From Streptomyces paludis (GTDB lineage Bacteria; Actinomycetota; Actinomycetes; Streptomycetales; Streptomycetaceae): DNA of 64,000 nucleotides. The translations under genes were made by a program, and so were the position numbers. The notes under the pieces are model-generated. The model saw nothing but the letters and a program-made list of their open reading frames with translations, searched no databases and had not been told where the DNA came from. The first letter of the stretch is position 1; every line of letters begins with the position of its first letter. Location: the NCBI RefSeq assembly GCF_003344965.1, contig NZ_CP031194.1, positions 3,162,001-3,226,000 on the forward strand, read 5' to 3'. Of this stretch, positions 1 through 64,000 are shown piece by piece.

Positions 1-275
1 GACCCGCCGGCGGAGCCGCCCGAGCCGGGCACCCCGTCGCCGACCTCGATGGAGAAAGTCTTCTCCTCCTCGGTCAGCACGACTCTCACCGGGTCGGTGA
101 TGCCATGGCCGCGGTGCAGCCCGACCGCCCGGCTGCACGCCTCACCGACCGCGAGTCTGACCTCGTCCAACACAGCCTCGTCGACGCCCGCGCGACGAGC
201 CACGGCAGCGGCCACCAGACGGGCCGTTCTGACGTGCTCGGGCTGGGCGCTGAAGCGGAGTTCAACGGTGGCCAT
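1..275 (-). CDS. RsbW-type anti-sigma factor (serine kinase fold), partial
   Basis: The gene runs off the left edge, so only about the first 91 residues are seen. Translation from the ATG at 275 begins MATVELRFSAQPEHVRTARL and includes DEVRLAVGEACSRAV, the N-box-like helix of GHKL/HATPase_c_2 anti-sigma kinases (E-A-C in place of the usual E-A-x-N). It lies 98 bp downstream of bldG on the same strand. In Streptomyces the gene after bldG encodes an anti-sigma factor that binds BldG (ApgA in S. coelicolor, from memory). Inferred role: it binds a sigma factor or phosphorylates the BldG antagonist. Confidence 0.8.
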   Translation of the reverse strand, partial: MATVELRFSAQPEHVRTARLVAAAVARRAGVDEAVLDEVRLAVGEACSRAVGLHRGHGITDPVRVVLTEEEKTFSIEVGDGVPGSGGSAGG

Positions 276-373
276 GCGATCCCCCTCGAACGTACGAGCG
301 TGCGAATCCCACAGGCGGGGGCACCCGGGCATGCCGCCCGGTGCCCTGCCTCTTCCTCCGGAAGGCCGCGACC

Positions 374-715
374 TCAGTCGGTGGCGCTCACGGCCTCGTC
401 GACCGAGTTGTGGATCGGGAACACCTTGGTGAGACCGGTGATCCGGAAGATCTTGAGAATGCGCTCCTGGTTGCAGACCAGCCGCAGGGAGCCCTCATGG
501 GCGCGCACCCGCTTCAGTCCGCCCACGAGCACGCCCAGACCGGTCGAGTCCAGGAAGTCCACGCCTTCCATGTCCACTACCAGGTGGTAGTTGCCGTCGT
601 TCACCAACTCGACCAGCTGCTCACGCAGCTTGGGCGCGGTATACACATCAATCTCGCCACCGACCTCGACAACCGTACGGTCGCCAACGTTGCGAGTCGA
701 CAGGGACAGGTCCAC
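374..715 (-). CDS. bldG: Anti-anti-sigma factor BldG (STAS domain)
   Basis: A 113-residue single STAS domain. The phospho-acceptor loop [13 protein letters not shown] puts the serine at residue 57, which is the known phosphorylation site of BldG. Length and the lack of extra domains fit SpoIIAA/RsbV-type anti-anti-sigma factors. In Streptomyces BldG is required for aerial mycelium formation and antibiotic production and works by partner switching with anti-sigma kinases; the next gene downstream is such a kinase. About 80 bp separate its start from the divergent helicase start at 795, so their promoters share this space. Confidence 0.95.
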
Positions 716-794
716 GGATCCTCCAGCACCTTGCTATCGAGCGGTCGCCCCTCGGGTCTCCCCGACGGAGCCAGGGGACGTATCGCCAGCCGCG

Positions 795-3305
795 ATGGCA
801 TTCAATCACTTACCAGCAGTCATGCACGACGCCTTCGGACCATTGTCCGTCACACCAGTGACAGACTCGGTGCCGATGGCAGCGAATCACCGACCCGGCG
901 GACCCCCGGAGAGCGGGGGTGACAGCCCCTCCCCCGGCACGGTCCTCGACCGGCTCGCCGCAGGGGCGGGCCGTGCTGCGCGCATCACCCATACGGAGCA
1001 CCTGCCCCCGAGGGAGGGCAGCCATGCGGTCTGGCCCGATCGCATCCGCCCAGAAGTGATCAATGCCATTCAGCGGGCCGGGATCACCCATCCGTGGACC
1101 CATCAGGCGACGGCGGCCGAACACGCGCTCGACGGCGAGTCCGTCGTCATCGCCACGGGCACCGCGTCCGGCAAGTCCCTCGCCTTCCTCGCACCCGTGC
1201 TGTCCACGCTCCTCGACGGCTCGGAAGCCGCCAACGGCCGGGGTACGACGGCGCTGTACCTGGCCCCGGCGAAGGCCCTCGCCGCCGACCAGCGCCGCGC
1301 CGTCAAGGCGCTCGCCGCCCCGCTCGGCAACCGCGTACGCCCCGCCGTGTACGACGGGGACACCCCCGTCGAGGAACGCGAATGGGTCCGCCAGTACGCC
1401 AACTACGTACTGACCAATCCGGACATGCTGCACCGGGGCATCCTCCCGTCCCACCCCCGCTGGGCCTCCTTCCTGCGCGCCCTGCGCTATGTCGTCATCG
1501 ACGAATGCCACACCTACCGCGGCGTCTTCGGCTCGCACGTGGCCCACGTACTGCGCCGGCTCCGCCGCGTCTGCGCCCGCTACGGGGCGCACCCCGTCTT
1601 CCTCCTCGCCTCCGCGACCGCCGCCGAGCCCGCCGTCACCGCGAGCCGGCTCACCGGGCTCCCCGTCCACGAGGTCGCCGACGACGCCTCCCCCCGCGGC
1701 GAACTGGTGTTCGCCCTCTGGGAGCCGCCGCTCACCGATCTCCACGGCGAGAAGGGCGCCCCCGTCCGCCGTACCGCCACCGCGGAGACCGCCGACCTCC
1801 TCACCGACCTGACCCTCCAGGGCATCCGCACGGTCGCCTTCGTACGCTCCCGGCGCGGCGCCGAGCTGGTCTCGGTCATCGCCCAGGAACGCCTGGCCGA
1901 GGTCGACCGCTCCCTGGCCCGCCGTGTCGCCGCCTACCGCGGCGGCTATCTCCCCGAGGAGCGCCGCGCCCTGGAGAACGCCCTGCACTCCGGCGAACTC
2001 CTCGGCCTGGCCGCCACCACCGCCCTGGAGCTGGGCATCGACGTCTCCGGCCTGGGCGCCGTCGTCATCTCCGGCTACCCCGGCACCCGCGCCTCCCTGT
2101 GGCAGCAGGCCGGCCGGGCGGGCCGCGCCGGGCAGGGCGCGCTGGCCATCCTGGTCGCCCGGGACGATCCGCTGGACACTTTCCTGGTGCACCACCCGGA
2201 GGCGCTGTTCCAGCAGCCCGTCGAGTCGACCGTCCTCGATCCGGACAACCCGTACGTCCTCGCCCCCCATCTGTGCGCCGCGGCCGCCGAACTCCCGCTC
2301 ACCGAGGACGATCTGACGCTCTTCGGACCCGCCGCGCCCGGCCTGCTCCCGCAGTTGGAGACCGCGGGCCTGCTGCGTCGCCGTACCTCCGGCTGGTACT
2401 GGACGCGGCGTCAGCGGGCCGCCGACCTCGCCGACATCCGGGGCGAGGGAGGCCGTCCGGTCCAGATCGTGGAGGCGGGCACCGGCCGGCTGCTGGGCAC
2501 GGTCGACGAGGCGGCCTCCCACACCGCCGTCCACGAGGGCGCCGTCCACCTCCACCAGGGCCGCACCTATCTGGTGCGTCAGCTCGATCTCACCGATTCG
2601 GTCGCCCTCGTGGAGGAGGCCGCTCCGCCGTACTCCACCACCGCCCGTGACACCACCGCCATCTCCGTGCTCGAAACCGACACCGTGATCCCCTGGGGCG
2701 ACGGCCGCCTGTGCTACGGCTCCGTCGAAGTCACCAACCAGGTCGTCTCCTTTCTGCGCCGCAGACTCATCACCGGCGAAGTGCTCGGCGAGAGCAAGCT
2801 CGATCTGCCACCACGGACCCTGCGTACCCGGGCCGTGTGGTGGACGGTCACCGAGGACCAGCTCGACGCCGCCCGCGTCAACCCCGAGCAGCTGGGCGGC
2901 GCGCTGCACGCCGCCGAGCACGCCTCCATCGGGATGCTGCCGCTCTTCGCCACCTGCGACCGCTGGGACATCGGCGGCGTCTCCGTACCCCTCCATCCCG
3001 ACACGCTGCTCCCGACGGTCTTCGTGTACGACGGCCATCCGGGCGGCGCCGGATTCGCCGAGCGGGCCTTCCGGACGGCCCGGGAGTGGCTCACCGCCAC
3101 CCGCGAGGCCATCGCCTCCTGCGAGTGCGAGGCGGGCTGCCCCTCCTGCGTCCAGTCCCCCAAGTGCGGCAACGGCAACGAGCCCCTCCACAAGCGCGGC
3201 GCCGTCCGCCTGCTGACCGAACTGCTCAGGCCGGCGCCCGGGACACCGCTTCCGGCGGATCCGTCCCCGGCGACGGGCCCGGTGGCGGACCCGCCCGGGC
3301 CCTGA
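795..3305 (+). CDS. DECH-box superfamily 2 helicase with C-terminal Zn-cysteine cluster
   Basis: ATP-dependent nucleic-acid helicase of about 836 residues from the ATG at 795 (MAFNHLPAVMHDAFG). Visible motifs: Q-motif region THPWTHQ, Walker A ATGTASGKS, motif II VIDECHTY (DECH), and motif VI QQAGRAGRAGQ. The C-terminus carries CECEAGCPSCVQSPKC, the four-cysteine cluster of DUF1998/MrfA(YprA)-like repair helicases. This is the helicase that gives its name to the actinobacterial 'helicase/secretion neighbourhood' next to Tad genes. Upstream in-frame starts exist but would read into the bldG promoter. The last 80 bp overlap the 3' end of a convergent TadE-like gene. A role in DNA repair is inferred from MrfA. 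Confidence 0.88.
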   Translation: MAFNHLPAVMHDAFGPLSVTPVTDSVPMAANHRPGGPPESGGDSPSPGTVLDRLAAGAGRAARITHTEHLPPREGSHAVWPDRIRPEVINAIQRAGITHPWTHQATAAEHALDGESVVIATGTASGKSLAFLAPVLSTLLDGSEAANGRGTTALYLAPAKALAADQRRAVKALAAPLGNRVRPAVYDGDTPVEEREWVRQYANYVLTNPDMLHRGILPSHPRWASFLRALRYVVIDECHTYRGVFGSHVAHVLRRLRRVCARYGAHPVFLLASATAAEPAVTASRLTGLPVHEVADDASPRGELVFALWEPPLTDLHGEKGAPVRRTATAETADLLTDLTLQGIRTVAFVRSRRGAELVSVIAQERLAEVDRSLARRVAAYRGGYLPEERRALENALHSGELLGLAATTALELGIDVSGLGAVVISGYPGTRASLWQQAGRAGRAGQGALAILVARDDPLDTFLVHHPEALFQQPVESTVLDPDNPYVLAPHLCAAAAELPLTEDDLTLFGPAAPGLLPQLETAGLLRRRTSGWYWTRRQRAADLADIRGEGGRPVQIVEAGTGRLLGTVDEAASHTAVHEGAVHLHQGRTYLVRQLDLTDSVALVEEAAPPYSTTARDTTAISVLETDTVIPWGDGRLCYGSVEVTNQVVSFLRRRLITGEVLGESKLDLPPRTLRTRAVWWTVTEDQLDAARVNPEQLGGALHAAEHASIGMLPLFATCDRWDIGGVSVPLHPDTLLPTVFVYDGHPGGAGFAERAFRTAREWLTATREAIASCECEAGCPSCVQSPKCGNGNEPLHKRGAVRLLTELLRPAPGTPLPADPSPATGPVADPPGP

Positions 3306-3618
3306 CCGTCGGCCTGTACGGTCCGAAGGCGGCCCGCGCCGTGACATCGACGATCTCCCCGCTCAGCGCGCACCGCACCACCTCGGCTCCCTGGGCCGCC
3401 GCCACCTCGGCCGCCCTGCGGCACGCCTCCGCCGGTCCGGCGAGCGCCCGGTCCGCCGCCGCGAGGGCCGCGAGATCGGCGGCCGCGCCCGCCCGGTGCC
3501 GGGCGGCGACCGCCTGTCCGAGCCCCAGCACCACCGCGAACACCGCGCACATCGTGGTCGCCGCCATGGCCACCCACACCGTCGCCGACCCCCGGTCCCC
3601 CCTCAGGTCTCCGGCCAT
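3226..3618 (-). CDS. TadE/TadG-like membrane protein of the helicase/secretion neighbourhood
   Basis: 130 residues. After RGDRGSATVW comes one hydrophobic segment (VAMAATTMCAVFAVVLGLGQ) and then an alanine-rich domain with ADLAALAAADRAL, typical of TadE/TadG pseudopilin-type proteins that stay membrane-anchored and expose the C-terminal part. It is the last gene of the minus-strand Tad operon. Its start overlaps the previous gene by 16 bp, so they are probably translationally coupled. Its 3' end overlaps the convergent helicase by 80 bp. The two genes thus share sequence on opposite strands. Confidence 0.8.
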   Translation of the reverse strand: MAGDLRGDRGSATVWVAMAATTMCAVFAVVLGLGQAVAARHRAGAAADLAALAAADRALAGPAEACRRAAEVAAAQGAEVVRCALSGEIVDVTARAAFGPYRPTVRARAGPPPGPSPGTDPPEAVSRAPA

Positions 3619-4034
3619 GGCGCCACCCCCGTCCCCGGCGCCCCGTCGAGGTCCTCCGCGGCCGCGACGGCCTCGGCCGTCAGCGTCAGGGCCAGCGCGC
3701 CCGGCCCCGGCGTCGGCGCCTCGACCCGTACCCGCCACAGATCCCCCGTCCGCCCCAGGGTGACCCTGGCCCCGGCGGGCGCCGCGGCGCGGGCCATGTC
3801 CAGCGCCACCACCCGCGGCTCCGACCGGGCGACCGCACGCGCCCCCGCGCGCGCCGCGTCCACGCACCGGATCTGCGCGGCGGCGGCCGTCAGCGACCAG
3901 ACCAGCGCCATGGTCAGCGCCACCAGCGCCGGCACCGCCACGGCCGCCTCCGCCGTCACGGCCCCCCGGTCACCCGTACGGCCCGAGCGCCCCGGTCCGG
4001 CCCGGCGCGGCCTCCCCGGCTCAGAACTGCGCAT
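3603..4034 (-). CDS. TadE-family pilus assembly protein
   Basis: 143 residues with a basic N-terminus, then RGAVTAEAAVAVPALVALTM leading into one transmembrane helix. The G-x-x-x-x-E motif followed by a hydrophobic helix is the TadE signature. The C-terminal part is a small exported domain. The start overlaps the upstream DUF4244 gene by 14 bp, consistent with one transcript. Family knowledge says TadE proteins are minor pseudopilins needed for Flp-type pili; whether Streptomyces makes such pili from this locus is not settled by sequence. Confidence 0.85.
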   Translation of the reverse strand: MRSSEPGRPRRAGPGRSGRTGDRGAVTAEAAVAVPALVALTMALVWSLTAAAAQIRCVDAARAGARAVARSEPRVVALDMARAAAPAGARVTLGRTGDLWRVRVEAPTPGPGALALTLTAEAVAAAEDLDGAPGTGVAPWPET

Positions 4035-4236
4035 CGAGGGCCTTCCCCACGAGCGACTGCAACGCCCCCGAGACGGCGCCGCTGGTCACCACCTTGTAGA
4101 GCACCGCCGCGAAGGCGCACGCGGCGATCGTGCCGACCGCGTACTCCGACGTGGTCATCCCCGCGTCGGCACCGGCCCCGCGCCGCAACGCCTGGAGCGT
4201 TCGCCGTGTCCTCGTCCACATCCGTCGCATCAGCAC
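4021..4236 (-). CDS. DUF4244 small membrane protein, Flp-pilin-like
   Basis: 71 residues: a basic head (MLMRRMWTRTRRTLQALRR), then GMTTSEYAVGTIAACAFAAV. The G-M-T-T-S-E-Y-A string before a single hydrophobic helix is the hallmark of Flp-type prepilins, with cleavage expected after the Gly and Glu at +5. This makes it the best candidate for the major pilin subunit of the operon. It sits between TadC (73 bp upstream, the only real gap in the operon) and TadE. Confidence 0.85.
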   Translation of the reverse strand: MLMRRMWTRTRRTLQALRRGAGADAGMTTSEYAVGTIAACAFAAVLYKVVTSGAVSGALQSLVGKALDAQF

Positions 4237-4309
4237 TTCGGTCTCCTGTTCAGGTCTTGTTGTCGCGATCAGGTCAGGTCAGGCCGAGCCGGCCCGGTCC
4301 CGAAATCGA

Positions 4310-5092
4310 TCAGTCGCCGGTCAGCAGCCCGCTCGCCAGGCCGATGACCACCGGCGCCACCCCCACCGCCAGGAAGGCGGGCAGAAAGCAGAGCCCCACC
4401 GGCGCGGTGATCAGCACTTGGGCGCGCTGGGCCCTGGCCACCGCGGACCGGGCGCGATTCGCCCGGAACCCCTCGGCCAGCCGGGCCACCGGCTCCGCCG
4501 CCGGGGCCCCCGTGGCCCCGGCCCGCTCCAGGCAGCCGGCCAGCGCCGCCGCGCCCGGTATCGCCCCGAGCCGCCCCCACGCCTCGGCCGGTTCACCGCC
4601 GAGGCGCAGTTCCGCCGCCGTACGCGCCAGCCGGTCGCCGACCGGGCCGCCCAGCGACTCGCCCACGGCCTCCGCCGCTTCGCGCGGCCCGGCGCCCGCG
4701 CCGAGGCAGGCGGCCAGCAGATCGGCGGCGAGCGGCAGTTGCCGCGCCGTCTCGGCGGCCCGGGCCCGGTCGGTTCCCTGCGGGCCGCCGTGCCGCGCCA
4801 GCCGCCGGACCGCGTACGCGCCGACGAGTCCCACCGCCCAGCCGGCCACCCCGCCGATCAGCACCGCGCCGGTGAGCACCGCGCCGAGCGGCGGCCCCCA
4901 CCGCACCGCCCACGTCCGCGCTCTCCCCCGCAGCCCCGGACCCGGCTGCCCGCGGGGGACGTTGAGCAAGGCCGCGAGCCGCCCGCGCGTCCCGCGCTCG
5001 CGCCGCCGGGCCGCCATCGCGAGGGCCAGACAGCACACGGCGGCGAGCAGCGGGGCCGCCGTCCACAGCCCAGCGCCGAATGTCCCGGTCAT
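4310..5092 (-). CDS. TadC-like inner-membrane platform protein (T2SS F domain)
   Basis: 260 residues from the ATG at 5092, which overlaps the TadB stop by 4 bp (ATGA). Hydrophobic segments lie near residues 8-27 and 85-110 and at the C-terminus (QVLITAPVGLCFLPAFLAVG). The central region with GAGPREAAEAVGESLGGPVG matches the helical T2SS F domain of TadC. TadB and TadC form the platform that couples the TadA ATPase to pilin extrusion. Many longer in-frame readings upstream are GC-rich run-through of tadB. Confidence 0.85.
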   Translation of the reverse strand: MTGTFGAGLWTAAPLLAAVCCLALAMAARRRERGTRGRLAALLNVPRGQPGPGLRGRARTWAVRWGPPLGAVLTGAVLIGGVAGWAVGLVGAYAVRRLARHGGPQGTDRARAAETARQLPLAADLLAACLGAGAGPREAAEAVGESLGGPVGDRLARTAAELRLGGEPAEAWGRLGAIPGAAALAGCLERAGATGAPAAEPVARLAEGFRANRARSAVARAQRAQVLITAPVGLCFLPAFLAVGVAPVVIGLASGLLTGD

Positions 5093-5997
5093 GGCGCCTC
5101 CCCGGCCCGTACGACACGAGCGGCCCACCACAGGCCCGCGCCCTCCAGCAGCCCGCCCACCGCCAGACAGCCCAGGCCGGCGGGGGTGTGCAGCAGCACC
5201 CGCAGCGGGTCGGCGCCCAGCGCCGCGCCCATCAGCAGCCCCACCACGGGCAGCAGGGCGAGCACCACCACCGTCGACCAGGCGCCCGCCAACTGCGCCC
5301 GTAACCCCTCCCGCTGGTCCTTCTCCGCCCGCAGCGCGGCCTCCAGCCGGTCCAGCCCGGCGGCGAGCCCCGCACCGCTGTCCACCGCCACCCGCCAGCA
5401 CGCCGCGAACCCCACGAGCCCGTCCGCCCCCGGCTCCCGGGCCGCCCGGCGCAGCGCACCCGGCACGTCCCCGCCGAACCGCGCAGCTGCCCGCACAGCG
5501 GCCTCCGAGCCGCCCAGACCACCCGTGGCCCCGGCGGCGGCCAGCAGGGCCTGTACGGGCTGGGAACCGGCCCTCAGCTCAGCCGCCGTCACCCCGCAGA
5601 GCGCGAGGACCGCGTCGGCCCGCCGCTCCCGGGCCCGCCGCAGCTCCCGGGCCCTGAGCCGACGCCCCACGAGCGGCACCGCCGCGGCGCCCCCGATCAG
5701 CGGCAGCACCGACTCGCCCCACACGGCGAGCAGCACCGCCGGCGGCAGACACCACCACTGCCTGCCCAGCCCCCGCACCCAGCCGCGCGCCCCCGGCAGC
5801 CACCGCTCCCACGGAGGCGCGCCCGGCACCCCCGCACCCGGCGTCCCGGAACCCCGCTTCCCCGCGCCCGGCCTCTCGCCTTCGGCGAGCAACAGCCGGG
5901 CCCTGCGCAGCGCCCGCTCATGACCGGCCATCAGCCAGGCCGCCGCTCCGGCGCACACCGCCGCCGTACAGCCGACGACGGTCGCCGCCGCCGTCAC
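5089..5997 (-). CDS. TadB-like inner-membrane platform protein (T2SS F domain)
   Basis: 302 residues from the GTG at 5997, whose GTGA overlaps the stop of the ATPase gene. It has an N-terminal helix (VVGCTAAVCAGAAAWLMAG), a paired hydrophobic region near residues 65-95, the helical F domain containing LRAGSQPVQALLAAAGAT, and C-terminal membrane helices (VVVLALLPVVGLLMGAALG). The cytoplasmic linker is proline/glycine rich. It is the partner of TadC in the Tad secretion platform. Confidence 0.87.
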   Translation of the reverse strand: MTAAATVVGCTAAVCAGAAAWLMAGHERALRRARLLLAEGERPGAGKRGSGTPGAGVPGAPPWERWLPGARGWVRGLGRQWWCLPPAVLLAVWGESVLPLIGGAAAVPLVGRRLRARELRRARERRADAVLALCGVTAAELRAGSQPVQALLAAAGATGGLGGSEAAVRAAARFGGDVPGALRRAAREPGADGLVGFAACWRVAVDSGAGLAAGLDRLEAALRAEKDQREGLRAQLAGAWSTVVVLALLPVVGLLMGAALGADPLRVLLHTPAGLGCLAVGGLLEGAGLWWAARVVRAGEAP

Positions 5998-7157
5998 AGC
6001 GCGCCCCCGATCAGCTCCAGCAGCCGCGGCCGGCCCCGCTCCCGGACGAACCCCTCCGCGCCCCAGCGCAGCGCGGGCACCGGCACCACCAGCCCCGCCG
6101 CGTCCCGTTCCAGCACATGCACCTCGGCGACCCTCCGCCGCCCGTCCCGGTCCCGTACGAGATGGATCACGACCGACAGAGCCGCCGCCAACTGACTGTG
6201 CAGCGCGGCCCGGTCGAGCCCCGCGGCCGTCCCCAGGGCCTCCAGCCGGGCCGGCACGTCCGCCGCCGTATTGGCGTGCACGGTGCCGCACCCGCCCTCG
6301 TGCCCCGTGTTGAGCGCGGCGAGCAGTTCGGTGACCTCGGAGCCGCGGACCTCGCCGACGACCAGCCGGTCGGGCCGCATCCGCAGCGCTTGTCTGACCA
6401 GGTCCCGCAGCGTCACCAGGCCCGCGCCCTCCTGGTTCGCGGGCCGGCCCTCCAGCCGCACCACATGGGGATGGTCGGGCCTCAACTCCGCCGAATCCTC
6501 GGCCAGTACGATCCGCTCCCGCCCGCCGACCAGCCCGAGCAGAGTCGACAGGAGCGTGGTCTTGCCCGTGCCCGTACCCCCGCTGACCAGGAAGGAAAGC
6601 CGTGCCTCGATCAGCGCCCGCAGAATCCGCTCCCCACCGGGCGGCACCGTGCCCGCGGCGACCAGCTCGGCCAGGGTGAACGCCCTGGGCCGCACCACGC
6701 GCAGCGACAGACAGGTGGATCCGACCGCGACGGGCGGCAGAACCGCGTGCATCCGCGTCCCGTCGGGCAGCCGCGCGTCCACCCAGGGCCGGGCGTCGTC
6801 GAGCCGGCGCCCGGCCGCGGCGGCGAGCCGCTGCGCCAGCCTCCGTACGGAGGCCGCGTCCGCGAACGTCACCCCCGTCAGCATCAGGCCGCCGCCTCGG
6901 TCCACCCACACCCGGTCGGGCGCGGAGACCAGCACATCCGTCACCGAGGGATCGGCGAGCAGCGGCTCCAGCGGGCCGGTCCCCACCAGCTCGCAGCGCA
7001 ACTCCTCGGCCGCGCCCAGCACTTCCGTATCGCCCAGCAGCCGTCCCTGCGCCCGCAGCGCCGCGGCCACCCGGGCGGGCGTGGGATCCGCCCCGCTCTC
7101 CGCGAGCCGCTGCCGTACGGCGTCCAGCAGGCCCCCTGCCGCCGTCCCCGCGCTCAT
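5994..7157 (-). CDS. TadA/CpaF-type secretion ATPase
   Basis: 387 residues. GspE-superfamily motifs are intact: Walker A GGTGTGKT at residues 193-200, Asp box LAEDSAEL near 218-225, Walker B DRLVVGEVRG near 263-272 and the His box GHEGGCGTVHAN at 285-296. The N-terminal domain (LEPLLADPSVTDVLVSAPD) is typical of TadA/CpaF. It is the hexameric motor that powers pilin assembly. Both ends overlap neighbours by 4 bp (ATGA and GTGA), indicating strict translational coupling in the operon. Confidence 0.92.
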   Translation of the reverse strand: MSAGTAAGGLLDAVRQRLAESGADPTPARVAAALRAQGRLLGDTEVLGAAEELRCELVGTGPLEPLLADPSVTDVLVSAPDRVWVDRGGGLMLTGVTFADAASVRRLAQRLAAAAGRRLDDARPWVDARLPDGTRMHAVLPPVAVGSTCLSLRVVRPRAFTLAELVAAGTVPPGGERILRALIEARLSFLVSGGTGTGKTTLLSTLLGLVGGRERIVLAEDSAELRPDHPHVVRLEGRPANQEGAGLVTLRDLVRQALRMRPDRLVVGEVRGSEVTELLAALNTGHEGGCGTVHANTAADVPARLEALGTAAGLDRAALHSQLAAALSVVIHLVRDRDGRRRVAEVHVLERDAAGLVVPVPALRWGAEGFVRERGRPRLLELIGGAL

Positions 7158-8263
7158 GACGGCACGCTCTCTTCCCCCGCGAGCGCCCGCTCCCAGAAGG
7201 CCGCGCAGAACGCCGCCAGCGGCCCCCGGGTGCGGGAGCCCGGCGGCGCTCCGGTGTCCTGCGCCTGCGACAGGCCCTGTTCCACCGGGAGTTCCCCCGC
7301 GAGCGGCAGGCGCAGCGCGTCGGCGATCCACTGCTCGTCCAGTCCCGCCGCGTACGGGCCCCGGACCACGACGCGCAGGTCCGGAAGGACCATGCCCACC
7401 ATCGAGGCCACCCGGCCCGCCGCCGCGACGGCGCGCAGTTCGGCGGGGACCACCAGCAGCCCGAGATCCAGCTGGGCGAGGGCCTCGGCCACCGCCTCGT
7501 CCACCCGGCGCGGCAGGTCCACCACGACGATGCCGCCGCGCCTGCGGGCGGCGGCGAGCACCGACCGCATGGCCTCCGGCCGGACGACCACGGAGTCCCC
7601 GCGATCCCAGCTGAGCACCCGCAGTCCGTGGAGACGGGGCAGCGACTCCTCCAGCGCGCCGCCCGCGACCCGGCCCTTGGAAGCCGCGAAGTCGGGCCAT
7701 CGTCTGCCTTCGGTCCGCTCTCCGCCGAGCAGCACATCGAGCCCGCCGCCGAGCGGATCCCCGTCGATCAGCATCGTGCGCCGGCCGGCCCGCGCGGCGG
7801 TGACGGCCAGGGCGCAGGCCAGGGTCGAGGCGCCCGCGCCGCCGCGTCCGCCGATCACCCCGATGGTGAGTGCCTGCCGCCCGACGTCCTCGGCCGCGTC
7901 CGCGATCCGGTCGACCAGCCAGCTCTCCGCGTCGGGCAGCCGCAGTACGCGGTCGGCGCCGATCTCGACGGCCCACCGCCAGACGTCCGCGTCGTCCTGG
8001 TCCCGCCCGACGAGCATGACGCCCCGCCGCCGGGCCGCGCCGCGGCACCTGGCCGCCGCGTCGTCCCCGACGAGGACCAGCGGCGCGTCCTCCCAGTGCC
8101 CCTTCCGCTCGGGCACCGAGTGGTGCACCTCGGGCTCGACCCCGGCGGCGGCACACAGCCGCAGCAGATCGTCGAGCAGTGCCACGTCCTCGGTGACGAT
8201 CAGCGGTCGTGCCCCGCGGTCCCGGGCCCCCGGTGACCGGTCGGATGTCATGGATCCAGCCAC
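7154..8263 (-). CDS. CpaE-like / septum-site-determining-type ParA-MinD protein with altered Walker A
   Basis: 369 residues, first gene of the Tad operon; a second start at 8251 (MTSDRS) is equally possible. The N-terminal part is receiver-like, followed by a MinD/ParA domain: TIGVIGGRGGAGASTLACAL, LIDGDPLGGGLDVLLG, and VVVDLPRRVDEAVAEAL. The Walker A loop reads G-R-G-G-A-G-A-S-T, so both lysines of the usual K-G-G-x-G-K-T are missing. This is known for actinobacterial CpaE/Ssd proteins, which are linked to pilus localisation and septum control. ATP hydrolysis is therefore doubtful. Confidence 0.85.
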   Translation of the reverse strand: MAGSMTSDRSPGARDRGARPLIVTEDVALLDDLLRLCAAAGVEPEVHHSVPERKGHWEDAPLVLVGDDAAARCRGAARRRGVMLVGRDQDDADVWRWAVEIGADRVLRLPDAESWLVDRIADAAEDVGRQALTIGVIGGRGGAGASTLACALAVTAARAGRRTMLIDGDPLGGGLDVLLGGERTEGRRWPDFAASKGRVAGGALEESLPRLHGLRVLSWDRGDSVVVRPEAMRSVLAAARRRGGIVVVDLPRRVDEAVAEALAQLDLGLLVVPAELRAVAAAGRVASMVGMVLPDLRVVVRGPYAAGLDEQWIADALRLPLAGELPVEQGLSQAQDTGAPPGSRTRGPLAAFCAAFWERALAGEESVPS

Positions 8264-8288
8264 GATCCCCGCCCCCTATCTCTGCCTT

Positions 8289-8442
8289 GATCCGGTATCC
8301 GCGAGTCGTTCTCCGAGCGATCTCGCGACGATCCGGTATCCGTGATTCCGGCTTCCGCGAACTTCGCGGCCGGAATCACCGTGCAGCGGAACAGGAAATC
8401 GTGTGGATCTTGCTTGAAAACTGTGGACAACTCACGAGTTGT
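8289..8442. promoter_or_regulatory. Repeat-rich control region upstream of the Tad operon
   Basis: Just upstream of the cpaE-like gene lie two copies of GATCCGGTATCCG at 8289-8301 and 8330-8342, spaced 41 bp start to start. A perfect 11-bp inverted repeat follows (GTGATTCCGGC at 8342-8352 with GCCGGAATCAC at 8369-8379), then a short perfect palindrome ACAACTC-AC-GAGTTGT at 8427-8442. The local sequence is more AT-rich than the genes around it. These look like regulator binding sites or leader structure for the minus-strand operon; no regulator can be named. Confidence 0.5.
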
Positions 8443-8602
8443 GAATATCCCGGTAGCTCATACCGGTGACTTCCGGAGAGCTGCGCATCGACTACACACG
8501 GTGACGGGCATGCTTGCCGCGACAGCGCTTTCACGCGAACACGGAAAGAGGGAGGGCCGCACGATGCGAGAGCAGAAAAGCCGAAAAGGGGCCCGGACAT
8601 GC

Positions 8603-8637
8603 GACGACCCCCGCCGGGGGGGAGAGCGGGGGTCGTC
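8603..8637. terminator. Strong stem-loop in the divergent intergenic region
   Basis: GACGACCCCCGC (8603-8614) pairs perfectly with GCGGGGGTCGTC (8626-8637) around an 11-base loop. It stands between two divergent genes, where no gene end needs it. On the plus strand it follows a possible short leader with a GAGGGAGG ribosome-binding-like sequence at about 8550. It may end a small plus-strand transcript or attenuate transcription toward the HAD gene. The rest of 8443-8783 holds nothing else I can assign. Confidence 0.5.
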
Positions 8638-8783
8638 CCCACGGCCGACTCGGGGGGGGAGGAGCCGGACCGGGTTAGCACGGTCGCGAACGATCCGTGA
8701 CTTCCATGGTGTACCCGAGAGCCTTCTCAGGCAAACCCACGCGCCATACCTTACGCCGAATGGTGGGCGCATATGCTCGACCC

Positions 8784-9608
8784 GTGGAAAACCACTCCTT
8801 GCCGCGCACAGCAGCCTTCTTCGACCTGGACAAGACGGTCATTGCGAAGTCATCGACGCTGACCTTCAGTAAGTCCTTCTACCAAGGCGGTCTGATCAAC
8901 CGCCGCGCCGTGTTGCGCACCGCATATGCACAGTTCGTCTTCCTCGCCGGAGGCGCCGATCACGACCAGATGGAGCGTATGCGGGAGTACCTCTCCGCGC
9001 TCTGCAAAGGCTGGAACGTCCAGCAGGTCCGGGAGATCGTCGCGGAGACCCTGCACGACCTGATCGACCCGATCATCTACGACGAGGCCGCGTCCCTCAT
9101 CGAGGAGCACCACACGGCGGGACGCGACGTGGTGATCGTCTCCACCTCGGGCGCGGAGGTCGTCGAGCCGATCGGCGAGCTGCTCGGCGCGGACCGGGTC
9201 GTCGCCACCCGGATGGTCGTCGGCGCCGACGGCTGCTTCACCGGGGAGGTGGAGTACTACGCGTACGGGCCGACCAAGGCCGAGGCGGTCAGGGCGCTCG
9301 CCGCGTCCGAGGGGTACGACCTGTCGCGCTGCTTCGCGTACAGCGACTCCATCACCGATGTCCCCATGCTCGAATCGGTCGGCAACCCCTTCGCGGTCAA
9401 CCCGGACCGCGCCCTGCGCCGCGAGGCGACGGCCCGCGCCTGGCCAATCCTCGTGTTCAGCCGGCCCGTCCGCCTCAAGCAGCGGCTGCCCGCCTTCTCG
9501 ATGCCACCCCGCCCCGCCCTGGTCGCGGCAGCGGCGGTGGGCGCCGCCGCCGCGACGGCGGGGCTGGTCTGGTACGCGAGCCGGCGTCGGCAGTCCGCTC
9601 TCGGCTGA
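8784..9608 (+). CDS. HAD-IB family phosphatase with C-terminal membrane helix
   Basis: 274 residues from the GTG at 8784. HAD motifs are complete: motif I FFDLDKTV (nucleophile and acid/base Asp), motif II VIVSTSG, motif III lysine in YGPTKAEAV, motif IV AYSDSITDVPML. The cap lies between motifs I and II, as in subfamily IB (SerB-like). The C-terminus ends in a hydrophobic stretch (LVAAAAVGAAAATAGLVWYA) and RRR, so it is probably tail-anchored. A TATGCT hexamer at 8772-8777 lies 6 bases before the GTG and no Shine-Dalgarno is seen, so a leaderless start is possible. An upstream in-frame ATG at 8760 is the alternative. Substrate unknown. Confidence 0.85.
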   Translation: MENHSLPRTAAFFDLDKTVIAKSSTLTFSKSFYQGGLINRRAVLRTAYAQFVFLAGGADHDQMERMREYLSALCKGWNVQQVREIVAETLHDLIDPIIYDEAASLIEEHHTAGRDVVIVSTSGAEVVEPIGELLGADRVVATRMVVGADGCFTGEVEYYAYGPTKAEAVRALAASEGYDLSRCFAYSDSITDVPMLESVGNPFAVNPDRALRREATARAWPILVFSRPVRLKQRLPAFSMPPRPALVAAAAVGAAAATAGLVWYASRRRQSALG

Positions 9609-9623
9609 CCGATTCACCACCCT

Positions 9624-9675
9624 CCCCACCTGCACTTTTTGCCCTTGTTTGAAGGCAAAAGTAAAGAAGTGGGGG
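9624..9675 (+). terminator. Stem-loop downstream of the HAD phosphatase gene
   Basis: An inner hairpin joins ACTTTTTGCC and GGCAAAAGT (about 9634-9662), and outer arms CCCCAC (9624-9629) and GTGGGG (9669-9674) can extend it. It begins 16 bp after the stop codon and is unusually AT-rich for this genome. The most likely role is transcription termination. The stretch 9676-9785 shows nothing else clear. Confidence 0.5.
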
Positions 9676-9785
9676 CCAGGGGTTCCGCATCCTCGCCCAC
9701 AGGAGTACAAAGGATTCAACGGCCCGCGAGACCAAGGACATCCGAGAGGATCACCTGTTACGCACCAGGCCCCACGGACCGAAAC

Positions 9786-10010
9786 ATGAAAACCGGGCAC
9801 CCACGCGACGTCGACCCGTCGATTACGGGCCAGCCGCACCAGGCGACGGGCGAAGTACCCGACCTGATGGGCGAATTCACGAGGACGCTTGGTAACCCGG
9901 TGGACATGCAGCGGCGGCGCCAGTACGGCGTCGCCGCAACGCTGTCCGCTCCGGCGCCCCTTACCCCGTCGCTTTCGGCGTCCGCTCCGGCTCAGGCCGC
10001 GCCGCGCTGA
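9786..10010 (+). CDS. Possible small hypothetical protein
   Basis: A 74-residue reading frame starting MKTGHPRDVDPSITGQPH and ending in an Ala/Pro/Ser-rich tail. About 80 percent of codons end in G or C, compatible with a real gene, but no strong ribosome-binding site precedes the ATG. The last 19 bp overlap the end of the convergent Fic-like gene. I do not recognise the family. Spurious translation remains quite possible. Confidence 0.3.
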   Translation: MKTGHPRDVDPSITGQPHQATGEVPDLMGEFTRTLGNPVDMQRRRQYGVAATLSAPAPLTPSLSASAPAQAAPR

Positions 10011-10873
10011 AGCGCCTCGCACACGGCCGTCGACTCCCGTACCCCCAGCTCGATCGCCCGCCCGCAGTGCGTGATCCATGCCGTCATACCGTCCGGGGTC
10101 CCGGACAGATAACCGTCAAAGGCCGCCGCGTACGCCGCGCGGCCCAGCTCCGCGTGGCCCACCTCGGCCGGACAGATGGACTTGGGGTCAAGGCCACTGG
10201 CGATCAGCACGATCCGCTCGGCCGCCCGCGCGACCAGACCGTTGTACGAGCCGAACGGACGCAGCGCCAGCAGCTCTCCGTGCACCACCGCGGCCGTCAC
10301 CAGCGCGGGCGCGGCGCTCGTGGCGATCACCAGCCGCGCCAGCCCGTCCAGCCGCCCCGCGACCTCGTCGGCCCCGGGCAGCGGCGCCCCGGCCCCCGCC
10401 GACCCCGCGTCCCGCGCGCCCGGCATCTCCACGGCCGGCTCGCCGGGCAGCCGGGGCCGTCCGACCGTCCCGTCGGACACCCCCGCACCGCTCGCCGCCA
10501 CCAGATGGAGCCGGGCCAGCACCCGTACCGGCGACTGCGCCCAGATGGACAGCAGTTGGCCCGCCTCGGCGTTCAGCCGAAGCGCCGCGCCGACCGTAAG
10601 CGCCTCGGCGCCGGAGCCGAAGTCGGTGCGCCGCCGTACCTCTTCGAGCGCCCAGTCCGCGCCGGACAGCGCGGCCGAACCACGCGCCGCCCGCAGCGCG
10701 GCTTCCGAGGTGATCTCGTTGCTCCGCCGCCGCATGACCCGGTGCCCGTAGACCCGGTCGACGGCATTGCGTACGGAGTCCACCGCGTCCGGCACCCCCG
10801 GAAGAGCGGCCAGCACGACCAGGGGGTCCGCCGATCGCGGCGCGGAAGAGGCGTCAGAGGCTGTCGTACTCAT
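9992..10873 (-). CDS. Fic-fold-like protein with degenerate catalytic motif
   Basis: 293 residues from the ATG at 10873. The C-terminal half aligns by eye to the Fic core: VHGELLALRPFGSYNGLVAR, then helices ending in AYAAAFDGYLSG. The Fic motif H-P-F-x-D/E-G-N-G-R-x-x-R appears here as R-P-F-G-S-Y-N-G-L-V-A-R, so the catalytic His, the acidic residue and the first Arg are lost while P-F, N-G and the last Arg remain. AMP transfer is therefore unlikely. Homologues have, from memory, sometimes been called oxidoreductases without good reason. It faces a MinD-like gene divergently across about 100 bp. Confidence 0.65.
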   Translation of the reverse strand: MSTTASDASSAPRSADPLVVLAALPGVPDAVDSVRNAVDRVYGHRVMRRRSNEITSEAALRAARGSAALSGADWALEEVRRRTDFGSGAEALTVGAALRLNAEAGQLLSIWAQSPVRVLARLHLVAASGAGVSDGTVGRPRLPGEPAVEMPGARDAGSAGAGAPLPGADEVAGRLDGLARLVIATSAAPALVTAAVVHGELLALRPFGSYNGLVARAAERIVLIASGLDPKSICPAEVGHAELGRAAYAAAFDGYLSGTPDGMTAWITHCGRAIELGVRESTAVCEALQRGAA

Positions 10874-10975
10874 AGGTAAGGAGGCTACGCGCCCTGAGCA
10901 CATGCCCCACCTTGGAGTGGTCTTCCTCACGGAAGTTCATCACCATCCGCAAGAGTGCTACTACGCTACGTGAAC

Positions 10976-11962
10976 ATGAAGATCGCTTTCGTGGGCAAGG
11001 GCGGCAGTGGCAAAACCACGCTGTCCTCGCTCTTCATCCGTCATCTGACCGCCAACGAGGCCACCGTCGTCGCGGTGGACGCCGATATCAACCAGCACCT
11101 CGGGGCCGCGCTCGGCCTCGACGAGGCGCAGGCCGCCGCGCTGCCCGCGATGGGCGCGCACCTCGGTCTGATCAAGGACTATCTGCGGGGCAGCAATCCG
11201 CGGATCGCCTCGACCGAGGCCATGATCAAAACCACTCCGCCCGGCGAGGGATCGCGGCTGCTCAGGGTCGGCGAGGACAATCCGGTGTACGCGGCCTGCG
11301 CCCGGAGCGTACGGCTGGACGACGGCGAGATCCGGCTGATGGCCACGGGCCCCTTCACCGAGTCGGACCTCGGGGTCGCCTGCTACCACTCCAAGGTCGG
11401 CGCGGTCGAACTCTGCCTGAACCATCTGGTGGACGGGCCCGACGAGTATGTGGTGGTCGATATGACGGCCGGTTCCGACTCGTTCGCCTCGGGGATGTTC
11501 ACCCGGTTCGACATGACGTTCCTGGTCGCCGAGCCGACCCGCAAGGGGGTGTCCGTCTACCGTCAGTACAAGGAGTACGCGCGGGATTACGGCGTCGCGC
11601 TCAAGGTCGTCGGAAACAAGGTGCAGGGCCGGGACGACCTGGACTTCCTCCGTGACGAGGTGGGCGACGACCTGCTGGTGACCGTGGGCCACTCCGACTG
11701 GGTCCGCGCCATGGAGAAGGGCCGCCCCAACCGCTTCGAGCTGCTGGAGGCGGACAACCGCTGCGCGCTCCAGACCCTCCAGGACGCCGCCGAGGACTCG
11801 TACGAGCACCGCGACTGGGAGCGGTACACGCGTCAGATGGTCCACTTCCACCTCAGGAACGCCGAGAGCTGGGGCAACGCGAAGACGGGTATCGATCTGG
11901 CCGCCCAGGTCGATCCCGCCTTCGTGCTCAGCGAGGCACTCGCCGTACCTCAGCCCTCCTGA
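10976..11962 (+). CDS. MinD/CooC-type P-loop ATPase
   Basis: 328 residues from the ATG at 10976 (MKIAFVGKGGSGKTTLSSLF). The deviant Walker A G-K-G-G-S-G-K-T has the signature lysine of the SIMIBI class; switch I VAVDADINQH and the later VVVDMTAGSDSFASGMF correspond to Walker A' and B regions. CooC-like proteins help load metals into enzymes, MinD-like ones position complexes at the membrane; which applies is unknown. A CTACGCTACG stretch right before the ATG could hold a -10 box for a nearly leaderless mRNA. Confidence 0.8.
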   Translation: MKIAFVGKGGSGKTTLSSLFIRHLTANEATVVAVDADINQHLGAALGLDEAQAAALPAMGAHLGLIKDYLRGSNPRIASTEAMIKTTPPGEGSRLLRVGEDNPVYAACARSVRLDDGEIRLMATGPFTESDLGVACYHSKVGAVELCLNHLVDGPDEYVVVDMTAGSDSFASGMFTRFDMTFLVAEPTRKGVSVYRQYKEYARDYGVALKVVGNKVQGRDDLDFLRDEVGDDLLVTVGHSDWVRAMEKGRPNRFELLEADNRCALQTLQDAAEDSYEHRDWERYTRQMVHFHLRNAESWGNAKTGIDLAAQVDPAFVLSEALAVPQPS

Positions 11963-12023
11963 CAGGGCCCGGAGCCCGGACGGCGCCCCGGCGCCTTCCG
12001 GGTGGTCAGCGCTTTTCGCACAG

Positions 12024-13280
12024 TCAGTGCTTTTCGGTACGGTCCGCCGGGGCCGTGTCCGTGGCGGTGAAGGCCGGCCAGCCGGCCCGGGGCGCCTCGC
12101 CGACCTTCAGACCGCGCAGCTTCTCCAGCGTCGCCGGGTCCTGCGCGTCGAGCCAGTCGGCGAGTTGACGGAAGGTCACGCACTGGACGTCCCGCTGCAC
12201 ACAGACCGTCTTGATCGTGTCCTCGACGGCGCGCATGTACGTACCGCCGTTCCATGACTCGAAGTGGTTGCCGATGATCAGCGGCGCGCGGTTCCCCTCG
12301 TAGGCGCGGTCGAACGCCTGGAGCAGGCCGTCCCGCATCTGATTGCCCCAGTACTCGTGCTCGTCCGGGTCGCCGCTGGTCGTTCCGGACTGGTTGTACA
12401 TGAAGTTGTAGTCCATCGAGAGCGTCTCGAACTCCCGGCCCGGCACGGGGACGAGCTGGAGCGGCAGGTCCCACAGGCCGTCGGTCTTCTTCGGCCAGAT
12501 CTGGTTGCCGATACCGCTGGAGTCGTAGCGGAAGCCCATCGTCCGGGCCGCCGCCATCATGTTCTTCTGCCCTTCCAGACAGGGCGTACGGCCGCCGACG
12601 ACCTCCTTGGCGTAGTCGAAGGGCAGCGGCGCCTCGTCGGGCAGGTCGGCGTTGGTCTTCCAGTTCTCCACAAAGGACTTGGCCTGGTTGATCTCGCTCT
12701 TCCACTCCTCGACGGACCAGGTGCCGACACCGCCCTCCTTGCCGCAGAAGTGCCCGTTGAAGTGGGTCCCGATCTCGCTGCCCTCGTGCCAGGCCGCGCG
12801 CAGCTCGCGCAGGGTGTCCTTGATCCCCTGGGTATCGCCGAAGCCGATGTCCGAGGTGCCGATGTCGTGCTTCGGCGGGTCGTACAGCCTGGCCTTCTCC
12901 TCGGGGAGCAGATAGACGGCGCTCAGGAAGTACGTCATCTTCGCGTCGTACTTCTTGGCCACCTGCCGGAAGTGGGAGAAGAGCTTCTGGCTGTCCTCAC
13001 CGGCGCCGTCCCAGGAGAACACCACGAACTGCGGCGGCTTCTCCCCCGGCTTCAGGCGCTGCGGCGGGGTGATGTTGGGCTGGGCCCCGGTGAACGCGGT
13101 CGAGCCGTCGCCGATGAGCCGCACCGCGTTCTCCGGGCCCGGGGCCTTCTTGGCGCCAGGGGCACCCTTCGTGCCCCCCTCGTCGGCTTCGGACCCACCG
13201 GATCCGGAGCATCCGGCGAGACCGACGGCGAGCGCCATGACGGCGGCACCGAAGGCGACTCTCTTTGTGGCGGCCAGCAT
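12024..13280 (-). CDS. Lipoprotein with polysaccharide-deacetylase (NodB-like) fold
   Basis: 418 residues from the ATG at 13280, behind a purine-rich GAGGGAAGAGGG site. The signal peptide AFGAAVMALAVGLAGC ends in a lipobox (L-A-G-C). The mature part resembles carbohydrate esterase family 4: VVFSWDGAG at motif 1, EIGTHFNGHF (H-x-x-x-H metal ligands) at motif 2 and GFRYDSSGIG further on. In motif 1 the usual D-D-G reads W-D-G, so the catalytic base Asp appears replaced. It is predicted to be anchored on the outer face of the membrane. Activity on cell-wall or other glycans is inferred only. Confidence 0.75.
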   Translation of the reverse strand: MLAATKRVAFGAAVMALAVGLAGCSGSGGSEADEGGTKGAPGAKKAPGPENAVRLIGDGSTAFTGAQPNITPPQRLKPGEKPPQFVVFSWDGAGEDSQKLFSHFRQVAKKYDAKMTYFLSAVYLLPEEKARLYDPPKHDIGTSDIGFGDTQGIKDTLRELRAAWHEGSEIGTHFNGHFCGKEGGVGTWSVEEWKSEINQAKSFVENWKTNADLPDEAPLPFDYAKEVVGGRTPCLEGQKNMMAAARTMGFRYDSSGIGNQIWPKKTDGLWDLPLQLVPVPGREFETLSMDYNFMYNQSGTTSGDPDEHEYWGNQMRDGLLQAFDRAYEGNRAPLIIGNHFESWNGGTYMRAVEDTIKTVCVQRDVQCVTFRQLADWLDAQDPATLEKLRGLKVGEAPRAGWPAFTATDTAPADRTEKH

Positions 13281-13585
13281 CCGCCCACCCTCTTCCCTCA
13301 GGTTTCGTACGGAAGTGCCGCGCGGCGACTGCCGGCACGGCGCCGAGCGCCGACAACCTCGCATGAGGGATGAAGATATGAATAAACGACAAGCCGACCA
13401 AAGTGACCAATCACCACTCTGGGTGAATCATTGCCCTATTTGCCCCAAAAGTCATGTCTCATTCTTTACTCTGCATTACGATCCATTTACTGAGAGTTGA
13501 GATACCGCATCCCGCCACTGCACGCCGTGACCCACGGCCGCGACCCGCGTTCCGCGACCGCGCTGCCCCGGAGGAGACGGGAACC
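13281..13585. promoter_or_regulatory. Divergent promoter region between lipoprotein and SulP-carbonic anhydrase genes
   Basis: 305 bp with a marked AT-rich core (about 13370-13500), unlike the surrounding coding DNA. It must hold the promoters of both flanking genes. The only site I can fix is the GGAGGAG ribosome-binding sequence at about 13571, seven to eight bases before the ATG at 13586. No clear operator or hairpin was seen. Confidence 0.4.
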
Positions 13586-16180
13586 ATGACTGCTGATGTC
13601 CCCACTCGCACCACTCCCACCGTCCACAAACCCCCCGGACCACCGCCCGGTGGCCGCAGGTTCCGGATCGCCGGGGCCGACCTGTCCGCGTCCGTCTGCG
13701 TCTTCCTGATCGCCCTGCCGCTCTCGCTGGGCATCGCGCTCGCCACCGGCGCGCCGCTTCAGGCGGGTCTGGTGGCGGCCGCGGTCGGCGGTCTGGTGGT
13801 GGGCCGGCTGGGCGGGGCCCCGCTCCAGGTAAGCGGCCCGGCCGCCGGACTCACCGTGGTCACGGCCGATCTGATCCAGCGGTACGGCTGGCGCACCACC
13901 TGCGCCATCACCATCTGCGCGGGCCTGGCCCAACTGGGCCTCGCCGCGCTCCGGGTGGCCCGCTCGGCGCTCGCCGTCAGCCCGGCGATCGTGCACGGCA
14001 TGCTCGCCGGCATCGGCGCCACGATCGCCCTCGCCCAGCTCCATATCGTCCTCGGCGGTACGCCGCAAAGCTCCGCCGTCGCCAACGTACGAGGGCTGCC
14101 CGCCCAGTTGGCCAACCCGCATCCGGGCGCGCTCTCGGTCAGCGCCCTGACCGTGGCGGTGCTGCTGCTGTGGCCGCGGATTCCCGGCCGGGCGGGCCGG
14201 ATCGTCCGCAGGCTGCCGGCGGCCCTCGCCGCCGTGGCGCTCGCGACGGCGGCGGCCGCCCTCGCCGGAATCCGTCTCGAACGCGTCGACCTGCCCTCCT
14301 GGAGCAGCCATGCCCTGCCCGAGCTGCCCGAGGGACCGGTGCTCGGACTCCTCGCCGCCGTACTGACCGTCACCCTGGTCGCCAGTGTCGAATCGCTGCT
14401 GTCGGCCGTCGCCGTCGACAAACTGACGGCCGCGCGCAAGGACAGCGTCCGGATCCCGCGCGCCCGGCTCGACCGGGAGCTGGCCGGACAGGGCGCGGGC
14501 AATGTCGTCTCCGGCGCGCTCGGCGGACTGCCCATCACCGGCGTCGCCGTACGCAGCGCCGCCAATGTCGCGGCGGGAGGCGTCAGCCGGAACTCGACGA
14601 TGCTGCACGGCCTGTGGATCGCGATCGCGGCGCTGCTGCTGGTGCCCGTCCTCGATCTGATCCCCCTGGCGGCGCTGGCCGCGCTGGTGATGGTGGTCGG
14701 CGTCCAGATGGTGAACCTCACCCATGTGCGCAGCGTCCGGCGGAACCGCGAGCTGCTGGTGTACGCGGTGACGCTGACCGCCGTCGTGCTCACCGGCGTA
14801 CTGGAGGGCGTGCTGATCGGGATCGCCGTGGCGGTCGCGGTGTCGCTGCACCGGCTGACCAGGACGCGGATCACCCTGGAGGAGAAGGAAGGGGTGCATC
14901 ATGTCCGCGCCCGGGGGCAGTTGACGTTCCTCGCCGTGCCCAGGCTCAGCCGGCTGCTGCACCAGGTGCCGCGCGGCGCGGCCAGTGTGGTGGAGCTGGA
15001 CGGGTCCTTCATGGACCACGCGGCGCACGAGGCGCTGCACGACTGGCGGACCGCGCATGTCGCACAGGGCGGTACGGCCGAGTTCACCGGCCGGGCCGGC
15101 CGCCGTATCACCGAACCGGTCGCCGCCGAGGCCCACGCCTGTTGCCGGCCCTGGACACCCTGGCGCAATCACCACTGCGGCGCGCATACGGACGCGGACC
15201 AGCCCCTGGCCGGCGCCTCCGCCATCACCGCCGGCGCCGAGCCCCCCGGCCCGGGGCAGAAGCCCGGACCCGTAGCCACGGACACAGCGGACACAGGCAC
15301 CACCCCGCCCGCGGTCGCGGGACCGCGAGCCGACGCGCCCCCGGGCACGGCTGCCCGCGCGGACGCCGGAGCCGCTGTCGGCGGGAGCGCCGTTACGGGG
15401 GCACGAGCGCCGGCGGCGGGCCGCCCGGCCGGTGGTGGTGGCGGAGCCGGCGGTGCGCTCCGCTCACCGGGCGGCCGGCAACTCGCCAGCGGGCTCAGCT
15501 CCTTCCAGCGCCATACGGCCCCCTTCGTCCGCGGCGAGCTGGCGCGGCTGGCCCGCGAGGGCCAGCGCCCCTCGCAGCTCTTCCTCACCTGCGCGGACTC
15601 CCGGCTGGTGACGAGCATGATCACGTCCAGCGGTCCGGGCGACCTCTTCACCGTGCGGAACGTGGGCAATCTGGTTCCGCTGCCCGAACCGGCCGGCGCG
15701 GACGACTCGGTGGCCGCGGCGATCGAGTACGCCGTGGACGTCCTGCGGGTCGCGTCCATCACCGTCTGCGGCCACTCGGGATGCGGCGCGATGCAGGCCC
15801 TGCTGAACACACCCGAGGACGGCGAGGCCCCCCGTACCCCACTGCGACGCTGGCTGCGCCACGGACAGCCCAGCCTGGAGCGCATGAGGAGCCGTCACCA
15901 CTCCTGGGCCAGGATCTCCGGGCGGCTGCCCGCCGACGCCGTCGAGCAGCTCTGTCTGACCAATGTGGTGCAGCAGCTGGACCACCTCCGGGCCCACGAG
16001 GCGGTCGCGCGCCGGCTGGCCGAGGGCACGCTGGAGCTGCACGGCATGTACTTCCATGTGGGCGAGGCCCAGGCGTATCTGCTGGCGGACGGCGTGGGGA
16101 CCGTCGGCAGCGGCGTGGGCGGGGACGAGGAGGTGTTCAACCGGGTCGCGCCGACCGCCTTCGAGGAGTCACGCGTCTGA
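13586..16180 (+). CDS. SulP anion transporter fused to beta-carbonic anhydrase
   Basis: 864 residues. The first ~400 form the SulP membrane domain (FLIALPLSLGIALATG, LQVSGPAAGLTVV, GNVVSGALGGLPITG). A shortened STAS-like domain (RARGQLTFLAVPRLSRLL) follows, then a disordered Gly/Ala/Pro linker. The last ~220 residues are a beta-carbonic anhydrase with zinc ligands in LTCADSRL (C and D) and CGHSGCGAM (H and C), plus FTVRNVGNLV. Such fusions are known in actinobacteria and are thought to couple bicarbonate uptake to CO2/bicarbonate exchange. A ribosome-binding site GGAGGAG supports the start. Confidence 0.93.
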   Translation: MTADVPTRTTPTVHKPPGPPPGGRRFRIAGADLSASVCVFLIALPLSLGIALATGAPLQAGLVAAAVGGLVVGRLGGAPLQVSGPAAGLTVVTADLIQRYGWRTTCAITICAGLAQLGLAALRVARSALAVSPAIVHGMLAGIGATIALAQLHIVLGGTPQSSAVANVRGLPAQLANPHPGALSVSALTVAVLLLWPRIPGRAGRIVRRLPAALAAVALATAAAALAGIRLERVDLPSWSSHALPELPEGPVLGLLAAVLTVTLVASVESLLSAVAVDKLTAARKDSVRIPRARLDRELAGQGAGNVVSGALGGLPITGVAVRSAANVAAGGVSRNSTMLHGLWIAIAALLLVPVLDLIPLAALAALVMVVGVQMVNLTHVRSVRRNRELLVYAVTLTAVVLTGVLEGVLIGIAVAVAVSLHRLTRTRITLEEKEGVHHVRARGQLTFLAVPRLSRLLHQVPRGAASVVELDGSFMDHAAHEALHDWRTAHVAQGGTAEFTGRAGRRITEPVAAEAHACCRPWTPWRNHHCGAHTDADQPLAGASAITAGAEPPGPGQKPGPVATDTADTGTTPPAVAGPRADAPPGTAARADAGAAVGGSAVTGARAPAAGRPAGGGGGAGGALRSPGGRQLASGLSSFQRHTAPFVRGELARLAREGQRPSQLFLTCADSRLVTSMITSSGPGDLFTVRNVGNLVPLPEPAGADDSVAAAIEYAVDVLRVASITVCGHSGCGAMQALLNTPEDGEAPRTPLRRWLRHGQPSLERMRSRHHSWARISGRLPADAVEQLCLTNVVQQLDHLRAHEAVARRLAEGTLELHGMYFHVGEAQAYLLADGVGTVGSGVGGDEEVFNRVAPTAFEESRV

Positions 16181-16223
16181 CCCCGGCCGGTCTGAACCTC
16201 TCCCGTACCGCATCCGTGAGAGT

Positions 16224-16270
16224 GTGTGGCCCCTTCTTTCCGTCCGCTCCGGGAGGGAGGGGTCCCACAC
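16224..16270 (+). terminator. Stem-loop between the carbonic anhydrase fusion and acsA
   Basis: GTGTGGCCCC (16224-16233) pairs with GGGG-tc-CCACAC (16259-16270), leaving a two-base bulge. It lies 44 bp after the stop codon of the transporter fusion and before the acsA ribosome-binding site, in the position of a transcription terminator. Confidence 0.55.
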
Positions 16271-16368
16271 AGGTCTACACCAATTCCCCGGATGCGCCCC
16301 TTGTCACCCGGGCGCCCGACTGATGAGCTGACCCGGGACACCTAGGACACCCTGGGAAGGGAGAACTC

Positions 16369-18324
16369 GTGAGCAACGAGAGCCTGGCCAACCTGCTCAA
16401 GGAAGAGCGGCGATTCGCACCGCCGGCCGAGCTGGCCGCGCACGCCAATGTCACGGCGGACGCGTACGAGCGGGCCGCGGAGGACAGGCTTGGCTTCTGG
16501 GCCGAGCAGGCGAAGCGGCTCACCTGGAGCACCGAGCCGACCGAGACGCTGGACTGGTCGAACCCGCCCTTCGCGAAGTGGTTCGCGGACGGCGAGCTGA
16601 ACGTCGCCTACAACTGCGTCGACCGGCATGTGGAGGCGGGCAACGGGGACCGCGTCGCGATCCACTTCGAGGGTGAGCCGGGGGACAGCCGTGCCCTCAC
16701 CTACGCGGAGCTGAAGGACGAGGTGTCGCGGGCCGCCAACGCGCTCACCGAGCTGGGGGTCCGCGCGGGGGACCGTGTCGCCGTCTATCTGCCGATGATC
16801 CCCGAGGCCGCGATCGCCATGCTGGCCTGCGCGCGGATCGGGGCCGCGCACTCCGTCGTCTTCGGCGGCTTCTCCGCCGACGCCGTCGCCTCCCGTATCC
16901 AGGACGCCGACGCCCGGCTGGTCATCACCGCCGACGGCGGGTACCGGCGCGGGAAGCCCGCCGCGCTCAAGCCGGCCATCGACGCGGCGGTCGCCAAGTG
17001 CCCGCAGGTCGAGCATGTTCTCGTGGTGCGCCGGACGGGCCAGGACACCGCGTTCGACGATTCCCGGGACGTGTGGTGGCACGACATCGTCGCCCGGCAG
17101 TCCGCCGAGCACACCCCGCAGCCGTTCGGCGCCGAGCACCCGCTCTTCATCCTCTACACCTCGGGGACCACCGGGAAGCCGAAGGGCATCCTGCACACCT
17201 CGGGCGGTTATCTCACCCAGGCCGCCTACACCCACCACGCCGTCTTCGACCTCAAGCCCGAGACGGACGTGTACTGGTGTACGGCCGACATCGGCTGGGT
17301 GACCGGCCACTCGTACATCGTCTACGGCCCGCTGGCCAACGGCGCGACCCAGGTGATGTACGAGGGCACCCCCGACACCCCGCACCAGGGGCGCTTCTGG
17401 GAGATCGTGCAGAAGTACGGGGTGACGATCCTCTACACCGCGCCGACGGCGATCCGTACGTTCATGAAGTGGGGCGACGACATCCCCGCGAAGTTCGATC
17501 TCTCCTCCCTGCGGGTGCTGGGCTCGGTCGGCGAGCCGATCAACCCCGAGGCGTGGATCTGGTACCGGGAGCACATCGGCGCCGGCCGGACGCCGATCGT
17601 GGACACCTGGTGGCAGACCGAGACCGGCGCCATGATGATCGCCCCGCTGCCCGGTGTGACCGAGACCAAGCCGGGCTCCGCCCAGCGGGCCCTGCCCGGC
17701 ATCTCCGCGACCGTCGTGGACGACGAGGCCCGCGAGGTGCCCAACGGCGGTGGCGGTTACCTCGTCCTCACCGAGCCCTGGCCGTCCATGCTGCGCACCA
17801 TCTGGGGCGACGACCAGCGGTTCCTCGACACCTACTGGTCGCGCTTCGAGGGCCAGTACTTCGCCGGGGACGGCGCCAAGAAGGACGACGACGGCGATAT
17901 CTGGCTGCTCGGCCGGGTCGACGACGTCATGCTCGTCTCCGGCCACAACATCTCCACCACCGAGGTGGAGTCCGCGCTCGTCTCCCACCCCAAGGTCGCC
18001 GAGGCCGCCGTCGTCGGCGCCAACGACCCGACGACCGGGCAGGCCATCGTCGCGTTCGTCATCCTGCGCGGTACTGCCAGCGTCGACGACGGTCTGGTGG
18101 CCGAGCTGCGCAACCATGTCGGGACCACGCTCGGCCCGATCGCCAAGCCCAAACGGGTCCTGCCGGTCGCGGAGCTGCCCAAGACCCGCTCCGGCAAGAT
18201 CATGCGCCGGCTGCTGCGGGACGTCGCCGAGAACCGGCAGCTGGGGGATGTCACCACGCTCACGGACTCGTCCGTCATGGACCTGATCCAGACTCAGCTG
18301 CCCAGCGCGGCCAGCGAGGACTGA
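16369..18324 (+). CDS. acsA: Acetyl-CoA synthetase (AMP-forming)
   Basis: 651 residues, full family length. It converts acetate, ATP and CoA to acetyl-CoA through an acetyl-AMP intermediate in the cytosol. Visible are the AMP-binding loop YTSGTTGKPKG, WCTADIGWVTGHSY, the TWWQTETG signature and the C-terminal PKTRSGKIMRR, whose lysine near residue 610 is the site acetylated to switch off Acs in other bacteria. GTG start behind GGGAAGGGAGAAC. A near-complete antisense reading frame is an artefact of high GC3. Confidence 0.97.
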   Translation: MSNESLANLLKEERRFAPPAELAAHANVTADAYERAAEDRLGFWAEQAKRLTWSTEPTETLDWSNPPFAKWFADGELNVAYNCVDRHVEAGNGDRVAIHFEGEPGDSRALTYAELKDEVSRAANALTELGVRAGDRVAVYLPMIPEAAIAMLACARIGAAHSVVFGGFSADAVASRIQDADARLVITADGGYRRGKPAALKPAIDAAVAKCPQVEHVLVVRRTGQDTAFDDSRDVWWHDIVARQSAEHTPQPFGAEHPLFILYTSGTTGKPKGILHTSGGYLTQAAYTHHAVFDLKPETDVYWCTADIGWVTGHSYIVYGPLANGATQVMYEGTPDTPHQGRFWEIVQKYGVTILYTAPTAIRTFMKWGDDIPAKFDLSSLRVLGSVGEPINPEAWIWYREHIGAGRTPIVDTWWQTETGAMMIAPLPGVTETKPGSAQRALPGISATVVDDEAREVPNGGGGYLVLTEPWPSMLRTIWGDDQRFLDTYWSRFEGQYFAGDGAKKDDDGDIWLLGRVDDVMLVSGHNISTTEVESALVSHPKVAEAAVVGANDPTTGQAIVAFVILRGTASVDDGLVAELRNHVGTTLGPIAKPKRVLPVAELPKTRSGKIMRRLLRDVAENRQLGDVTTLTDSSVMDLIQTQLPSAASED

Positions 18325-18551
18325 GCCTGCTGCCCGGCTCGGGCGGACGGGCGGGCGGGCCGGGGGGCGAGGCGGCGGGGCGGGCGGGCAGGTGCGGCAG
18401 GACCGCGCTCCTCCCCGCGCCCCTCCCCCTCCCCCGCCCGTCCGGGTAGTGTGGGCGACGCGTCAACAACAGAACACGCTTTTCCAGGTGCGCCGGGAAG
18501 TCTGGTCGGCAGGTAGTTCGTCATGCCCGCCGAAGAACCGGAGTCGTTCCC

Positions 18552-19982
18552 GTGCCCGCGCCCACCCCCACCCCGGACCCCCGTCCGAACCCCGTCCCCC
18601 CGCGCCGTACGTTCCTCGGGCGGCTCTCCCTCCCCGAGCGGAACTACCTCACCGACGCGCTGCGCACCGAGACCGTCGGCGGAATGCTGCTGCTGGTCGC
18701 CGCCGTCGTCGCGCTGCTCTGGGCGAACACCCCGCTGAGCGGCGGCTACGCGTCCGTACGCGACTTCCACATCGGCCCCGCCGCGCTCGGCCTCGATCTC
18801 TCCGTACAGCACTGGGCCGCCGACGGGCTGCTCGCCGTCTTCTTCTTCGTCGCGGGGATCGAGCTGAAGCGGGAGCTGGTCGCCGGGGAGCTGCGCGATC
18901 CCAAGGCCGCCGCGCTGCCCGTTATCGCCGCGCTCTCCGGGATGGCCGTACCGGCCCTGGTGTACGTGCTGGTCAACACGGTCGGCGGCGGGTCGCTGGA
19001 CGGCTGGGCCGTGCCCGTGGCGACGGACATCGCCTTCGCGCTCGCCGTCCTCGCCGTCCTGGGTACGTCGCTGCCGTCCGCCCTGCGCGCGTTCCTGCTG
19101 ACCCTCGCCGTCGTCGACGACCTCTTCGCCATCCTGATCATCGCGGTCTTCTTCACCGGCGATCTGAACTTCCCGGCGCTGGGCGGCGCCGTGGCCGGGC
19201 TCGCCGTCTTCCGACTGCTGCTGAGCAAGGGGGTGCGCGGCTGGTACGTATACGTCCCGCTGGCCCTGGTCATCTGGGGGCTGATGTACAACAGCGGGAT
19301 CCACGCCACCATCGCCGGTGTCGCGATGGGGCTGATGCTGCGCTGCACCAGGAACGAGGGCGAGGAGCGGTCCCCCGGCGAGCACATCGAGCATCTGGTG
19401 CGCCCGCTCTCGGCGGGGCTGGCCGTGCCGCTGTTCGCCCTCTTCTCCGCGGGTGTCTCGGTCTCCGGCGGCGCCCTCGGTACGGTCTTCACCCGGCCGG
19501 AGACCCTCGGGGTGGTCCTGGGCCTGGTGGTGGGCAAGACGGTCGGCATCTTCGGCGGCACCTGGCTGGCCGCGCGCTTCACCCGGGCCGAGCTGAACGA
19601 GGATCTCGCCTGGCCGGACGTCTTCGCGGTCGCCGCGCTCGCCGGCATCGGTTTCACCGTCTCGCTCCTCATCGGCGAGCTGGCGTTCGCGACGGACCAG
19701 GGGCTCGCCGACGAGGTGAAGGCCGCGGTGCTGACGGGCTCGGTGATCGCCGCCGTCTTCTCCGGCGTCCTGCTGAAGCTCCGCGTCCGTACGTACCGGG
19801 CCCTGTACGAGGAGGAGGAACGCGACGAGGATCGGGACGGTGTCCCCGACGTCTACGAGCAGGACGATCCGGAGTACCACCTGCGCATGGCCGAGCTGTA
19901 CGAGGCGAAGGCCGCCGAACACCGCAGACTGGCCGCCGAACACGCGGGGGCAACGCGCGCGGACGGCGGCGGTCCGGCATGA
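18552..19982 (+). CDS. nhaA: Na+/H+ antiporter NhaA
   Basis: 476 residues with about 11-12 hydrophobic helices. The paired aspartates of the ion site are visible in FLLTLAVVDDLFAILIIAVF, and SVQHWAADGLLAVFFFVAGI and ELKRELVAGELRDP match NhaA. It exchanges protons for sodium across the membrane to control pH and salt. The C-terminal ~60 residues (EEERDEDRDGVPDVYEQ onward) form an acidic tail longer than in E. coli NhaA. Start taken as the GTG at 18552; the upstream ATG at 18523 is in another frame. Confidence 0.92.
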   Translation: MPAPTPTPDPRPNPVPPRRTFLGRLSLPERNYLTDALRTETVGGMLLLVAAVVALLWANTPLSGGYASVRDFHIGPAALGLDLSVQHWAADGLLAVFFFVAGIELKRELVAGELRDPKAAALPVIAALSGMAVPALVYVLVNTVGGGSLDGWAVPVATDIAFALAVLAVLGTSLPSALRAFLLTLAVVDDLFAILIIAVFFTGDLNFPALGGAVAGLAVFRLLLSKGVRGWYVYVPLALVIWGLMYNSGIHATIAGVAMGLMLRCTRNEGEERSPGEHIEHLVRPLSAGLAVPLFALFSAGVSVSGGALGTVFTRPETLGVVLGLVVGKTVGIFGGTWLAARFTRAELNEDLAWPDVFAVAALAGIGFTVSLLIGELAFATDQGLADEVKAAVLTGSVIAAVFSGVLLKLRVRTYRALYEEEERDEDRDGVPDVYEQDDPEYHLRMAELYEAKAAEHRRLAAEHAGATRADGGGPA

Positions 19983-20053
19983 TCGGCACAACGAGTCCGT
20001 AGCCGCGAAGTCCGCGAAGGCCGCGAAATCCGCGACGGAAGAGGGAGTCACCG

Positions 20054-20548
20054 ATGAGCGACACCGGCACGCAGACCGCCGACGCTGTCCGGACCGGCAC
20101 CATTGTCGGAGTGGGCAACGCCGACCGGAGTATCGGCCAGTTGGTCGCCGCGGCGACCGCCGAGATGTCCGCGCTGGTGCACGACGAGATCGCCCTCGCC
20201 AAGGCGGAGGTCCGGCAGGACGTCAAGCGCGGCATCATGGGCAGCGCCGCCGCCGTTATCGCGGGGGTGTTCGCCCTGTTCTCGCTGCCGGTGCTGAGCT
20301 TCGCGGCGGCGTACGGCATCCACAATCTGGGCCTCGGGCTCGCCTGGTCGTTCCTGATCGTGGGGGTGGCGTTCCTGCTGCTGGCCGGGGTGCTGATCCT
20401 GCTCGCGCTCAGGAAGTTCAAGAAGGTGAAGCCGCCGGAGAAGTCCATCGCCTCGGCCAAGGAGACGGCGGCCATTCTCCAGAACGTGAAGCCCCACCCG
20501 CGCGAGACGGGGGAAAGCCTGAAGTCTGTGACACGCTCGACTGTATGA
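20054..20548 (+). CDS. Phage-holin-like (Holin-X / DUF1469-type) membrane protein
   Basis: 164 residues. An amphipathic N-terminal half (LVHDEIALAKAEVRQDVKRG) is followed by two transmembrane helices (AAAVIAGVFALFSLPVLSFA and AWSFLIVGVAFLLLAGVLIL) and a basic tail. This is the layout of the actinobacterial Holin-X family, common in non-phage chromosomes and without an established function. GAGGGAGTCACCG precedes the ATG. The stop overlaps the next start by 4 bp. Confidence 0.85.
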   Translation: MSDTGTQTADAVRTGTIVGVGNADRSIGQLVAAATAEMSALVHDEIALAKAEVRQDVKRGIMGSAAAVIAGVFALFSLPVLSFAAAYGIHNLGLGLAWSFLIVGVAFLLLAGVLILLALRKFKKVKPPEKSIASAKETAAILQNVKPHPRETGESLKSVTRSTV

Positions 20549-21513
20549 CCGCTCCCCCTCCCGGCCCCGGCTTCGACCCCGGCCCCGGGCCCGGCCCGCA
20601 CCCCGTCGCCTCCGCCGTACGTCTCGACGGCCCCTGGTCACATCGGGACGTGGCGGCCAACGGCGCGCGTTTCCATATCGCCGAAATGGGCGAAGGGCCG
20701 CTGGTACTGCTGCTGCACGGCTTCCCGCAGTTCTGGTGGACCTGGCGCCATCAGCTGCCGGCGCTGGCGGAGGCCGGTTATCGCGCGGTGGCCATGGATC
20801 TGCGGGGCGTGGGCGGCAGTGACCGTACGCCCAGGGGTTACGACCCGGCCAATCTGGCCCTCGACATCACCGGGGTGGTGCGCTCGCTCGGTGAGCCGGA
20901 CGCCGCGCTGGTCGGCCATGACCTCGGCGGATATCTCGCCTGGACCGCGGCGGTGATGCGGCCGAAGCTGGTGCGCAGGCTCGCGGTGTCCTCGATGCCA
21001 CATCCGCGCCGCTGGCGCTCGGCGATGCTCTCCGACTTCTCGCAGAGCCGGGCCGGCTCGTACATCTGGGGGTTCCAGCGGCCCTGGCTGCCGGAGCGTC
21101 AGCTCGTCGCGGACGACGCGGCGCTGGTGGGGCGGCTGATCCGGGAGTGGTCGGGGCCGAGGCCGCCGGACGACGCGGCGATCGAGGTCTACCGGCGTGC
21201 GATGGCCATCCCGTCCACGGCGCACTGCTCGATCGAGCCGTACCGGTGGATGGTGCGGTCGATGGCCCGGCCCGACGGCATCCAGTTCAACCGGCGGATG
21301 AAGCGCCCGGTGCGGGTGCCGACGCTGCAACTGCACGGCTCACTCGATCCGGCGATGCGGACGCGCTCCACGGCGGGATCGGCGGAGTACGTGGAAGCGC
21401 CCTACCGCTGGCGGCTGTTCGACGGACTCGGGCACTTCCCGCACGAGGAGGATCCGGCGGCGTTCTCCTCGGAGCTGATCAACTGGCTCAAGGACCCCGA
21501 GCCGGACCGTTGA
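20545..21513 (+). CDS. Alpha/beta-hydrolase, epoxide-hydrolase type
   Basis: 322 residues, ATG overlapping the holin-like stop (ATGA). Oxyanion-hole motif LLLHGFPQFWW, nucleophile elbow VGHDLGGYLAW with aspartate as the nucleophile, and the final DGLGHFPHEEDP with the catalytic His. An Asp nucleophile in G-x-D-x-G together with H-G-F-P points to epoxide hydrolases rather than serine esterases. The Pro/Gly-rich first 25 residues are probably disordered. It would open epoxides to diols; substrate unknown. The end lies inside a short tandem repeat. Confidence 0.85.
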   Translation: MTAPPPGPGFDPGPGPGPHPVASAVRLDGPWSHRDVAANGARFHIAEMGEGPLVLLLHGFPQFWWTWRHQLPALAEAGYRAVAMDLRGVGGSDRTPRGYDPANLALDITGVVRSLGEPDAALVGHDLGGYLAWTAAVMRPKLVRRLAVSSMPHPRRWRSAMLSDFSQSRAGSYIWGFQRPWLPERQLVADDAALVGRLIREWSGPRPPDDAAIEVYRRAMAIPSTAHCSIEPYRWMVRSMARPDGIQFNRRMKRPVRVPTLQLHGSLDPAMRTRSTAGSAEYVEAPYRWRLFDGLGHFPHEEDPAAFSSELINWLKDPEPDR

Positions 21514-21566
21514 AGACTGACCGCTGATCGTTGAAGACTGACCGCTGATCGTTGAAGGCTGACGTC
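21509..21566 (+). repeat. 21-bp tandem repeat spanning the hydrolase stop codon
   Basis: The unit GTTGAAGACTGACCGCTGAT plus C occurs at 21509-21529 and 21530-21550, with a third partial copy from 21551. The first copy contains the stop codon of the preceding gene, so the duplication created extra stop-containing copies downstream. Similar small duplications sit at two other gene ends in this window. Confidence 0.9.
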
Positions 21567-21730
21567 GGCTGACGGCCCGTGCCGTCGTGATGGGGTCCCT
21601 GACCGCCCTGACGACCCGGCATCTCACCCTTTGAACGCTTGTCCTACGAACAGCCAATTGCCGCGCGCATAGGCCAATTGGCCCTCTCTCGGGCGGTTAC
21701 CGACCATGGGGCACGGGCAAAATTCGCGGT

Positions 21731-21907
21731 ATGGGCTGGATGCACGACTACGGTGACGCCGCACGCAACCGCCGCTCGGCCGCTGTGCCGATCACCCGCA
21801 GAAGGGGCGGCCCCGAAGGGGGCCATGATCCCCGGCTCGGTATTCCCCGCATCCTGCGCCGCAGGGCCCGCTGGGTCTCGGCCCGGCTGCGCCACCAACG
21901 CGGCTAG
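21731..21907 (+). CDS. Small hypothetical protein, Arg-rich
   Basis: 58 residues, starting MGWMHDYGDAARNRRSAAVP and ending in the basic RILRRRARWVSARLRHQRG. Roughly 85 percent of codons end in G or C and the arginine bias is not mirrored in other frames, so coding is likely although no strong Shine-Dalgarno precedes the ATG. An AAAATTC hexamer region 6-12 bases upstream may be a -10 box for a leaderless mRNA. Just upstream are two CCAATTG boxes around 21653-21680. Family not recognised. Confidence 0.5.
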   Translation: MGWMHDYGDAARNRRSAAVPITRRRGGPEGGHDPRLGIPRILRRRARWVSARLRHQRG

Positions 21908-21961
21908 GACGGGTGGGAGAAGTCCCGCCCCTCGCGTCACCGCTCCAGCCCGCTGCCGCCG

Positions 21962-23161
21962 CTACAGGGCGCACGCCTGCGTGTCGACCTGCTGGTTGGC
22001 GGTCCGGCCGAGCGTGATGTCCTCGCTGATCTCATCGACCGTCAGGGCGTAGCCGGTCTGCTCGTCGTCGAGCGACCTGGCGAAGATGACCCCGTAGACC
22101 TCGCCCGTGGGGGTGAGGAGCGGACCGCCGGAGTTGCCCTGGCGTACGGTCGCGTAAAGCGAGTAGACGCCTCGGCGCACCTCGCCGCGGCGGTAGATGT
22201 CCGGCCCGTTGGCCTCGATACGGCCGCGGACGCGCGCGGAGCGCACGTCGTACGCGCCGTTCTCCGGGAAGCCCGCGACGATCGCGCCGTCGTTGATCTT
22301 CGCTTCCCGGTCGCTGAAGCGGAGCGGCTTCGCCGGCAGGTCGGGAACGTCCAGTACGGCGATGTCGCGCCGCCAGTCGTAGAGGACGACCTTCGCGTCG
22401 TAGAGCCTGCCCTCGCCGCCTATCTGGACCGTGGGCTCCTCCACGCCACCGACCACGTGCGCGTTGGTCATCACACGGCCGTCGGCGAAGACGAAGCCGG
22501 AGCCTTCGAGGACCTTGCCGCAGCTGGGCGCCGTACCGACGACCTTGACGATGGAACTCTTGGCGCGGGCCGCCACGCCGCTGCCCGCGAGCGCCGGGTC
22601 GGGCGGCCTGACGTCGGGGATGTTCTCGTTGACGAACGGGTTGAAGACCTGGGGGAAGCCGTTCTGCGCGAGGACGGAGGAGAAGTCCGTGAACCAGGTC
22701 GACGCGTCGGACGGCATCACCTCGGAGATCTCGCGCATCACCTTCGAGCCGCGGACCTCCTTGCCGAGCGTCGGCAGCGAGGTGCCCGCGAGGGCGGAGC
22801 CGATCAGCCACGCGACCAGCAGCATGGCCACGACATTGACCAGCGCGCCGCCGCCCGCGTCGAGCGCGCGGGCGGGCTGCCAGGTGATGTGGTTGCGGAG
22901 CCGGTTGCCGAGGTGGGTGGTGAACGCCTGGCCCACGGAGGCGCAGACGATCACTATGACGACCGCGATGACCGCGGCGGTGGTGGAGACCTCGGCGTCC
23001 GAGGTGAGCTTCGCCCACACCACCGGAAGGAGGTAGACGGCGACGAGACCGCCGCCGAGGAAGCCGATCACCGAGAGGACGCCGACGACAAAGCCCTGGC
23101 GGTATCCGATGACGGCGAACCAGACGGCGGCGAGCAGCAGCAGGATGTCCAGCACGTTCAC
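21962..23161 (-). CDS. MarP-type membrane-anchored serine protease (CvpA domain + trypsin-like domain)
   Basis: 399 residues from the GTG at 23161. Four N-terminal membrane helices of the CvpA/colicin V production type (ILLLLAAVWFAVIGYRQGF onward), then an extracytoplasmic chymotrypsin-like protease with catalytic His in VMTNAHVVGG, Asp in RRDIAVLDVPD and Ser in RQGNSGGPLL. The arrangement equals MarP (Rv3671c) of Mycobacterium tuberculosis, needed for acid and oxidative stress tolerance. Two cysteines (APSCGKV and the C-terminal TQACAL) could form the regulatory disulfide known in MarP. It precedes Nudix and nth genes on the same strand. Confidence 0.92.
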   Translation of the reverse strand: MNVLDILLLLAAVWFAVIGYRQGFVVGVLSVIGFLGGGLVAVYLLPVVWAKLTSDAEVSTTAAVIAVVIVIVCASVGQAFTTHLGNRLRNHITWQPARALDAGGGALVNVVAMLLVAWLIGSALAGTSLPTLGKEVRGSKVMREISEVMPSDASTWFTDFSSVLAQNGFPQVFNPFVNENIPDVRPPDPALAGSGVAARAKSSIVKVVGTAPSCGKVLEGSGFVFADGRVMTNAHVVGGVEEPTVQIGGEGRLYDAKVVLYDWRRDIAVLDVPDLPAKPLRFSDREAKINDGAIVAGFPENGAYDVRSARVRGRIEANGPDIYRRGEVRRGVYSLYATVRQGNSGGPLLTPTGEVYGVIFARSLDDEQTGYALTVDEISEDITLGRTANQQVDTQACAL

Positions 23162-23288
23162 CGTCAGTAGCCTCGCTTGCTCGCAGATACGTCTCCGGTC
23201 CCCCGGGCTCCGGTCCCCCGGGAGGGGTGGCGGCGGCCGGGTGGCCGCCAGGGGCACAGCACGTGGGTCAGCCTGTCACGCGCACCTG

Positions 23289-23993
23289 TCAGGCGCGCCA
23301 GTCCAGCGGAACCAGCCGGGAGGAGTCCCACGGCCGTTCCCAGCCCGCGAAGTGCAGGATGCGGTCGATGACCCCGGCCGTGAATCCCCAGACCAGGGCG
23401 GACTCGACCAGAAACGCCGGGCCCTGGTGGCCGCTGGGGTGGCGGGCCGTCGCCCGGTTGGCCGGGTCCGTGAGATCCGCCACGGGGACGGTGAAGACAC
23501 GGGCGGTCTCGGCGGGATCCACGGCGTCGACCGGTGTGGGGCGGTGCCACCAGCCGAGGACGGGCGTCACCACGAAGCCGCTCACCGGGATGTAGAGGCG
23601 GGGCAGCACACCGAAGAGCTGGACGCCGGACGGATCGAGTCCGGTCTCCTCCTCGGCCTCCCGCAGCGCGGCCCGCAGCGGGCCCGTGGTCGCCGGGTCG
23701 CCGTCCTCGGGGTCGAGGGCGCCGCCGGGAAAGGCGGGCTGTCCCGGATGCGAGCGCAGACTGCCCGCCCGCTCCATGAGCAGCAGCTCGGGCCCTCCGC
23801 CGCTCTCGCCGAAGAGGATGAGCACGGCGGACTGGCGTCCGTGACCGCTCGCGGGCGGCAGGAAGCGGCTGAGCTGCTCCGGCGCGACCGTCTCGGCCGC
23901 CCGGACGACGGGCGCGAGCCAGTCCGGCAGCCCGTCGGTGGTGACGGTGATCCCGGTCATCGGACCACCGTAGGTCTCTTCAGCGTGCGTCAT
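23289..23993 (-). CDS. CoA-pyrophosphatase-type Nudix hydrolase
   Basis: 234 residues from the ATG at 23993 (MTHAEETYGG); a later ATG at 23960 is possible. The Nudix box G-x5-E-x7-R-E-x-x-E-E-x-G is present as GGALDPEDG...REAEEETGL, preceded by SLRSHPGQPAFPGG, the extra motif of the CoA diphosphatase subgroup. It would split CoA or CoA esters into phosphopantetheine and adenosine bisphosphate. It lies between nth upstream and the MarP-like gene downstream on the same strand. Confidence 0.85.
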   Translation of the reverse strand: MTHAEETYGGPMTGITVTTDGLPDWLAPVVRAAETVAPEQLSRFLPPASGHGRQSAVLILFGESGGGPELLLMERAGSLRSHPGQPAFPGGALDPEDGDPATTGPLRAALREAEEETGLDPSGVQLFGVLPRLYIPVSGFVVTPVLGWWHRPTPVDAVDPAETARVFTVPVADLTDPANRATARHPSGHQGPAFLVESALVWGFTAGVIDRILHFAGWERPWDSSRLVPLDWRA

Positions 23994-24136
23994 GGGCAAC
24001 CCCCGTCGTAACAACGCCTGCCGTCGGCCGGATCGTTCCGCCGCCGGTGTCCCGCCCGCCTCCGCCTCCTCCTTCTCCCCGTCGCCCCCGCTCGCTCTCC
24101 GTCGCTCGTGTCCTCATACGGTCCGGTCCGCCCCGG

Positions 24137-25048
24137 CTACTCAGCCCGGGCCGGGGCGGGCCTGCCCGGATAGCCGGCGGGCGGGTTGAGCCGCTGGCCG
24201 GGCTGGCCGCCCATCTCGTACTTGAGGAGTTTGCGGGCCTTCTCCGGGTCGGTCTCGCCCTCTCCGTAGGAAGGGCACAGATGCGCGATCGGGCAGGCGC
24301 CGCAGGCCGGTTTACGGGAGTGGCAGACCCGGCGGCCGTGGAAGATCACCCGGTGGGAGAGCATCGTCCACTCGCTTCTGGGGAAGATCTCCGCGATCTC
24401 GGCCTCCACCTTCTCCGGGTCCTCCTGCTCGGTCCACCGCCAGCGGCGGACCAGCCGGCCGAAGTGGGTGTCGACGGTCAGGCCGGGAACGCCGAAGGCG
24501 TTGCCGAGCACGACGTTGGCCGTCTTGCGGCCGACGCCGGGGAGCGTCACGAGGTCGTCGAGCCGTCCGGGGACCTCGCCGCCGAAGCGGTCGCGCAGGG
24601 CGGTGGACAGGCCGATGAGGGACTTCGTCTTGGCGCGGAAGAAGCCGGTGGGCCGGATCAGCTCCTCCATCTCCTCCGGCGCGGCCGCGGCCATGTCCTC
24701 GGGGGTCGGGTACTTCGCGAAGAGGGCGGGCGTGGTCTGGTTGACCCGGAGGTCGGTGGTCTGGGCGGAGAGGACCGTCGCCACCAGCAGTTCGAACGGA
24801 TTGCGGAAGTCCAGCTCCGGATGGGCGTACGGATAGACCTCCGCCAGCTCGCGGTTCGTGCGGCGGGCCCGGCGGACCATGGCGAGCCGCGACTCGGGCG
24901 CGGCCGGCTTGACGGGCTCGGCGCGCTTGGCGGGCTCGGCAGACCTGGCGGCGGGCCCGGCGGGTTCGGCGCGCTTGACCTTTGCCCCTTTTGCGGCTTT
25001 TTTCGGTTTCACTGAAGGCTGTTCGCCCACAGCGGAATTACGCTCCAC
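24137..25048 (-). CDS. nth: Endonuclease III (DNA glycosylase/AP lyase)
   Basis: 303 residues from the GTG at 25048, chosen because GGGAG stands about 7 bases upstream; the GTG at 25054 is the alternative. It removes oxidised pyrimidines from DNA. Visible: helix-hairpin-helix [14 protein letters not shown] with the catalytic Lys, catalytic Asp in TVDTHFGRL, and the [4Fe-4S] loop [17 protein letters not shown] (C-x6-C-x2-C-x5-C). The first ~70 residues form a Lys/Ala/Pro-rich disordered extension absent from E. coli Nth. It is divergent from crp, an arrangement common in actinobacteria. Confidence 0.95.
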
Positions 25049-25203
25049 GGACACTCTCCCAGCCCCCTTCGGCCTGCGCTGACACCGGCGAGTTGAACAC
25101 CCGGCCAGCGTAGAGCCCGGCACTGACATCCGCCCCGGCCATGGCCGATCACCACCCGAATCGGCCCCCCTGGCACGGATGGGCACGCCCGTACGTCAAA
25201 CTT

Positions 25204-25217
25204 GTGATTGATCGCAC
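25204..25217. promoter_or_regulatory. Candidate Crp operator upstream of crp
   Basis: GTG-ATTGAT-CGCAC matches the reported Streptomyces Crp pattern GTG(N6)GNCAC at all but one position (C for G). It sits in the nth-crp divergent region 155 bp before the crp start. Autoregulation is inferred only. The rest of 25049-25203 shows nothing clear. Confidence 0.4.
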
Positions 25218-25316
25218 GGTTTCGAACAGCCAAAATTCGGCGGAGTGCGAGAAAGCCCGGCGATGCCAAGCCACCCGAGAAGAAGCGGCACGTACGGCAT
25301 CATGGGGACCACGGTT

Positions 25317-25354
25317 CCTGAGCAGGTGGGGACCCCCCGGTCCCCTGAGCAGGT
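25317..25354 (+). repeat. Hairpin flanked by direct repeats in the crp leader
   Basis: CCTGAGCAGGT occurs at 25317-25327 and again at 25344-25354. Between them GGGGACC (25328-25334) pairs with GGTCCCC (25339-25345) around CCCC. The element ends 17 bp before the crp start and just upstream of AAGGAGAG, so it would fold in the crp mRNA leader next to the ribosome-binding site. Confidence 0.7.
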
Positions 25355-25371
25355 CGACAAGGAGAGAACAC

Positions 25372-26046
25372 GTGGACGACGTTCTGCGGCGTGCCCCGCT
25401 CTTCGCGGCGCTCGATGACGAGCAGGCGGCAGAGCTGCGCGCCTCGATGAGTGAAGCGACGCTCGCGCGCGGTGACGCGCTCTTCCACGAGGGCGACCCG
25501 GGCGACCGGCTCTATGTGGTCACCGAGGGCAAGGTCAAGCTCCACCGCACCTCCCCCGACGGCCGCGAGAACATGCTGGCCGTGCTCGGCCCCGGCGAGC
25601 TGATCGGCGAGCTGTCGCTCTTCGACCCCGGTCCGCGCACCGCGACCGCCACGGCGCTGACCGAGGTCAAGCTCCTCGGCCTGGGCCACGGCGACCTCCA
25701 GCCCTGGCTGAACGCGCGCCCGGAGGTGGCCACGGCCCTGCTGCGCGCCGTCGCCCGCCGGCTGCGCAAGACGAACGACCAGATGTCCGACCTGGTCTTC
25801 TCCGATGTGCCCGGCCGGGTGGCCCGCGCCCTCCTCGACCTGTCGCGCCGTTTCGGTGTGCAGTCGGAGGAAGGCATCCACGTGGTCCACGACCTGACCC
25901 AGGAGGAGCTGGCCCAACTGGTCGGCGCCTCCCGCGAGACGGTCAACAAGGCCCTCGCCGACTTCGCCCAGCGCGGCTGGCTCCGCCTTGAGGCGCGTGC
26001 CGTGATCCTGCTGGACGTGGAGCGCCTCGCGAAGCGCTCGCGCTGA
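25372..26046 (+). CDS. crp: Cyclic-AMP receptor protein Crp
   Basis: 224 residues, the size of S. coelicolor Crp. GTG start behind AAGGAGAGAACAC. The N-terminal cyclic-nucleotide domain carries GELIGELSLFDPGPRTATA (phosphate-binding cassette with conserved Glu and Arg); the C-terminal winged helix contains TQEELAQLVGASRETVNKAL. In Streptomyces Crp controls spore germination and antibiotic production. A strong terminator follows the gene, so it is probably transcribed alone. Confidence 0.96.
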   Translation: MDDVLRRAPLFAALDDEQAAELRASMSEATLARGDALFHEGDPGDRLYVVTEGKVKLHRTSPDGRENMLAVLGPGELIGELSLFDPGPRTATATALTEVKLLGLGHGDLQPWLNARPEVATALLRAVARRLRKTNDQMSDLVFSDVPGRVARALLDLSRRFGVQSEEGIHVVHDLTQEELAQLVGASRETVNKALADFAQRGWLRLEARAVILLDVERLAKRSR

Positions 26047-26089
26047 CCGCGCCACCAGCGCGCCACCGTAAAAGCTGTTTGTACGTTTT

Positions 26090-26130
26090 CGAAGGGCCCC
26101 GCCTCCGCGTTCCGGAGGCGGGGCCCTTCG
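26090..26130 (+). terminator. Intrinsic-type terminator after crp
   Basis: An 18-bp perfect stem: CGAAGGGCCCCGCCTCCG (26090-26107) pairs with its complement at 26113-26130 around a 5-base loop. It lies 44 bp after the crp stop. No long T-run follows, as is usual in Streptomyces. Confidence 0.9.
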
Positions 26131-26230
26131 GCGCGTCCGGGGCGCGGAGGCGGGGGCCGGCCGTCCGCGACGGCGAGCGTTGTCAGTGGGTCGGGCTACC
26201 GTACGAGCACGGACAGTGACCGGCCGCCGG

Positions 26231-27061
26231 TCAGATCAGTCCGTGGTCGCGCAGATACTCCAGCTGCGCGCGTACGGAGAGTTCGGCGGCCGGCCAGAGG
26301 GACCGGTCCACGTCGGCGTAGACGTGGGCCACGACGTCGGAAGGTGTGCGATGGCCGTTCTCCACAGCCGTCTCGATCTGGGCGAGCCGGCCGGCGCGGT
26401 GCGCCAGATAGAACTCGACCGCGCCCTGGGCGTCGTCGAGCACCGGACCGTGCCCGGGCAGCACAGTGTGGACTCCGTCGTCGACGGTGAGGGAGCGGAG
26501 TCTGCGCAGGGAGTCGAGATAGTCGCCGAGCCGGCCGTCCGGGTGCGCGACGAGCGTCGTCCCGCGGCCGAGGACGGTATCGCCGGTGAGCACGGCGCGA
26601 TCGGCCGGGAGGTGGAAGCAGAGCGAGTCGGAGGTGTGCCCCGGGGTCGGTACGACCCGCAGCTCCAGGCCGCCGGTGGTGATGACGTCCCCGCCGGCCA
26701 GCCCCTCGTCACCGAGCCGCAGGGCCGGGTCCAGGGCCCGTACGGGGGTGTTGGTCAGCGCCGCGAAGCGGGCCGCGCCCTCCGCGTGGTCCGGGTGGCC
26801 GTGGGTGAGGAGGGTCAGCGCGATCCGCTTCCCCGCCCGCGCGGCCGTGTCGACGACCGCCTTCAGGTGGCCTTCGTCGAGCGGCCCTGGGTCGATGACG
26901 ACCGCCAGTGCGGAGTCGGGCTCCGAGACGATCCAGGTGTTGGTGCCGTCCAGGGTCATCGCGGAGGCGTTGGGCGCGAGGACGTTGACGGCGCGGGCGG
27001 TGGCGGCGCCGGACAGCACACCGCCGCGCGGCTGGCCGGGAAGGGCGGCGGCTTCGGTCAT
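26231..27061 (-). CDS. Metallo-beta-lactamase-fold hydrolase
   Basis: 276 residues. The metal-binding motif LLTHGHPDHAEG, the distal His in PTPGHTSDSL, Asp in VLTGDTVLGRG and final His in LPGHGP are all present. Sequence and length resemble LACTB2-like hydrolases; a C-terminal winged-helix-like tail (TPSDVVAHVYADVDRSLWPA) is also typical. Substrate not deducible. It overlaps the upstream Nudix gene by 4 bp, so the two are co-translated. Confidence 0.85.
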   Translation of the reverse strand: MTEAAALPGQPRGGVLSGAATARAVNVLAPNASAMTLDGTNTWIVSEPDSALAVVIDPGPLDEGHLKAVVDTAARAGKRIALTLLTHGHPDHAEGAARFAALTNTPVRALDPALRLGDEGLAGGDVITTGGLELRVVPTPGHTSDSLCFHLPADRAVLTGDTVLGRGTTLVAHPDGRLGDYLDSLRRLRSLTVDDGVHTVLPGHGPVLDDAQGAVEFYLAHRAGRLAQIETAVENGHRTPSDVVAHVYADVDRSLWPAAELSVRAQLEYLRDHGLI

Positions 27062-28143
27062 CGGGGGCCTCCGGTCGGGCTGCTCTGCTCACTCGTACGG
27101 CCGGGGTCGGCGGTGGCGGTCCGGTCCGGCGGGGCGGTGCGGTCTGTCGGGGCGATGGAGTCCGGCGGGACGGTCCGGTCTGCGGGGACGGTCCGGTCCG
27201 CCGGGGCGATCCGCTTTGTGAACTCGTCGTGTCCGGGCCAGCTCAGCACCAGCTCCCCGTCCGTCAGCCGCGCCCTGGCCAGTACGGGCGCCATATCGCG
27301 GTCGGCCGCCCCGGCGAGCGCCTCTGCGGCCGTGCCGTACGGCTGGAGCTGACGCAGTGTCGAGACGGTCGGCGGCATCATCAGCAGCTCGCCCCTGTCG
27401 TACGCCGCGATGGCCTCGCCCGGGCCGATCCAGACCGTACGGTCGGCCTCCGTGGAGGCGTTCCGGGCGCGCTGTCCGGGTGGGAGCACCGCGACGAAGA
27501 ACCAGGTGTCGTAGCGGCGCGCCTCGAACTCCGGTGTGATCCAGCGGGCCCAGGCGGCCAGCAGATCGCTGCGCAGGACCAGCCCGCGCCGGTCCAGGAA
27601 GTCCGCGAAGGACAGCTCGCGGTCGACCAGGGCCGTACGGTCGGCCTCCCAGTCGGCGCCGGTCGTGTCGGCCACGACCGTACCGGCGCTGCCGCCCGCG
27701 AGCAGGACGCCGGTCTCCTCGTACGTCTCGCGTACCGTCGCGCAGACGATGGCCTGCGCGGCGGCGGTGTCGACACCGAGCCGCCGTGCCCAGGCGTCGC
27801 GGGCCGGGCCGGCCCAGCCGATGGGCCGGTCGTCGTCGCGGGGATCGACCCCGCCGCCGGGGTAGACATAGGCGCCGGCGGCGAAGGCCATGGAGGCCCG
27901 GCGCCGCAGCATGTGGACGGCGAGGCCGGTGGGACCGGTGTTCTCTCCGGCGGGACCGCCGTCGGGCTCAGGGGCGGTCGCACCCGCGGGGCCGGTCTCG
28001 CCCGGGGCCGGGGAGCCGCCCGTACGGTCGCGCAGGAGCATCACGGTCGCCGCCCGTCGCGGGGCCACGGGCGTCAGCTCACCGGCGGCGAGAGCGCGGA
28101 TCCGCTCGGGCCATTCGGGCGGGTACCACTGACCATTGGGCAT
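27058..28143 (-). CDS. Nudix hydrolase (NUDT19-like)
   Basis: 361 residues. FAAGAYVYPGGGVDPRDDD begins the Nudix box and CATVRETYEETGV ends it; the spacing between them is long, as in NUDT19/RP2p-type enzymes. A Pro/Gly-rich insert lies near residues 40-70. The C-terminus contains degenerate repeats of about five residues (A-D-R-T-V/P) encoded by repeated GGTCCGG-rich DNA at about 27115-27210, which may vary in length among strains. Substrate unknown. Confidence 0.8.
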   Translation of the reverse strand: MPNGQWYPPEWPERIRALAAGELTPVAPRRAATVMLLRDRTGGSPAPGETGPAGATAPEPDGGPAGENTGPTGLAVHMLRRRASMAFAAGAYVYPGGGVDPRDDDRPIGWAGPARDAWARRLGVDTAAAQAIVCATVRETYEETGVLLAGGSAGTVVADTTGADWEADRTALVDRELSFADFLDRRGLVLRSDLLAAWARWITPEFEARRYDTWFFVAVLPPGQRARNASTEADRTVWIGPGEAIAAYDRGELLMMPPTVSTLRQLQPYGTAAEALAGAADRDMAPVLARARLTDGELVLSWPGHDEFTKRIAPADRTVPADRTVPPDSIAPTDRTAPPDRTATADPGRTSEQSSPTGGPR

Positions 28144-28267
28144 GGCCGGATGCTATGCGCTGGGGCGGCGATGTTCGAGGGCACATGCGGCCTCGCCGCC
28201 GACGCGATTGCCCCGGCCCGGGGCGGCCCGACCGGCCCGGGCGGCGCGCGTGCCGCCCGGCGTCCCG

Positions 28268-28312
28268 GTCGTCGGTCAGTCGTTGACCGTCGTCGGTCAG
28301 TCGTCGGTCAGT
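28268..28312. repeat. Short repeats spanning the ridA stop codon
   Basis: GTCGTCGGTCAGT occurs at 28268-28280 and 28289-28301 (21 bp apart), followed directly by CGTCGGTCAGT at 28302-28312. On the minus strand these are the last codons and stop of the RidA gene plus two further copies past the stop. Confidence 0.85.
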
Positions 28313-28767
28313 TCGACCTGGATCTCGACCTCGACCGGCGCGTCCAGCGGCAGCACCGCCACACCGACGGCGCTGCGCGCGTGCAGCCCCTTGTCGCCCA
28401 GGACCTGGCCGAGCAGCTCGCTCGCGCCGTTGATGACGCCCGGCTGCCCGGTGAAGTCGGCGGCCGAGGCGACAAAGCCGGTGACCTTGACCACGCGCGC
28501 GATCCGGTCCAGATCGCCGACGACCGACTTCACGGCGGCCAGGGCGTTCAGCGCGCAGACACGCGCCAGCTCCTTGCCCTCCTCCGCGGTGACCTCGGCA
28601 CCGACCTTGCCGGTGACCGGAAGCTTGCCGTCCACCATCGGGACCTGGCCCGAGGTGTAGACATACGCCCCGGACCGTACGGCCGGCTGGTACGCGGCCA
28701 GCGGCGGTACGACCTTGGGCAGCGTCAGGCCCAGTTCGGCGAGCGCTGCCTCGACTGCTCCGCTCAT
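28297..28767 (-). CDS. RidA/YjgF-family enamine/imine deaminase-like protein
   Basis: 156 residues. AVRSGAYVYTSGQVPMVDGK, the central LNALAAVKSVVGDLDRIARV and the C-terminal VGVAVLPLDAPVEVEIQVEL fit the RidA fold. The active-site arginine usual in the R-V-x-x-x-V-Y region is not evident; the equivalent stretch reads RSAVGVAVL, as in the large actinobacterial subgroup. Probable role: hydrolysis of reactive enamines or a related function. ATG overlaps the upstream DUF4177 stop by 4 bp. Confidence 0.87.
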   Translation of the reverse strand: MSGAVEAALAELGLTLPKVVPPLAAYQPAVRSGAYVYTSGQVPMVDGKLPVTGKVGAEVTAEEGKELARVCALNALAAVKSVVGDLDRIARVVKVTGFVASAADFTGQPGVINGASELLGQVLGDKGLHARSAVGVAVLPLDAPVEVEIQVELTDD

Positions 28768-28925
28768 GCGCCCTTCTCCCGCTTCAGATAGGCGACGAGC
28801 TGCTCCGGGTTGTTCGGCCCGGGCACGACCTGGACCAGCTCCCAGCCGTCCTCGCCCCAGGTATCCAGAATCTGCTTGGTCGCGTGCACGAGAAGAGGCA
28901 CGGTCGCGTACTCCCACTTGGTCAT
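28764..28925 (-). CDS. DUF4177-family small protein
   Basis: 53 residues: MTKWEYATVPLLVHATKQIL followed by DTWGEDGWELVQVVPGP. The K-W-E-Y-x-T-V and G-E-D-G-W-E-L-V pattern is characteristic of DUF4177/DUF4287-type small proteins of unknown function. Its TGA overlaps the ridA ATG, so the pair is translationally coupled. The start lies 71 bp from the divergent ArsA-type ATPase. Confidence 0.85.
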   Translation of the reverse strand: MTKWEYATVPLLVHATKQILDTWGEDGWELVQVVPGPNNPEQLVAYLKREKGA

Positions 28926-28996
28926 GGATCGACTGTAGTCGTACCGCGTGGCGGCCTCGTGCGTAGCCCGCGGCCTTACTGGTTAGGCTCGAATAC

Positions 28997-29962
28997 GTGA
29001 GCAGGCTCCAGGTCGTCAGCGGCAAGGGCGGTACCGGTAAGACGACGGTCGCCGCCGCACTCGCGCTCGCCCTCGCGACCGAGGGCAAGCGCACTCTCCT
29101 CGTCGAGGTCGAGGGCAGACAAGGAATCGCACAACTTTTCGAGACCGAGGCGCTTCCGTACGAAGAACGGAAGATCGCGGTCGCCTCGGGCGGCGGCGAG
29201 GTGTACGCGCTGGCGATCGACGCCGAGCGCGCGCTCCTCGACTACCTCCAGATGTTCTACAAGCTCGGCAGCGCGGGCCGGGCCCTCAAGAAGATCGGCG
29301 CGATCGACTTCGCCACGACGATCGCGCCGGGGGTACGGGACGTCCTGCTGACCGGCAAAGCGTGCGAAGCCGTACGCCGACGGGACAAGCAGGGACGTTT
29401 CACCTACGACTACGTGGTGATGGACGCGCCGCCCACCGGCCGCGTCACCCGCTTCCTGAACGTCAACGACGAAGTGGCCGGGCTGGCGAAGATCGGCCCC
29501 ATATACAACCAGGCGCAGGCCGTGATGCGCGTCCTGAAGTCCCCCGGAACGGCCGTGCACATGGTCACGCTCCTGGAGGAGATGCCCGTCCAGGAGACGG
29601 CGGACGGCATCACCGAACTGCGGGCCGCCGAACTGCCGGTCGGCAAGGTGATCGTCAACCAGGTCCGGCCCCATCTGCTGGACGAGGCGGCCGTACGCGC
29701 CGCGGGCGGCGACCGCCGCGAGGAGGTCGCCGCCTCGCTCAGGACGGCCGGGGTGGCGGCCCCGGCCCAGCTCGTCGGACCGCTCCTCGGCCAGGCGGCC
29801 GAACACGCGCAGCGCGTCGAGCTGGAGCGCGAGCAGCGGGCCGTGCTCGCCCGGCTCGGGTTGCCCACGTACGAACTCCCCTTCATCGGGGAGGGGATGG
29901 ACCTCGCCGGTCTCTACCGGCTGGCGGGCGAGCTACGGCACCTCGGGGAGGTCTTCGCATGA
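28997..29962 (+). CDS. ArsA/GET3-type ATPase, first of a pair
   Basis: 321 residues. Walker A VVSGKGGTGKTTVAAALALA with the signature lysine; switch-like DYVVMDAPPTGRVTRFL. It belongs to the anion-transporting ATPase (ArsA/Get3) family but lacks the arsenite-binding cysteines and any arsB neighbour. A partner follows with a 4-bp overlap, and such heterologous pairs upstream of wblA are conserved in Streptomyces. GTG start; a TAGGCT hexamer ends 7 bases before it and no Shine-Dalgarno is seen, so the mRNA may be leaderless. Confidence 0.85.
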   Translation: MSRLQVVSGKGGTGKTTVAAALALALATEGKRTLLVEVEGRQGIAQLFETEALPYEERKIAVASGGGEVYALAIDAERALLDYLQMFYKLGSAGRALKKIGAIDFATTIAPGVRDVLLTGKACEAVRRRDKQGRFTYDYVVMDAPPTGRVTRFLNVNDEVAGLAKIGPIYNQAQAVMRVLKSPGTAVHMVTLLEEMPVQETADGITELRAAELPVGKVIVNQVRPHLLDEAAVRAAGGDRREEVAASLRTAGVAAPAQLVGPLLGQAAEHAQRVELEREQRAVLARLGLPTYELPFIGEGMDLAGLYRLAGELRHLGEVFA

Positions 29963-31392
29963 CCCTGGACTCCGCGGCGGCGCCGCTCGACATCGATCCG
30001 CTGATCGACGACCGCGCCACCCGCATCATCGTGTGCTGCGGCTCCGGGGGCGTCGGGAAGACAACGACCGCCGCGGCGCTCGGTGTACGGGCCGCCGAGC
30101 GCGGGCGCAAGGTCGTCGTCCTGACCATCGACCCGGCGCGCAGACTCGCCCAGTCCATGGGGATCGACTCGCTCGACAACACCCCGCGGCGGGTCAAGGG
30201 CGTCGAGGGCCCCGGCGAACTGCACGCCATGATGCTCGACATGAAGCGGACCTTCGACGAGATCGTCGAGGCGCACGCGGACGAGGAGCGGGCCCGCTCC
30301 ATCCTGGACAACCCCTTCTACCAGTCCCTGTCGGCCGGCTTCGCGGGCACGCAGGAGTACATGGCGATGGAGAAGCTGGGGCAGCTGCGGGCGCGCGACG
30401 AGTGGGACCTGATCATCGTCGACACCCCGCCGTCCCGCTCCGCGCTGGACTTCCTGGACGCGCCGAAGCGGCTCGGGTCCTTTCTGGACGGGAAGTTCAT
30501 CAGACTGCTGATGACCCCGGCGAAGATGGGCGGCCGGGCCGGAATGAAGTTCCTGAATGTCGGCATGTCGATGATGACGGGCACACTCGGAAAGCTGCTG
30601 GGCGGTCAGTTCCTGCGCGATGTGCAGACGTTCGTGAGCGCGATGGACACGATGTTCGGCGGTTTCCGGACGCGCGCGGACGCGACGTACCGGCTGCTCC
30701 AGGCGCCGGGCACGGCCTTCCTGGTCGTCGCGGCGCCGGAGCGGGACGCGCTGCGGGAGGCCGCGTACTTCGTGCAGCGCCTGGCGGAGGAAGAGATGCC
30801 GCTGGCCGGGCTGGTCCTCAACCGGGTGCACGGCAGCGGGGCGGCGCGGCTGTCGGCGGAGCGGGCGCTGGCCGCCGCGGAAAATCTTGAAGAGGGGCGC
30901 ATGGCGGATCGGGAAGTGGGGAATGCTTCCGGGCGAGGCACTGCAGCACCGGCCGACTCCTCTCCCGAAGCCGCCGAGGCGCACGAGCCCACCCCCTCGC
31001 AGCATGAAGCCGAAGTCGAAGCCGCGGAATCCGCCACCGAGGGATTCGCTGTGGATTCCGAGGTTTCCGAGGCCCCCGAGAGCCGCCGCCCTCGATCAAC
31101 CATGTCCGACCCGCCCGACCTGTCCACATCCGTGCCGTCATCCGAGTCCACCACCGCGCCCGCTTCTGTCACAAGTGTGGAACAGCTGACGGCCGGTCTA
31201 CTGCGTCTGCACGCCGAGCGGATGCATGTGGTCGCGCGCGAGAAGCGCACGCGCGACCGCTTCACCGCGCTCCATCCCGAGGTGGCGGTGACCGAGGTGG
31301 CCGCGCTGCCCGGCGATGTCCATGACCTGGCCGGGCTCAGGGCCATCGGCGAGCGTCTCGCATCGGCGCGTACGGACGCCACGGACGCGTAG
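29959..31392 (+). CDS. ArsA/GET3-type ATPase, second of the pair, with disordered acidic insert
   Basis: 477 residues from the ATG at 29959 (ATGA overlap). Walker A CCGSGGVGKTTTAAALGV, LIIVDTPPSRSALDFLD as switch II. A methionine-rich helical region (MKFLNVGMSMMTGTLG) resembles the client-binding part of Get3. Residues ~315-400 are Ser/Glu/Pro rich and disordered; then a C-terminal helical segment (LHAERMHVVAREKRTRDRFT). The two genes probably form a heterodimer; client proteins unknown. Confidence 0.85.
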   Translation: MTLDSAAAPLDIDPLIDDRATRIIVCCGSGGVGKTTTAAALGVRAAERGRKVVVLTIDPARRLAQSMGIDSLDNTPRRVKGVEGPGELHAMMLDMKRTFDEIVEAHADEERARSILDNPFYQSLSAGFAGTQEYMAMEKLGQLRARDEWDLIIVDTPPSRSALDFLDAPKRLGSFLDGKFIRLLMTPAKMGGRAGMKFLNVGMSMMTGTLGKLLGGQFLRDVQTFVSAMDTMFGGFRTRADATYRLLQAPGTAFLVVAAPERDALREAAYFVQRLAEEEMPLAGLVLNRVHGSGAARLSAERALAAAENLEEGRMADREVGNASGRGTAAPADSSPEAAEAHEPTPSQHEAEVEAAESATEGFAVDSEVSEAPESRRPRSTMSDPPDLSTSVPSSESTTAPASVTSVEQLTAGLLRLHAERMHVVAREKRTRDRFTALHPEVAVTEVAALPGDVHDLAGLRAIGERLASARTDATDA

Positions 31393-31760
31393 CGGGACGC
31401 GGCAGCGCGCCACGCAGCCCGGCCCCGCGCGCACCTGGGCGCGCGCTCGCCACGCCTCCGTACGTACGGGCGGCACACCTACCGGCGCGCGTACGGGCAA
31501 CGCGGTGCCGCCGTGCCGGCACTGGTCCCGACCGCCGGCCTCCGGTCGGACAGGGCGTTGCGTTCCCGCAGGTCAATCGGGGTGCGGCGGCAAGCCATGA
31601 CGACGTGCGGCCGGGGCGGACCGCGGCTTCGGCATGTGCGTACGACCTGTGCGTGCCTGGACACGCGCGTACGCGCCGAAGCGCTTTCCGCCCCACCCCA
31701 CGCCATGGCGGGAGCCGTCCCGCAGGGGTCCCGGGCTCCCCCGGGTCACCCCACCGCGGG
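31393..31760. other. Convergent intergenic region before wblA 3' end
   Basis: 368 bp with no convincing gene. It contains several GTACG-rich stretches and GGGAGCC (31710-31716) pairing with GGCTCCC (31734-31740), a possible terminator for the minus-strand wblA transcript, 20 bp past its stop. Short GC-rich reading frames here lack ribosome-binding sites. Confidence 0.5.
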
Positions 31761-32105
31761 CTACCCCACCGCCGCGTATGTCTCGTACGTCTCGTCGTCC
31801 TCCAAGCCCACGGGCAGCAGGCCCGCGCCGCGCTCGTACTCCGTGCGCGCCGTCTCCAGCAGCCGACGCCACGAAGTGACGGTCGGACGCCTGCGCAGCA
31901 GTGCGCGGCGCTCCCGCTCCGTCATCCCACCCCACACGCCGAATTCGACGCGATTGTCCAACGCGTCGGCCAGGCACTCGGTCCGCACCGGGCATCCGGT
32001 GCACACCGCCTTGGCCCTGTTCTGCGCCGCGCCCTGTACGAACAGTTCATCTGGATCGGTAGTGCGGCATGCTGCCTGCGCACTCCAGTCGGTTACCCAG
32101 CCCAT
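31761..32105 (-). CDS. wblA: WhiB-like iron-sulfur regulator WblA
   Basis: 114 residues from the ATG at 32105 (MGWVTDWSAQAACRTTDPDE). Four cluster-binding cysteines at residues 13, 35, 38 and 44 (C-x21-C-x2-C-x5-C), the G-V-W-G-G turn in EFGVWGGMTERERRALLRRR and a basic C-terminal segment are all present. WblA is a global regulator of Streptomyces: it represses antibiotic production and is needed for sporulation. Gene position next to the ArsA pair and a class A PBP matches S. coelicolor. An upstream in-frame ATG at 32162 would add 19 unconserved residues. Confidence 0.95.
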   Translation of the reverse strand: MGWVTDWSAQAACRTTDPDELFVQGAAQNRAKAVCTGCPVRTECLADALDNRVEFGVWGGMTERERRALLRRRPTVTSWRRLLETARTEYERGAGLLPVGLEDDETYETYAAVG

Positions 32106-32513
32106 GCTGGCGCCGTCCTCTCCCGAATCGAGGCTCCCCCACGGCGGCAGCGGCATATTCACCGTTGCCAGTTGAGGACGTTACGGAAGGCGGGCACAGC
32201 GCAACACCCCCTTCGGGCCCAATCTTGAATGGCCCGAACGGACTATGCGTACGCGGCAGATCACCCAGAGGAGTGACCCAGGGGCATATGCGACTGGTCC
32301 GACAGAGTCGGAAATTTCAGGAGCACCACAAAGGACATCCAGCGACAGACATTAACGATTCGGGCATCGGCGCGGACATGGCTTTCCATGTTTCGGGTTC
32401 ACGGAAAGTTCATCGGCGGGTCTTGATGCGGGACCGCACTGCTGTGACAGTTGAGGACAGCTTAGGCCAGAGCCTTGACGCGTGTCCGGCGATTGAGAAC
32501 GTAGGCTGCCCCC
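32106..32513. promoter_or_regulatory. Long divergent control region between wblA and the PBP gene
   Basis: 408 bp without a gene. On the right, TAGGCT at 32502-32507 lies 6 bases before the PBP ATG with no Shine-Dalgarno, suggesting a leaderless PBP mRNA. TTGACG at 32475 is too far (21 bp) for a standard -35. The wblA side is long (several hundred bases), in line with wblA being controlled by several developmental regulators; no operator can be named from sequence alone. Confidence 0.45.
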
Positions 32514-34784
32514 ATGCCAAAAACGCGCTCCGGCGGGGGTCTGTCCGGGACCCAGCAGGCCGCCAAATTCCTCGGTGTCAGCGTGCTCGCGGGGGCTGTG
32601 CTGGCGGGCATCGCCCTGCCGGCCTTCGGGGCACTGGGACTGGCGGCCAAGGGAACGGTCGAAGGTTTCGACGAGATCCCCGCCAACCTCAAGACCCCGC
32701 CCCTGAGCCAGCGCACCACCATCCTGGACTCCCAGGGCGGCAAGATCGCCACGGTGTACTCGCGCGACCGCACGGTCGTGCCCCTGACGGACATCTCCCC
32801 GTACATGCAGAAGGCGATCGTCGCGATCGAGGATTCGCGCTTCTACGAGCACGGGGCCATCGACCTCAAGGGTGTGCTGCGCGCGGTCAACCGCAACGCG
32901 CAGTCGGGCGGTGTCGCCCAGGGCGCGTCGACCCTCACGCAGCAGTACGTGAAGAACGTGTTCGTGGAGGAGGCCGGCGACGACCCGGACAAGGTCGCGC
33001 AGGCCACCCAGCAGACCCTGGGCCGCAAGATCCAGGAACTGAAGTACGCGATCCAGGTCGAGGAGGAGCTGGGCAAGAAGAAGATCCTCGAGAACTATCT
33101 GAACATCACCTTCTTCGGGCAGCAGGCATACGGCATCGAGGCCGCCGCCCAGCGCTACTTCTCCAAGCCGGCCAAGGACCTGACCCTCCCGGAGTCGGCC
33201 ATGCTGGCGGGCATCGTCCAGTCGCCGAGCCGGTACGACCCGGTCAACGACGAGGAGGAGGCGACCAAGCGGCGCAACACCGTGCTCCAGCGGATGGCCG
33301 CCGTCGGCGCCGTCTCGCAGAAGGAGGCGGACAAGGCGAAGGCCGAGCCGATCGCGCTGAAGGTGAGCCGTCCCAAGAACGGCTGCATCACGGCGGTCAG
33401 CGGCGCGGGCTTCTTCTGCGACTACGTACGGAACGTGTTCCTCACCGACCCGGCCTTCGGCAAGACGCGCGAGGAGCGGGGCAAGGTCTGGAACCAGGGC
33501 GGTCTGACGATCCGTACGACGCTCGACCCGCAGGCCCAGAGCGCGGCGCAGGATTCGATCAAGAAGCACGTCTACAAGAGCGACGCGGTCGCGACGGCGC
33601 TGACCATCGTCCAGCCGGGCACCGGCAAGATCCTCGCGATGGGCCAGTCGCGCCCGTACGGCTTCGACAAGCACGAGACCCAGATCAACCTGTCCGTCGA
33701 CCAGAAGATGGGCGGCGGCGCCGGGTACCAGCCGGGCTCGACCTTCAAGCCGATCGTCGCCGCGGCGGCGCTGGAGCGGGGCATCTCGCCGACGCAGGCG
33801 TACTCGTCGCCGTACCAGATGGACTACCCGAGCCCGATCTCCACGTGCGCCGGCAACTACGTGAACACCAACGGCGAGAAGCTGGAGAACGAGGACGAGT
33901 CCGAGGTCGGTCCGTACGCGATGAAGGAGGCGATGGCCAAGTCGGTCAACACCTACTTCGTCCAGATGATCGCCCAGACCGGCACCTGCGCCGTCACCGA
34001 GCTGGCCGGCAAGCTCGGCGTCAACCGCGCCGACGGTTCGAAGCTGGGGACCGGTCCGGCCATAGCGCTGGGCACGGAGGAGATGTCGCCGCTGACGATG
34101 GCGCAGGCGTACGCGACCTTCGCCTCCCGGGGCACGCGGTGCGAGCCGATCGCCATCGAGTCGATCACCGGCCCGGACAAGAAGTCGATCCCGGTGCCGA
34201 AGAAGTCCTGTGCGCGGGTGATGTCGGAGAACACGGCCGACACCATCACCGCGCTGCTGAAGGGCGTGGTCGAGGACGGTACGGGCCAGCAGGCGGGCCT
34301 CAGTGACCGGCCGAGCGCGGGCAAGACCGGTACGACGGACGGCCGTTACGCGGCCTGGTTCACCGGCTACACGCCGAACATGGCGACCGCGGTGTGGGTC
34401 GGCGACCCGGCGCACGCCAAGCGCATGATCGACATCTCGATCGGCGGCCAGTACCACGACAAGGTGTACGGCGGCGACACGCCGGGGCCGATCTGGCGCG
34501 ACGCGATGAGCGGGGCGCTGGCGGGCCGGACCGTGGAGCAGTTCAACGACATCGTGATCCCGGACCCGCCGAAGAAGGACCGGGACAAGCCGAGCGACAA
34601 CCAGAGCGACGACAGCGGCGACCAGGGCGCGCAGGGCGGCCAGGGCGATCCGGGCGACGCTTCGGCGGGCAACGACGGCAACGAGAACGGGAACAACGGC
34701 AACAACGGCAACAACGGCGGCGGATTCGGCGGCTTCCCCGGGGGCAGCAGCAGCCAGGGCAACAACGGGCGCGGGGGGCGGTAG
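32514..34784 (+). CDS. Class A penicillin-binding protein (transglycosylase/transpeptidase)
   Basis: 756 residues. Signal-anchor helix near residues 18-45. GT51 domain with catalytic Glu at residue 106 in AIEDSRFYEHGAIDLKG and GASTLTQQYVKN. Transpeptidase domain with catalytic Ser409 in PGSTFKPIVA (S-x-x-K), SVN in AKSVNTYF and KTGTT in SAGKTGTTDGR. It polymerises and cross-links peptidoglycan outside the membrane. The C-terminal ~60 residues are an Asp/Gln/Asn/Gly-rich low-complexity tail (NGNNGNNGNNGGGFGG). A large palindrome follows as terminator. Confidence 0.95.
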   Translation: MPKTRSGGGLSGTQQAAKFLGVSVLAGAVLAGIALPAFGALGLAAKGTVEGFDEIPANLKTPPLSQRTTILDSQGGKIATVYSRDRTVVPLTDISPYMQKAIVAIEDSRFYEHGAIDLKGVLRAVNRNAQSGGVAQGASTLTQQYVKNVFVEEAGDDPDKVAQATQQTLGRKIQELKYAIQVEEELGKKKILENYLNITFFGQQAYGIEAAAQRYFSKPAKDLTLPESAMLAGIVQSPSRYDPVNDEEEATKRRNTVLQRMAAVGAVSQKEADKAKAEPIALKVSRPKNGCITAVSGAGFFCDYVRNVFLTDPAFGKTREERGKVWNQGGLTIRTTLDPQAQSAAQDSIKKHVYKSDAVATALTIVQPGTGKILAMGQSRPYGFDKHETQINLSVDQKMGGGAGYQPGSTFKPIVAAAALERGISPTQAYSSPYQMDYPSPISTCAGNYVNTNGEKLENEDESEVGPYAMKEAMAKSVNTYFVQMIAQTGTCAVTELAGKLGVNRADGSKLGTGPAIALGTEEMSPLTMAQAYATFASRGTRCEPIAIESITGPDKKSIPVPKKSCARVMSENTADTITALLKGVVEDGTGQQAGLSDRPSAGKTGTTDGRYAAWFTGYTPNMATAVWVGDPAHAKRMIDISIGGQYHDKVYGGDTPGPIWRDAMSGALAGRTVEQFNDIVIPDPPKKDRDKPSDNQSDDSGDQGAQGGQGDPGDASAGNDGNENGNNGNNGNNGGGFGGFPGGSSSQGNNGRGGR

Positions 34785-34797
34785 GCGCGTTCGTACG

Positions 34798-34836
34798 GCC
34801 GACGGCGGGCGGTGATGATCACCGCCCGCCGTCGGC
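34798..34836 (+). terminator. Near-perfect 39-bp palindrome after the PBP gene
   Basis: Two 19-bp arms (34798-34816 and 34818-34836) starting GCCGACGGCGGGCGG are complementary around a single central base. It begins 14 bp after the stop and is followed by GTTT. Terminator is the likely role. Confidence 0.85.
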
Positions 34837-34860
34837 GTTTGTGCGTATGTACGGGGGGGT

Positions 34861-34940
34861 GTGCTGTTGCCCCGGGCGGCCCGCGTACGTACGGGGGCGT
34901 GTGCTGTTGCCCCGGGCGGCCCGCGTACGTACGGGGGGCT
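34861..34940 (+). repeat. 40-bp tandem duplication downstream of the PBP gene
   Basis: The 40-bp unit beginning GTGCTGTTGCCCCGGGCGGC occurs at 34861-34900 and 34901-34940, differing only at the last bases (GGCGT versus GGGCT). A partial copy precedes it (34845-34860). Non-coding. Confidence 0.9.
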
Positions 34941-34979
34941 CAGCCCGCGAGCGTGCGGGGGCTCAGCCCGCGAGCGTGC
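34934..34979. repeat. 23-bp tandem duplication spanning the YqeY-like stop codon
   Basis: GGGGGCTCAGCCCGCGAGCG plus TGC occurs at 34934-34956 and 34957-34979. On the minus strand the right copy encodes the last residues and TGA of the YqeY-like gene; the left copy lies beyond the stop. Confidence 0.9.
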
Positions 34980-35427
34980 GCTTGACCGCCGCGGAGACCC
35001 GGCCGCCGTCCGCGCGGCCGGCCACCTTCGGGTTCACGATCTTCATGACGGCGCCGATCGCGCGCGGCCCCTCGGCGCCGGCGGCCTTCGCCTCGCCCAC
35101 GGCCTGCGCGACGATCTCGCCCAGCTCCTCGTCGCTCAGCTGCTGCGGCAGATACGCGTCGAGGAGCACGCCCTCCGCCTTCTCCCGCTCGGCCTGCTCG
35201 GCACGGCCGCCCTTCGCGAATGCCTCCGCCGCCTCACGGCGCTTCTTCGACTCCCGGGCGATCACCTTCCGCACCTCGTCGTCGGAGAGCACGCGCGGCG
35301 AGGTGCCCGCGACCTCCTCCTTGGTGATCGCGGTGAGGGTCAGCCGGAGCGTGGCGGAGCGAAGCTCGTCGCGCGCCCTGATGGCTTCGGTGAGGTCTTC
35401 CTTCAGCTTGGACTTGAGGCTGGTCAT
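34963..35427 (-). CDS. GatB/YqeY-domain protein
   Basis: 154 residues: MTSLKSKLKEDLTEAIRARD, then KVIARESKKRREAAEAFAKGGR and VMKIVNPKVAGRADGGRVS. These are the alpha-helical YqeY features also found at the C-terminus of GatB, where they contact tRNA. Free-standing YqeY proteins are widespread and of unclear role, perhaps RNA- or tRNA-related. Divergent from the phosphoesterase gene by 75 bp. Confidence 0.88.
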   Translation of the reverse strand: MTSLKSKLKEDLTEAIRARDELRSATLRLTLTAITKEEVAGTSPRVLSDDEVRKVIARESKKRREAAEAFAKGGRAEQAEREKAEGVLLDAYLPQQLSDEELGEIVAQAVGEAKAAGAEGPRAIGAVMKIVNPKVAGRADGGRVSAAVKRTLAG

Positions 35428-35502
35428 GGGCCAAGTGTGGCAGGTGCGGTGGCGGGTCCGCCCGCGGATTACCCGCCCGTAGGAGTCTGCGACGATGGGC
35501 GC

Positions 35503-36441
35503 ATGCGCGCACGCTACGGGATTCCCCTGAAAATCACCGCTGGTCTCGCGGCGGCCGGTGTGGCCGGTGTCGCCTATGCCGCCGGATTCGAAGCCCGCTC
35601 GTTCAGGCTGCGGAGGATCTCCGTACCGGTGCTGCCGCGCGGTATGCGGGACCTCCGGGTCCTCCAGGTCTCCGACATCCACATGGTGAGCGGGCAGGGC
35701 AAGAAGCGGCGCTGGCTCCAGTCGCTGGCCGGGCTGCGGCCGGATTTCGTGGTCAACACGGGCGACAACCTCTCGGACCCGGACGCGGTGCCGGAGGTGC
35801 TGGACGCGCTGGGGCCGCTGATGGAGTTCCCCGGCGTCTATGTCTTCGGTTCGAACGACTACTACGGCCCGAAGCTGCGCAACCCGGCCCGCTACCTCAT
35901 GGAGAAGGCCCAGGGCCGCCACGGCCTGAACGGCAACGCCCCCGCCGTCGCGGCCGTCCACAACCCGTGGGAGCCGATGCGCGACGCGTTCGACGCGGCG
36001 GGCTGGGTGGGCCTGAACAACACCCGCGGCCGGCTCAAGCTCGACGGCCGCGAGATCGCCTTCACCGGCGTCGACGACCCGCACATCAAGCGCGACCGGT
36101 ACGAGCGCGTGGCGGGCGGCCCCGACCAGGGCGCCGACCTCTCGATCGGCGTGGTCCACGCCCCGTACCTGCGCTCCCTGGACGCCTTCACCGCGGACGG
36201 CTACCCGCTGATCCTGGCGGGCCACACGCACGGGGGGCAGCTCTGCGTCCCCTTCTACGGGGCGCTGGTCACCAACTGCGACCTCGACACCGACCGCGTG
36301 AAGGGCCTCTCCACCCACCGCAGCGCCGGCCGTACGGCCTACCTCCACGTCTCGGCGGGCTGCGGCACCAACCGCTACACCCCGATCCGCTTCGCCTGCC
36401 CCCCCGAGGTAACCCTCCTGACCCTGACATCCCACCCCTGA
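35503..36441 (+). CDS. Membrane-anchored metallophosphoesterase (calcineurin-like)
   Basis: 312 residues. N-terminal hydrophobic anchor (LKITAGLAAAGVAGVAYAAG), then the metallophosphoesterase ligands: LQVSDIHM, VVNTGDNLSD, FGSNDYYGP (N-D for the usual N-H-D), VHAPYLRSLD and LAGHTHGGQLCVP. This matches YkuE/YaeI-like two-metal phosphoesterases facing outward, some of which act on lipid-linked phosphates. An AGGAG sequence lies 14 bp before the ATG. Confidence 0.88.
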   Translation: MRARYGIPLKITAGLAAAGVAGVAYAAGFEARSFRLRRISVPVLPRGMRDLRVLQVSDIHMVSGQGKKRRWLQSLAGLRPDFVVNTGDNLSDPDAVPEVLDALGPLMEFPGVYVFGSNDYYGPKLRNPARYLMEKAQGRHGLNGNAPAVAAVHNPWEPMRDAFDAAGWVGLNNTRGRLKLDGREIAFTGVDDPHIKRDRYERVAGGPDQGADLSIGVVHAPYLRSLDAFTADGYPLILAGHTHGGQLCVPFYGALVTNCDLDTDRVKGLSTHRSAGRTAYLHVSAGCGTNRYTPIRFACPPEVTLLTLTSHP

Positions 36442-36553
36442 CCCACCCCCCCCGGCCCGGCCCCCCTGCCCCCGCCCACGGCCCCGAAACCGGATTTCGT
36501 CTCCGGCCAGCGGTGGGCTAAAGTAATCGATGTCGCAGCGAGACCGGCGACAT

Positions 36554-36627
36554 CGGGGTGTAGCGCAGCTTGGCAGCGCGCTTCGTTCGGGACGAAGAGG
36601 TCGTGGGTTCAAATCCCGCCACCCCGA
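36554..36627 (+). tRNA. tRNA-Pro (anticodon CGG)
   Basis: 74 nt. Acceptor arms CGGGGTG (36554-36560) and CACCCCG (36620-36626) pair, with discriminator A at 36627. The anticodon stem CTTCG/CGAAG encloses TTCGGGA, giving CGG. The T arm contains GGGTTCAAATCCC. CCA is not encoded, as usual in Streptomyces. It marks the left border of an accessory region; I found no second copy of its 3' end that would serve as an attachment site. Confidence 0.97.
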
Positions 36628-36642
36628 CAGCTGAAACACCAG

Positions 36643-36681
36643 GTCAGGGCCTTGATCCACTTAGTGGATCAAGGCCCTGAC
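36643..36681 (+). terminator. 39-bp palindromic terminator of the tRNA gene
   Basis: Two 19-bp arms beginning GTCAGGGCCTTGATCCACT (36643-36661) and its complement (36663-36681) around one base, 16 bp after the tRNA end. Confidence 0.9.
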
Positions 36682-36790
36682 TCGTTTCCGGGAGGCGTCC
36701 TTGCCTCAAAAGGGTCGCACTGGCTGAGCCCTCGACGGAGAATGCAGTACGGTCGCGCTCATACGGGTAGGTAGCGGAGAGGAGGGGTTC

Positions 36791-37465
36791 ATGTCGTACG
36801 AACCGAAGCTCGCGGCAGCGCTGTCCGGCGCGACGATGGCCCAGCTCTCCCACTGGCGCCATGGCTCAGGCGCAGGAAGCGCCGTCCTCGTGCCGGAGAT
36901 TTCGGCTACTCGCCCCATCCTGTATTCCTTCCGAGACGTCGTCGCACTGCGAACCTGCGTGCGTCTCCGGCAGGAGACCTCACTGCAACGGATCCGCCGC
37001 GCAGTGGACTCCCTCAGGGAGGATCTGGGCGAACGAGAACACCTCTCGGCCTACCAGCTCGTCACCGACGGGGGCACGGTGTATCTGGCCGATCCCGACC
37101 ATGCTGTCGACTTGATCGGCCATAAGGGCGGCAAGAGCAACCTCGTCATCCACCAGCTCGTCGACGTCCTCGCACCGTTCTATCGGAACGGCCGGCACAT
37201 TCCCGACCTGCTGTCCCCCCGTCCAGACGTAGCGGTGGATCCATCCGTACGTGGTGGTGAGCCGGTGATCCGTGGCACCCGCATTCCCGCGGCCGAGGTC
37301 GCGGCCCTGATCCGAGATGGAATTCCGCCGGAGCAAATCGCCGACTTCTATCCCGGAGTCAGTGCCGGAGCAGCACTTGAAGCAACTGATTTCACCGATT
37401 ACGTCGACAGCTACACGGGCACGCCAACAGGTGTAGGCGCAGGTGCGAGTCGAGGCGCCGCTTGA
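36791..37465 (+). CDS. DUF433 protein with N-terminal HTH, probable antitoxin
   Basis: 224 residues. The first ~70 resemble a MerR-like helix-turn-helix (LSGATMAQLSHWRHG, SFRDVVALRTCVRLRQ). The C-terminal third is DUF433: DPSVRGGEPVIRGTRIPAAE and IRDGIPPEQIADFYPGV. DUF433 proteins commonly pair with DUF5615 PIN-like proteins, and that is the next gene, overlapping by 4 bp. The pair has the layout of a VapBC-like toxin-antitoxin module, which would help keep the neighbouring accessory DNA. Confidence 0.85.
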   Translation: MSYEPKLAAALSGATMAQLSHWRHGSGAGSAVLVPEISATRPILYSFRDVVALRTCVRLRQETSLQRIRRAVDSLREDLGEREHLSAYQLVTDGGTVYLADPDHAVDLIGHKGGKSNLVIHQLVDVLAPFYRNGRHIPDLLSPRPDVAVDPSVRGGEPVIRGTRIPAAEVAALIRDGIPPEQIADFYPGVSAGAALEATDFTDYVDSYTGTPTGVGAGASRGAA

Positions 37466-37914
37466 AACTGCTGCTCGACGAAAACGTGCCGCGGCCTATG
37501 GCCGACATCGTCCGCATCCTCCTCAAGGCTCACAACGTCATACACGTTCATGACCTGCCCGGATGGGCCGGCACCAAGGACATCGCACTGTTCGAGAAGG
37601 CTCGCGCCGAAGGCTTCGACGCAGTCCTCACCAACGACATCAAACAGATGAGCCGCAGCCTGGAAGTCGCCGCAATCGCCGCGTCCGGCCTCCATAGGAT
37701 TGAGTACCGCCAGAACAACAAGCACGGCGGATTGGTCGGCCTCGGCTCAGCAATCGCCACGGTTTGCGCGGGGCTCCCCCATGCTCTGGCCGAACTCTCG
37801 GTCGCAGACGGACAGCGTCTGGTCTCCCTCACTTCGGTCGACCCCACACGCGCTACCCGCGTCCGCACCGTCGACCCTCAAGTGGACGCGCCCAAATTCT
37901 GGCCGACGGGCTGA
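37462..37914 (+). CDS. DUF5615 PIN-like protein, probable toxin
   Basis: 150 residues from a TTG start whose TTGA overlaps the antitoxin stop. MKLLLDENVPRPMADIVRIL and FDAVLTNDIKQMSRSLEVA carry acidic residues placed as in Mut7-C/PIN-like nucleases (D-E-N near the N-terminus, T-N-D in the middle). Likely an RNase toxin partner of the DUF433 protein; inferred from family and gene order. Confidence 0.82.
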   Translation: MKLLLDENVPRPMADIVRILLKAHNVIHVHDLPGWAGTKDIALFEKARAEGFDAVLTNDIKQMSRSLEVAAIAASGLHRIEYRQNNKHGGLVGLGSAIATVCAGLPHALAELSVADGQRLVSLTSVDPTRATRVRTVDPQVDAPKFWPTG

Positions 37915-38269
37915 CCTGCGGCGCAGAGCCGTGGAAATCCATGCGCCACGCTCCTCCGGCTGCCCTAGCTGCTCTTGGAGCGCGCTTGACCGGAACTCGC
38001 TCCGGCGGGTTCCGGTGGTTCGGGTGGTCCCTCCAAGGACGTGACGGAGAGAAAGAACCCCTACCAAGCCCCACCCCACCCGCCCGTCGTTCACACTCAC
38101 TCGGGCGGGTGAACATCCCTGGTTTTGGTGGATTTCGTGTGTGGTGACTGCCTTACGCTCTGCGAGAGCAACAGAGACACCCACCGACGACACGACATAC
38201 GTCGGCCCCCGGCCGGGACTTGCCATCCCGATCGAGGGCCTGACCACCGCGGAAGAAGAGAGCTTCCTG
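37915..38269 (+). other. Intergenic region upstream of the HTH gene
   Basis: 355 bp. The only pattern is a weak pair of CGGGCGGGT-like boxes near 38090-38110. An in-frame GTG at 38141 could extend the next gene by 43 residues, but the extension looks unlike a folded protein. No RNA gene or clear promoter was found. Confidence 0.4.
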
Positions 38270-39211
38270 ATGGATGCCAACGACATTAGCGCGCCCCCGC
38301 ACTCCCCGTCCGGCTTACGCGACTCGCAGCGCCCCGCACGGGCTAATCCACGTCCCGGTGTTCGGCCATCGGCCTCCCCGGACGTTCGGCCCGCCGGGAT
38401 CGAGCACGACAACTCCCGTCACACCGAACGCTTCACCGTGATCGGCAACCACCTCGCCCAGCACGACAAGCTGTCACTGGTCGCCATGGGCCTCGGGCTC
38501 CACATCCAGTCACTGCCCACCGGCGCCCGCGTCGACATCAAGACCCTCGCGGGACGCTTTCCCGAAGGACCGACGCGAATTGCCGCCGGGCTGCGGGAAC
38601 TTGAAGCCCACGGCTACCTGCGGCGGCTGCGCGAACGTACCCCCGGTGGGCGGATCGTCACCCGTACGATCTCCTGCAATCAGCCCGCAGCGGCGGCGGT
38701 ACGGCACCACCGGAGCGGTGGCGCTACGACTGCGGTGGTCCGCCGCACCGCGCCCCCCGACACGTGCGCCGAACCCGCTCGGCCCGCGCCGCCCGCGCCC
38801 CGCAAGAAGCGGCCCCTGCCCGACGTGCCCCAGCCCGGATACTCCTCCCCGGACCTTCTCGGTGTGGCCACCGCGGTCCTTGCCGATCTGCGTGTTCATG
38901 ATCCGCGTCTGCTGCTCTCCGCCTGCGACACGGCGCATCTCGCGCCCGGCGTCGCCGCCTGGCTGGAGCGGGATGTGGCGCCCGCCGCCGTACGCCAGGC
39001 GCTGATCTCGGACCTGCCGGCCGAGGCTTTGCGGCGGCCGGCCGCCTTGCTCGCGTACCGTCTGGCCGACCAGTTGCCACCGGCGCCGCCCTTTCGCGCG
39101 CCCGCCGCCGTCCGGTATCCGCTCCGTAACTGCGACCACTGCGACCGCGGCTATCGCGGGCCGGAGCCGGGGTGCTGTGGGGACTGTCGGGAGCGGGCAT
39201 TACTCAACTGA
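38270..39211 (+). CDS. Winged-helix DNA-binding protein with C-terminal Cys cluster
   Basis: 313 residues from the ATG at 38270 (MDANDISAPPHSPSG), preceded by GAAGAAGAGAG. Residues ~45-120 form a MarR/replication-initiator-like winged helix: TVIGNHLAQHDKLSLVAMGL, TRIAAGLRELEAHGYLRRL. A Pro/Ala/Arg linker follows; the end carries a zinc-ribbon-like C-x2-C...C-C-x2-C cluster (CDHCDRGY, GCCGDC). This helix-turn-helix family is common in Streptomyces; target and function are unknown to me. Confidence 0.7.
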   Translation: MDANDISAPPHSPSGLRDSQRPARANPRPGVRPSASPDVRPAGIEHDNSRHTERFTVIGNHLAQHDKLSLVAMGLGLHIQSLPTGARVDIKTLAGRFPEGPTRIAAGLRELEAHGYLRRLRERTPGGRIVTRTISCNQPAAAAVRHHRSGGATTAVVRRTAPPDTCAEPARPAPPAPRKKRPLPDVPQPGYSSPDLLGVATAVLADLRVHDPRLLLSACDTAHLAPGVAAWLERDVAPAAVRQALISDLPAEALRRPAALLAYRLADQLPPAPPFRAPAAVRYPLRNCDHCDRGYRGPEPGCCGDCRERALLN

Positions 39212-39302
39212 CCTGCAAGAATTCGCTCGTTGAACCCCTCCTGTTCGTCCTGCCTGGCTAATCTCCACACGCCCTGGTCGGGTACAGGAGAGGCACAGGT
39301 TC

Positions 39303-40862
39303 ATGAGCAGCGCGATTCACCGCATCTCGCACCGGCGGCCTGTGGCTGCCTCGACGCCAATCCGGCAGCCTCGGGGCGGGAGTTCGGAGGGGAACGCGGC
39401 GCAGCGTGCTCTGCTCGGGATCCAGGCCGGTGCCGGCAATCGGGCCACGGTCGTGGCGGTGCAGCGTGCCAGGGACGCGGCGAAAGGGAAGGCGGCAGAG
39501 GGGCGTAACGCGGCTGGTGGTGCTAAGAGTTACCGCGATCGGATCTCCGCCGTTCTCAACAAGCTCAAGACGCATCTTGAGTTCATCGACACCTTCGTCA
39601 AGGGCCTTCATGTCCCCGCCAACGCGGGTATCTCCCAGCAAGCCTCCGCCACGGTCAGCGACGGTCTCAAACACTCCGCCGGCTCGTCGGGGACCGCCGC
39701 CGCGTCGGAGAACCTGGTTACGGAGGCCGCCGGCGCCGTGCTGAGTGGTATGGAAGCGGGCAAGGCCAGGAAGGACGCCAAGAAGTACGGGAGTGGGGCC
39801 GCCTTCCACAGCGCGGACAAGAAGGCCAACTCCAAAACGGCCGACGCGGTCGTCGGTGCCGCCAGCTCCGGTAGCTACGCCCTCGGTATCGCCAAGGAGC
39901 TGACCAAAGCCCAGAAGATGGCACACGCCGCGACGATGTCCGAGGCGAGCGGTATCGGATCCGGTGTGGTCGGCGTGGTGAAGGGCGTCCGTGCGGCGGG
40001 GCGTACTGGACTGACGGCTCGTAAGTACCGCGCGCTGAAGGGGATTTCGAGGTCCGACCGTACCGACGAGGTGGCGCTGGCCCGGCTGAACCAGGCGCGG
40101 CAGGAGGCCGAATGGGCCGCGGCCGAGGCGTACATCGCGCTGGGCACCCACTGGGAACACGAGGGCGAAGACAGGCTGGAGCGTGTTTCCGAGGCCATCG
40201 ATACGGCCTGGGCGGCGATGGGTGACGCCCGTGACGCGGGCAGGGACCTGCGGCGCGCCGAGGACGTGAACACCATGGATACGGTGCACACGTACGCGCT
40301 CGGCAAGCAGCGCAACAAGATCGGCAAGCAGGCGCTGACCGCTGTGGGCGAGTCCACCAAGGCCGCGGGCGGCATCGTCACGGCGGTCGCCGCCACGGCG
40401 GGAGGCGCCGGGCTGGCGAGCAATCCGGTCGGGTGGGGCCTGGCCGCGGGTGCGGCGGGTCTGATCCTGGGCGTCACCGCCTACAAGGCGGGCCGGGCGG
40501 GCATGAAGCGTTACGAGGGGGCGCGCCACCCTGAGCGCTGGGCGGCGGACGAGACGCCGGCGGAGCCCGCCTCGCGCGAGGACGCGCTGAAGGAGGCGCT
40601 GAAGTTCTGGAAGAAGGTGGAGAACGGCGAGCGCCAGGCCATGGCCCGTAAGCTCTACGGTTTGGCGGCGGGCGCGGACATCAAGGGAAGCGGCGACACG
40701 TCGCCCGAGATGCGGGGCTCGGCCAGAGCGCTTCTCGTCGCGCTCAAGTCAGGCCCCACCCAACACCGGCAGACCCCGGACGAGTGGGCGGATTCGCTCA
40801 ACGACCCGGCCAAGAGCGGTGCTTGGGTGAAGGAGATCGCGGCGCAGTTGTCTTCGGCCTGA
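39303..40862 (+). CDS. Hypothetical protein with contractile-injection-type N-terminal motif
   Basis: 519 residues, ATG behind AGGAGAGG. Residues 32-55 read AAQRALLGIQAGAGNRATVV then AVQR, close to the L-x-x-L-Q-x-x-A-G-N-x-A-V-x-x-x-V-Q-R string found at the front of many actinobacterial DUF4157/eCIS-linked proteins. The middle is alpha-helical, with ARLNQARQEAEWAAAEAYIA. A Gly/Ala-rich hydrophobic stretch near residues 355-400 (AVAATAGGAGLASNPVGWGL) could insert in membranes. The rest matches nothing I know. No sheath or tube genes are in the window. Possible injected cargo or toxin; speculative. Confidence 0.55.
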   Translation: MSSAIHRISHRRPVAASTPIRQPRGGSSEGNAAQRALLGIQAGAGNRATVVAVQRARDAAKGKAAEGRNAAGGAKSYRDRISAVLNKLKTHLEFIDTFVKGLHVPANAGISQQASATVSDGLKHSAGSSGTAAASENLVTEAAGAVLSGMEAGKARKDAKKYGSGAAFHSADKKANSKTADAVVGAASSGSYALGIAKELTKAQKMAHAATMSEASGIGSGVVGVVKGVRAAGRTGLTARKYRALKGISRSDRTDEVALARLNQARQEAEWAAAEAYIALGTHWEHEGEDRLERVSEAIDTAWAAMGDARDAGRDLRRAEDVNTMDTVHTYALGKQRNKIGKQALTAVGESTKAAGGIVTAVAATAGGAGLASNPVGWGLAAGAAGLILGVTAYKAGRAGMKRYEGARHPERWAADETPAEPASREDALKEALKFWKKVENGERQAMARKLYGLAAGADIKGSGDTSPEMRGSARALLVALKSGPTQHRQTPDEWADSLNDPAKSGAWVKEIAAQLSSA

Positions 40863-40890
40863 GCGGGGGGGGTGGGGTGTGTGGAGTGTG

Positions 40891-42108
40891 TCAGCTTGGG
40901 GTGAAGGTGAGCACTGGGGTGTAGTAGGCGCCGGCGTTGAAGACCACCTGTGGCGCGTGTGTCAGTGAGCCGAACGCGCTCAGCGGCAGGGTCCAGGTGT
41001 AGGTGGAGCCGCTGACCGTCTGCCTGCGGTGGGTCGCGACCTTGGCCCATTTCCAGCTGGTTGACAGGCTTCGGTAGAGGACGCCGTTCTCGATCATGTA
41101 GTCGGCGCCGAGGGCCGAGGGCGACGGAGAGGGCAGCTGGTAGCCGGTCCCGGCGTGGCCATCGGTGTTGATGAAGGCGTGATGGAAGCTCGCCTTGACG
41201 TTGAAGGTCACCTGAAGGTCGACGGTCCCGGAAGAGGCTGATACGCAGACGGAGTAGCCGGTGATCGCTCCGTAGCCCGCGGCGTAGCTACAGGAGACGC
41301 TGTTTCCGCCGCCGCCCGATCCCGTGTGGGCACGGTCGGTGCCGGGCGGGGCGGCGGCGTGGGTGGCGGACTGCTGGGGCTGTGCGTCCGGGCCGGTGTC
41401 GCCGCCACCCATGGCGAAGGGCGGGGCGGATGGCGGGGCGGCTGCCGCGGTGGATTGCTGGGGCTGGGCGGTTGTCGTGGCCGGTGGGTGTGGCGACGCG
41501 CTGGTGTCGTCGGCCGACGGCGAGGGGGATGTGGATGGGGACGCGGATGGCAGCGGGGTCGAGCCGGGCTGATTCGGCGTGCTCTCGCGAGGGTCGCCGT
41601 CCCGAGCGGCGTCCGCCACATCGTCGGCCGCGGCGCCCGCCGACGGCCGCCCGCCACTCTGACCGGCGCCCACCACGAAGAACGTACCGCCGATCAGCGC
41701 GGCCCCGGCCATCGCGGCGCCGGCCAGCAGCGCCGCCCGGGGCAGCCGCCGCCCGGCCTGGCGCCGAAGGGCGGCTGCGGCTTTGGCTTTGGCTGCGGCT
41801 TTGGCCGTACCGGCAGCCTTCTGGTCCGGCGGTGTGACCGTCAGCTCGGCAACGAACGCGGCCGCCGCCGCGGATATCTGCGGCGGCGTGGCAGCCTCGG
41901 GTTCGGGGCCGGCGTCTTTGCCGGGGGCGGAGCCGGCGTCTGTGGTTGTGCCCGCTCCTGTGTCGGAGCCGGGCTTTGAATCATCCGTGGAACCCTGACC
42001 GGTGACGGCGGCGGACGCCGCAGCGATCGCCGACGGTCCCTTCGACCGGTGTGGCAGCGGAGCCCTCACTGTTCTGGCGCCCTTCCAGGAGAGCTGTGCT
42101 GAACGCAC
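40891..42108 (-). CDS. Membrane-anchored protein with disordered linker and C-terminal beta domain
   Basis: 405 residues. A cytoplasmic Ala/Thr-rich part is followed by one helix (RAALLAGAAMAGAALIGGTF) and a long Ser/Pro/Thr/Gln linker. The C-terminal ~140 residues look beta-rich and exported: VDLQVTFNVKASFHHAFINT, then GTGYQLPSPSPSALGADYMI, YRSLSTSWKWAKVA, VVFNAGAYYTPVL. The D-x-x-x-x-T-G-Y...G-A-D-Y-M-I-E pattern recalls carbohydrate-binding-like modules of secreted actinobacterial proteins. It converges with the previous gene across 28 bp. Function unknown. Confidence 0.6.
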   Translation of the reverse strand: MRSAQLSWKGARTVRAPLPHRSKGPSAIAAASAAVTGQGSTDDSKPGSDTGAGTTTDAGSAPGKDAGPEPEAATPPQISAAAAAFVAELTVTPPDQKAAGTAKAAAKAKAAAALRRQAGRRLPRAALLAGAAMAGAALIGGTFFVVGAGQSGGRPSAGAAADDVADAARDGDPRESTPNQPGSTPLPSASPSTSPSPSADDTSASPHPPATTTAQPQQSTAAAAPPSAPPFAMGGGDTGPDAQPQQSATHAAAPPGTDRAHTGSGGGGNSVSCSYAAGYGAITGYSVCVSASSGTVDLQVTFNVKASFHHAFINTDGHAGTGYQLPSPSPSALGADYMIENGVLYRSLSTSWKWAKVATHRRQTVSGSTYTWTLPLSAFGSLTHAPQVVFNAGAYYTPVLTFTPS

Positions 42109-42227
42109 CCGGCGGCGCTCACCCGCCGATCGTACCGAAGTACGGAGCGGGTCCTGCCGACTGCCATCGAGTGTGGTTCGGCGTCAGCAATGTGCTTGTG
42201 ACAGTGGCCAGTTGATGCGTCGCGTCG
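42109..42227. other. Gap downstream of the cas operon
   Basis: 119 bp between the end of cas6e and the start of the membrane-protein gene. In standard I-E loci cas1 and cas2 follow cas6e here; there is no trace of them and no repeat array. Confidence 0.8.
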
Positions 42228-42965
42228 TCACCGCACCAGGATCAGGCCGCAGCTGTACGCGCGGGCGTGGCCGATGCCGCGGGTGAGGGCGGCCACGAGG
42301 GTCGCCGGGTCCGTCACGGTGAGGGATCCGCGGATTTCCGCGCGGATGATGCGCAGGCCCTTGTGCGGTGCCGGGCTGGAGACGGTGGGCAGCATACGGA
42401 CCGCCAGGGCGGCGGGGTCCGCGGTGGCTCCGACGCGGGCGAGGCCGCTCTCCTCGGCGGGAGGTTCCCCCTCGGCCTGGAGACGGCGCAAGAACCAGTT
42501 CTTGACGTGGTCGGGGCGGGTGTGGGCAACCCTGACGCCGCGCACCTTGGCGTCGGCGGACCCGCCGGCCGGTGACTTGCTGTGGGTGGGATGGACAACC
42601 GTACGGAAGTCGAGGGTGTCGCCCACCCGGAACGTACGGTCGACGGTGAGGGTGTGCGGTTCGTCGAGGAGTGCCGCGCGGGGGACACGGCTCCAGTCTC
42701 CCGGGACTCCCGACTGGACCACCAGGACGAGGGACGCCCGCTTGAGGTCGACGGACCAGGTCGACAGAACGCCCATCTGCGCGCGGGCGTCGCGGCTTCC
42801 GTTGTCGACCCAGCCGCGGAATCCGCTCATGACCGTACGGTGCATGTCCTGCGCGTCCACAAGGGACTTCGCCGCGTACGGGTGCCGCGCGTCCAGTGTC
42901 AGGACGGAGTGGGTGGCGACAAATCGGGCGGTCGCCGAGGGGGCCGTGGGGCGTGTGGTCTTCAT
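42228..42965 (-). CDS. cas6e: Cas6e (CasE) crRNA-processing endoribonuclease, type I-E
   Basis: 245 residues from the ATG at 42965 with GAGGA just upstream. Catalytic His42 lies in VDAQDMHRTVMSGF, matching the Y/D-x-x-x-L/M-H pattern of E. coli His20; the C-terminal glycine-rich RNA-binding loop reads GIGHARAYSCGLILV. The enzyme therefore looks competent to cut CRISPR repeats and stay bound to the 3' hairpin. It is the last gene of the operon, 7 bp after cas5e. Confidence 0.92.
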   Translation of the reverse strand: MKTTRPTAPSATARFVATHSVLTLDARHPYAAKSLVDAQDMHRTVMSGFRGWVDNGSRDARAQMGVLSTWSVDLKRASLVLVVQSGVPGDWSRVPRAALLDEPHTLTVDRTFRVGDTLDFRTVVHPTHSKSPAGGSADAKVRGVRVAHTRPDHVKNWFLRRLQAEGEPPAEESGLARVGATADPAALAVRMLPTVSSPAPHKGLRIIRAEIRGSLTVTDPATLVAALTRGIGHARAYSCGLILVR

Positions 42966-42972
42966 GTGGTCC

Positions 42973-45925
<2,953 letters not shown>

Positions 45926-45926
45926 G

Positions 45927-47504
45927 TCATACCCCCCTGAGTTCGGCCGGGGCTCGGCGCCCGGTCAGCTCGTCCTTGAGACGGCGCAGCGCCACGGCAC
46001 GCGCCCTCAAGCCCTGGTTGTTCCGCGGCAGCGAGTCGAGGCGCTTGGTGAGGAATTGGATGGCCGCGGCCTGGAGTGTGTCCGCGTAGTCGAGGAGGGA
46101 GTCCGGTACCGGCTCCCCCTCGGCGGTCTCCTCCAGAAGGATCTGGAACGGGCCGGCCGCGGCCGGCCAGTGCTCCGCTCTGGCGTCAAAACGGGCGACC
46201 TGCCGGTCCCTGTCGGACGGTCTGGGATTCGGATAGGCGACTTCCCAGGCCGCGTACGCCGCAATCTGAAGGCTCCGGGCCACGTGTTCGGCAATGGCCG
46301 AACCGCGTCGCGACGCCTCGTGCAGCTCATGGTCCATATGCGGGGCGAAGGGGAAAAAGCCTTCGGTCCAGGAGATGGGCAGAGTCTTGTTGGCGACGAG
46401 CCCGACAGCCCAGAGTTTGAGGGAGTGCGGGCCGGGGCGCCGGGGTAATTCCCCCAGGAGTCCGTACAGACCGGCCTGCCGCTCGGTGACGGCCGCGTAG
46501 AGCGCGTGGGCTTTCAGCCACAGGGCGCGGCTCGCGGAGGGCCAGAGCGGCTTGACCGTACCCCCCATTGTTCTAGCGAAAACCGCGTCCTGAAGATGGC
46601 GCATCTCCAGGGTGAGCAGTTCGCCGGCGCCGATCAGTACGCGGTCGACGTGAACGGTGGTGCCGTCCGGCCCGATCGTGGGCCGCAGCAGCACCGACCG
46701 GCCGAGGTAGCTGTGGAGATCGGCGGGCCCGCTCACCTCCCGCCCGGGCGGTCTGGCCTGGAAACCCCGGCGTGCCATGTCCCCCGTGGTCCAGGAGAGG
46801 TTGAGGGTGCCCTTGGGGCCATTGGGCGGGTAGAGGTTGAGACGTAGCGTCTCACCGAGAGTGGTGCCGAGCGCGAGTACCCGGATCCTGCCACTGAGCC
46901 GACCGGCGGAAAGGTTGGTGATGGCGGGGCCGAGGGTCGCCTTGCCGGATATGCGGGCGCGGGCGGGTAACCCGTACACATGCTGCGTGAGCATGGCGCG
47001 GAAGGCGTCGGCGGGAAGAAAGGGCTCGGGGTGTTCGAGGTGGTGGTGGTCGAAGAACTGACTGTAGTCACCGGACCGTTCCACGACGAGCTGGGCCGGT
47101 CCTGTGCCGTGTTCATCGAGAAATGGGGCGAGGAGGATGTTCTGCCCCAGCGGTTGAGTGGGATGGAACAGATCCCAGTTCTCGTCGGGCTCATCGGCCA
47201 GCCAACTGGCAGCCCGGTCGAGTGAGTGATCCTCCTCGACCCATGTCTGCCATTCCTCCACGGACGAGGGGTACGTCTCGGACGCGTAGCAGAGGGCGAG
47301 CAGATGCTCGATGACCGCGACCGTCTCACCGGGCGTCGCCCCACTCACGGCCCGCAGTTTCTCTGCTTGCGCGAGCAGCTCGACGAGGCTCAGCTCGACC
47401 ATGGCGCCGTCAAGGGCCACAGCCGGGACACATGGGTTCCGTCTGGGGTCCCAGTGGGGGCGGGGAGGGGCGGGGGACGGACCGGGTAATGGAGCGCGGC
47501 TCAT
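45927..47504 (-). CDS. cse1: Cse1 (CasA/Cas8e), type I-E large subunit
   Basis: 525 residues from the ATG at 47504 behind AGAGAGGGGGAGCAG. Recognisable Cse1 segments: VELSLVELLAQAEKLRAVSG, HPTQPLGQNILLAP, LHSYLGRSVLLRP and a helical C-terminal domain. Cse1 reads the PAM and, in normal I-E systems, recruits Cas3. Here no cas3 is found upstream (47.5-48.65 kb) or anywhere in the window, so target DNA would be bound but not cut unless Cas3 is encoded elsewhere. First gene of the five-gene Cascade operon. Confidence 0.93.
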   Translation of the reverse strand: MSRAPLPGPSPAPPRPHWDPRRNPCVPAVALDGAMVELSLVELLAQAEKLRAVSGATPGETVAVIEHLLALCYASETYPSSVEEWQTWVEEDHSLDRAASWLADEPDENWDLFHPTQPLGQNILLAPFLDEHGTGPAQLVVERSGDYSQFFDHHHLEHPEPFLPADAFRAMLTQHVYGLPARARISGKATLGPAITNLSAGRLSGRIRVLALGTTLGETLRLNLYPPNGPKGTLNLSWTTGDMARRGFQARPPGREVSGPADLHSYLGRSVLLRPTIGPDGTTVHVDRVLIGAGELLTLEMRHLQDAVFARTMGGTVKPLWPSASRALWLKAHALYAAVTERQAGLYGLLGELPRRPGPHSLKLWAVGLVANKTLPISWTEGFFPFAPHMDHELHEASRRGSAIAEHVARSLQIAAYAAWEVAYPNPRPSDRDRQVARFDARAEHWPAAAGPFQILLEETAEGEPVPDSLLDYADTLQAAAIQFLTKRLDSLPRNNQGLRARAVALRRLKDELTGRRAPAELRGV

Positions 47505-47685
47505 CTGCTCCCCCTCTCTGCTACTGCTCGTACTGGCCACAACTCGCAGTGCTCGCCCACGCACTCTGGACGATCTCCGCTGGATCGATTCAGGACGCTA
47601 GCAGCGGCGCGGGTGCGGTATGAGCGGTTTGCCGAAGATCAAGCGGGCTTGCGTCCTGGGCGGGGTCGGCGGCGGCCCCGAAAGC
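47505..47685 (-). promoter_or_regulatory. cas operon upstream region
   Basis: 181 bp before cse1. Candidate promoter pieces on the minus strand are TTGATC near 47641 and a TAGCGT hexamer near 47601, but their spacing is not standard. No cas3 fragment and no further repeat is present here. Confidence 0.35.
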
Positions 47686-47708
47686 GAAGGGGCCCACCGG
47701 GCCCCTTC
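47686..47708 (-). terminator. Stem-loop ending the mini-array transcript
   Basis: GAAGGGGCCC (47686-47695) pairs perfectly with GGGCCCCTTC (47699-47708) around three bases. On the minus strand it directly follows the second CRISPR-like repeat and is followed by GCTTTC. It would end a small RNA of roughly 105 nt made from the mini-array, separate from the cas mRNA. Confidence 0.65.
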
Positions 47709-47791
47709 CATCCCCGCGCACGCGGGGTGTGCATACGAATAACGCGCCCCCATCCAACGGGCCATCCCCCGCAACCCCGGGGGCGAACACG
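47704..47791 (-). CRISPR. Degenerate two-repeat CRISPR-like mini-array (CreA-like)
   Basis: On the minus strand the downstream repeat (47732-47704) contains CCCCGCGTGCGCGGGGATGG, a 16-base perfect I-E type stem plus the ATGG start of the crRNA handle seen in actinobacterial I-E repeats. An upstream repeat (about 47791-47758) is degenerate: CCCCC-GGGGTTGC-GGGGG then ATGGCCCG. The two share 19 of 30 positions. The pseudo-spacer between them, 47757-47733, is about 25 nt, shorter than the usual 32. Its first 11 bases (TTGGATGGGGG) recur at 48335-48325. A TAGCCT hexamer (47804-47799) ends 7 bases upstream of the first repeat and may be its -10 box. Confidence 0.7.
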
Positions 47792-47950
47792 AACATCGAG
47801 GCTACCGGCCGGAGTGAAAAGCCGGGACATGCATCTCGCGATGGACGGTGCAGCAACCGCGAGCCTATGGTTGAAGACTCCCCGTTGCGTTCGGCAAACA
47901 CGCTGACCATGGTGTTTGGCGAAGCGCCGACGCGACAGCCGTTCCTTGGC

Positions 47951-47984
47951 GGGGTCTCGCTCCGCTGCAACGGAACGAGACCCC
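47951..47984. other. Stem-loop downstream of the 37-residue peptide gene
   Basis: GGGGTCTCGCTCCG (47951-47964) pairs with CGGAACGAGACCCC (47971-47984) with one mismatch. With the next hairpin at 48002-48040 it makes a double structure past the peptide stop codon. 47792-47950 otherwise holds no gene I can support. Confidence 0.6.
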
Positions 47985-48001
47985 TGAGGAGTGGTGGGAC
48001 G

Positions 48002-48040
48002 CGGCTGCTCTCGGCGCGCTTATTGGGCCGAGAGCAGCCG
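48002..48040 (-). terminator. Terminator abutting the 37-residue peptide stop codon
   Basis: CGGCTGCTCTCGGC (48002-48015) pairs perfectly with GCCGAGAGCAGCCG (48027-48040). On the minus strand the stem starts directly after the TGA at 48043-48041, so the peptide would be encoded on a short, structured transcript. Confidence 0.8.
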
Positions 48041-48154
48041 TCACAGGAGAGCGTCCACGCCCCTGCCGACCAGAACCGATACAACTGCCGCGATCACGGT
48101 CAGAACCAGCTCAGTCCTGTACCGACTCAGCCACTCCCATAAGCGATCAACCAT
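48041..48154 (-). CDS. 37-residue predicted membrane peptide
   Basis: The ATG at 48154 opens MVDRLWEWLSRYRTELVLTV followed by IAAVVSVLVGRGVDALL. It has an amphipathic Trp/Arg head and one hydrophobic helix (residues ~15-29), the layout of small membrane-active toxins. AGGAAGGGC lies 8 bases upstream and a perfect stem-loop follows the stop. It sits between the CRISPR-like mini-array and the promoter-like segment that matches the pseudo-spacer seed. Toxin function is inferred from context and composition only; too small for family assignment. Confidence 0.55.
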   Translation of the reverse strand: MVDRLWEWLSRYRTELVLTVIAAVVSVLVGRGVDALL

Positions 48155-48183
48155 GTCTCGATGCCCTTCCTGCCTCCGGGGGC

Positions 48184-48201
48184 CCTGCCCAGTTGGGCAG
48201 G
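48184..48201 (-). other. Hairpin in the leader of the 37-residue peptide gene
   Basis: CCTGCCCA and TGGGCAGG pair around two bases, about 30 bp upstream of the peptide ATG and just before its ribosome-binding site. It could hide the site or shape the leader RNA. Confidence 0.6.
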
Positions 48202-48303
48202 ACGCACGGCCGCAGAACGCGCAACTCGGTCGGCGCCACGTGAATCAGTGTGGCACTCGCCGCCATTTGCCGTACACAGATTGACCAACTTCGTCCCCAC
48301 CAG

Positions 48304-48335
48304 ATGCTACAAGAAAAACGCATTCCCCCATCCAA
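48304..48335 (-). promoter_or_regulatory. Promoter-like segment matching the pseudo-spacer seed
   Basis: On the minus strand TTGGATGGGGG (48335-48325) repeats the first 11 bases of the mini-array spacer; after a 2-base offset GCGTTTTTC resembles spacer bases GCGTTATTC. The three bases 5' of the match are AAT, close to the AAG-type PAM of I-E systems. A TAGCAT hexamer (48309-48304) fits a -10 box, so transcription would start near 48297 and run toward the 37-residue peptide gene. A Cascade bound here would cover this promoter. Confidence 0.55.
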
Positions 48336-48360
48336 ATTGGATTCTAAATCCGCCCCTCCC

Positions 48361-48540
48361 TTAACACGGCGGCCGGCGCCGCATCAGGATCGCCAGTGTG
48401 GCCCGGGCGTCGCGGCGGCGGGCCGGGCTGCGGGACGCGATCGAGGCCGTGGCGACGGCCAGCAGTGTGACCGCGTACGTCATGCCGGTGACGGCGGTCA
48501 GCGCGGCGATGTCGTTCAGTACGGCGGGCAGTAAGGACAC
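48361..48540 (-). CDS. Small hypothetical membrane protein
   Basis: 59 residues from the GTG at 48540, with GGAAGGGG well placed upstream. MSLLPAVLNDIAALTAVTGM leads into a helix TYAVTLLAVATASIA and a basic tail RSPARRRDARATLAILMRRR. One transmembrane segment, positive end inside. Codon third positions are GC-rich. It ends 25 bp before the spacer-matching segment and reads the same way as the 37-residue peptide gene. Function unknown. Confidence 0.5.
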   Translation of the reverse strand: MSLLPAVLNDIAALTAVTGMTYAVTLLAVATASIASRSPARRRDARATLAILMRRRPPC

Positions 48541-48651
48541 GGCGGGCCCCTTCCGGAGTCGGGCCCGGCGGTCGTGTCCGCCGGGCTTCGGCAGCAGGTT
48601 GCCGCGCCGAGTTCCTTTCCATCGACCTCCTGATGGGTAGGAAGACTTCAA

Positions 48652-51600
48652 ATGCCCTGGTCAGACCACATACAGAAAGCCTCCAGCGACATGTCTGCAG
48701 CTGAAACCGGAGCGCCGGGGCACCGGCGAGGAGCCGCAAGGCCGACAGCGATGCCTCTCCACGTGAGGTTCGCCCGTCTGTACGAGGCGGCACGTGCTCA
48801 GCACCCTCACATCTCGCTCGAATACCTTGCGAAGTCCGTGCTGCATGGGGCGGTAAGCGTCTCGACCATCGGCAACTGGAGAACCAAGGAAACAGCACAG
48901 AAAAAGGAGAACTGGGATTCCTTCATTCAACTCGTCCACTATCTGGAGGAGCATGCACAAAATCACCCAAAATTTCCCACACATAGATGGCTGGAGGCCG
49001 TCGTCGCCAGCTCTCAAGAGAGCAGAAAAAGAAAGACGGGACGCCCGCCGGCATCCGGCATCCGTCGCACCCATGTAGCCTCCGACATCGCGGCACCCGA
49101 ATTCGTCGGCCGGGAAGCCGAGTTAGCCGAGCTGACATCGTTCGCTACCGCCCGCGGCGGCACCAGTCCCTCCTATGCCTGGTGGCAGGCAGGGCCGTGG
49201 GCAGGGAAGACCGCACTGCTGGCCTCGTTCGTCGTGGATCATCAGCCGGCCCATGTGGACATCGTCAGCTACTTCATTTCGCGCAGCCGAGGTACCAACA
49301 CCAGGGACCTGTTCCTGGATTCTATGGCGGAGCAATTGGCAGCCGTCGCGGGGAAAAGACTCTCAGCGAGTTCGTCTCGCGATTACGCTCTGGTGTGGAA
49401 GCTTTACCGGGATGCCGCTCGGGCCAGTGACGCTCGCAAGCGCACTCTCCTCGTCGTCGTGGACGGGCTCGACGAGGACGAGGGCGCGGGAATGCCCGGC
49501 CGCAGTATCGCCGCGGTCCTTCCGAAAAATCCCCCACGCGGTATGCGCGTTCTGGTCACCGGCAGGTCAAACCCGGCCCTCTCGGCGGATGTTGACGCCG
49601 ACCATCCTCTGCGGGACAGCAACCATGTCCGGGTGCTCGCCGTATCGTCCGAAGCGCTGATCATCCGGGACGCGGCCATGCAGGAGCTGTCGAGGCTGCT
49701 CGACGACCCTTTGGGCAGTGACCTTCTCGGCCTGTTGTCCGCGGCACGCGGCGGGCTCGGCCTCGACGACCTCGCCGAGCTGACCGGGGCGTCGCCCTAC
49801 AAGGTCGAGAAGCTCGTACGCGGTGTGACCGGCCGCAGCATGGCGCCGCAGAGCGCCGGGCCGCCGACGTACGTACTGGCGCACGAAGGACTGCTTCAAG
49901 AGGCGCTGAAGGCGCTGGGCAAGTCCGAGGTCACCCGGTACGAGCAGCGCCTCCACGACTGGGCCGACGCGCATCACGTGATGGACTGGCCGGCGGACAC
50001 CCCTTCGTATCTCCTCACCCACTACACCTGGCTCCTCCGCCACAACAGTGACACCACCCGTCTGACGAAGTACGTCCTCGCCCCGAAGCGTCAGTTACGC
50101 CTCGCCGCCGAGTCAGGCGCGGATCTGGCCCTTGCGGAACTACGGCTGCTGCTTGAGTCCGTCAGTCCCGAGGGCACAGAGGGCGCAGAGGGCTACTCGG
50201 GCGGCCAGGACCGCCCGGGTGGTACGGCCACGCCCAAGGCTCTCGCCGTCGCCGCGGCCGTCGCCGTATCCCGGGAGTTTCTGCTCAGCCACGCGCGGGC
50301 GGTGCCGCGCGATCTGCTCCGGGCATTCGCCCGTATCGGAGACACCGGAGACGTACGGCGGGCCAGGGCGCTCGCCCTGCTGGCCCCGCATCCGAGTGCG
50401 CGAGCGCTGAGGCTGAGCGATATCAGCCGCAATCTCGCGAACAAGGAAGAGGCTTTGGCGCTGGCGCGGGAGGCGGCCGTGTGGGCGTCAGAAGGCCGGT
50501 GGCACATCCCGCCTCTCCCGCCGGAGGACGAGGAGGCGGACGTGGACACGGCGCTTGCCGAGTCGGCCGGTGCGCTCCTCAGAGCGGGGGCTCATAACGA
50601 GGGGCTTGATCTGCTGCGTTCCGTCGAGGCCCGCAGCGCGGCATGTTTCACGGCGGTGGCCGCGGCGGCGGCCGATCTTCTCCAGATCGACGGACAGGAA
50701 GACGCCGCTGCGGCAGTCCTGGATGGTCTGAAAGAGCAGGCCGAGTTTCTCGCGAGTGACATGGTGGGCCATGGAGCGGTCGCCATCGAGGTGTGGGGCG
50801 CGCTGGTCAAGGTCGTCACTCCCAAGGAGGCGACCAAGATCTTCGACCGGATGGAGGAAGAGTGCCGCGAAGTATGGGCCTGCTCCCCTGAACTGACCGT
50901 CGTGGACACCCTGGCGCTGGCCGCCACCGCACTGGCCGGACGCAGACGCACCCACGCCCGGGACTTCGCCGACCTCACCGTAGAACGCCTCCTCGCCGCC
51001 TTCCGGGCCCCCGAGTCACTGAGTGCCGAAGACCACGCCCACATGGCCCTCGGGCTCGCCACAAGCCTGGCCCGCGTCGTACAGGCATTGATCGACACGG
51101 GCGACCGCAGGTCCGAGGCGGCAGAGCTGCTGGAGGCGGTTCCGGAGGACCTCCGCACCAGGTTCTCCGGATACGACGTCCGCGACGCGGCCCGTGCCGT
51201 ACTCGGGGAGCGGCGGAGCGCGGACCCTGGTGACGCGTCGCTCGGTCCAGGCCCCGATCCAGGCCCCGATCCGGTCCTGGATGTCGAGAGGCTGATCATC
51301 GAGGCGCGCCACCTTTCGGAACACGGCAACGCCCCGGAAGCCCGGCAGCGCCTGGACGAGGTCCTGCGGCTGCTCGCCCTGCCGGGAAGCGGCACCGAGC
51401 CCGCGGTGCGGTGGCTGCCCGCGCTGGCCGGCGCTCTGGCGGGCAGCGGCAAGTACGCCGAGGCCGAACAGCTCGCCCCGTGGATGCCGGACGACAACGG
51501 GCGGGCCCGGCTCCACGCCGCCTCGTCGATGGCGTGCGCGGCATCGGTGGACCGTACGAAGGCGCTGGAGTTCGCCCGCAGGGCCGATCACACCACCCGG

Positions 51601-52503
51601 AACTCGGATACCCATCCCGCCACCCGCGCCGTCATCGCCCAGGCCCTGGCCCACGCCGGCGACGCCACCCGCGCCATGGAACTCGCCGAACAGATGGAGC
51701 CCACGGGCGGACTCCGCCGAGGGCAGGTACGGCAACAGACGCGGCATGCCCTCGTGGCCGTCTCGGCGGGTCTCGCCGCCTATGCCCCGGACGCCGCGAA
51801 CCGTATCGTCGAGGACCGGTTGGCCAAGCTGGCCGCACACGCCGACCTGCCCGGGGCGCGGGCGCGCCGCCTGCCCGAACTGGCCGAACTGCTCCTCGGC
51901 GTAAAGGACATGGAGCAGCCCTGCTACGAACCACTGCGCACGGCCATCCGTACAACATGCGGGCGCGACGACGTTCATCCGGCGGAGCGGGAGTACGGAA
52001 CCGTGGCCGTCCACGTGCTCCTGGGCCTCGCGGCGCGCGGTGCTCCTGCTCCGGATGTGCGCGCCGAAGTGAAGTGGCTGGAGGGAAAGGTGAGGAACAG
52101 CCCTCCGCATGTGGCACCGGCAGATCAACTGGCCGTTCTGTACGCGCTGATGGGCGACGTGGACGCGGCGCGGCGGACTGCCGCCCGCCCGCGGTCCACG
52201 GCACTCCGTGCGGCGGCCTACTCCGCTGTGGCCGGTCAACTGGCTGGAATCCGCGACTACTTGTCTACGTCGTGCGACTCGTCCAGTACCGAACCGGCCA
52301 TCCATCGGCTCCGGGCACTGGCGCTGGCGTTGGTTCCGGCCGCCCCGAGGGATGCTGAGGCGGCCCGGGGTTTCGTCTGGCAGGCGCTGGCGGAGGACGG
52401 CTGGCACCACGCGCTCCCCTTGCTGGCGCAGCTGGCACCGGAGGCGGTGACGCGGGTGGGGGACATCACCCGCGTCCACTTGGGGTCGCACTCACCGCAA
52501 TGA
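48652..52503 (+). CDS. STAND-type NTPase with N-terminal HTH and C-terminal TPR-like helices
   Basis: 1283 residues from the ATG at 48652 (TAGGAAGACTTCAA upstream); ATG at 48691 is an alternative. Residues ~50-100 look like an HTH or small helical domain (ISLEYLAKSVLHGAVSVSTI). FVGREAELAELTSF opens the NTPase; Walker A GPWAGKT at 181-187, Walker B LLVVVDGLDEDE at 266-277, and VLVTGRSNP near 300 form a STAND P-loop module. From about residue 500 the protein is repetitive alpha-helix (EALALAREAAVWASEGRW), TPR-like and suited to sensing. It is divergent from the cas3-less Cascade operon. STAND proteins often trigger defensive cell death. Confidence 0.85.
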   Translation: MPWSDHIQKASSDMSAAETGAPGHRRGAARPTAMPLHVRFARLYEAARAQHPHISLEYLAKSVLHGAVSVSTIGNWRTKETAQKKENWDSFIQLVHYLEEHAQNHPKFPTHRWLEAVVASSQESRKRKTGRPPASGIRRTHVASDIAAPEFVGREAELAELTSFATARGGTSPSYAWWQAGPWAGKTALLASFVVDHQPAHVDIVSYFISRSRGTNTRDLFLDSMAEQLAAVAGKRLSASSSRDYALVWKLYRDAARASDARKRTLLVVVDGLDEDEGAGMPGRSIAAVLPKNPPRGMRVLVTGRSNPALSADVDADHPLRDSNHVRVLAVSSEALIIRDAAMQELSRLLDDPLGSDLLGLLSAARGGLGLDDLAELTGASPYKVEKLVRGVTGRSMAPQSAGPPTYVLAHEGLLQEALKALGKSEVTRYEQRLHDWADAHHVMDWPADTPSYLLTHYTWLLRHNSDTTRLTKYVLAPKRQLRLAAESGADLALAELRLLLESVSPEGTEGAEGYSGGQDRPGGTATPKALAVAAAVAVSREFLLSHARAVPRDLLRAFARIGDTGDVRRARALALLAPHPSARALRLSDISRNLANKEEALALAREAAVWASEGRWHIPPLPPEDEEADVDTALAESAGALLRAGAHNEGLDLLRSVEARSAACFTAVAAAAADLLQIDGQEDAAAAVLDGLKEQAEFLASDMVGHGAVAIEVWGALVKVVTPKEATKIFDRMEEECREVWACSPELTVVDTLALAATALAGRRRTHARDFADLTVERLLAAFRAPESLSAEDHAHMALGLATSLARVVQALIDTGDRRSEAAELLEAVPEDLRTRFSGYDVRDAARAVLGERRSADPGDASLGPGPDPGPDPVLDVERLIIEARHLSEHGNAPEARQRLDEVLRLLALPGSGTEPAVRWLPALAGALAGSGKYAEAEQLAPWMPDDNGRARLHAASSMACAASVDRTKALEFARRADHTTRNSDTHPATRAVIAQALAHAGDATRAMELAEQMEPTGGLRRGQVRQQTRHALVAVSAGLAAYAPDAANRIVEDRLAKLAAHADLPGARARRLPELAELLLGVKDMEQPCYEPLRTAIRTTCGRDDVHPAEREYGTVAVHVLLGLAARGAPAPDVRAEVKWLEGKVRNSPPHVAPADQLAVLYALMGDVDAARRTAARPRSTALRAAAYSAVAGQLAGIRDYLSTSCDSSSTEPAIHRLRALALALVPAAPRDAEAARGFVWQALAEDGWHHALPLLAQLAPEAVTRVGDITRVHLGSHSPQ

Positions 52504-52554
52504 GTACGGTTGGCCGGCCCGGGGCACACCTCCCCGGCCGGACGCCGGCGCGGC

Positions 52555-52690
52555 TCAGCTTCGGAGGATCACCGTCCGCCCGTCGGAGCCGGCAGAACGG
52601 ACGGAGCCGTCGGCCATGGGTGTCTCCGCCGTCCTGCCCCGGCGGAACTCCTGCGGGCTGATGCCCCGTTCGCGTTTAAAGCCGTGCTCA
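52555..52690 (-). pseudogene. Remnant of an AraC-family regulator C-terminus
   Basis: The minus strand reads GFKRERGISPQEFRRGRTAE before a stop at 52555. F-K-R-E-x-G-I-S-P-x-E-F-R-R is the second helix-turn-helix end of AraC/XylS regulators. Upstream sequence does not continue the domain in frame, so only a 3' stub remains. It suggests past deletion or insertion next to the STAND gene. Confidence 0.6.
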
Positions 52691-52909
52691 GTGCGAACGG
52701 CGTGGAGTGGCAGCGATGGGAGCGGAGACTGGGGCAGGGGCAGGGGCGGAGACAGGGCCGGGGCTGTTGTTGTTCTGCGTGTGAGTGCTCATGTGGCCAT
52801 TGAAGTCTCCACGCGGCAGCCACCGAATAGCCTCACGGCTCACTTTCATACGCGACCGTCTCGGTCCGGTGCTGTCAGGGCAACGACCCACGGCTCACCC
52901 GGCAAACGG
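52691..52909. other. Non-coding stretch with short GGGGCA-type repeats
   Basis: About 220 bp. GGGGCAG/GGGCGGAGACAGGG-like repeats occur at 52730-52760. No supported gene; probably decayed DNA left of the membrane-protein gene. Confidence 0.5.
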
Positions 52910-54193
52910 TCAGTCCCGTGGATCGTTCCTCCCGCCGCCGCGCAGCGAGGAGAGCACCAGCCGGCCGTATCGGGTGGCGAGCGCGGCGGCCGTGACGACG
53001 ACCGAGCAGCCGAGGCCGACGAGGAGATGTGCCACCGAGTCGTCGCCCAGCACCTGGAGGATGCCGAGCGCCGTGCCGAGCGGAAGGCCAAGGATGGTGA
53101 GGACGCCGAGCGCGCCGCTGATCTGCTGGCTCTCCTGGGTCTGGACGAGCCGGCTGTTGTCCGCCGCCTCCGCCAGGATCTCGGCGAAGCGGGCGGGCAG
53201 CCGGTGCTGGGCCTGGAAGGCGAGGAGCAGTTCGTTGGCGGGGCCGTGCGCGGTCAGGTGCTGGCGCCAGTACGTGCTGCGGAAGTACGCGATGTTCCGT
53301 TCCAGCGCGGCCACTCTCCGGGCCAGCCGCGTTCCGTCGAACACCGCGGACAGCTCATCGGTGAGTTCGTCGATGTGGTCGCGCTGGAGGGAGCCGAGGA
53401 GCAGGGCGTCGAGGTAGACCGTACGGGCGTGCAGCGCGGCGAAGTCGTAGAAGTCGCCGTCTCCGGTGTCGGCGCGATGCCCGAGGAAGGCGGCGCCGTG
53501 GCGCAGCACCAGCGCGCTCCAGTCCGCGGAGATCCGTACGGCATCGCGGAACTGATCCGCCGCGATCTCGGGTGCGAGCGGGAAATCCGCCGTGGTCGAC
53601 CGCGAGGCCAGCTGCCACAGCCACCCATCGGCGGAGGGAGGCAGTCCGACCGTGGGATGGGACCGGAGAGCGGGCGTGTGGCGGGCCTCCGGTGTCAGGA
53701 AGGCCACGGTGTACGGGCGGGCAAGGGCGAACGTGCCGGTGCCGTTCCTGACTTCGGCGATACCGCTGAGCAGCCGTTCCGGGTCCAGGGGGCCCGCGAG
53801 GGGATCGGTATCGGCTCCGGGGCGGTGCGCTATGGCCCGGAGCAGCGGCAGCAGCGGCCTCGCCACGGTGAAGTGCAGAACGACGAGGGCGTGGTCCCGG
53901 TGCCGGGCGGTGGCGGTACGCAGCAACTCCATGCCGTGGAGCCGCAGTCCGTCGTGGTCGACCGCCATCGGCCGGTACCAGCGACGGGGGCGCTCGGGCG
54001 AGCCGTACAGCACGCGGGCCGAAGCCGGGGCGAAGTAGGTCGCGCGCGTCGCCGCGTCGGTCCGTCTGCTGCCCAGCTCGAAGGGGAAGGGGCCCTCCGC
54101 CCAGTCCGCGGTCCAGTCCGGGGTACGCGTCAGCCGTGCCGGCAGTACGACGGTGACGGCCTGGCGCGCTCCCGTGACATTCCGCTGGTCCAC
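52910..54193 (-). CDS. Two-helix C-terminal membrane protein, CorA-like layout
   Basis: 427 residues from the GTG at 54193. A soluble N-terminal domain is followed by long helices (HIDELTDELSAVFDGTRLAR, FAEILAEAADNSRLVQTQES) and two closely spaced transmembrane helices at the end (ISGALGVLTILGLPLGTALG and LLVGLGCSVVVTAAALATRY). This is the topology of CorA-type channels, though the G-M-N signature is absent. CorA-like proteins act as membrane effectors in some defence systems. Partner and function here are unknown. A 12-bp microsatellite lies just upstream. Confidence 0.6.
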   Translation of the reverse strand: MDQRNVTGARQAVTVVLPARLTRTPDWTADWAEGPFPFELGSRRTDAATRATYFAPASARVLYGSPERPRRWYRPMAVDHDGLRLHGMELLRTATARHRDHALVVLHFTVARPLLPLLRAIAHRPGADTDPLAGPLDPERLLSGIAEVRNGTGTFALARPYTVAFLTPEARHTPALRSHPTVGLPPSADGWLWQLASRSTTADFPLAPEIAADQFRDAVRISADWSALVLRHGAAFLGHRADTGDGDFYDFAALHARTVYLDALLLGSLQRDHIDELTDELSAVFDGTRLARRVAALERNIAYFRSTYWRQHLTAHGPANELLLAFQAQHRLPARFAEILAEAADNSRLVQTQESQQISGALGVLTILGLPLGTALGILQVLGDDSVAHLLVGLGCSVVVTAAALATRYGRLVLSSLRGGGRNDPRD

Positions 54194-54220
54194 AGTCCCC
54201 CCGCGCGCGTCCGGCTGCCC

Positions 54221-54280
54221 GTCTCCTCGGCCGTCTCCTCGGCCGTCTCCTCGGCCGTCTCCTCGGCCGTCTCCTCGGCC
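54221..54280. repeat. Five-copy 12-bp tandem repeat
   Basis: GTCTCCTCGGCC is repeated five times without error from 54221 to 54280. It lies 28 bp upstream of the membrane-protein start, in its promoter or leader region, and 126 bp from the divergent glycosyltransferase start. Perfect copies suggest recent expansion. The unit is a multiple of three and would encode Ala-Glu-Glu-Thr repeats on the minus strand, but that frame is not part of a gene. Confidence 0.95.
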
Positions 54281-54405
54281 GTCAGCAGGCTACCCGCCGC
54301 AAGCCTTCCGCGACATGGCGTGACGCCGCCTTGACGCATGGCGGCTCGTACTTGATTGCGATGCTTGAATGGACCGTCGTTCCTGGTCCGGCAAGGAGAT
54401 GCACT

Positions 54406-55179
54406 GTGCCCCTGGTATCTGTCGTGATGCCCGTGTACAACTCGGCGGCCACCCTCGGCGCGGCCGTTCGGTCGGTGCTCACACAGACCCACGGTGACCT
54501 GGAGCTGCTGGTCACCGACGATCAGTCCACCGACGGCTCCATGGACCTGCTCCGCGAGTTCGCCGAGCAGGACAAGCGCGTCCTGCCGGAGACCGCACCC
54601 GAACAGGGCGGCGCGGGGCGGGCCCGTAATCTCGCGATGGAGCGGGCCCGCGGGGACTACATCGCCTTTCTCGACAGCGACGACATGTGGCTTCCGGAGA
54701 AGACCGAGAAGCAGCTCGCCTTCGCGGCGGAGGGCACCGCGCCGCTGACGTTCACCTCGTACTTCAAGATGGACGCCGACTACGACGGCGAAAGCACCGA
54801 CTGGGTCCCGAACGGGCGGGTGATCCGTGCGCGGGCGCATGTGGACTACCGCGCGATGCTGGTCCAGGACCACATCGGCGCGCTCACCGCCATGTACGAC
54901 CGCAAGGTCCTGGGTACGAGGCTGATGCCGGAGATGCGCAAGCGCCAGGACTACGCGCTCTGGCTGTCGATCATGCGGGACGGCGCCGACGCCCGGGGCC
55001 TGGCCGAGCCGCTCGCGGTGTACCGGGCCCATCAGGCGGGATCCCTGTCCTCCAACAAGCTGTCGCTCGTGCAGTACAACTGGGCCCTGTACCGCGAGCA
55101 CGAGCATCTGTCGGTCCCGCGCGCGACACGGGCGCTGGCCGGCGCGGTGTGGCAGTCGGTGCGCAACTCGCGCGTCTAG
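54406..55179 (+). CDS. Family 2 glycosyltransferase
   Basis: 257 residues from the GTG at 54406, behind AAGGAG. GT-A fold motifs: VSVVMPVYNSAATLG, TDDQSTDGS, GGAGRARNLAMERARGDYIA and the metal-binding DSDD in FLDSDDMWLP; QDYALWL near the end corresponds to the acceptor-site E/Q-D motif. It transfers a sugar from a nucleotide-sugar donor to an unknown acceptor. No other sugar genes are near. Confidence 0.88.
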   Translation: MPLVSVVMPVYNSAATLGAAVRSVLTQTHGDLELLVTDDQSTDGSMDLLREFAEQDKRVLPETAPEQGGAGRARNLAMERARGDYIAFLDSDDMWLPEKTEKQLAFAAEGTAPLTFTSYFKMDADYDGESTDWVPNGRVIRARAHVDYRAMLVQDHIGALTAMYDRKVLGTRLMPEMRKRQDYALWLSIMRDGADARGLAEPLAVYRAHQAGSLSSNKLSLVQYNWALYREHEHLSVPRATRALAGAVWQSVRNSRV

Positions 55180-55283
55180 CGCCGTAATCGGGACGGTCCA
55201 CCGTGATCGGACGGCGTACGCGGCGTACGACGGAGCGCGGCTCGCGGGACGAGCGCACGCGCAACGGCTGGTATTACTGGGTC

Positions 55284-55661
55284 ATGCAGGAAGAGACGGC
55301 ACGCTCCGCGATCGACACGTTCATCTCCGCGTTCAACGCCTCGGACGACAGCTATGTGACTGCCCTGCTCTCCCAGGCCCTGACCTCGGACGTGGTCTTC
55401 TGGGGGCCGTTGGGCCGCAGCGAGGGAATCGCGGCGGTCGAGCGGTTCGTACTGGACATCCGGCGCCACCCGGCGGGGACCGGCACGATGGTGCGCTGCT
55501 CAGGGGTGGACATGCCTGACGAGTGGGCCCGCTACCAGTGGGTCTTCACCACACCGGACGGAGGCCCCCGCCTGGCGGGAACGGACGTCGTCCATCTGCG
55601 GCGGAGCCTCATCGACCAGGTGATCGTCTTCGCGGGGGAGATCAAACCGTCCACCTCCTGA
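55284..55661 (+). CDS. SnoaL-like (NTF2-fold) protein
   Basis: 125 residues from the ATG at 55284 (MQEETARSAIDTFISAFNAS). The A-I-D-T-F-x-x-A-F-N-A-S opening, then VVFWGPLGRSEGIAAVERFV and YQWVFTTPDGGPRLAGTDVV, fits the SnoaL/NTF2 fold used by small ligand-binding proteins and isomerases. Function not deducible. It follows the glycosyltransferase by about 100 bp. Confidence 0.7.
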   Translation: MQEETARSAIDTFISAFNASDDSYVTALLSQALTSDVVFWGPLGRSEGIAAVERFVLDIRRHPAGTGTMVRCSGVDMPDEWARYQWVFTTPDGGPRLAGTDVVHLRRSLIDQVIVFAGEIKPSTS

Positions 55662-55726
55662 GCCGCCCTTCTGCCGCTAGGAACAACGTGGCGAGCGCGC
55701 GTGCTGGGCGGCGAGGCGCGCTCCGC

Positions 55727-56344
55727 TCAGGCGGCCCAGTTGCGGGGCGTGTGGACGAGGGTGGCCCAGGTCCACGTACCGGCCCTTGAGCCTTGCGCCT
55801 GTGCCTGCGCCTGTGCCTGCGCGGCGCTGAATCCCCAGGTGCCTCGGTACGCCGACACCAGGTCGGGGGTGTGCGCGAGGGCGGCGCGGCGGCGCTCGTC
55901 GCAGGCGGCGGCGAGGCGGGGTTGCGGGTGCGGCGGGTGGGGGTCGTGGACGGTGACGCGCAGCGTGCCGGCGCGGTAGCGGAGGCCGAGGTGGATGTCC
56001 TGGCCGTCCTCGGAGAACTGACAGGCACAGGCGACCAGTTCGCGCACCAGTACAAGCGCGGGATCGATCAGCCGGTCCACGTCGTGCACGTCGAGAACCA
56101 GCTCCGCGACCTCCCGCGCGACGATCGGCCCGGCCATCCCGGCGGGCAGGGTGAGGTGGTACGTGAGGTTCCCGGGCGCCGGGTCCGCGAGGCCGGGAAG
56201 CCCCGGAAGCCCCGGCGCGTAGGGCGGGCACGGCGCGAAGACCGGGGCGGTCGGGGGCGCCGGCGGGGTGGGGCCGCCGGGGGTGGGGCCCTCCTGAGGC
56301 AGGTCGTTTGTCGCCGATACGGGTGTGGTTCCGCTTTCAGGCAT
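55727..56344 (-). CDS. ATP-binding (HATPase_c_2, RsbW-like) regulatory protein
   Basis: 205 residues, GGAG before the ATG. Pro/Gly-rich first 55 residues, then LTYHLTLPAGMAGPIVAREV and LVRELVACACQFSEDGQDIH, a degenerate GHKL N-box; the final GTWGFSAAQA...TWTWATL matches the family. An Ala-Gln repeat (AQAQAQAQAQ) lies near the end. This protein type stands divergent to WhiJ-like regulators in many Streptomyces loci, as here. It may act as an anti-sigma-like switch. Confidence 0.75.
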   Translation of the reverse strand: MPESGTTPVSATNDLPQEGPTPGGPTPPAPPTAPVFAPCPPYAPGLPGLPGLADPAPGNLTYHLTLPAGMAGPIVAREVAELVLDVHDVDRLIDPALVLVRELVACACQFSEDGQDIHLGLRYRAGTLRVTVHDPHPPHPQPRLAAACDERRRAALAHTPDLVSAYRGTWGFSAAQAQAQAQAQGSRAGTWTWATLVHTPRNWAA

Positions 56345-56466
56345 GACAACTCCGCTCGCTGATGCGTTGGTTGTTGTGTGGTGCGTGTGCGTGTGCGACG
56401 CAGGCTCGCGCGATGCGCGTCCGCCTCGCTTTGCGTGAGCGCCGCATCACTGAAGGTAGGGCACGT

Positions 56467-56506
56467 GGGGCGCCAAATGCCACCCCTCGCTGTAATTTGG
56501 TGCCCC
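56467..56506. promoter_or_regulatory. Inverted repeat operator between the ATP-binding and WhiJ-type genes
   Basis: GGGGCGCCAAAT (56467-56478) and ATTTGGTGCCCC (56495-56506) are complementary with one mismatch, 16 bp apart. A TATAGGGT -10-like sequence at about 56515 lies just to the right. The position suits autoregulation by the adjacent XRE protein. Confidence 0.6.
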
Positions 56507-56563
56507 ATTAGACCTATAGGGTGACGCTCGGCACACTGATGCCGACCGAGAGGAAGGATCTCC

Positions 56564-57415
56564 ATGGCCGCACGGACAGCACCAACTCAGCGTCAGAAGA
56601 GGCTTGGCGCAGAGGTCCGCAAGTTGCGCACCGGCGCGGGCATGTCGATCGAGTTCGCCGCCGGACTGCTCGGCGTCGATCGCAGCAAGATCTCGCACAT
56701 CGAGTCGGGTATCAGACACATCAGCACCGACCGGCTCCGGACCCTGGCGACGAACTGCGAGTGCACGGACGAGGAGTACGTAGCCGCGCTGCTCGAACTC
56801 TCCGCATTGCCGCGGCGGAACTGGTGGGACGAGTACCGAGGACGGCTGTCGCCGGGAATGCTGGACATCGCGGAACTGGAGTGGCATGCGGTACGCGTAC
56901 AGAACATGCAGTCCATCCATGTGCCCGGTCTGCTCCAGACCGAGGATTACGCCCGCAGCATCATGATGGCCGCACTCCCCGCGCTCTCACGCCTCGAAGT
57001 CGAACTTCGCGTCGCCCACCGCATGGAACGGCAACAGGTGCTGAGCCGGGAACAGCCGGTCCAGTTCGTGGGTTACATCCACGAAGCTGCGCTACGCATG
57101 CGCTTCGGCGGTGACGAAGTAACCCGAAGTCAACTGAACTCGCTGATCACAGCGTCGGAGAAGGACAACGTGACTATCCGCGTGGTGCCGGTCGCACTCG
57201 GCAGCTTCCCCGGCGCGGGGCAGTCCCTGCTCTACGCCGAGGCAACCGTGCCGCAACTCGACACCGCGCAGATGGATTCGGCACACGGACCGGACTTCCT
57301 GCACACCGAGCCACATCTCACCAAGTACCGAGCCCACTTGGGGTGGATGGACAAGGAGTGCTTGTCAGTAGGCGCGTCGCGCGACTTCATCCACACCCTT
57401 GTCCGGGAGCTATGA
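56564..57415 (+). CDS. WhiJ-type XRE regulator (HTH + DUF5753)
   Basis: 283 residues behind AGGAAGGAT. HTH near residues 12-60: LGAEVRKLRTGAGMSIEFAA, LLGVDRSKISHIESG. The rest is DUF5753: VRVQNMQSIHVPGLLQTEDY and ITASEKDNVTIRVVPVALG. In S. coelicolor WhiJ and paralogues work with a DUF397 protein and an ATP-binding protein to control differentiation; all three parts are present here. Confidence 0.9.
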   Translation: MAARTAPTQRQKRLGAEVRKLRTGAGMSIEFAAGLLGVDRSKISHIESGIRHISTDRLRTLATNCECTDEEYVAALLELSALPRRNWWDEYRGRLSPGMLDIAELEWHAVRVQNMQSIHVPGLLQTEDYARSIMMAALPALSRLEVELRVAHRMERQQVLSREQPVQFVGYIHEAALRMRFGGDEVTRSQLNSLITASEKDNVTIRVVPVALGSFPGAGQSLLYAEATVPQLDTAQMDSAHGPDFLHTEPHLTKYRAHLGWMDKECLSVGASRDFIHTLVREL

Positions 57416-57425
57416 GGAGAACGCC

Positions 57426-57617
57426 ATGACTGAGATCACCTGGGAAGAACCGTTCTGCGCCGAGGGCAACAGCTGCTTCCGTATAGGCACAGACGCCGAT
57501 GGCAACGCCTTTATCGCCATCGCGGGCCAGGAGGACACCTACCTCACCGACACCCGCGAGGCCCTCAGCACCCTCATCCGCGACATCAAGGCCGGCAAAG
57601 CCGACCATCTGTTGTAG
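57426..57617 (+). CDS. DUF397-like small partner protein
   Basis: 63 residues with GGAGA before the ATG, 10 bp after the XRE stop. MTEITWEEPFCAEGNSCFRI, then a region ending in LSTLIRDIKAGKADHLL. Short length, the C-x-x-G-N-S-C opening and final 'sTLIrDIKaGk' helix agree with the DUF397 proteins that bind WhiJ-type regulators. Confidence 0.75.
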   Translation: MTEITWEEPFCAEGNSCFRIGTDADGNAFIAIAGQEDTYLTDTREALSTLIRDIKAGKADHLL

Positions 57618-57919
57618 CCGTTCAACAAAGGCGTCCGGGGGGTACGGAACAACTCACCCCACCCGGGCGCCATCACAAGCGCCCGGCGGCAGGCCCGCGA
57701 GGTCAGAGAGCCGCCGCACGGACGAGCATCGTACCCACGGACTTGCCCTCCGGCGGGTCGATCACGGCCACGCGGCACCGAAGATCGAGAGCACGACATC
57801 GAATACCTCGTCGTTCCGGATAGGGCGTGCCCATCGCGGCGACGTTCAGGGCGTCTCTCAAACCTCAGCCAGGACGAGCTTCACGCGGCCTGTCAGTGGG
57901 GTGTGCTAGGCATGGCGGC
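57618..57919. other. Intergenic region with possible gene remnant
   Basis: 302 bp. The minus strand carries a stretch reading ARPIRNDEVFDVVLSIFGAA to a stop at about 57776 without any start codon, so it may be the end of a lost gene. No hairpin or promoter stands out. Confidence 0.35.
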
Positions 57920-58303
57920 ATGTACCCCCCACCTCTCCCACCCCTGCTGCCCCAGGTGGACCTCACGGACTTCCAGTGGCAACTGCTCTCGTACGTGGCG
58001 TCCGCCTCCGTGCCCGTACCCGACCCCGACCGCGGGGGAAGCGCCGCGGATGCCGTGGCCGGGGTCGGGCTCGATCCCGAGCAGGTGCGCGCCGATCTCC
58101 CGACCCTGGTCTGGCTGAAGCTCGTTGCCAGGAAGGAGGGGACGCTGATGGTCACCGATCTGGGCGCGGCCGTCGCGTTCCGGGCTCTGTACGAGTCGGC
58201 GGAGGAACGCCTCGGTGAGATCGCGCGGCTCGCGGCGGCGCATGAGGAGGAGGCTCCCCGGCTGGCGCGCGGCGTTCGCCGGCTGGCTCAGGGAGCCTTA
58301 TGA
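57920..58303 (+). CDS. Small winged-helix-like hypothetical protein
   Basis: 127 residues from the ATG at 57920. After a Pro-rich start: DLTDFQWQLLSYVASASVPV, then LDPEQVRADLPTLVWLKLVA, RKEGTLMVTDLGAAVAFRAL, which has the helix-helix-wing pattern of winged-helix proteins. The C-terminal helix is charged. It ends 3 bp before the convergent restriction-modification gene, so it may be linked to it. No family recognised. Confidence 0.6.
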   Translation: MYPPPLPPLLPQVDLTDFQWQLLSYVASASVPVPDPDRGGSAADAVAGVGLDPEQVRADLPTLVWLKLVARKEGTLMVTDLGAAVAFRALYESAEERLGEIARLAAAHEEEAPRLARGVRRLAQGAL

Positions 58304-58306
58304 GCC

Positions 58307-61300
58307 TCAGGTGACGTCCTCCTCCGCGAAGAGGGCGCCATCGGGACGCTGCCGCGGCTTGCGGCTCGCGGCGGTGACCGGCAGCACTCCGGCGGCGGTC
58401 AGGTCGGCGTGGGTGAGCACGGGGGCGGCGAGTACCGCGGTCAACAGGTCGTTCTGGGGCGGGGCCAGGTCGGTGAGACGGCGGAGCACCGAGAGCAGTT
58501 CGATCAGCTCCCTCGTCCATTCTCCCGGCCAGGACTCGACGTGGATCTTGTCAAGCGGACTGGTCTTCTTGCTGCTGGGGTGCGCCTTGCGGTAGCCGAA
58601 CCACTTGTTGACGATCCGCATGCCGCCGACGTCGTACTCCCATACGGCTTCGGGCACGGGCGCGAATGTTCCCTCGCCGACGTACAGCGTCTGTGCCGTC
58701 GAGTTGTACCGCAGCGCGTCCGGGACAGCCGTACCGATGGGGGTGAGATAGCGGACCTGCCGCTCGTCCCCCACCGGAAAATCGACGCGGGCGGCGGGCC
58801 GTCCGGCGTCCTGGTCGGCGCACCGCTCCCCGTAGGTCGAGGCCCACAGCACCTCGCGGCCGAGGGCGACCGCCCGGTCCCACAGCGCCGGATCGCGAGT
58901 CAGGGGCAGGCGTACGCCCGGCGTGAGCAGCTCCTCGGCGAAGCGCTCGGTGAAGGCGCTGTGTCCCGCGACGGCGACGGTGTACGCGGCCAGTTCGGGC
59001 GCGGTGACGCGTTCCGCGCCCAACGCGCGGGCCAGCTGGGACAGCAGCCCGGCGGGGGTGTTGGGGGAGCCGTCGGGGTGCAGTACGGGCATGATCCGGC
59101 CGCCACGCCCGTTGAAGTGGTCGGTTTCGGGAAGGAGATGGGTCGCCACCACGGCGGGCCCCGAGCAGATCGCGTGTGACGACTGCTGGTTGAGGAAGAG
59201 CTGCCCGTCCTGTGCCGACCTCCACAGGTCGGCGCGCGGTCGATCGAGCACCCGGTTGTCCGCGACCAGCCACTGGCGGTCGAAGCTGCGCAGCGCCGTA
59301 CGGACGAGTTCGGGGCGCACGGAGGTCTCATGGCCGATCGGGCGCGCATGGGCCTTCCGGCCCGGTAGCGGTTCCTTCCTGCTGTCGAGTGTGCGGCCGT
59401 CGGTCTCCTTGAACAGGACTCCCTTGCGCTCCGGGTCGCTCTCCCGTACCAGCGTCGTCCAGCGCCTCCGGAGCGTCTCGTCGGAGGGCGAAGTGACCCA
59501 GGCACGGTTCGACGTCATGCCAAGACTGCTCCAGGGGAAAAGCTCGTCCAGCGCCGGGAAGTCCTCCCAGCCGGACTCGGTCAGCGGGGTGAACGGGCGC
59601 GCCTCCTGGGTGTGGGTCTCCCGCCAGCCCCCGTCGTCCAGTCCGATATCACGCAACTGCCGGAACTTCTCGGCGCGTTTGCCGGCGACCGAACGGTAGT
59701 GGACGCGTGCGTGGTGTCCCTCCGTCCGGACCACGCCCGCCCTGCGGACGAAGACGCAGATAGCGAGCGGCTGGGCGACGCCGGGGAAGATACGGGTGGC
59801 GACCTCCGACCGCTGTCCCTCGGGCGAGAGGTTGATGATCCAGCCCTCGTCGCACGTACGCCGCAGATACGCGCGCATGCCCCGGCCGCCCGGGCCGGTG
59901 GCCCACCCGGAGGGGGTGATGAGGCAGACCACACCGTGCCGGCCGTCCTCGTGGGCGTCGAAGACCTTCCAGGTGGTCCAGCGCCAGAAATACACGTACA
60001 TGTTCTTGAGGAAGTGCTCGTACCGCCCGTTGCCCGGATACCGGAAGGCATGAAGCAGGGGAATGTCCGGGCCACCACTGCCCTTCTCCACCCAGCCGCC
60101 GCGGTTCTCCGCCTTGTGGTCGTAGGGAGGATTCGTGATGGCGGCTGTGACCTCGATGTTCGCCTTCAGTCTGTTGGCGCGCCGCCGGGAGTCGGACAGC
60201 GGACCGGAGGTGGACGGGAGGTACTCGTCCTCCACGAAGGGGTTGTCGAGGGTGTCGGTGACGAAGAGGTTGAGACCGTTGTCGGGCAAGGGCGAGTCGT
60301 AGCGCTTGAGGAGTTCCGACGTCCGTAACTCGGCGACCGCGTAAGGGCCCATCTGCAATTCGAAGCCGGAGAGGCGCGAGGCGAGCCGGGAGATGGCGTC
60401 CGGCGCCATGGCCGGTCCGTAACGCTCCTCGGCCTGTGCCGCCACCCGCTCGATGATCGTGTGGAGAAAGGTCCCGGTGCCCATGGCGGGATCCACGATC
60501 CGTACCTCATCCGAGCCGAAGCCGTCGGGCCGGCCCAGTCGGGTGCGGAGCACGTCCTCGGTGAGGCGGACCATCTCCTCCACGATCTCGTGCGGGGTGT
60601 AGTACGAGCCGCTGCTCTGCCTCAACTCGGAGTCGTACACGGTCAGGAAGTGCTCGTAGAGGTGGAGGTAGGCGTCGCGGTTCCCCGCTCGGATCGCCTC
60701 CCAGTCCACCTGGGCGATCGTGCCGCGGAGGAGTTCGAGCGTGACGGTGAAGCGTTCGTTGACATGGCCGGTGAGCAGTTGCAGCGCCCGGCCCATCAGC
60801 GCGTGATCGGCGTCCAGGCGGCGGCCGACCTCGTGGAGGCCCGTGTCCTCGGTCAACAGCCCGTCGGAGCGGGCCAGCAGCAGCGCGAAGGTGACCGCCT
60901 GCGCGTAGCCGTCCGCGAACGTGGCGTTGTCGGCGGACGGGAAGAGCAGCTTGCGCCAGTCGTTCTTCAGTCCGGTGAACGGCCTGGCGCGGATGTCGTC
61001 GTCCGGAGCGGCCGAGCCGGCTTCGGCGGCCAGCTGTTCCAGGACGGCGGAGCGCAGGAGGCGGCAGAGCGGTGCGACATGCTGGACAAGACGGGGTACC
61101 CGGGTGATGGGCTCGGGCTTCCACAGGAGAAACGTCTTCAACAGGGCGTCGAACGATGCCGGGTCCGCGGGGGCGAGCTTGGTCCCGGCGCTCTTCAGCG
61201 TCCCGGTGAACCGGACGGTCTCGCCCAGCTGACGGCCGTCCCGGAAGATCCGCCACTCCGTACCGTTGGAGTAGAGCAGATTGGGCAGATTCCGCAGCTT

Positions 61301-61618
61301 TTCCCACTGCTCCCGGTTGGCCTTGCCGAACGTATCCGGATCGACGGGGAGACCGGGTCTCTTCAGTTCGATGTAACCGGTCAGGTCGCCGCCGACACGG
61401 ACCGCGTAGTCGGGCCGCACCCCGAGTCCGGGGATACGGAACTCGTCGTGCCACATGACATCGGGCCGCTGGTGGTGCTCACCCACCGCCTGGAGCAACA
61501 CTTCGAGGGGACCGCGGATGGACGCTTCGTCGCCACCGCCCCCGGACAGTTTGAGTTTGGACATACGCCCGAACTCCGCCACGGCGTCGAGCAGCCAGCC
61601 GTACATCCCCCCTGGCAT
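58307..61618 (-). CDS. Type ISP restriction-modification enzyme (nuclease + methyltransferase in one chain)
   Basis: 1103 residues. N-terminal PD-(D/E)xK-like nuclease: VRPDYAVRVGGDLTGYIELK gives D and E-L-K. Middle: N6-adenine methyltransferase with motif I at Asp376 (DPAMGTGTFLHTI) and motif IV NPPY at residue 496. C-terminal ~400 residues should be the type ISP target-recognition part (SSLGMTSNRAWVTSPSDETL, RVDFPVGDERQVRYLTPIG). No helicase motifs are visible between nuclease and methylase, so a simpler type IIG-like action is possible. It modifies host DNA and cuts unmodified DNA. Start could also be ATG at 61606 or 61564. Confidence 0.85.
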   Translation of the reverse strand: MPGGMYGWLLDAVAEFGRMSKLKLSGGGGDEASIRGPLEVLLQAVGEHHQRPDVMWHDEFRIPGLGVRPDYAVRVGGDLTGYIELKRPGLPVDPDTFGKANREQWEKLRNLPNLLYSNGTEWRIFRDGRQLGETVRFTGTLKSAGTKLAPADPASFDALLKTFLLWKPEPITRVPRLVQHVAPLCRLLRSAVLEQLAAEAGSAAPDDDIRARPFTGLKNDWRKLLFPSADNATFADGYAQAVTFALLLARSDGLLTEDTGLHEVGRRLDADHALMGRALQLLTGHVNERFTVTLELLRGTIAQVDWEAIRAGNRDAYLHLYEHFLTVYDSELRQSSGSYYTPHEIVEEMVRLTEDVLRTRLGRPDGFGSDEVRIVDPAMGTGTFLHTIIERVAAQAEERYGPAMAPDAISRLASRLSGFELQMGPYAVAELRTSELLKRYDSPLPDNGLNLFVTDTLDNPFVEDEYLPSTSGPLSDSRRRANRLKANIEVTAAITNPPYDHKAENRGGWVEKGSGGPDIPLLHAFRYPGNGRYEHFLKNMYVYFWRWTTWKVFDAHEDGRHGVVCLITPSGWATGPGGRGMRAYLRRTCDEGWIINLSPEGQRSEVATRIFPGVAQPLAICVFVRRAGVVRTEGHHARVHYRSVAGKRAEKFRQLRDIGLDDGGWRETHTQEARPFTPLTESGWEDFPALDELFPWSSLGMTSNRAWVTSPSDETLRRRWTTLVRESDPERKGVLFKETDGRTLDSRKEPLPGRKAHARPIGHETSVRPELVRTALRSFDRQWLVADNRVLDRPRADLWRSAQDGQLFLNQQSSHAICSGPAVVATHLLPETDHFNGRGGRIMPVLHPDGSPNTPAGLLSQLARALGAERVTAPELAAYTVAVAGHSAFTERFAEELLTPGVRLPLTRDPALWDRAVALGREVLWASTYGERCADQDAGRPAARVDFPVGDERQVRYLTPIGTAVPDALRYNSTAQTLYVGEGTFAPVPEAVWEYDVGGMRIVNKWFGYRKAHPSSKKTSPLDKIHVESWPGEWTRELIELLSVLRRLTDLAPPQNDLLTAVLAAPVLTHADLTAAGVLPVTAASRKPRQRPDGALFAEEDVT

Positions 61619-61940
61619 CTACCCCCCACAGATCGGTTCGTACGGATCGTGCCGGATCCCCGAACTTAACTGCACAGCGTCAACAAGGAAAGACACAGTG
61701 CTACCGGGCCGCCAGTAGGGTATGGGCGGCCCGGGGTGGCCCGCCCGGTATGGAGCGGACCGCCCCCTACCGCCCCCTATGCAGGTGACCACCGCCGCGG
61801 AGCCTCGCGGTCATTCCTCGCATGGGCGGCCATGGGGCAGGGGAGGCTGGATACGATGCTCGGTGGCGCGATGCGTTGGCACGGTGGTTTGACGCGGGGC
61901 GCCGGCCGATTACCGGGGAAGACGAAAGGGAAGCGCGCAG
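61619..61940. promoter_or_regulatory. Divergent region upstream of htpG with inverted repeat
   Basis: 322 bp. CCGGGCCGCC (61704-61713) pairs with GGCGGCCCGG (61725-61734); TAGGGTAT lies inside the loop, so a promoter-like -10 sits in a palindrome, a layout suited to repression. Two ACCGCCCCCTA boxes follow at 61760-61780. AAGGGAAG precedes the htpG start. I saw no HAIR or CIRCE heat-shock element. Confidence 0.45.
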
Positions 61941-63896
61941 ATGCCGACCGAGACATTCGAGTTCCAGGTGGAAGCTCGCCAGCTTTTGCAGATGATGATC
62001 CATTCGATCTATTCGAACAAGGATGTCTTTCTGCGGGAGCTTATCTCCAATGCCTCCGACGCACTGGACAAACTCCGGTTGGAAGTTCTGCGGGACGACG
62101 GGCTCAAGGAAGATGTGTCGGACCTCCATATCGGTATCGAGGTCGACAAGAAGGAGCGCACACTGACCGTGCGCGACAACGGCATCGGTATGTCGCATGC
62201 CGAGGTTGTGCAGCTCATCGGGACGATCGCGAATTCCGGTACCGCAAAATTCCTCAAGGAGCTGAAGGAGAGCCGGGAAAGCCGCGAGGGCCAGGAAGCG
62301 GGGACTGTTTCCGAGGAGTTGATCGGGCAGTTCGGGGTGGGGTTCTACGCGAGCTTCATGGTGGCCGACGAGGTGACGTTGCTGACCCGGCGTGCCGGGG
62401 AGAGTACGGGGACGCGCTGGGAGTCGAGCGGGGAGGGGACGTACACCGTCGAGTCGGTGGACGACGCGCCGCAGGGGACGTCCGTGACGCTGCGGCTGAA
62501 GCCCGAGGACACCGAGGACCAGCTCTTCGACTACACGTCCGGCTGGAAGATCCGGGAAATCGTCAAGCGGTACTCGGACTTCATCACCTGGCCCATCCGG
62601 ATGGCCGCCGAATCGACCGTCTCGGCCGACGAAGAGAGCGTCGACGGGACTCCGCGTGAACCCGAGACCGTCAATTCGATGAAGGCCCTGTGGGCGCGGT
62701 CCCGGAGCGAGGTGACCGATGAAGAGTACAACGAGCTGTACAAGCACATCAGTCACGACTGGACCGATCCGCTGGAAACCGTCCGCATGCAGGCGGAAGG
62801 CACCTTCGAATACCAGGCGCTGCTCTTCATTCCGTCCCACGCCCCGCAGGACCTGTTCATGCAGGGACACAAGCGCGGTGTGCAGCTGTACGTGAAGCGC
62901 GTGTTCATCATGGACGACTGCGAAGCGCTCATGCCGGAATACCTGCGCTTCGTCAAGGGTGTGGTGGACGCCCAGGACCTGTCGCTGAATGTGTCGCGGG
63001 AGATCCTCCAGCAGGACCGTCAGATCCAGTTGATGCACCGGCGGCTGGTGAAGAAGGTGCTGTCCACGGTGAAGGACATGATGTCCGCGCACCCGGACCG
63101 CTACGCGACGTTCTGGCGGGAGTTCGGCCGGGTCGTCAAGGAAGGGCTGCTCAGCGACTACGAGAACCGCGACGCGATCCTCGGTGTCTCGTCGTTCGCC
63201 ACCACCCAGGACACGGAGAAGCCGACCACCCTGCGCGCCTATGTGGAGCGTATGAAGGAAGGCCAGCAGCACATCTTCTACATGACCGGCGAGTCGCGCT
63301 CGGCCATCGAGAGTTCGCCGCACATGGAGGCGTTCAAGGCCAAGGGCTTCGAAGTGCTGTTGCTGACCGACCCGGTGGACGAGGTCTGGGTGCAGTCCGT
63401 CCCCGAGTTCGAGGGGAAGCAGCTCCAGTCGATCGCCAAGGGCGAGGTCGACCTCGACACCGACGAGGAGAAGAAGGAGGTCGAGGCCGAGCGCGAGAAG
63501 CGGCAGCAGGAGTACGCCGGCCTGCTGACCTGGCTGACGGCCCAACTGAGCGAGCAGGTCAAGGAGGTACGGCTGTCGTCCCGGCTCACCGTGTCGCCCG
63601 CCTGCATCGTCGGGGACACGCACGATGTGACCCCCGCCCTGGAGAACATGTACCGCGCGATGGGCCAGGAGATCCCGCAGGTCAAGCGGATCCTTGAACT
63701 CAACCCCACCCACGGGCTGGTCAGCGGGCTGCGCAAGGCGCATGCCGCGCAGGCGGAGGACTCGGACAGTGGTTCCGGGCTCGACGAGGCCGCCGAGCTG
63801 CTCTACGGGATGGCCCTCCTCGCGGACGGCGGCGAGCTGAGCGACCCGGCGCGCTTTATCCGGCTCATGGCGGACCGGCTGGAGCGCACGCTCTGA
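61941..63896 (+). CDS. htpG: Hsp90-family chaperone HtpG
   Basis: 651 residues, full length. N-terminal GHKL ATPase with FLRELISNASDALDKLR, VRDNGIGMSHAEVVQLIGTI and FGVGFYASFMVADEV; middle domain with LNVSREILQQDRQIQLM including the catalytic-loop Arg; C-terminal dimer domain. It folds client proteins under stress. The region following residue 110 carries a short Glu/Ser-rich insert (ESRESREGQEAG). The 5' part has more AT-ending codons than neighbours. A clean terminator follows. Confidence 0.96.
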   Translation: MPTETFEFQVEARQLLQMMIHSIYSNKDVFLRELISNASDALDKLRLEVLRDDGLKEDVSDLHIGIEVDKKERTLTVRDNGIGMSHAEVVQLIGTIANSGTAKFLKELKESRESREGQEAGTVSEELIGQFGVGFYASFMVADEVTLLTRRAGESTGTRWESSGEGTYTVESVDDAPQGTSVTLRLKPEDTEDQLFDYTSGWKIREIVKRYSDFITWPIRMAAESTVSADEESVDGTPREPETVNSMKALWARSRSEVTDEEYNELYKHISHDWTDPLETVRMQAEGTFEYQALLFIPSHAPQDLFMQGHKRGVQLYVKRVFIMDDCEALMPEYLRFVKGVVDAQDLSLNVSREILQQDRQIQLMHRRLVKKVLSTVKDMMSAHPDRYATFWREFGRVVKEGLLSDYENRDAILGVSSFATTQDTEKPTTLRAYVERMKEGQQHIFYMTGESRSAIESSPHMEAFKAKGFEVLLLTDPVDEVWVQSVPEFEGKQLQSIAKGEVDLDTDEEKKEVEAEREKRQQEYAGLLTWLTAQLSEQVKEVRLSSRLTVSPACIVGDTHDVTPALENMYRAMGQEIPQVKRILELNPTHGLVSGLRKAHAAQAEDSDSGSGLDEAAELLYGMALLADGGELSDPARFIRLMADRLERTL

Positions 63897-63909
63897 CGAC
63901 ACGCACACC

Positions 63910-63941
63910 CGAAGGTGCCTTCCGCCCGGGAGGCACCTTCG
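63910..63941 (+). terminator. Terminator after htpG
   Basis: CGAAGGTGCCT (63910-63920) pairs with AGGCACCTTCG (63931-63941) around ten bases, 14 bp after the stop, followed by GTGTCGTTCT. The last 59 bases of the window show no feature. Confidence 0.85.
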
Positions 63942-64000
63942 TGTCGTTCTGGCGACGCTCCGACGTGACAGTGATCGGCCGCAAAAGCACGGGACGTTGC

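Follow-up and report, generated by a model that had tools for sequence, protein, structure and literature searches.

A degenerate CRISPR mini-array beside a Cas3-less type I-E Cascade in Streptomyces paludis matches a PAM-flanked site upstream of a small hydrophobic peptide ORF: a candidate CreTA/CrePA-like module

In the window, by which we mean the whole 64,000-nucleotide stretch analyzed here (positions 3162001-3226000 of the one-contig, 8,454,852-base genome of Streptomyces paludis), a degenerate repeat-spacer-repeat unit lies beside a type I-E Cascade operon, and the first 11 nt of its pseudo-spacer recur behind a PAM upstream of the ORF of a 37-aa hydrophobic peptide. The anatomy of the locus, the unique match with its PAM, the covariation of guide and target among relatives, the mismatches of the family at flipped bases, and the lack of Cas1 and of any recognised Cas3 in the genome are read directly from the sequences. 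Based on these features, we consider it probable that the locus is a CreTA/CrePA-like module, in which a guide-loaded, cutting-dead I-E Cascade represses a peptide toxin that is released when Cascade fails. RNA-guided repression at the site upstream of the peptide appears very likely from the sequence, and toxicity of the peptide, argued by analogy and from the anatomy, has a somewhat better than even chance.

The cas operon is encoded on the minus strand in the order cas8e-11-7-5-6. The cas8e (Cse1) gene (45927..47504) starts with ATG at 47504 or with an upstream GTG at 47564, and it is followed by cas11e (Cse2; 45287..45925), the cas7e open frame (43821..45428), cas5e (42973..43824) and the cas6e open frame (42228..43010), where the starts of the cas7e and cas6e frames are uncertain. 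The operon contains no cas3 or cas1 and adjoins the divergent gene of a STAND NTPase (48652..52503, plus strand; Xre-HTH, ATPase and TPR), which was assigned to STAND_TPR by PADLOC (E 1e-279), a label associated with cas1-less I-E systems of Streptomyces, and to NPHP3_N by Pfam (E 4e-9). Along the minus strand from the STAND gene toward the cas operon, the locus presents a 59-aa small membrane protein (P59; 48361..48540), for which a Pfam search found no family, then the target site, the peptide with its stem-loop, the mini-array with its stem-loop, and cas8e.

The preliminary description had placed a degenerate repeat-spacer-repeat unit on the cas strand, with handle-like bases directly before the seed, and the unit was indeed found there. 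Repeat 1 (47758..47786, minus strand) ends in the handle ATGGCCCG, and its hairpin and ATGNNCCN handle resemble those of the genome's own I-E repeats. The 25-nt pseudo-spacer (47733..47757, minus strand) is a candidate guide whose first 11 nt, TTGGATGGGGG, form the seed, and in repeat 2 (47705..47732, minus strand) the hairpin is kept while the handle has decayed. A predicted stem-loop without T tract (47687..47707, minus strand) closes the unit. The predicted fold of the guide-unit RNA is unexceptional (z -1.86; 8/200 shuffles as stable). In it, repeat 1 is paired to the seed's G run, so its own hairpin is absent, and the repeat-2 hairpin is present. The division of handle and hairpin between the two repeats is the same as in two-repeat creA genes, most of which, in the available text of PMC8501985, better keep the handle in repeat 1 and the 22-nt part in repeat 2.

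The window contains two exact copies of TTGGATGGGGG (47757-47747 and 48335-48325, each on the minus strand), against 0.04 expected. As had been described, the second copy is preceded on its 5' side by AAT, and the target site defined by this sequence match (48325..48338, minus strand) comprises the PAM AAT (48338-48336) and the 11-nt protospacer seed, and it precedes the start codon of the peptide by 181 nt. With position 6 left free, AAY+TTGGANGGGGG occurred once in the 8.45-Mb genome, at this very site, and the reversed control pattern had 0 occurrences genome-wide. Fake guides drawn from the locus equalled the real intergenic match in 2/20,922 cases, and with all positions weighted equally the target was the unique best among 952 AAN-flanked sites. 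Considering the genome-wide uniqueness, the window expectation, the fake guides and the position-blind AAN scoring, we rejected a chance match for this locus. When any PAM was admitted and all positions were again equal, a site with PAM GAT in the 22-kb stretch of the locus beat the target by one mismatch over 14 bases. The similarity that had been proposed to continue past the seed (GCGTTATTC and GCGTTTTTC) exists, but it is two bases out of register and therefore cannot pair in a Cascade R-loop. The proposed -10-like box, TAGCAT, is likewise present (48309-48304), but a second such hexamer, TAGAAT (48346-48341), lies on the other flank of the target, and neither a promoter nor a T-tailed terminator turned up when 47500-48700 was scanned for consensus sequences.

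Downstream of the match, a tiny membrane peptide had been predicted, and the 37-aa hydrophobic, predicted transmembrane ORF (MVDRLWEWLSRYRTELVLTVIAAVVSVLVGRGVDALL; 48041..48154, minus strand), our candidate toxin, is indeed present. Its start is preceded by GGAGG/GGAAGG, and an inverted repeat read from the sequence (48184..48201, minus strand) lies just 5' of this RBS; similar hairpins were seen by eye in other peptide loci. A stem-loop, also read from the sequence (48002..48039, minus strand), follows immediately after the stop codon, so both the guide unit and the peptide unit end in stem-loops as had been claimed. The eight peptide sequences of the family align with an invariant W residue and a hydrophobic segment, and their length is 33-49 aa, with a 77-aa frame in locus L074. 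The Kyte-Doolittle peak over 19 residues was 2.03 for the peptide of the window and 1.22-2.01 for the others; the customary transmembrane cut for hydropathy, 1.6, was exceeded in 5/8 and the peaks were low in 3/8. In the five pairs compared, of 28 possible, pN was smaller than pS (ratio 0.65-0.96), which points to weak purifying selection on the peptide. At the level of its sequence, the candidate toxin looks like a conserved protein, in contrast to CreT, which is defined by toxins that are RNAs. No Pfam family, KilA-N included, was found for the 37-aa peptide at E 0.01.

In a profile search of 392 genomes, the seven strong peptide matches (E < 1e-12) were in the genomes that supply 7/8 profile rows, and the other 385 genomes, including 19 further ones with Cas8e, gave no strong match. 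Besides 11 weak remaining matches (E 7e-4 or worse), one intermediate match (E 6.6e-5) was found in genome G054 (G054:C1:123744-123851), a 38-aa homologue with a TTA codon by eye; its contig has no Cas8e, no mini-array was seen by eye, and no significant STAND match was obtained within 6.7-8.2 kb (best E 0.037). TTA codons, which need the bldA tRNA, account for 6/368 peptide codons vs 29/24,781 codons in the 49 cas8e frames. In the window, TTA is codon 5 of the peptide, a position shared with L039 and L056; TTA occurs in 5/8 peptides, although such shared positions are not independent, and also in 24/49 cas8e frames.

To place the locus among its relatives, we assembled Cas8e-bearing loci. Relatives of Cas8e were present in 26 of 392 genomes of the genus including the window's own, and the other 25 were taken; a genome contig collection added 19 loci, plasmids gave 26 records of which 8 were taken, and a scan of 395 related genomes found 16 with Cas8e, one of them new. 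After five duplicates were dropped, 49 loci remained, including that of the window and both L067 and L087, whose Cas8e is identical. A STAND gene is present in 33/49 loci. The presence of STAND and Cas3 was rechecked by composition-corrected tblastn, and the tblastn tables for the peptide, P59 and cas genes are uncorrected and noisy, worst for cas6e and cas7e. By these uncorrected tables, a relative of P59 lies beside the STAND gene in 33/33 STAND loci. Upon composition-corrected recheck, P59 was over the limit only in the window and L057, with a relative, P58, in L047, L069, L070 and L074, so the P59 assignment is based on the uncorrected tables together with position and orientation. Within the examined stretches of the 33 STAND loci, a full-length cas3 was found in L036 and fragments in L039 and L051. 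A Cas8e tree was built from 48 loci, L054 being too short; in it, all 33 STAND loci group together with support 100/99, and the peptide state requires four changes, a number as low as which was reached in 0/500 shuffles.

The expectation that homologous loci would keep the module held in part. The peptide and a guide fitting a site upstream of it were found together in 8/33 STAND loci (the window's, L039, L056, L058, L069, L070, L071 and L074), six with strong and two with suggestive support. In L039 the peptide cassette is located away from the P59 gene, and since this locus sits inside the cas8e-guide group, the cassette appears to have been moved or regained. No peptide was found in the other 25/33, and in 14 of them the guide fits the cas8e start instead (L036, L037, L038, L040, L041, L043, L048, L049, L051, L057, L061, L081, L083 and L084). 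Nine cas8e-class STAND loci have the STAND and P59 genes behind cas6e, and the guide is there as well. The guide of L089 fits a site that precedes it by 112 nt and was kept as a separate class, and 10/33 STAND loci (L042, L045, L046, L047, L050, L053, L055, L062, L068 and L082) have no supported pair. In sum, a self-directed guide was assigned in 23/33 STAND loci. Peptide matches from the uncorrected tables (E 0.02-0.04), which in both L036 and L057 fall across the cas8e start and in L081 on the opposite strand, were left out of these counts.

It had been suggested that seed and target might co-vary in homologous loci while staying complementary, and this was borne out in the eight peptide-bearing loci. 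Their seeds differ between lineages: TTGGATGGGGG in the window, ACAGAGGGGTT in L039, TCGGTGGCGG in L056, TCGGTGGCGTT in L058, TCGACGGCCTC in L069, TCGACTCCTTT in L070, TCGGGAGCCTG in L071 and GCGACTCGGTC in L074. In its own region, the core seed matched at 10/10 positions in the window, L039, L056, L058 and L074, at 9/10 in L070, and at 8/10 in L069 and L071. Against foreign regions the guides reached 4-8 core matches, and 9 only between the near relatives L056 and L058; the score of 8 of L071 was tied by the region of L058, and the other guides were highest in their own region. In the seven other loci the target lies in the same kind of place as in the window, with the small upstream gene on one side and the peptide on the other (in L039 the cassette is apart from P59), and the distance to the start codon is 127-181 nt in 8/8. 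As each of these different seeds fits its own region, the link between the guide and the peptide-upstream site is well supported. Fake guides reached the real score in 0/12642 cases for L039, 0/14421 for L056, 14/14409 for L058, 1/14683 for L074 and 24/13035 for L070, and in 256/13617 for L069 and 273/14515 for L071 (0.019 each), so that the last two are only suggestive singly. L068, which has a mini-array, was dropped as a peptide-class pair, as 1863/14425 fakes (0.13) did as well, and it is still counted in the tables of 36 guides and of nine peptide-class guides given below.

Several of these loci have further features near the target. The 10/10 site of L058 is flanked by the PAM GAC, and another site, flanked by AAC, scores 9/10; tandem target sites 22-27 nt apart lie upstream of the peptide in both L056 (-700, -673) and L058 (-717, -695). 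In L069 (-576) and L070 (about -580), a CRISPR-repeat-like hairpin lies in the peptide 5' leader just before the start codon and could be a Cas6e site. In L074, a hairpin outside the mini-array (-1901) fits the same target slightly longer. The cas8e gene of L074 (genome G171) is split over two frames, and its peptide frame, from which the usual stop and stem-loop are missing, continues into the mini-array; this is possibly a natural case of Cascade lost together with the toxin, or a sequencing error.

Cascade flips every sixth base, and the mismatches between guides and targets are concentrated at positions 6 and 12, as expected from the flipped bases. In the 26 cas8e-class pairs (14 from STAND loci and 12 from others), positions 1-5 and 7-11 match in 24-26/26, whereas 6 pairs match at position 6, 11 at position 12, and 3-11 at the positions from 15 to 24. 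Part of the pair list had been found with a scoring lenient at positions 6 and 12, so the target choice was repeated with plain Hamming distance; these position-blind reruns redo the choice of target, for guides that were not chosen blind. With any PAM, over whole loci and both strands, the assigned target was the unique best for 23/36 guides, namely 20 of the cas8e class, 2/9 of the peptide class (L039 and L070) and L089, and positions 6 and 12 took 15 and 14 of their mismatches, respectively, with 6 in all at the remaining twelve positions. Among AAN-flanked sites, it was the unique best for 31/36, namely 25/26 of the cas8e class, 5/9 of the peptide class (the window, L039, L056, L069 and L070) and L089, and here positions 6 and 12 took 22 and 19 mismatches, respectively, with 17 in all at the remaining twelve positions; L071 and L074 were tied with other sites, and L058 (PAM GAC) and L068 were not best. 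An unbiased pair scan with 60 shuffles per locus picked the reported pair in the window, L036, L037, L039, L044, L049, L056, L057, L066, L067, L070, L085, L087, L088 and L089, the second site (PAM AAC) in L058, the reported pair at p ~0.1 in L069 and L071, and a different guide in L074; its top pairs in L042, L061 and L076 were taken for noise. For guides downstream of cas6e, targets were restricted to the cas8e start and repeat-like hairpins were chosen by eye, as was also done for the distant Cas3-bearing loci L072, L073, L075-L077 and L079, and matches of similar score without repeat-like hairpins (e.g. in L041, L043 and L071) were left uncounted. The PAMs of the 36 assigned pairs are AAC in 31, AAT in 2, AAG in 2 and GAC in 1, so AAC/AAT accounts for 33/36. 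According to the part of PMC4762764 available, I-E acquisition in S. avermitilis uses AAG; AAC/AAT may be a bound-not-cut variant.

The genome has one copy of Cas8e. No Cas1 was found genome-wide, and no genome-wide match to cas3_core was over the cut-off (best 31 bits vs 102); PF22590 was uninformative for Cas3, being matched in 14/14 control genomes as well. As such, this Cascade does not represent a normal immune system. Orphan arrays at 2.896-2.900, 2.920, 2.934, 3.580 and 5.014 Mb of the genome hold 54 I-E-type spacers, none of which matched the window with an AAN PAM and 10 core positions; one orphan-array stretch compared with phage genomes gave only unconvincing 71-73% pieces (E 0.07). 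With the degenerate mini-array in the locus and these canonical arrays elsewhere, the genome does not lack CRISPR arrays.

Among described systems, for which CreTA, CreR and CrePA are reviewed in PMC12737573 (seen here as an excerpt), the locus resembles CreTA in its layout. Like CreTA (type VIII TA; Haloarcula I-B and Acinetobacter I-F), in which two degenerate repeats next to Cascade genes enclose a pseudo-spacer that partly matches a PAM-flanked site upstream of a small neighboring gene, the window has by sequence a degenerate-repeat crRNA-like gene beside Cascade genes and a spacer partly complementary to a PAM-flanked site. Unlike CreT, which is an RNA, the candidate toxin resembles a conserved hydrophobic peptide, and the host system is an I-E type without Cas3 or Cas1 that adjoins a STAND NTPase. 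CrePA, a KilA-N protein toxin under CreA control, is similar in that a protein toxin is (or, for the candidate toxin here, would be) repressed by a crRNA-like guide and the Cas effector and would be freed by anti-CRISPRs, whereas the candidate toxin of this family is an unrelated hydrophobic peptide of 33-49 aa without Pfam match. CreR, a crRNA-like RNA that autorepresses cas, uses the same kind of degenerate mini-array, and the guides of relatives that fit the cas8e start are of this known kind, considering that CreR acts in I-B, I-E and V-A in the accessible text of PMC13131331; the target in the window, however, lies upstream of the peptide and not at the cas operon.

The locus also belongs, by PADLOC STAND_TPR, to the minimal I-E variant of Streptomyces with STAND, described as lacking Cas3, the adaptation module and an array (Koonin and Makarova 2022, PMC8730458, in part). 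The variant, with its small membrane proteins, is also covered by Shmakov 2018, as cited in PMC12231136, whose accessible part states that experimental evidence on it is still to be provided. While the variant is described as array-less, a self-directed guide was assigned here in 23/33 loci. Among the matches listed in a search of open-licence literature by titles and abstract beginnings, no description of guides in STAND-linked I-E Streptomyces loci was found. Guides in these loci would supply the orphan Cascade with both an RNA and a target, which makes its role open to direct test. If the proposed module is true, guide-controlled toxins extend to a cutting-dead I-E Cascade and a small membrane peptide. 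Within a single gene family, moreover, some guides fit cas8e (autoregulation) and others the region upstream of a peptide gene, a natural series for the origin of such modules.

From this anatomy we infer RNA production, repression, the position of a promoter, toxicity and the trigger as follows. A short crRNA-like RNA (repeat-25 nt-repeat) would be processed by Cas6e, carry the 5' handle AUGGCCCG and load into Cascade. The guide would lead Cascade to the PAM-flanked seed match upstream of the peptide start codon, where bound Cascade would block transcription of the peptide. Given the only partial pairing and the lack of Cas3, the site would be bound and not cut. Upon loss of Cascade, its inhibition by an anti-CRISPR or its shut-off, the peptide would be made and would most likely damage the membrane, serving addiction and/or abortive infection. 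A broader and more tentative reading, suggested by a dedicated guide aimed at its own locus, is that the Cas3-less Cascade acts as a sentinel and not as an immune effector: it would keep the peptide (in relatives, the cas operon) silenced and signal its own failure, and release would raise an abortive-infection alarm through the peptide alone or via the STAND NTPase. Its triggers would be anti-CRISPRs, host shut-off, and titration of Cascade by orphan-array crRNAs on invading DNA, and the alarm may be coupled to development by the TTA codons.

Guide-controlled repression could also serve a peptide that is not a toxin. The peptide might be a small membrane protein with a regulatory role, such as a ligand or partner licensing the STAND NTPase as the death effector; STAND NTPases are called putative death effectors in the part of PMC8730458 available, the STAND gene defines the 33 loci, and P59 was found beside it in all. 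We regard this as unlikely, because no peptide was found in 25/33 STAND loci, so that STAND does not depend on it, and the G054 homologue has no significant STAND match within the distance searched. The toxic product might instead be the RNA, a strongly translated mini-ORF whose TTA codons tie up the scarce Leu-UAA tRNA (bldA). The TTA share of the peptides, above that of cas8e frames, and the presence of TTA in 5/8 favor this, and the H. hispanica CreT with AGA codons (PMC8501985, in part) is a precedent. We nevertheless think it improbable, since the amino-acid similarity reaches beyond the rare codons, 3/8 peptides have no TTA, the shared positions are not independent, and TTA is found in about half of the cas8e frames (24/49).

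Two further explanations concern the guide itself, and we consider both very improbable. If it regulated the cas operon in the manner of CreR, as the guides of 14 STAND relatives suggest and as the frequency of cas8e-fitting guides in the family would lead one to expect, the match near the peptide would be incidental. We rejected this for the window, where no comparable cas8e match exists: the only AAN-PAM pair with at least 9 seed matches from -4000 to +300 of cas8e is the peptide site, which is also the only AAY-flanked full-seed match in the genome. Equally, the unit could be the decaying remnant of a dead array that had acquired its spacer from the host, an origin to which the degenerate repeats and the out-of-register similarity past the seed, a hint of a formerly longer match, would conform; a seed that is kept and co-varies across deep divergence, and family mismatches mostly at tolerated positions, speak against such decay. 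The guide acting on the peptide in a CreTA/CrePA-like module accordingly stays our preferred reading.

Some observations on the surroundings and on other loci are added here. In L044, L066, L067, L087 and L088, a protein with only the HD domain of Cas3 lies beside cas8e, at whose start the guide finds its match. L087 and L088 also have an adjoining AAA ATPase with WD40 repeats, and no STAND_TPR relative was found there. In the window, a 519-aa protein (39303-40862, plus strand), for which a Pfam search found nothing, has an N-terminal QRALLGIQAGAGNRA motif that we take to resemble eCIS cargo leaders. A type IIG/ISP restriction-modification enzyme (58307-61618, minus strand) is encoded about 6 kb past the STAND gene, and its proximity suggests a defence island around the locus.
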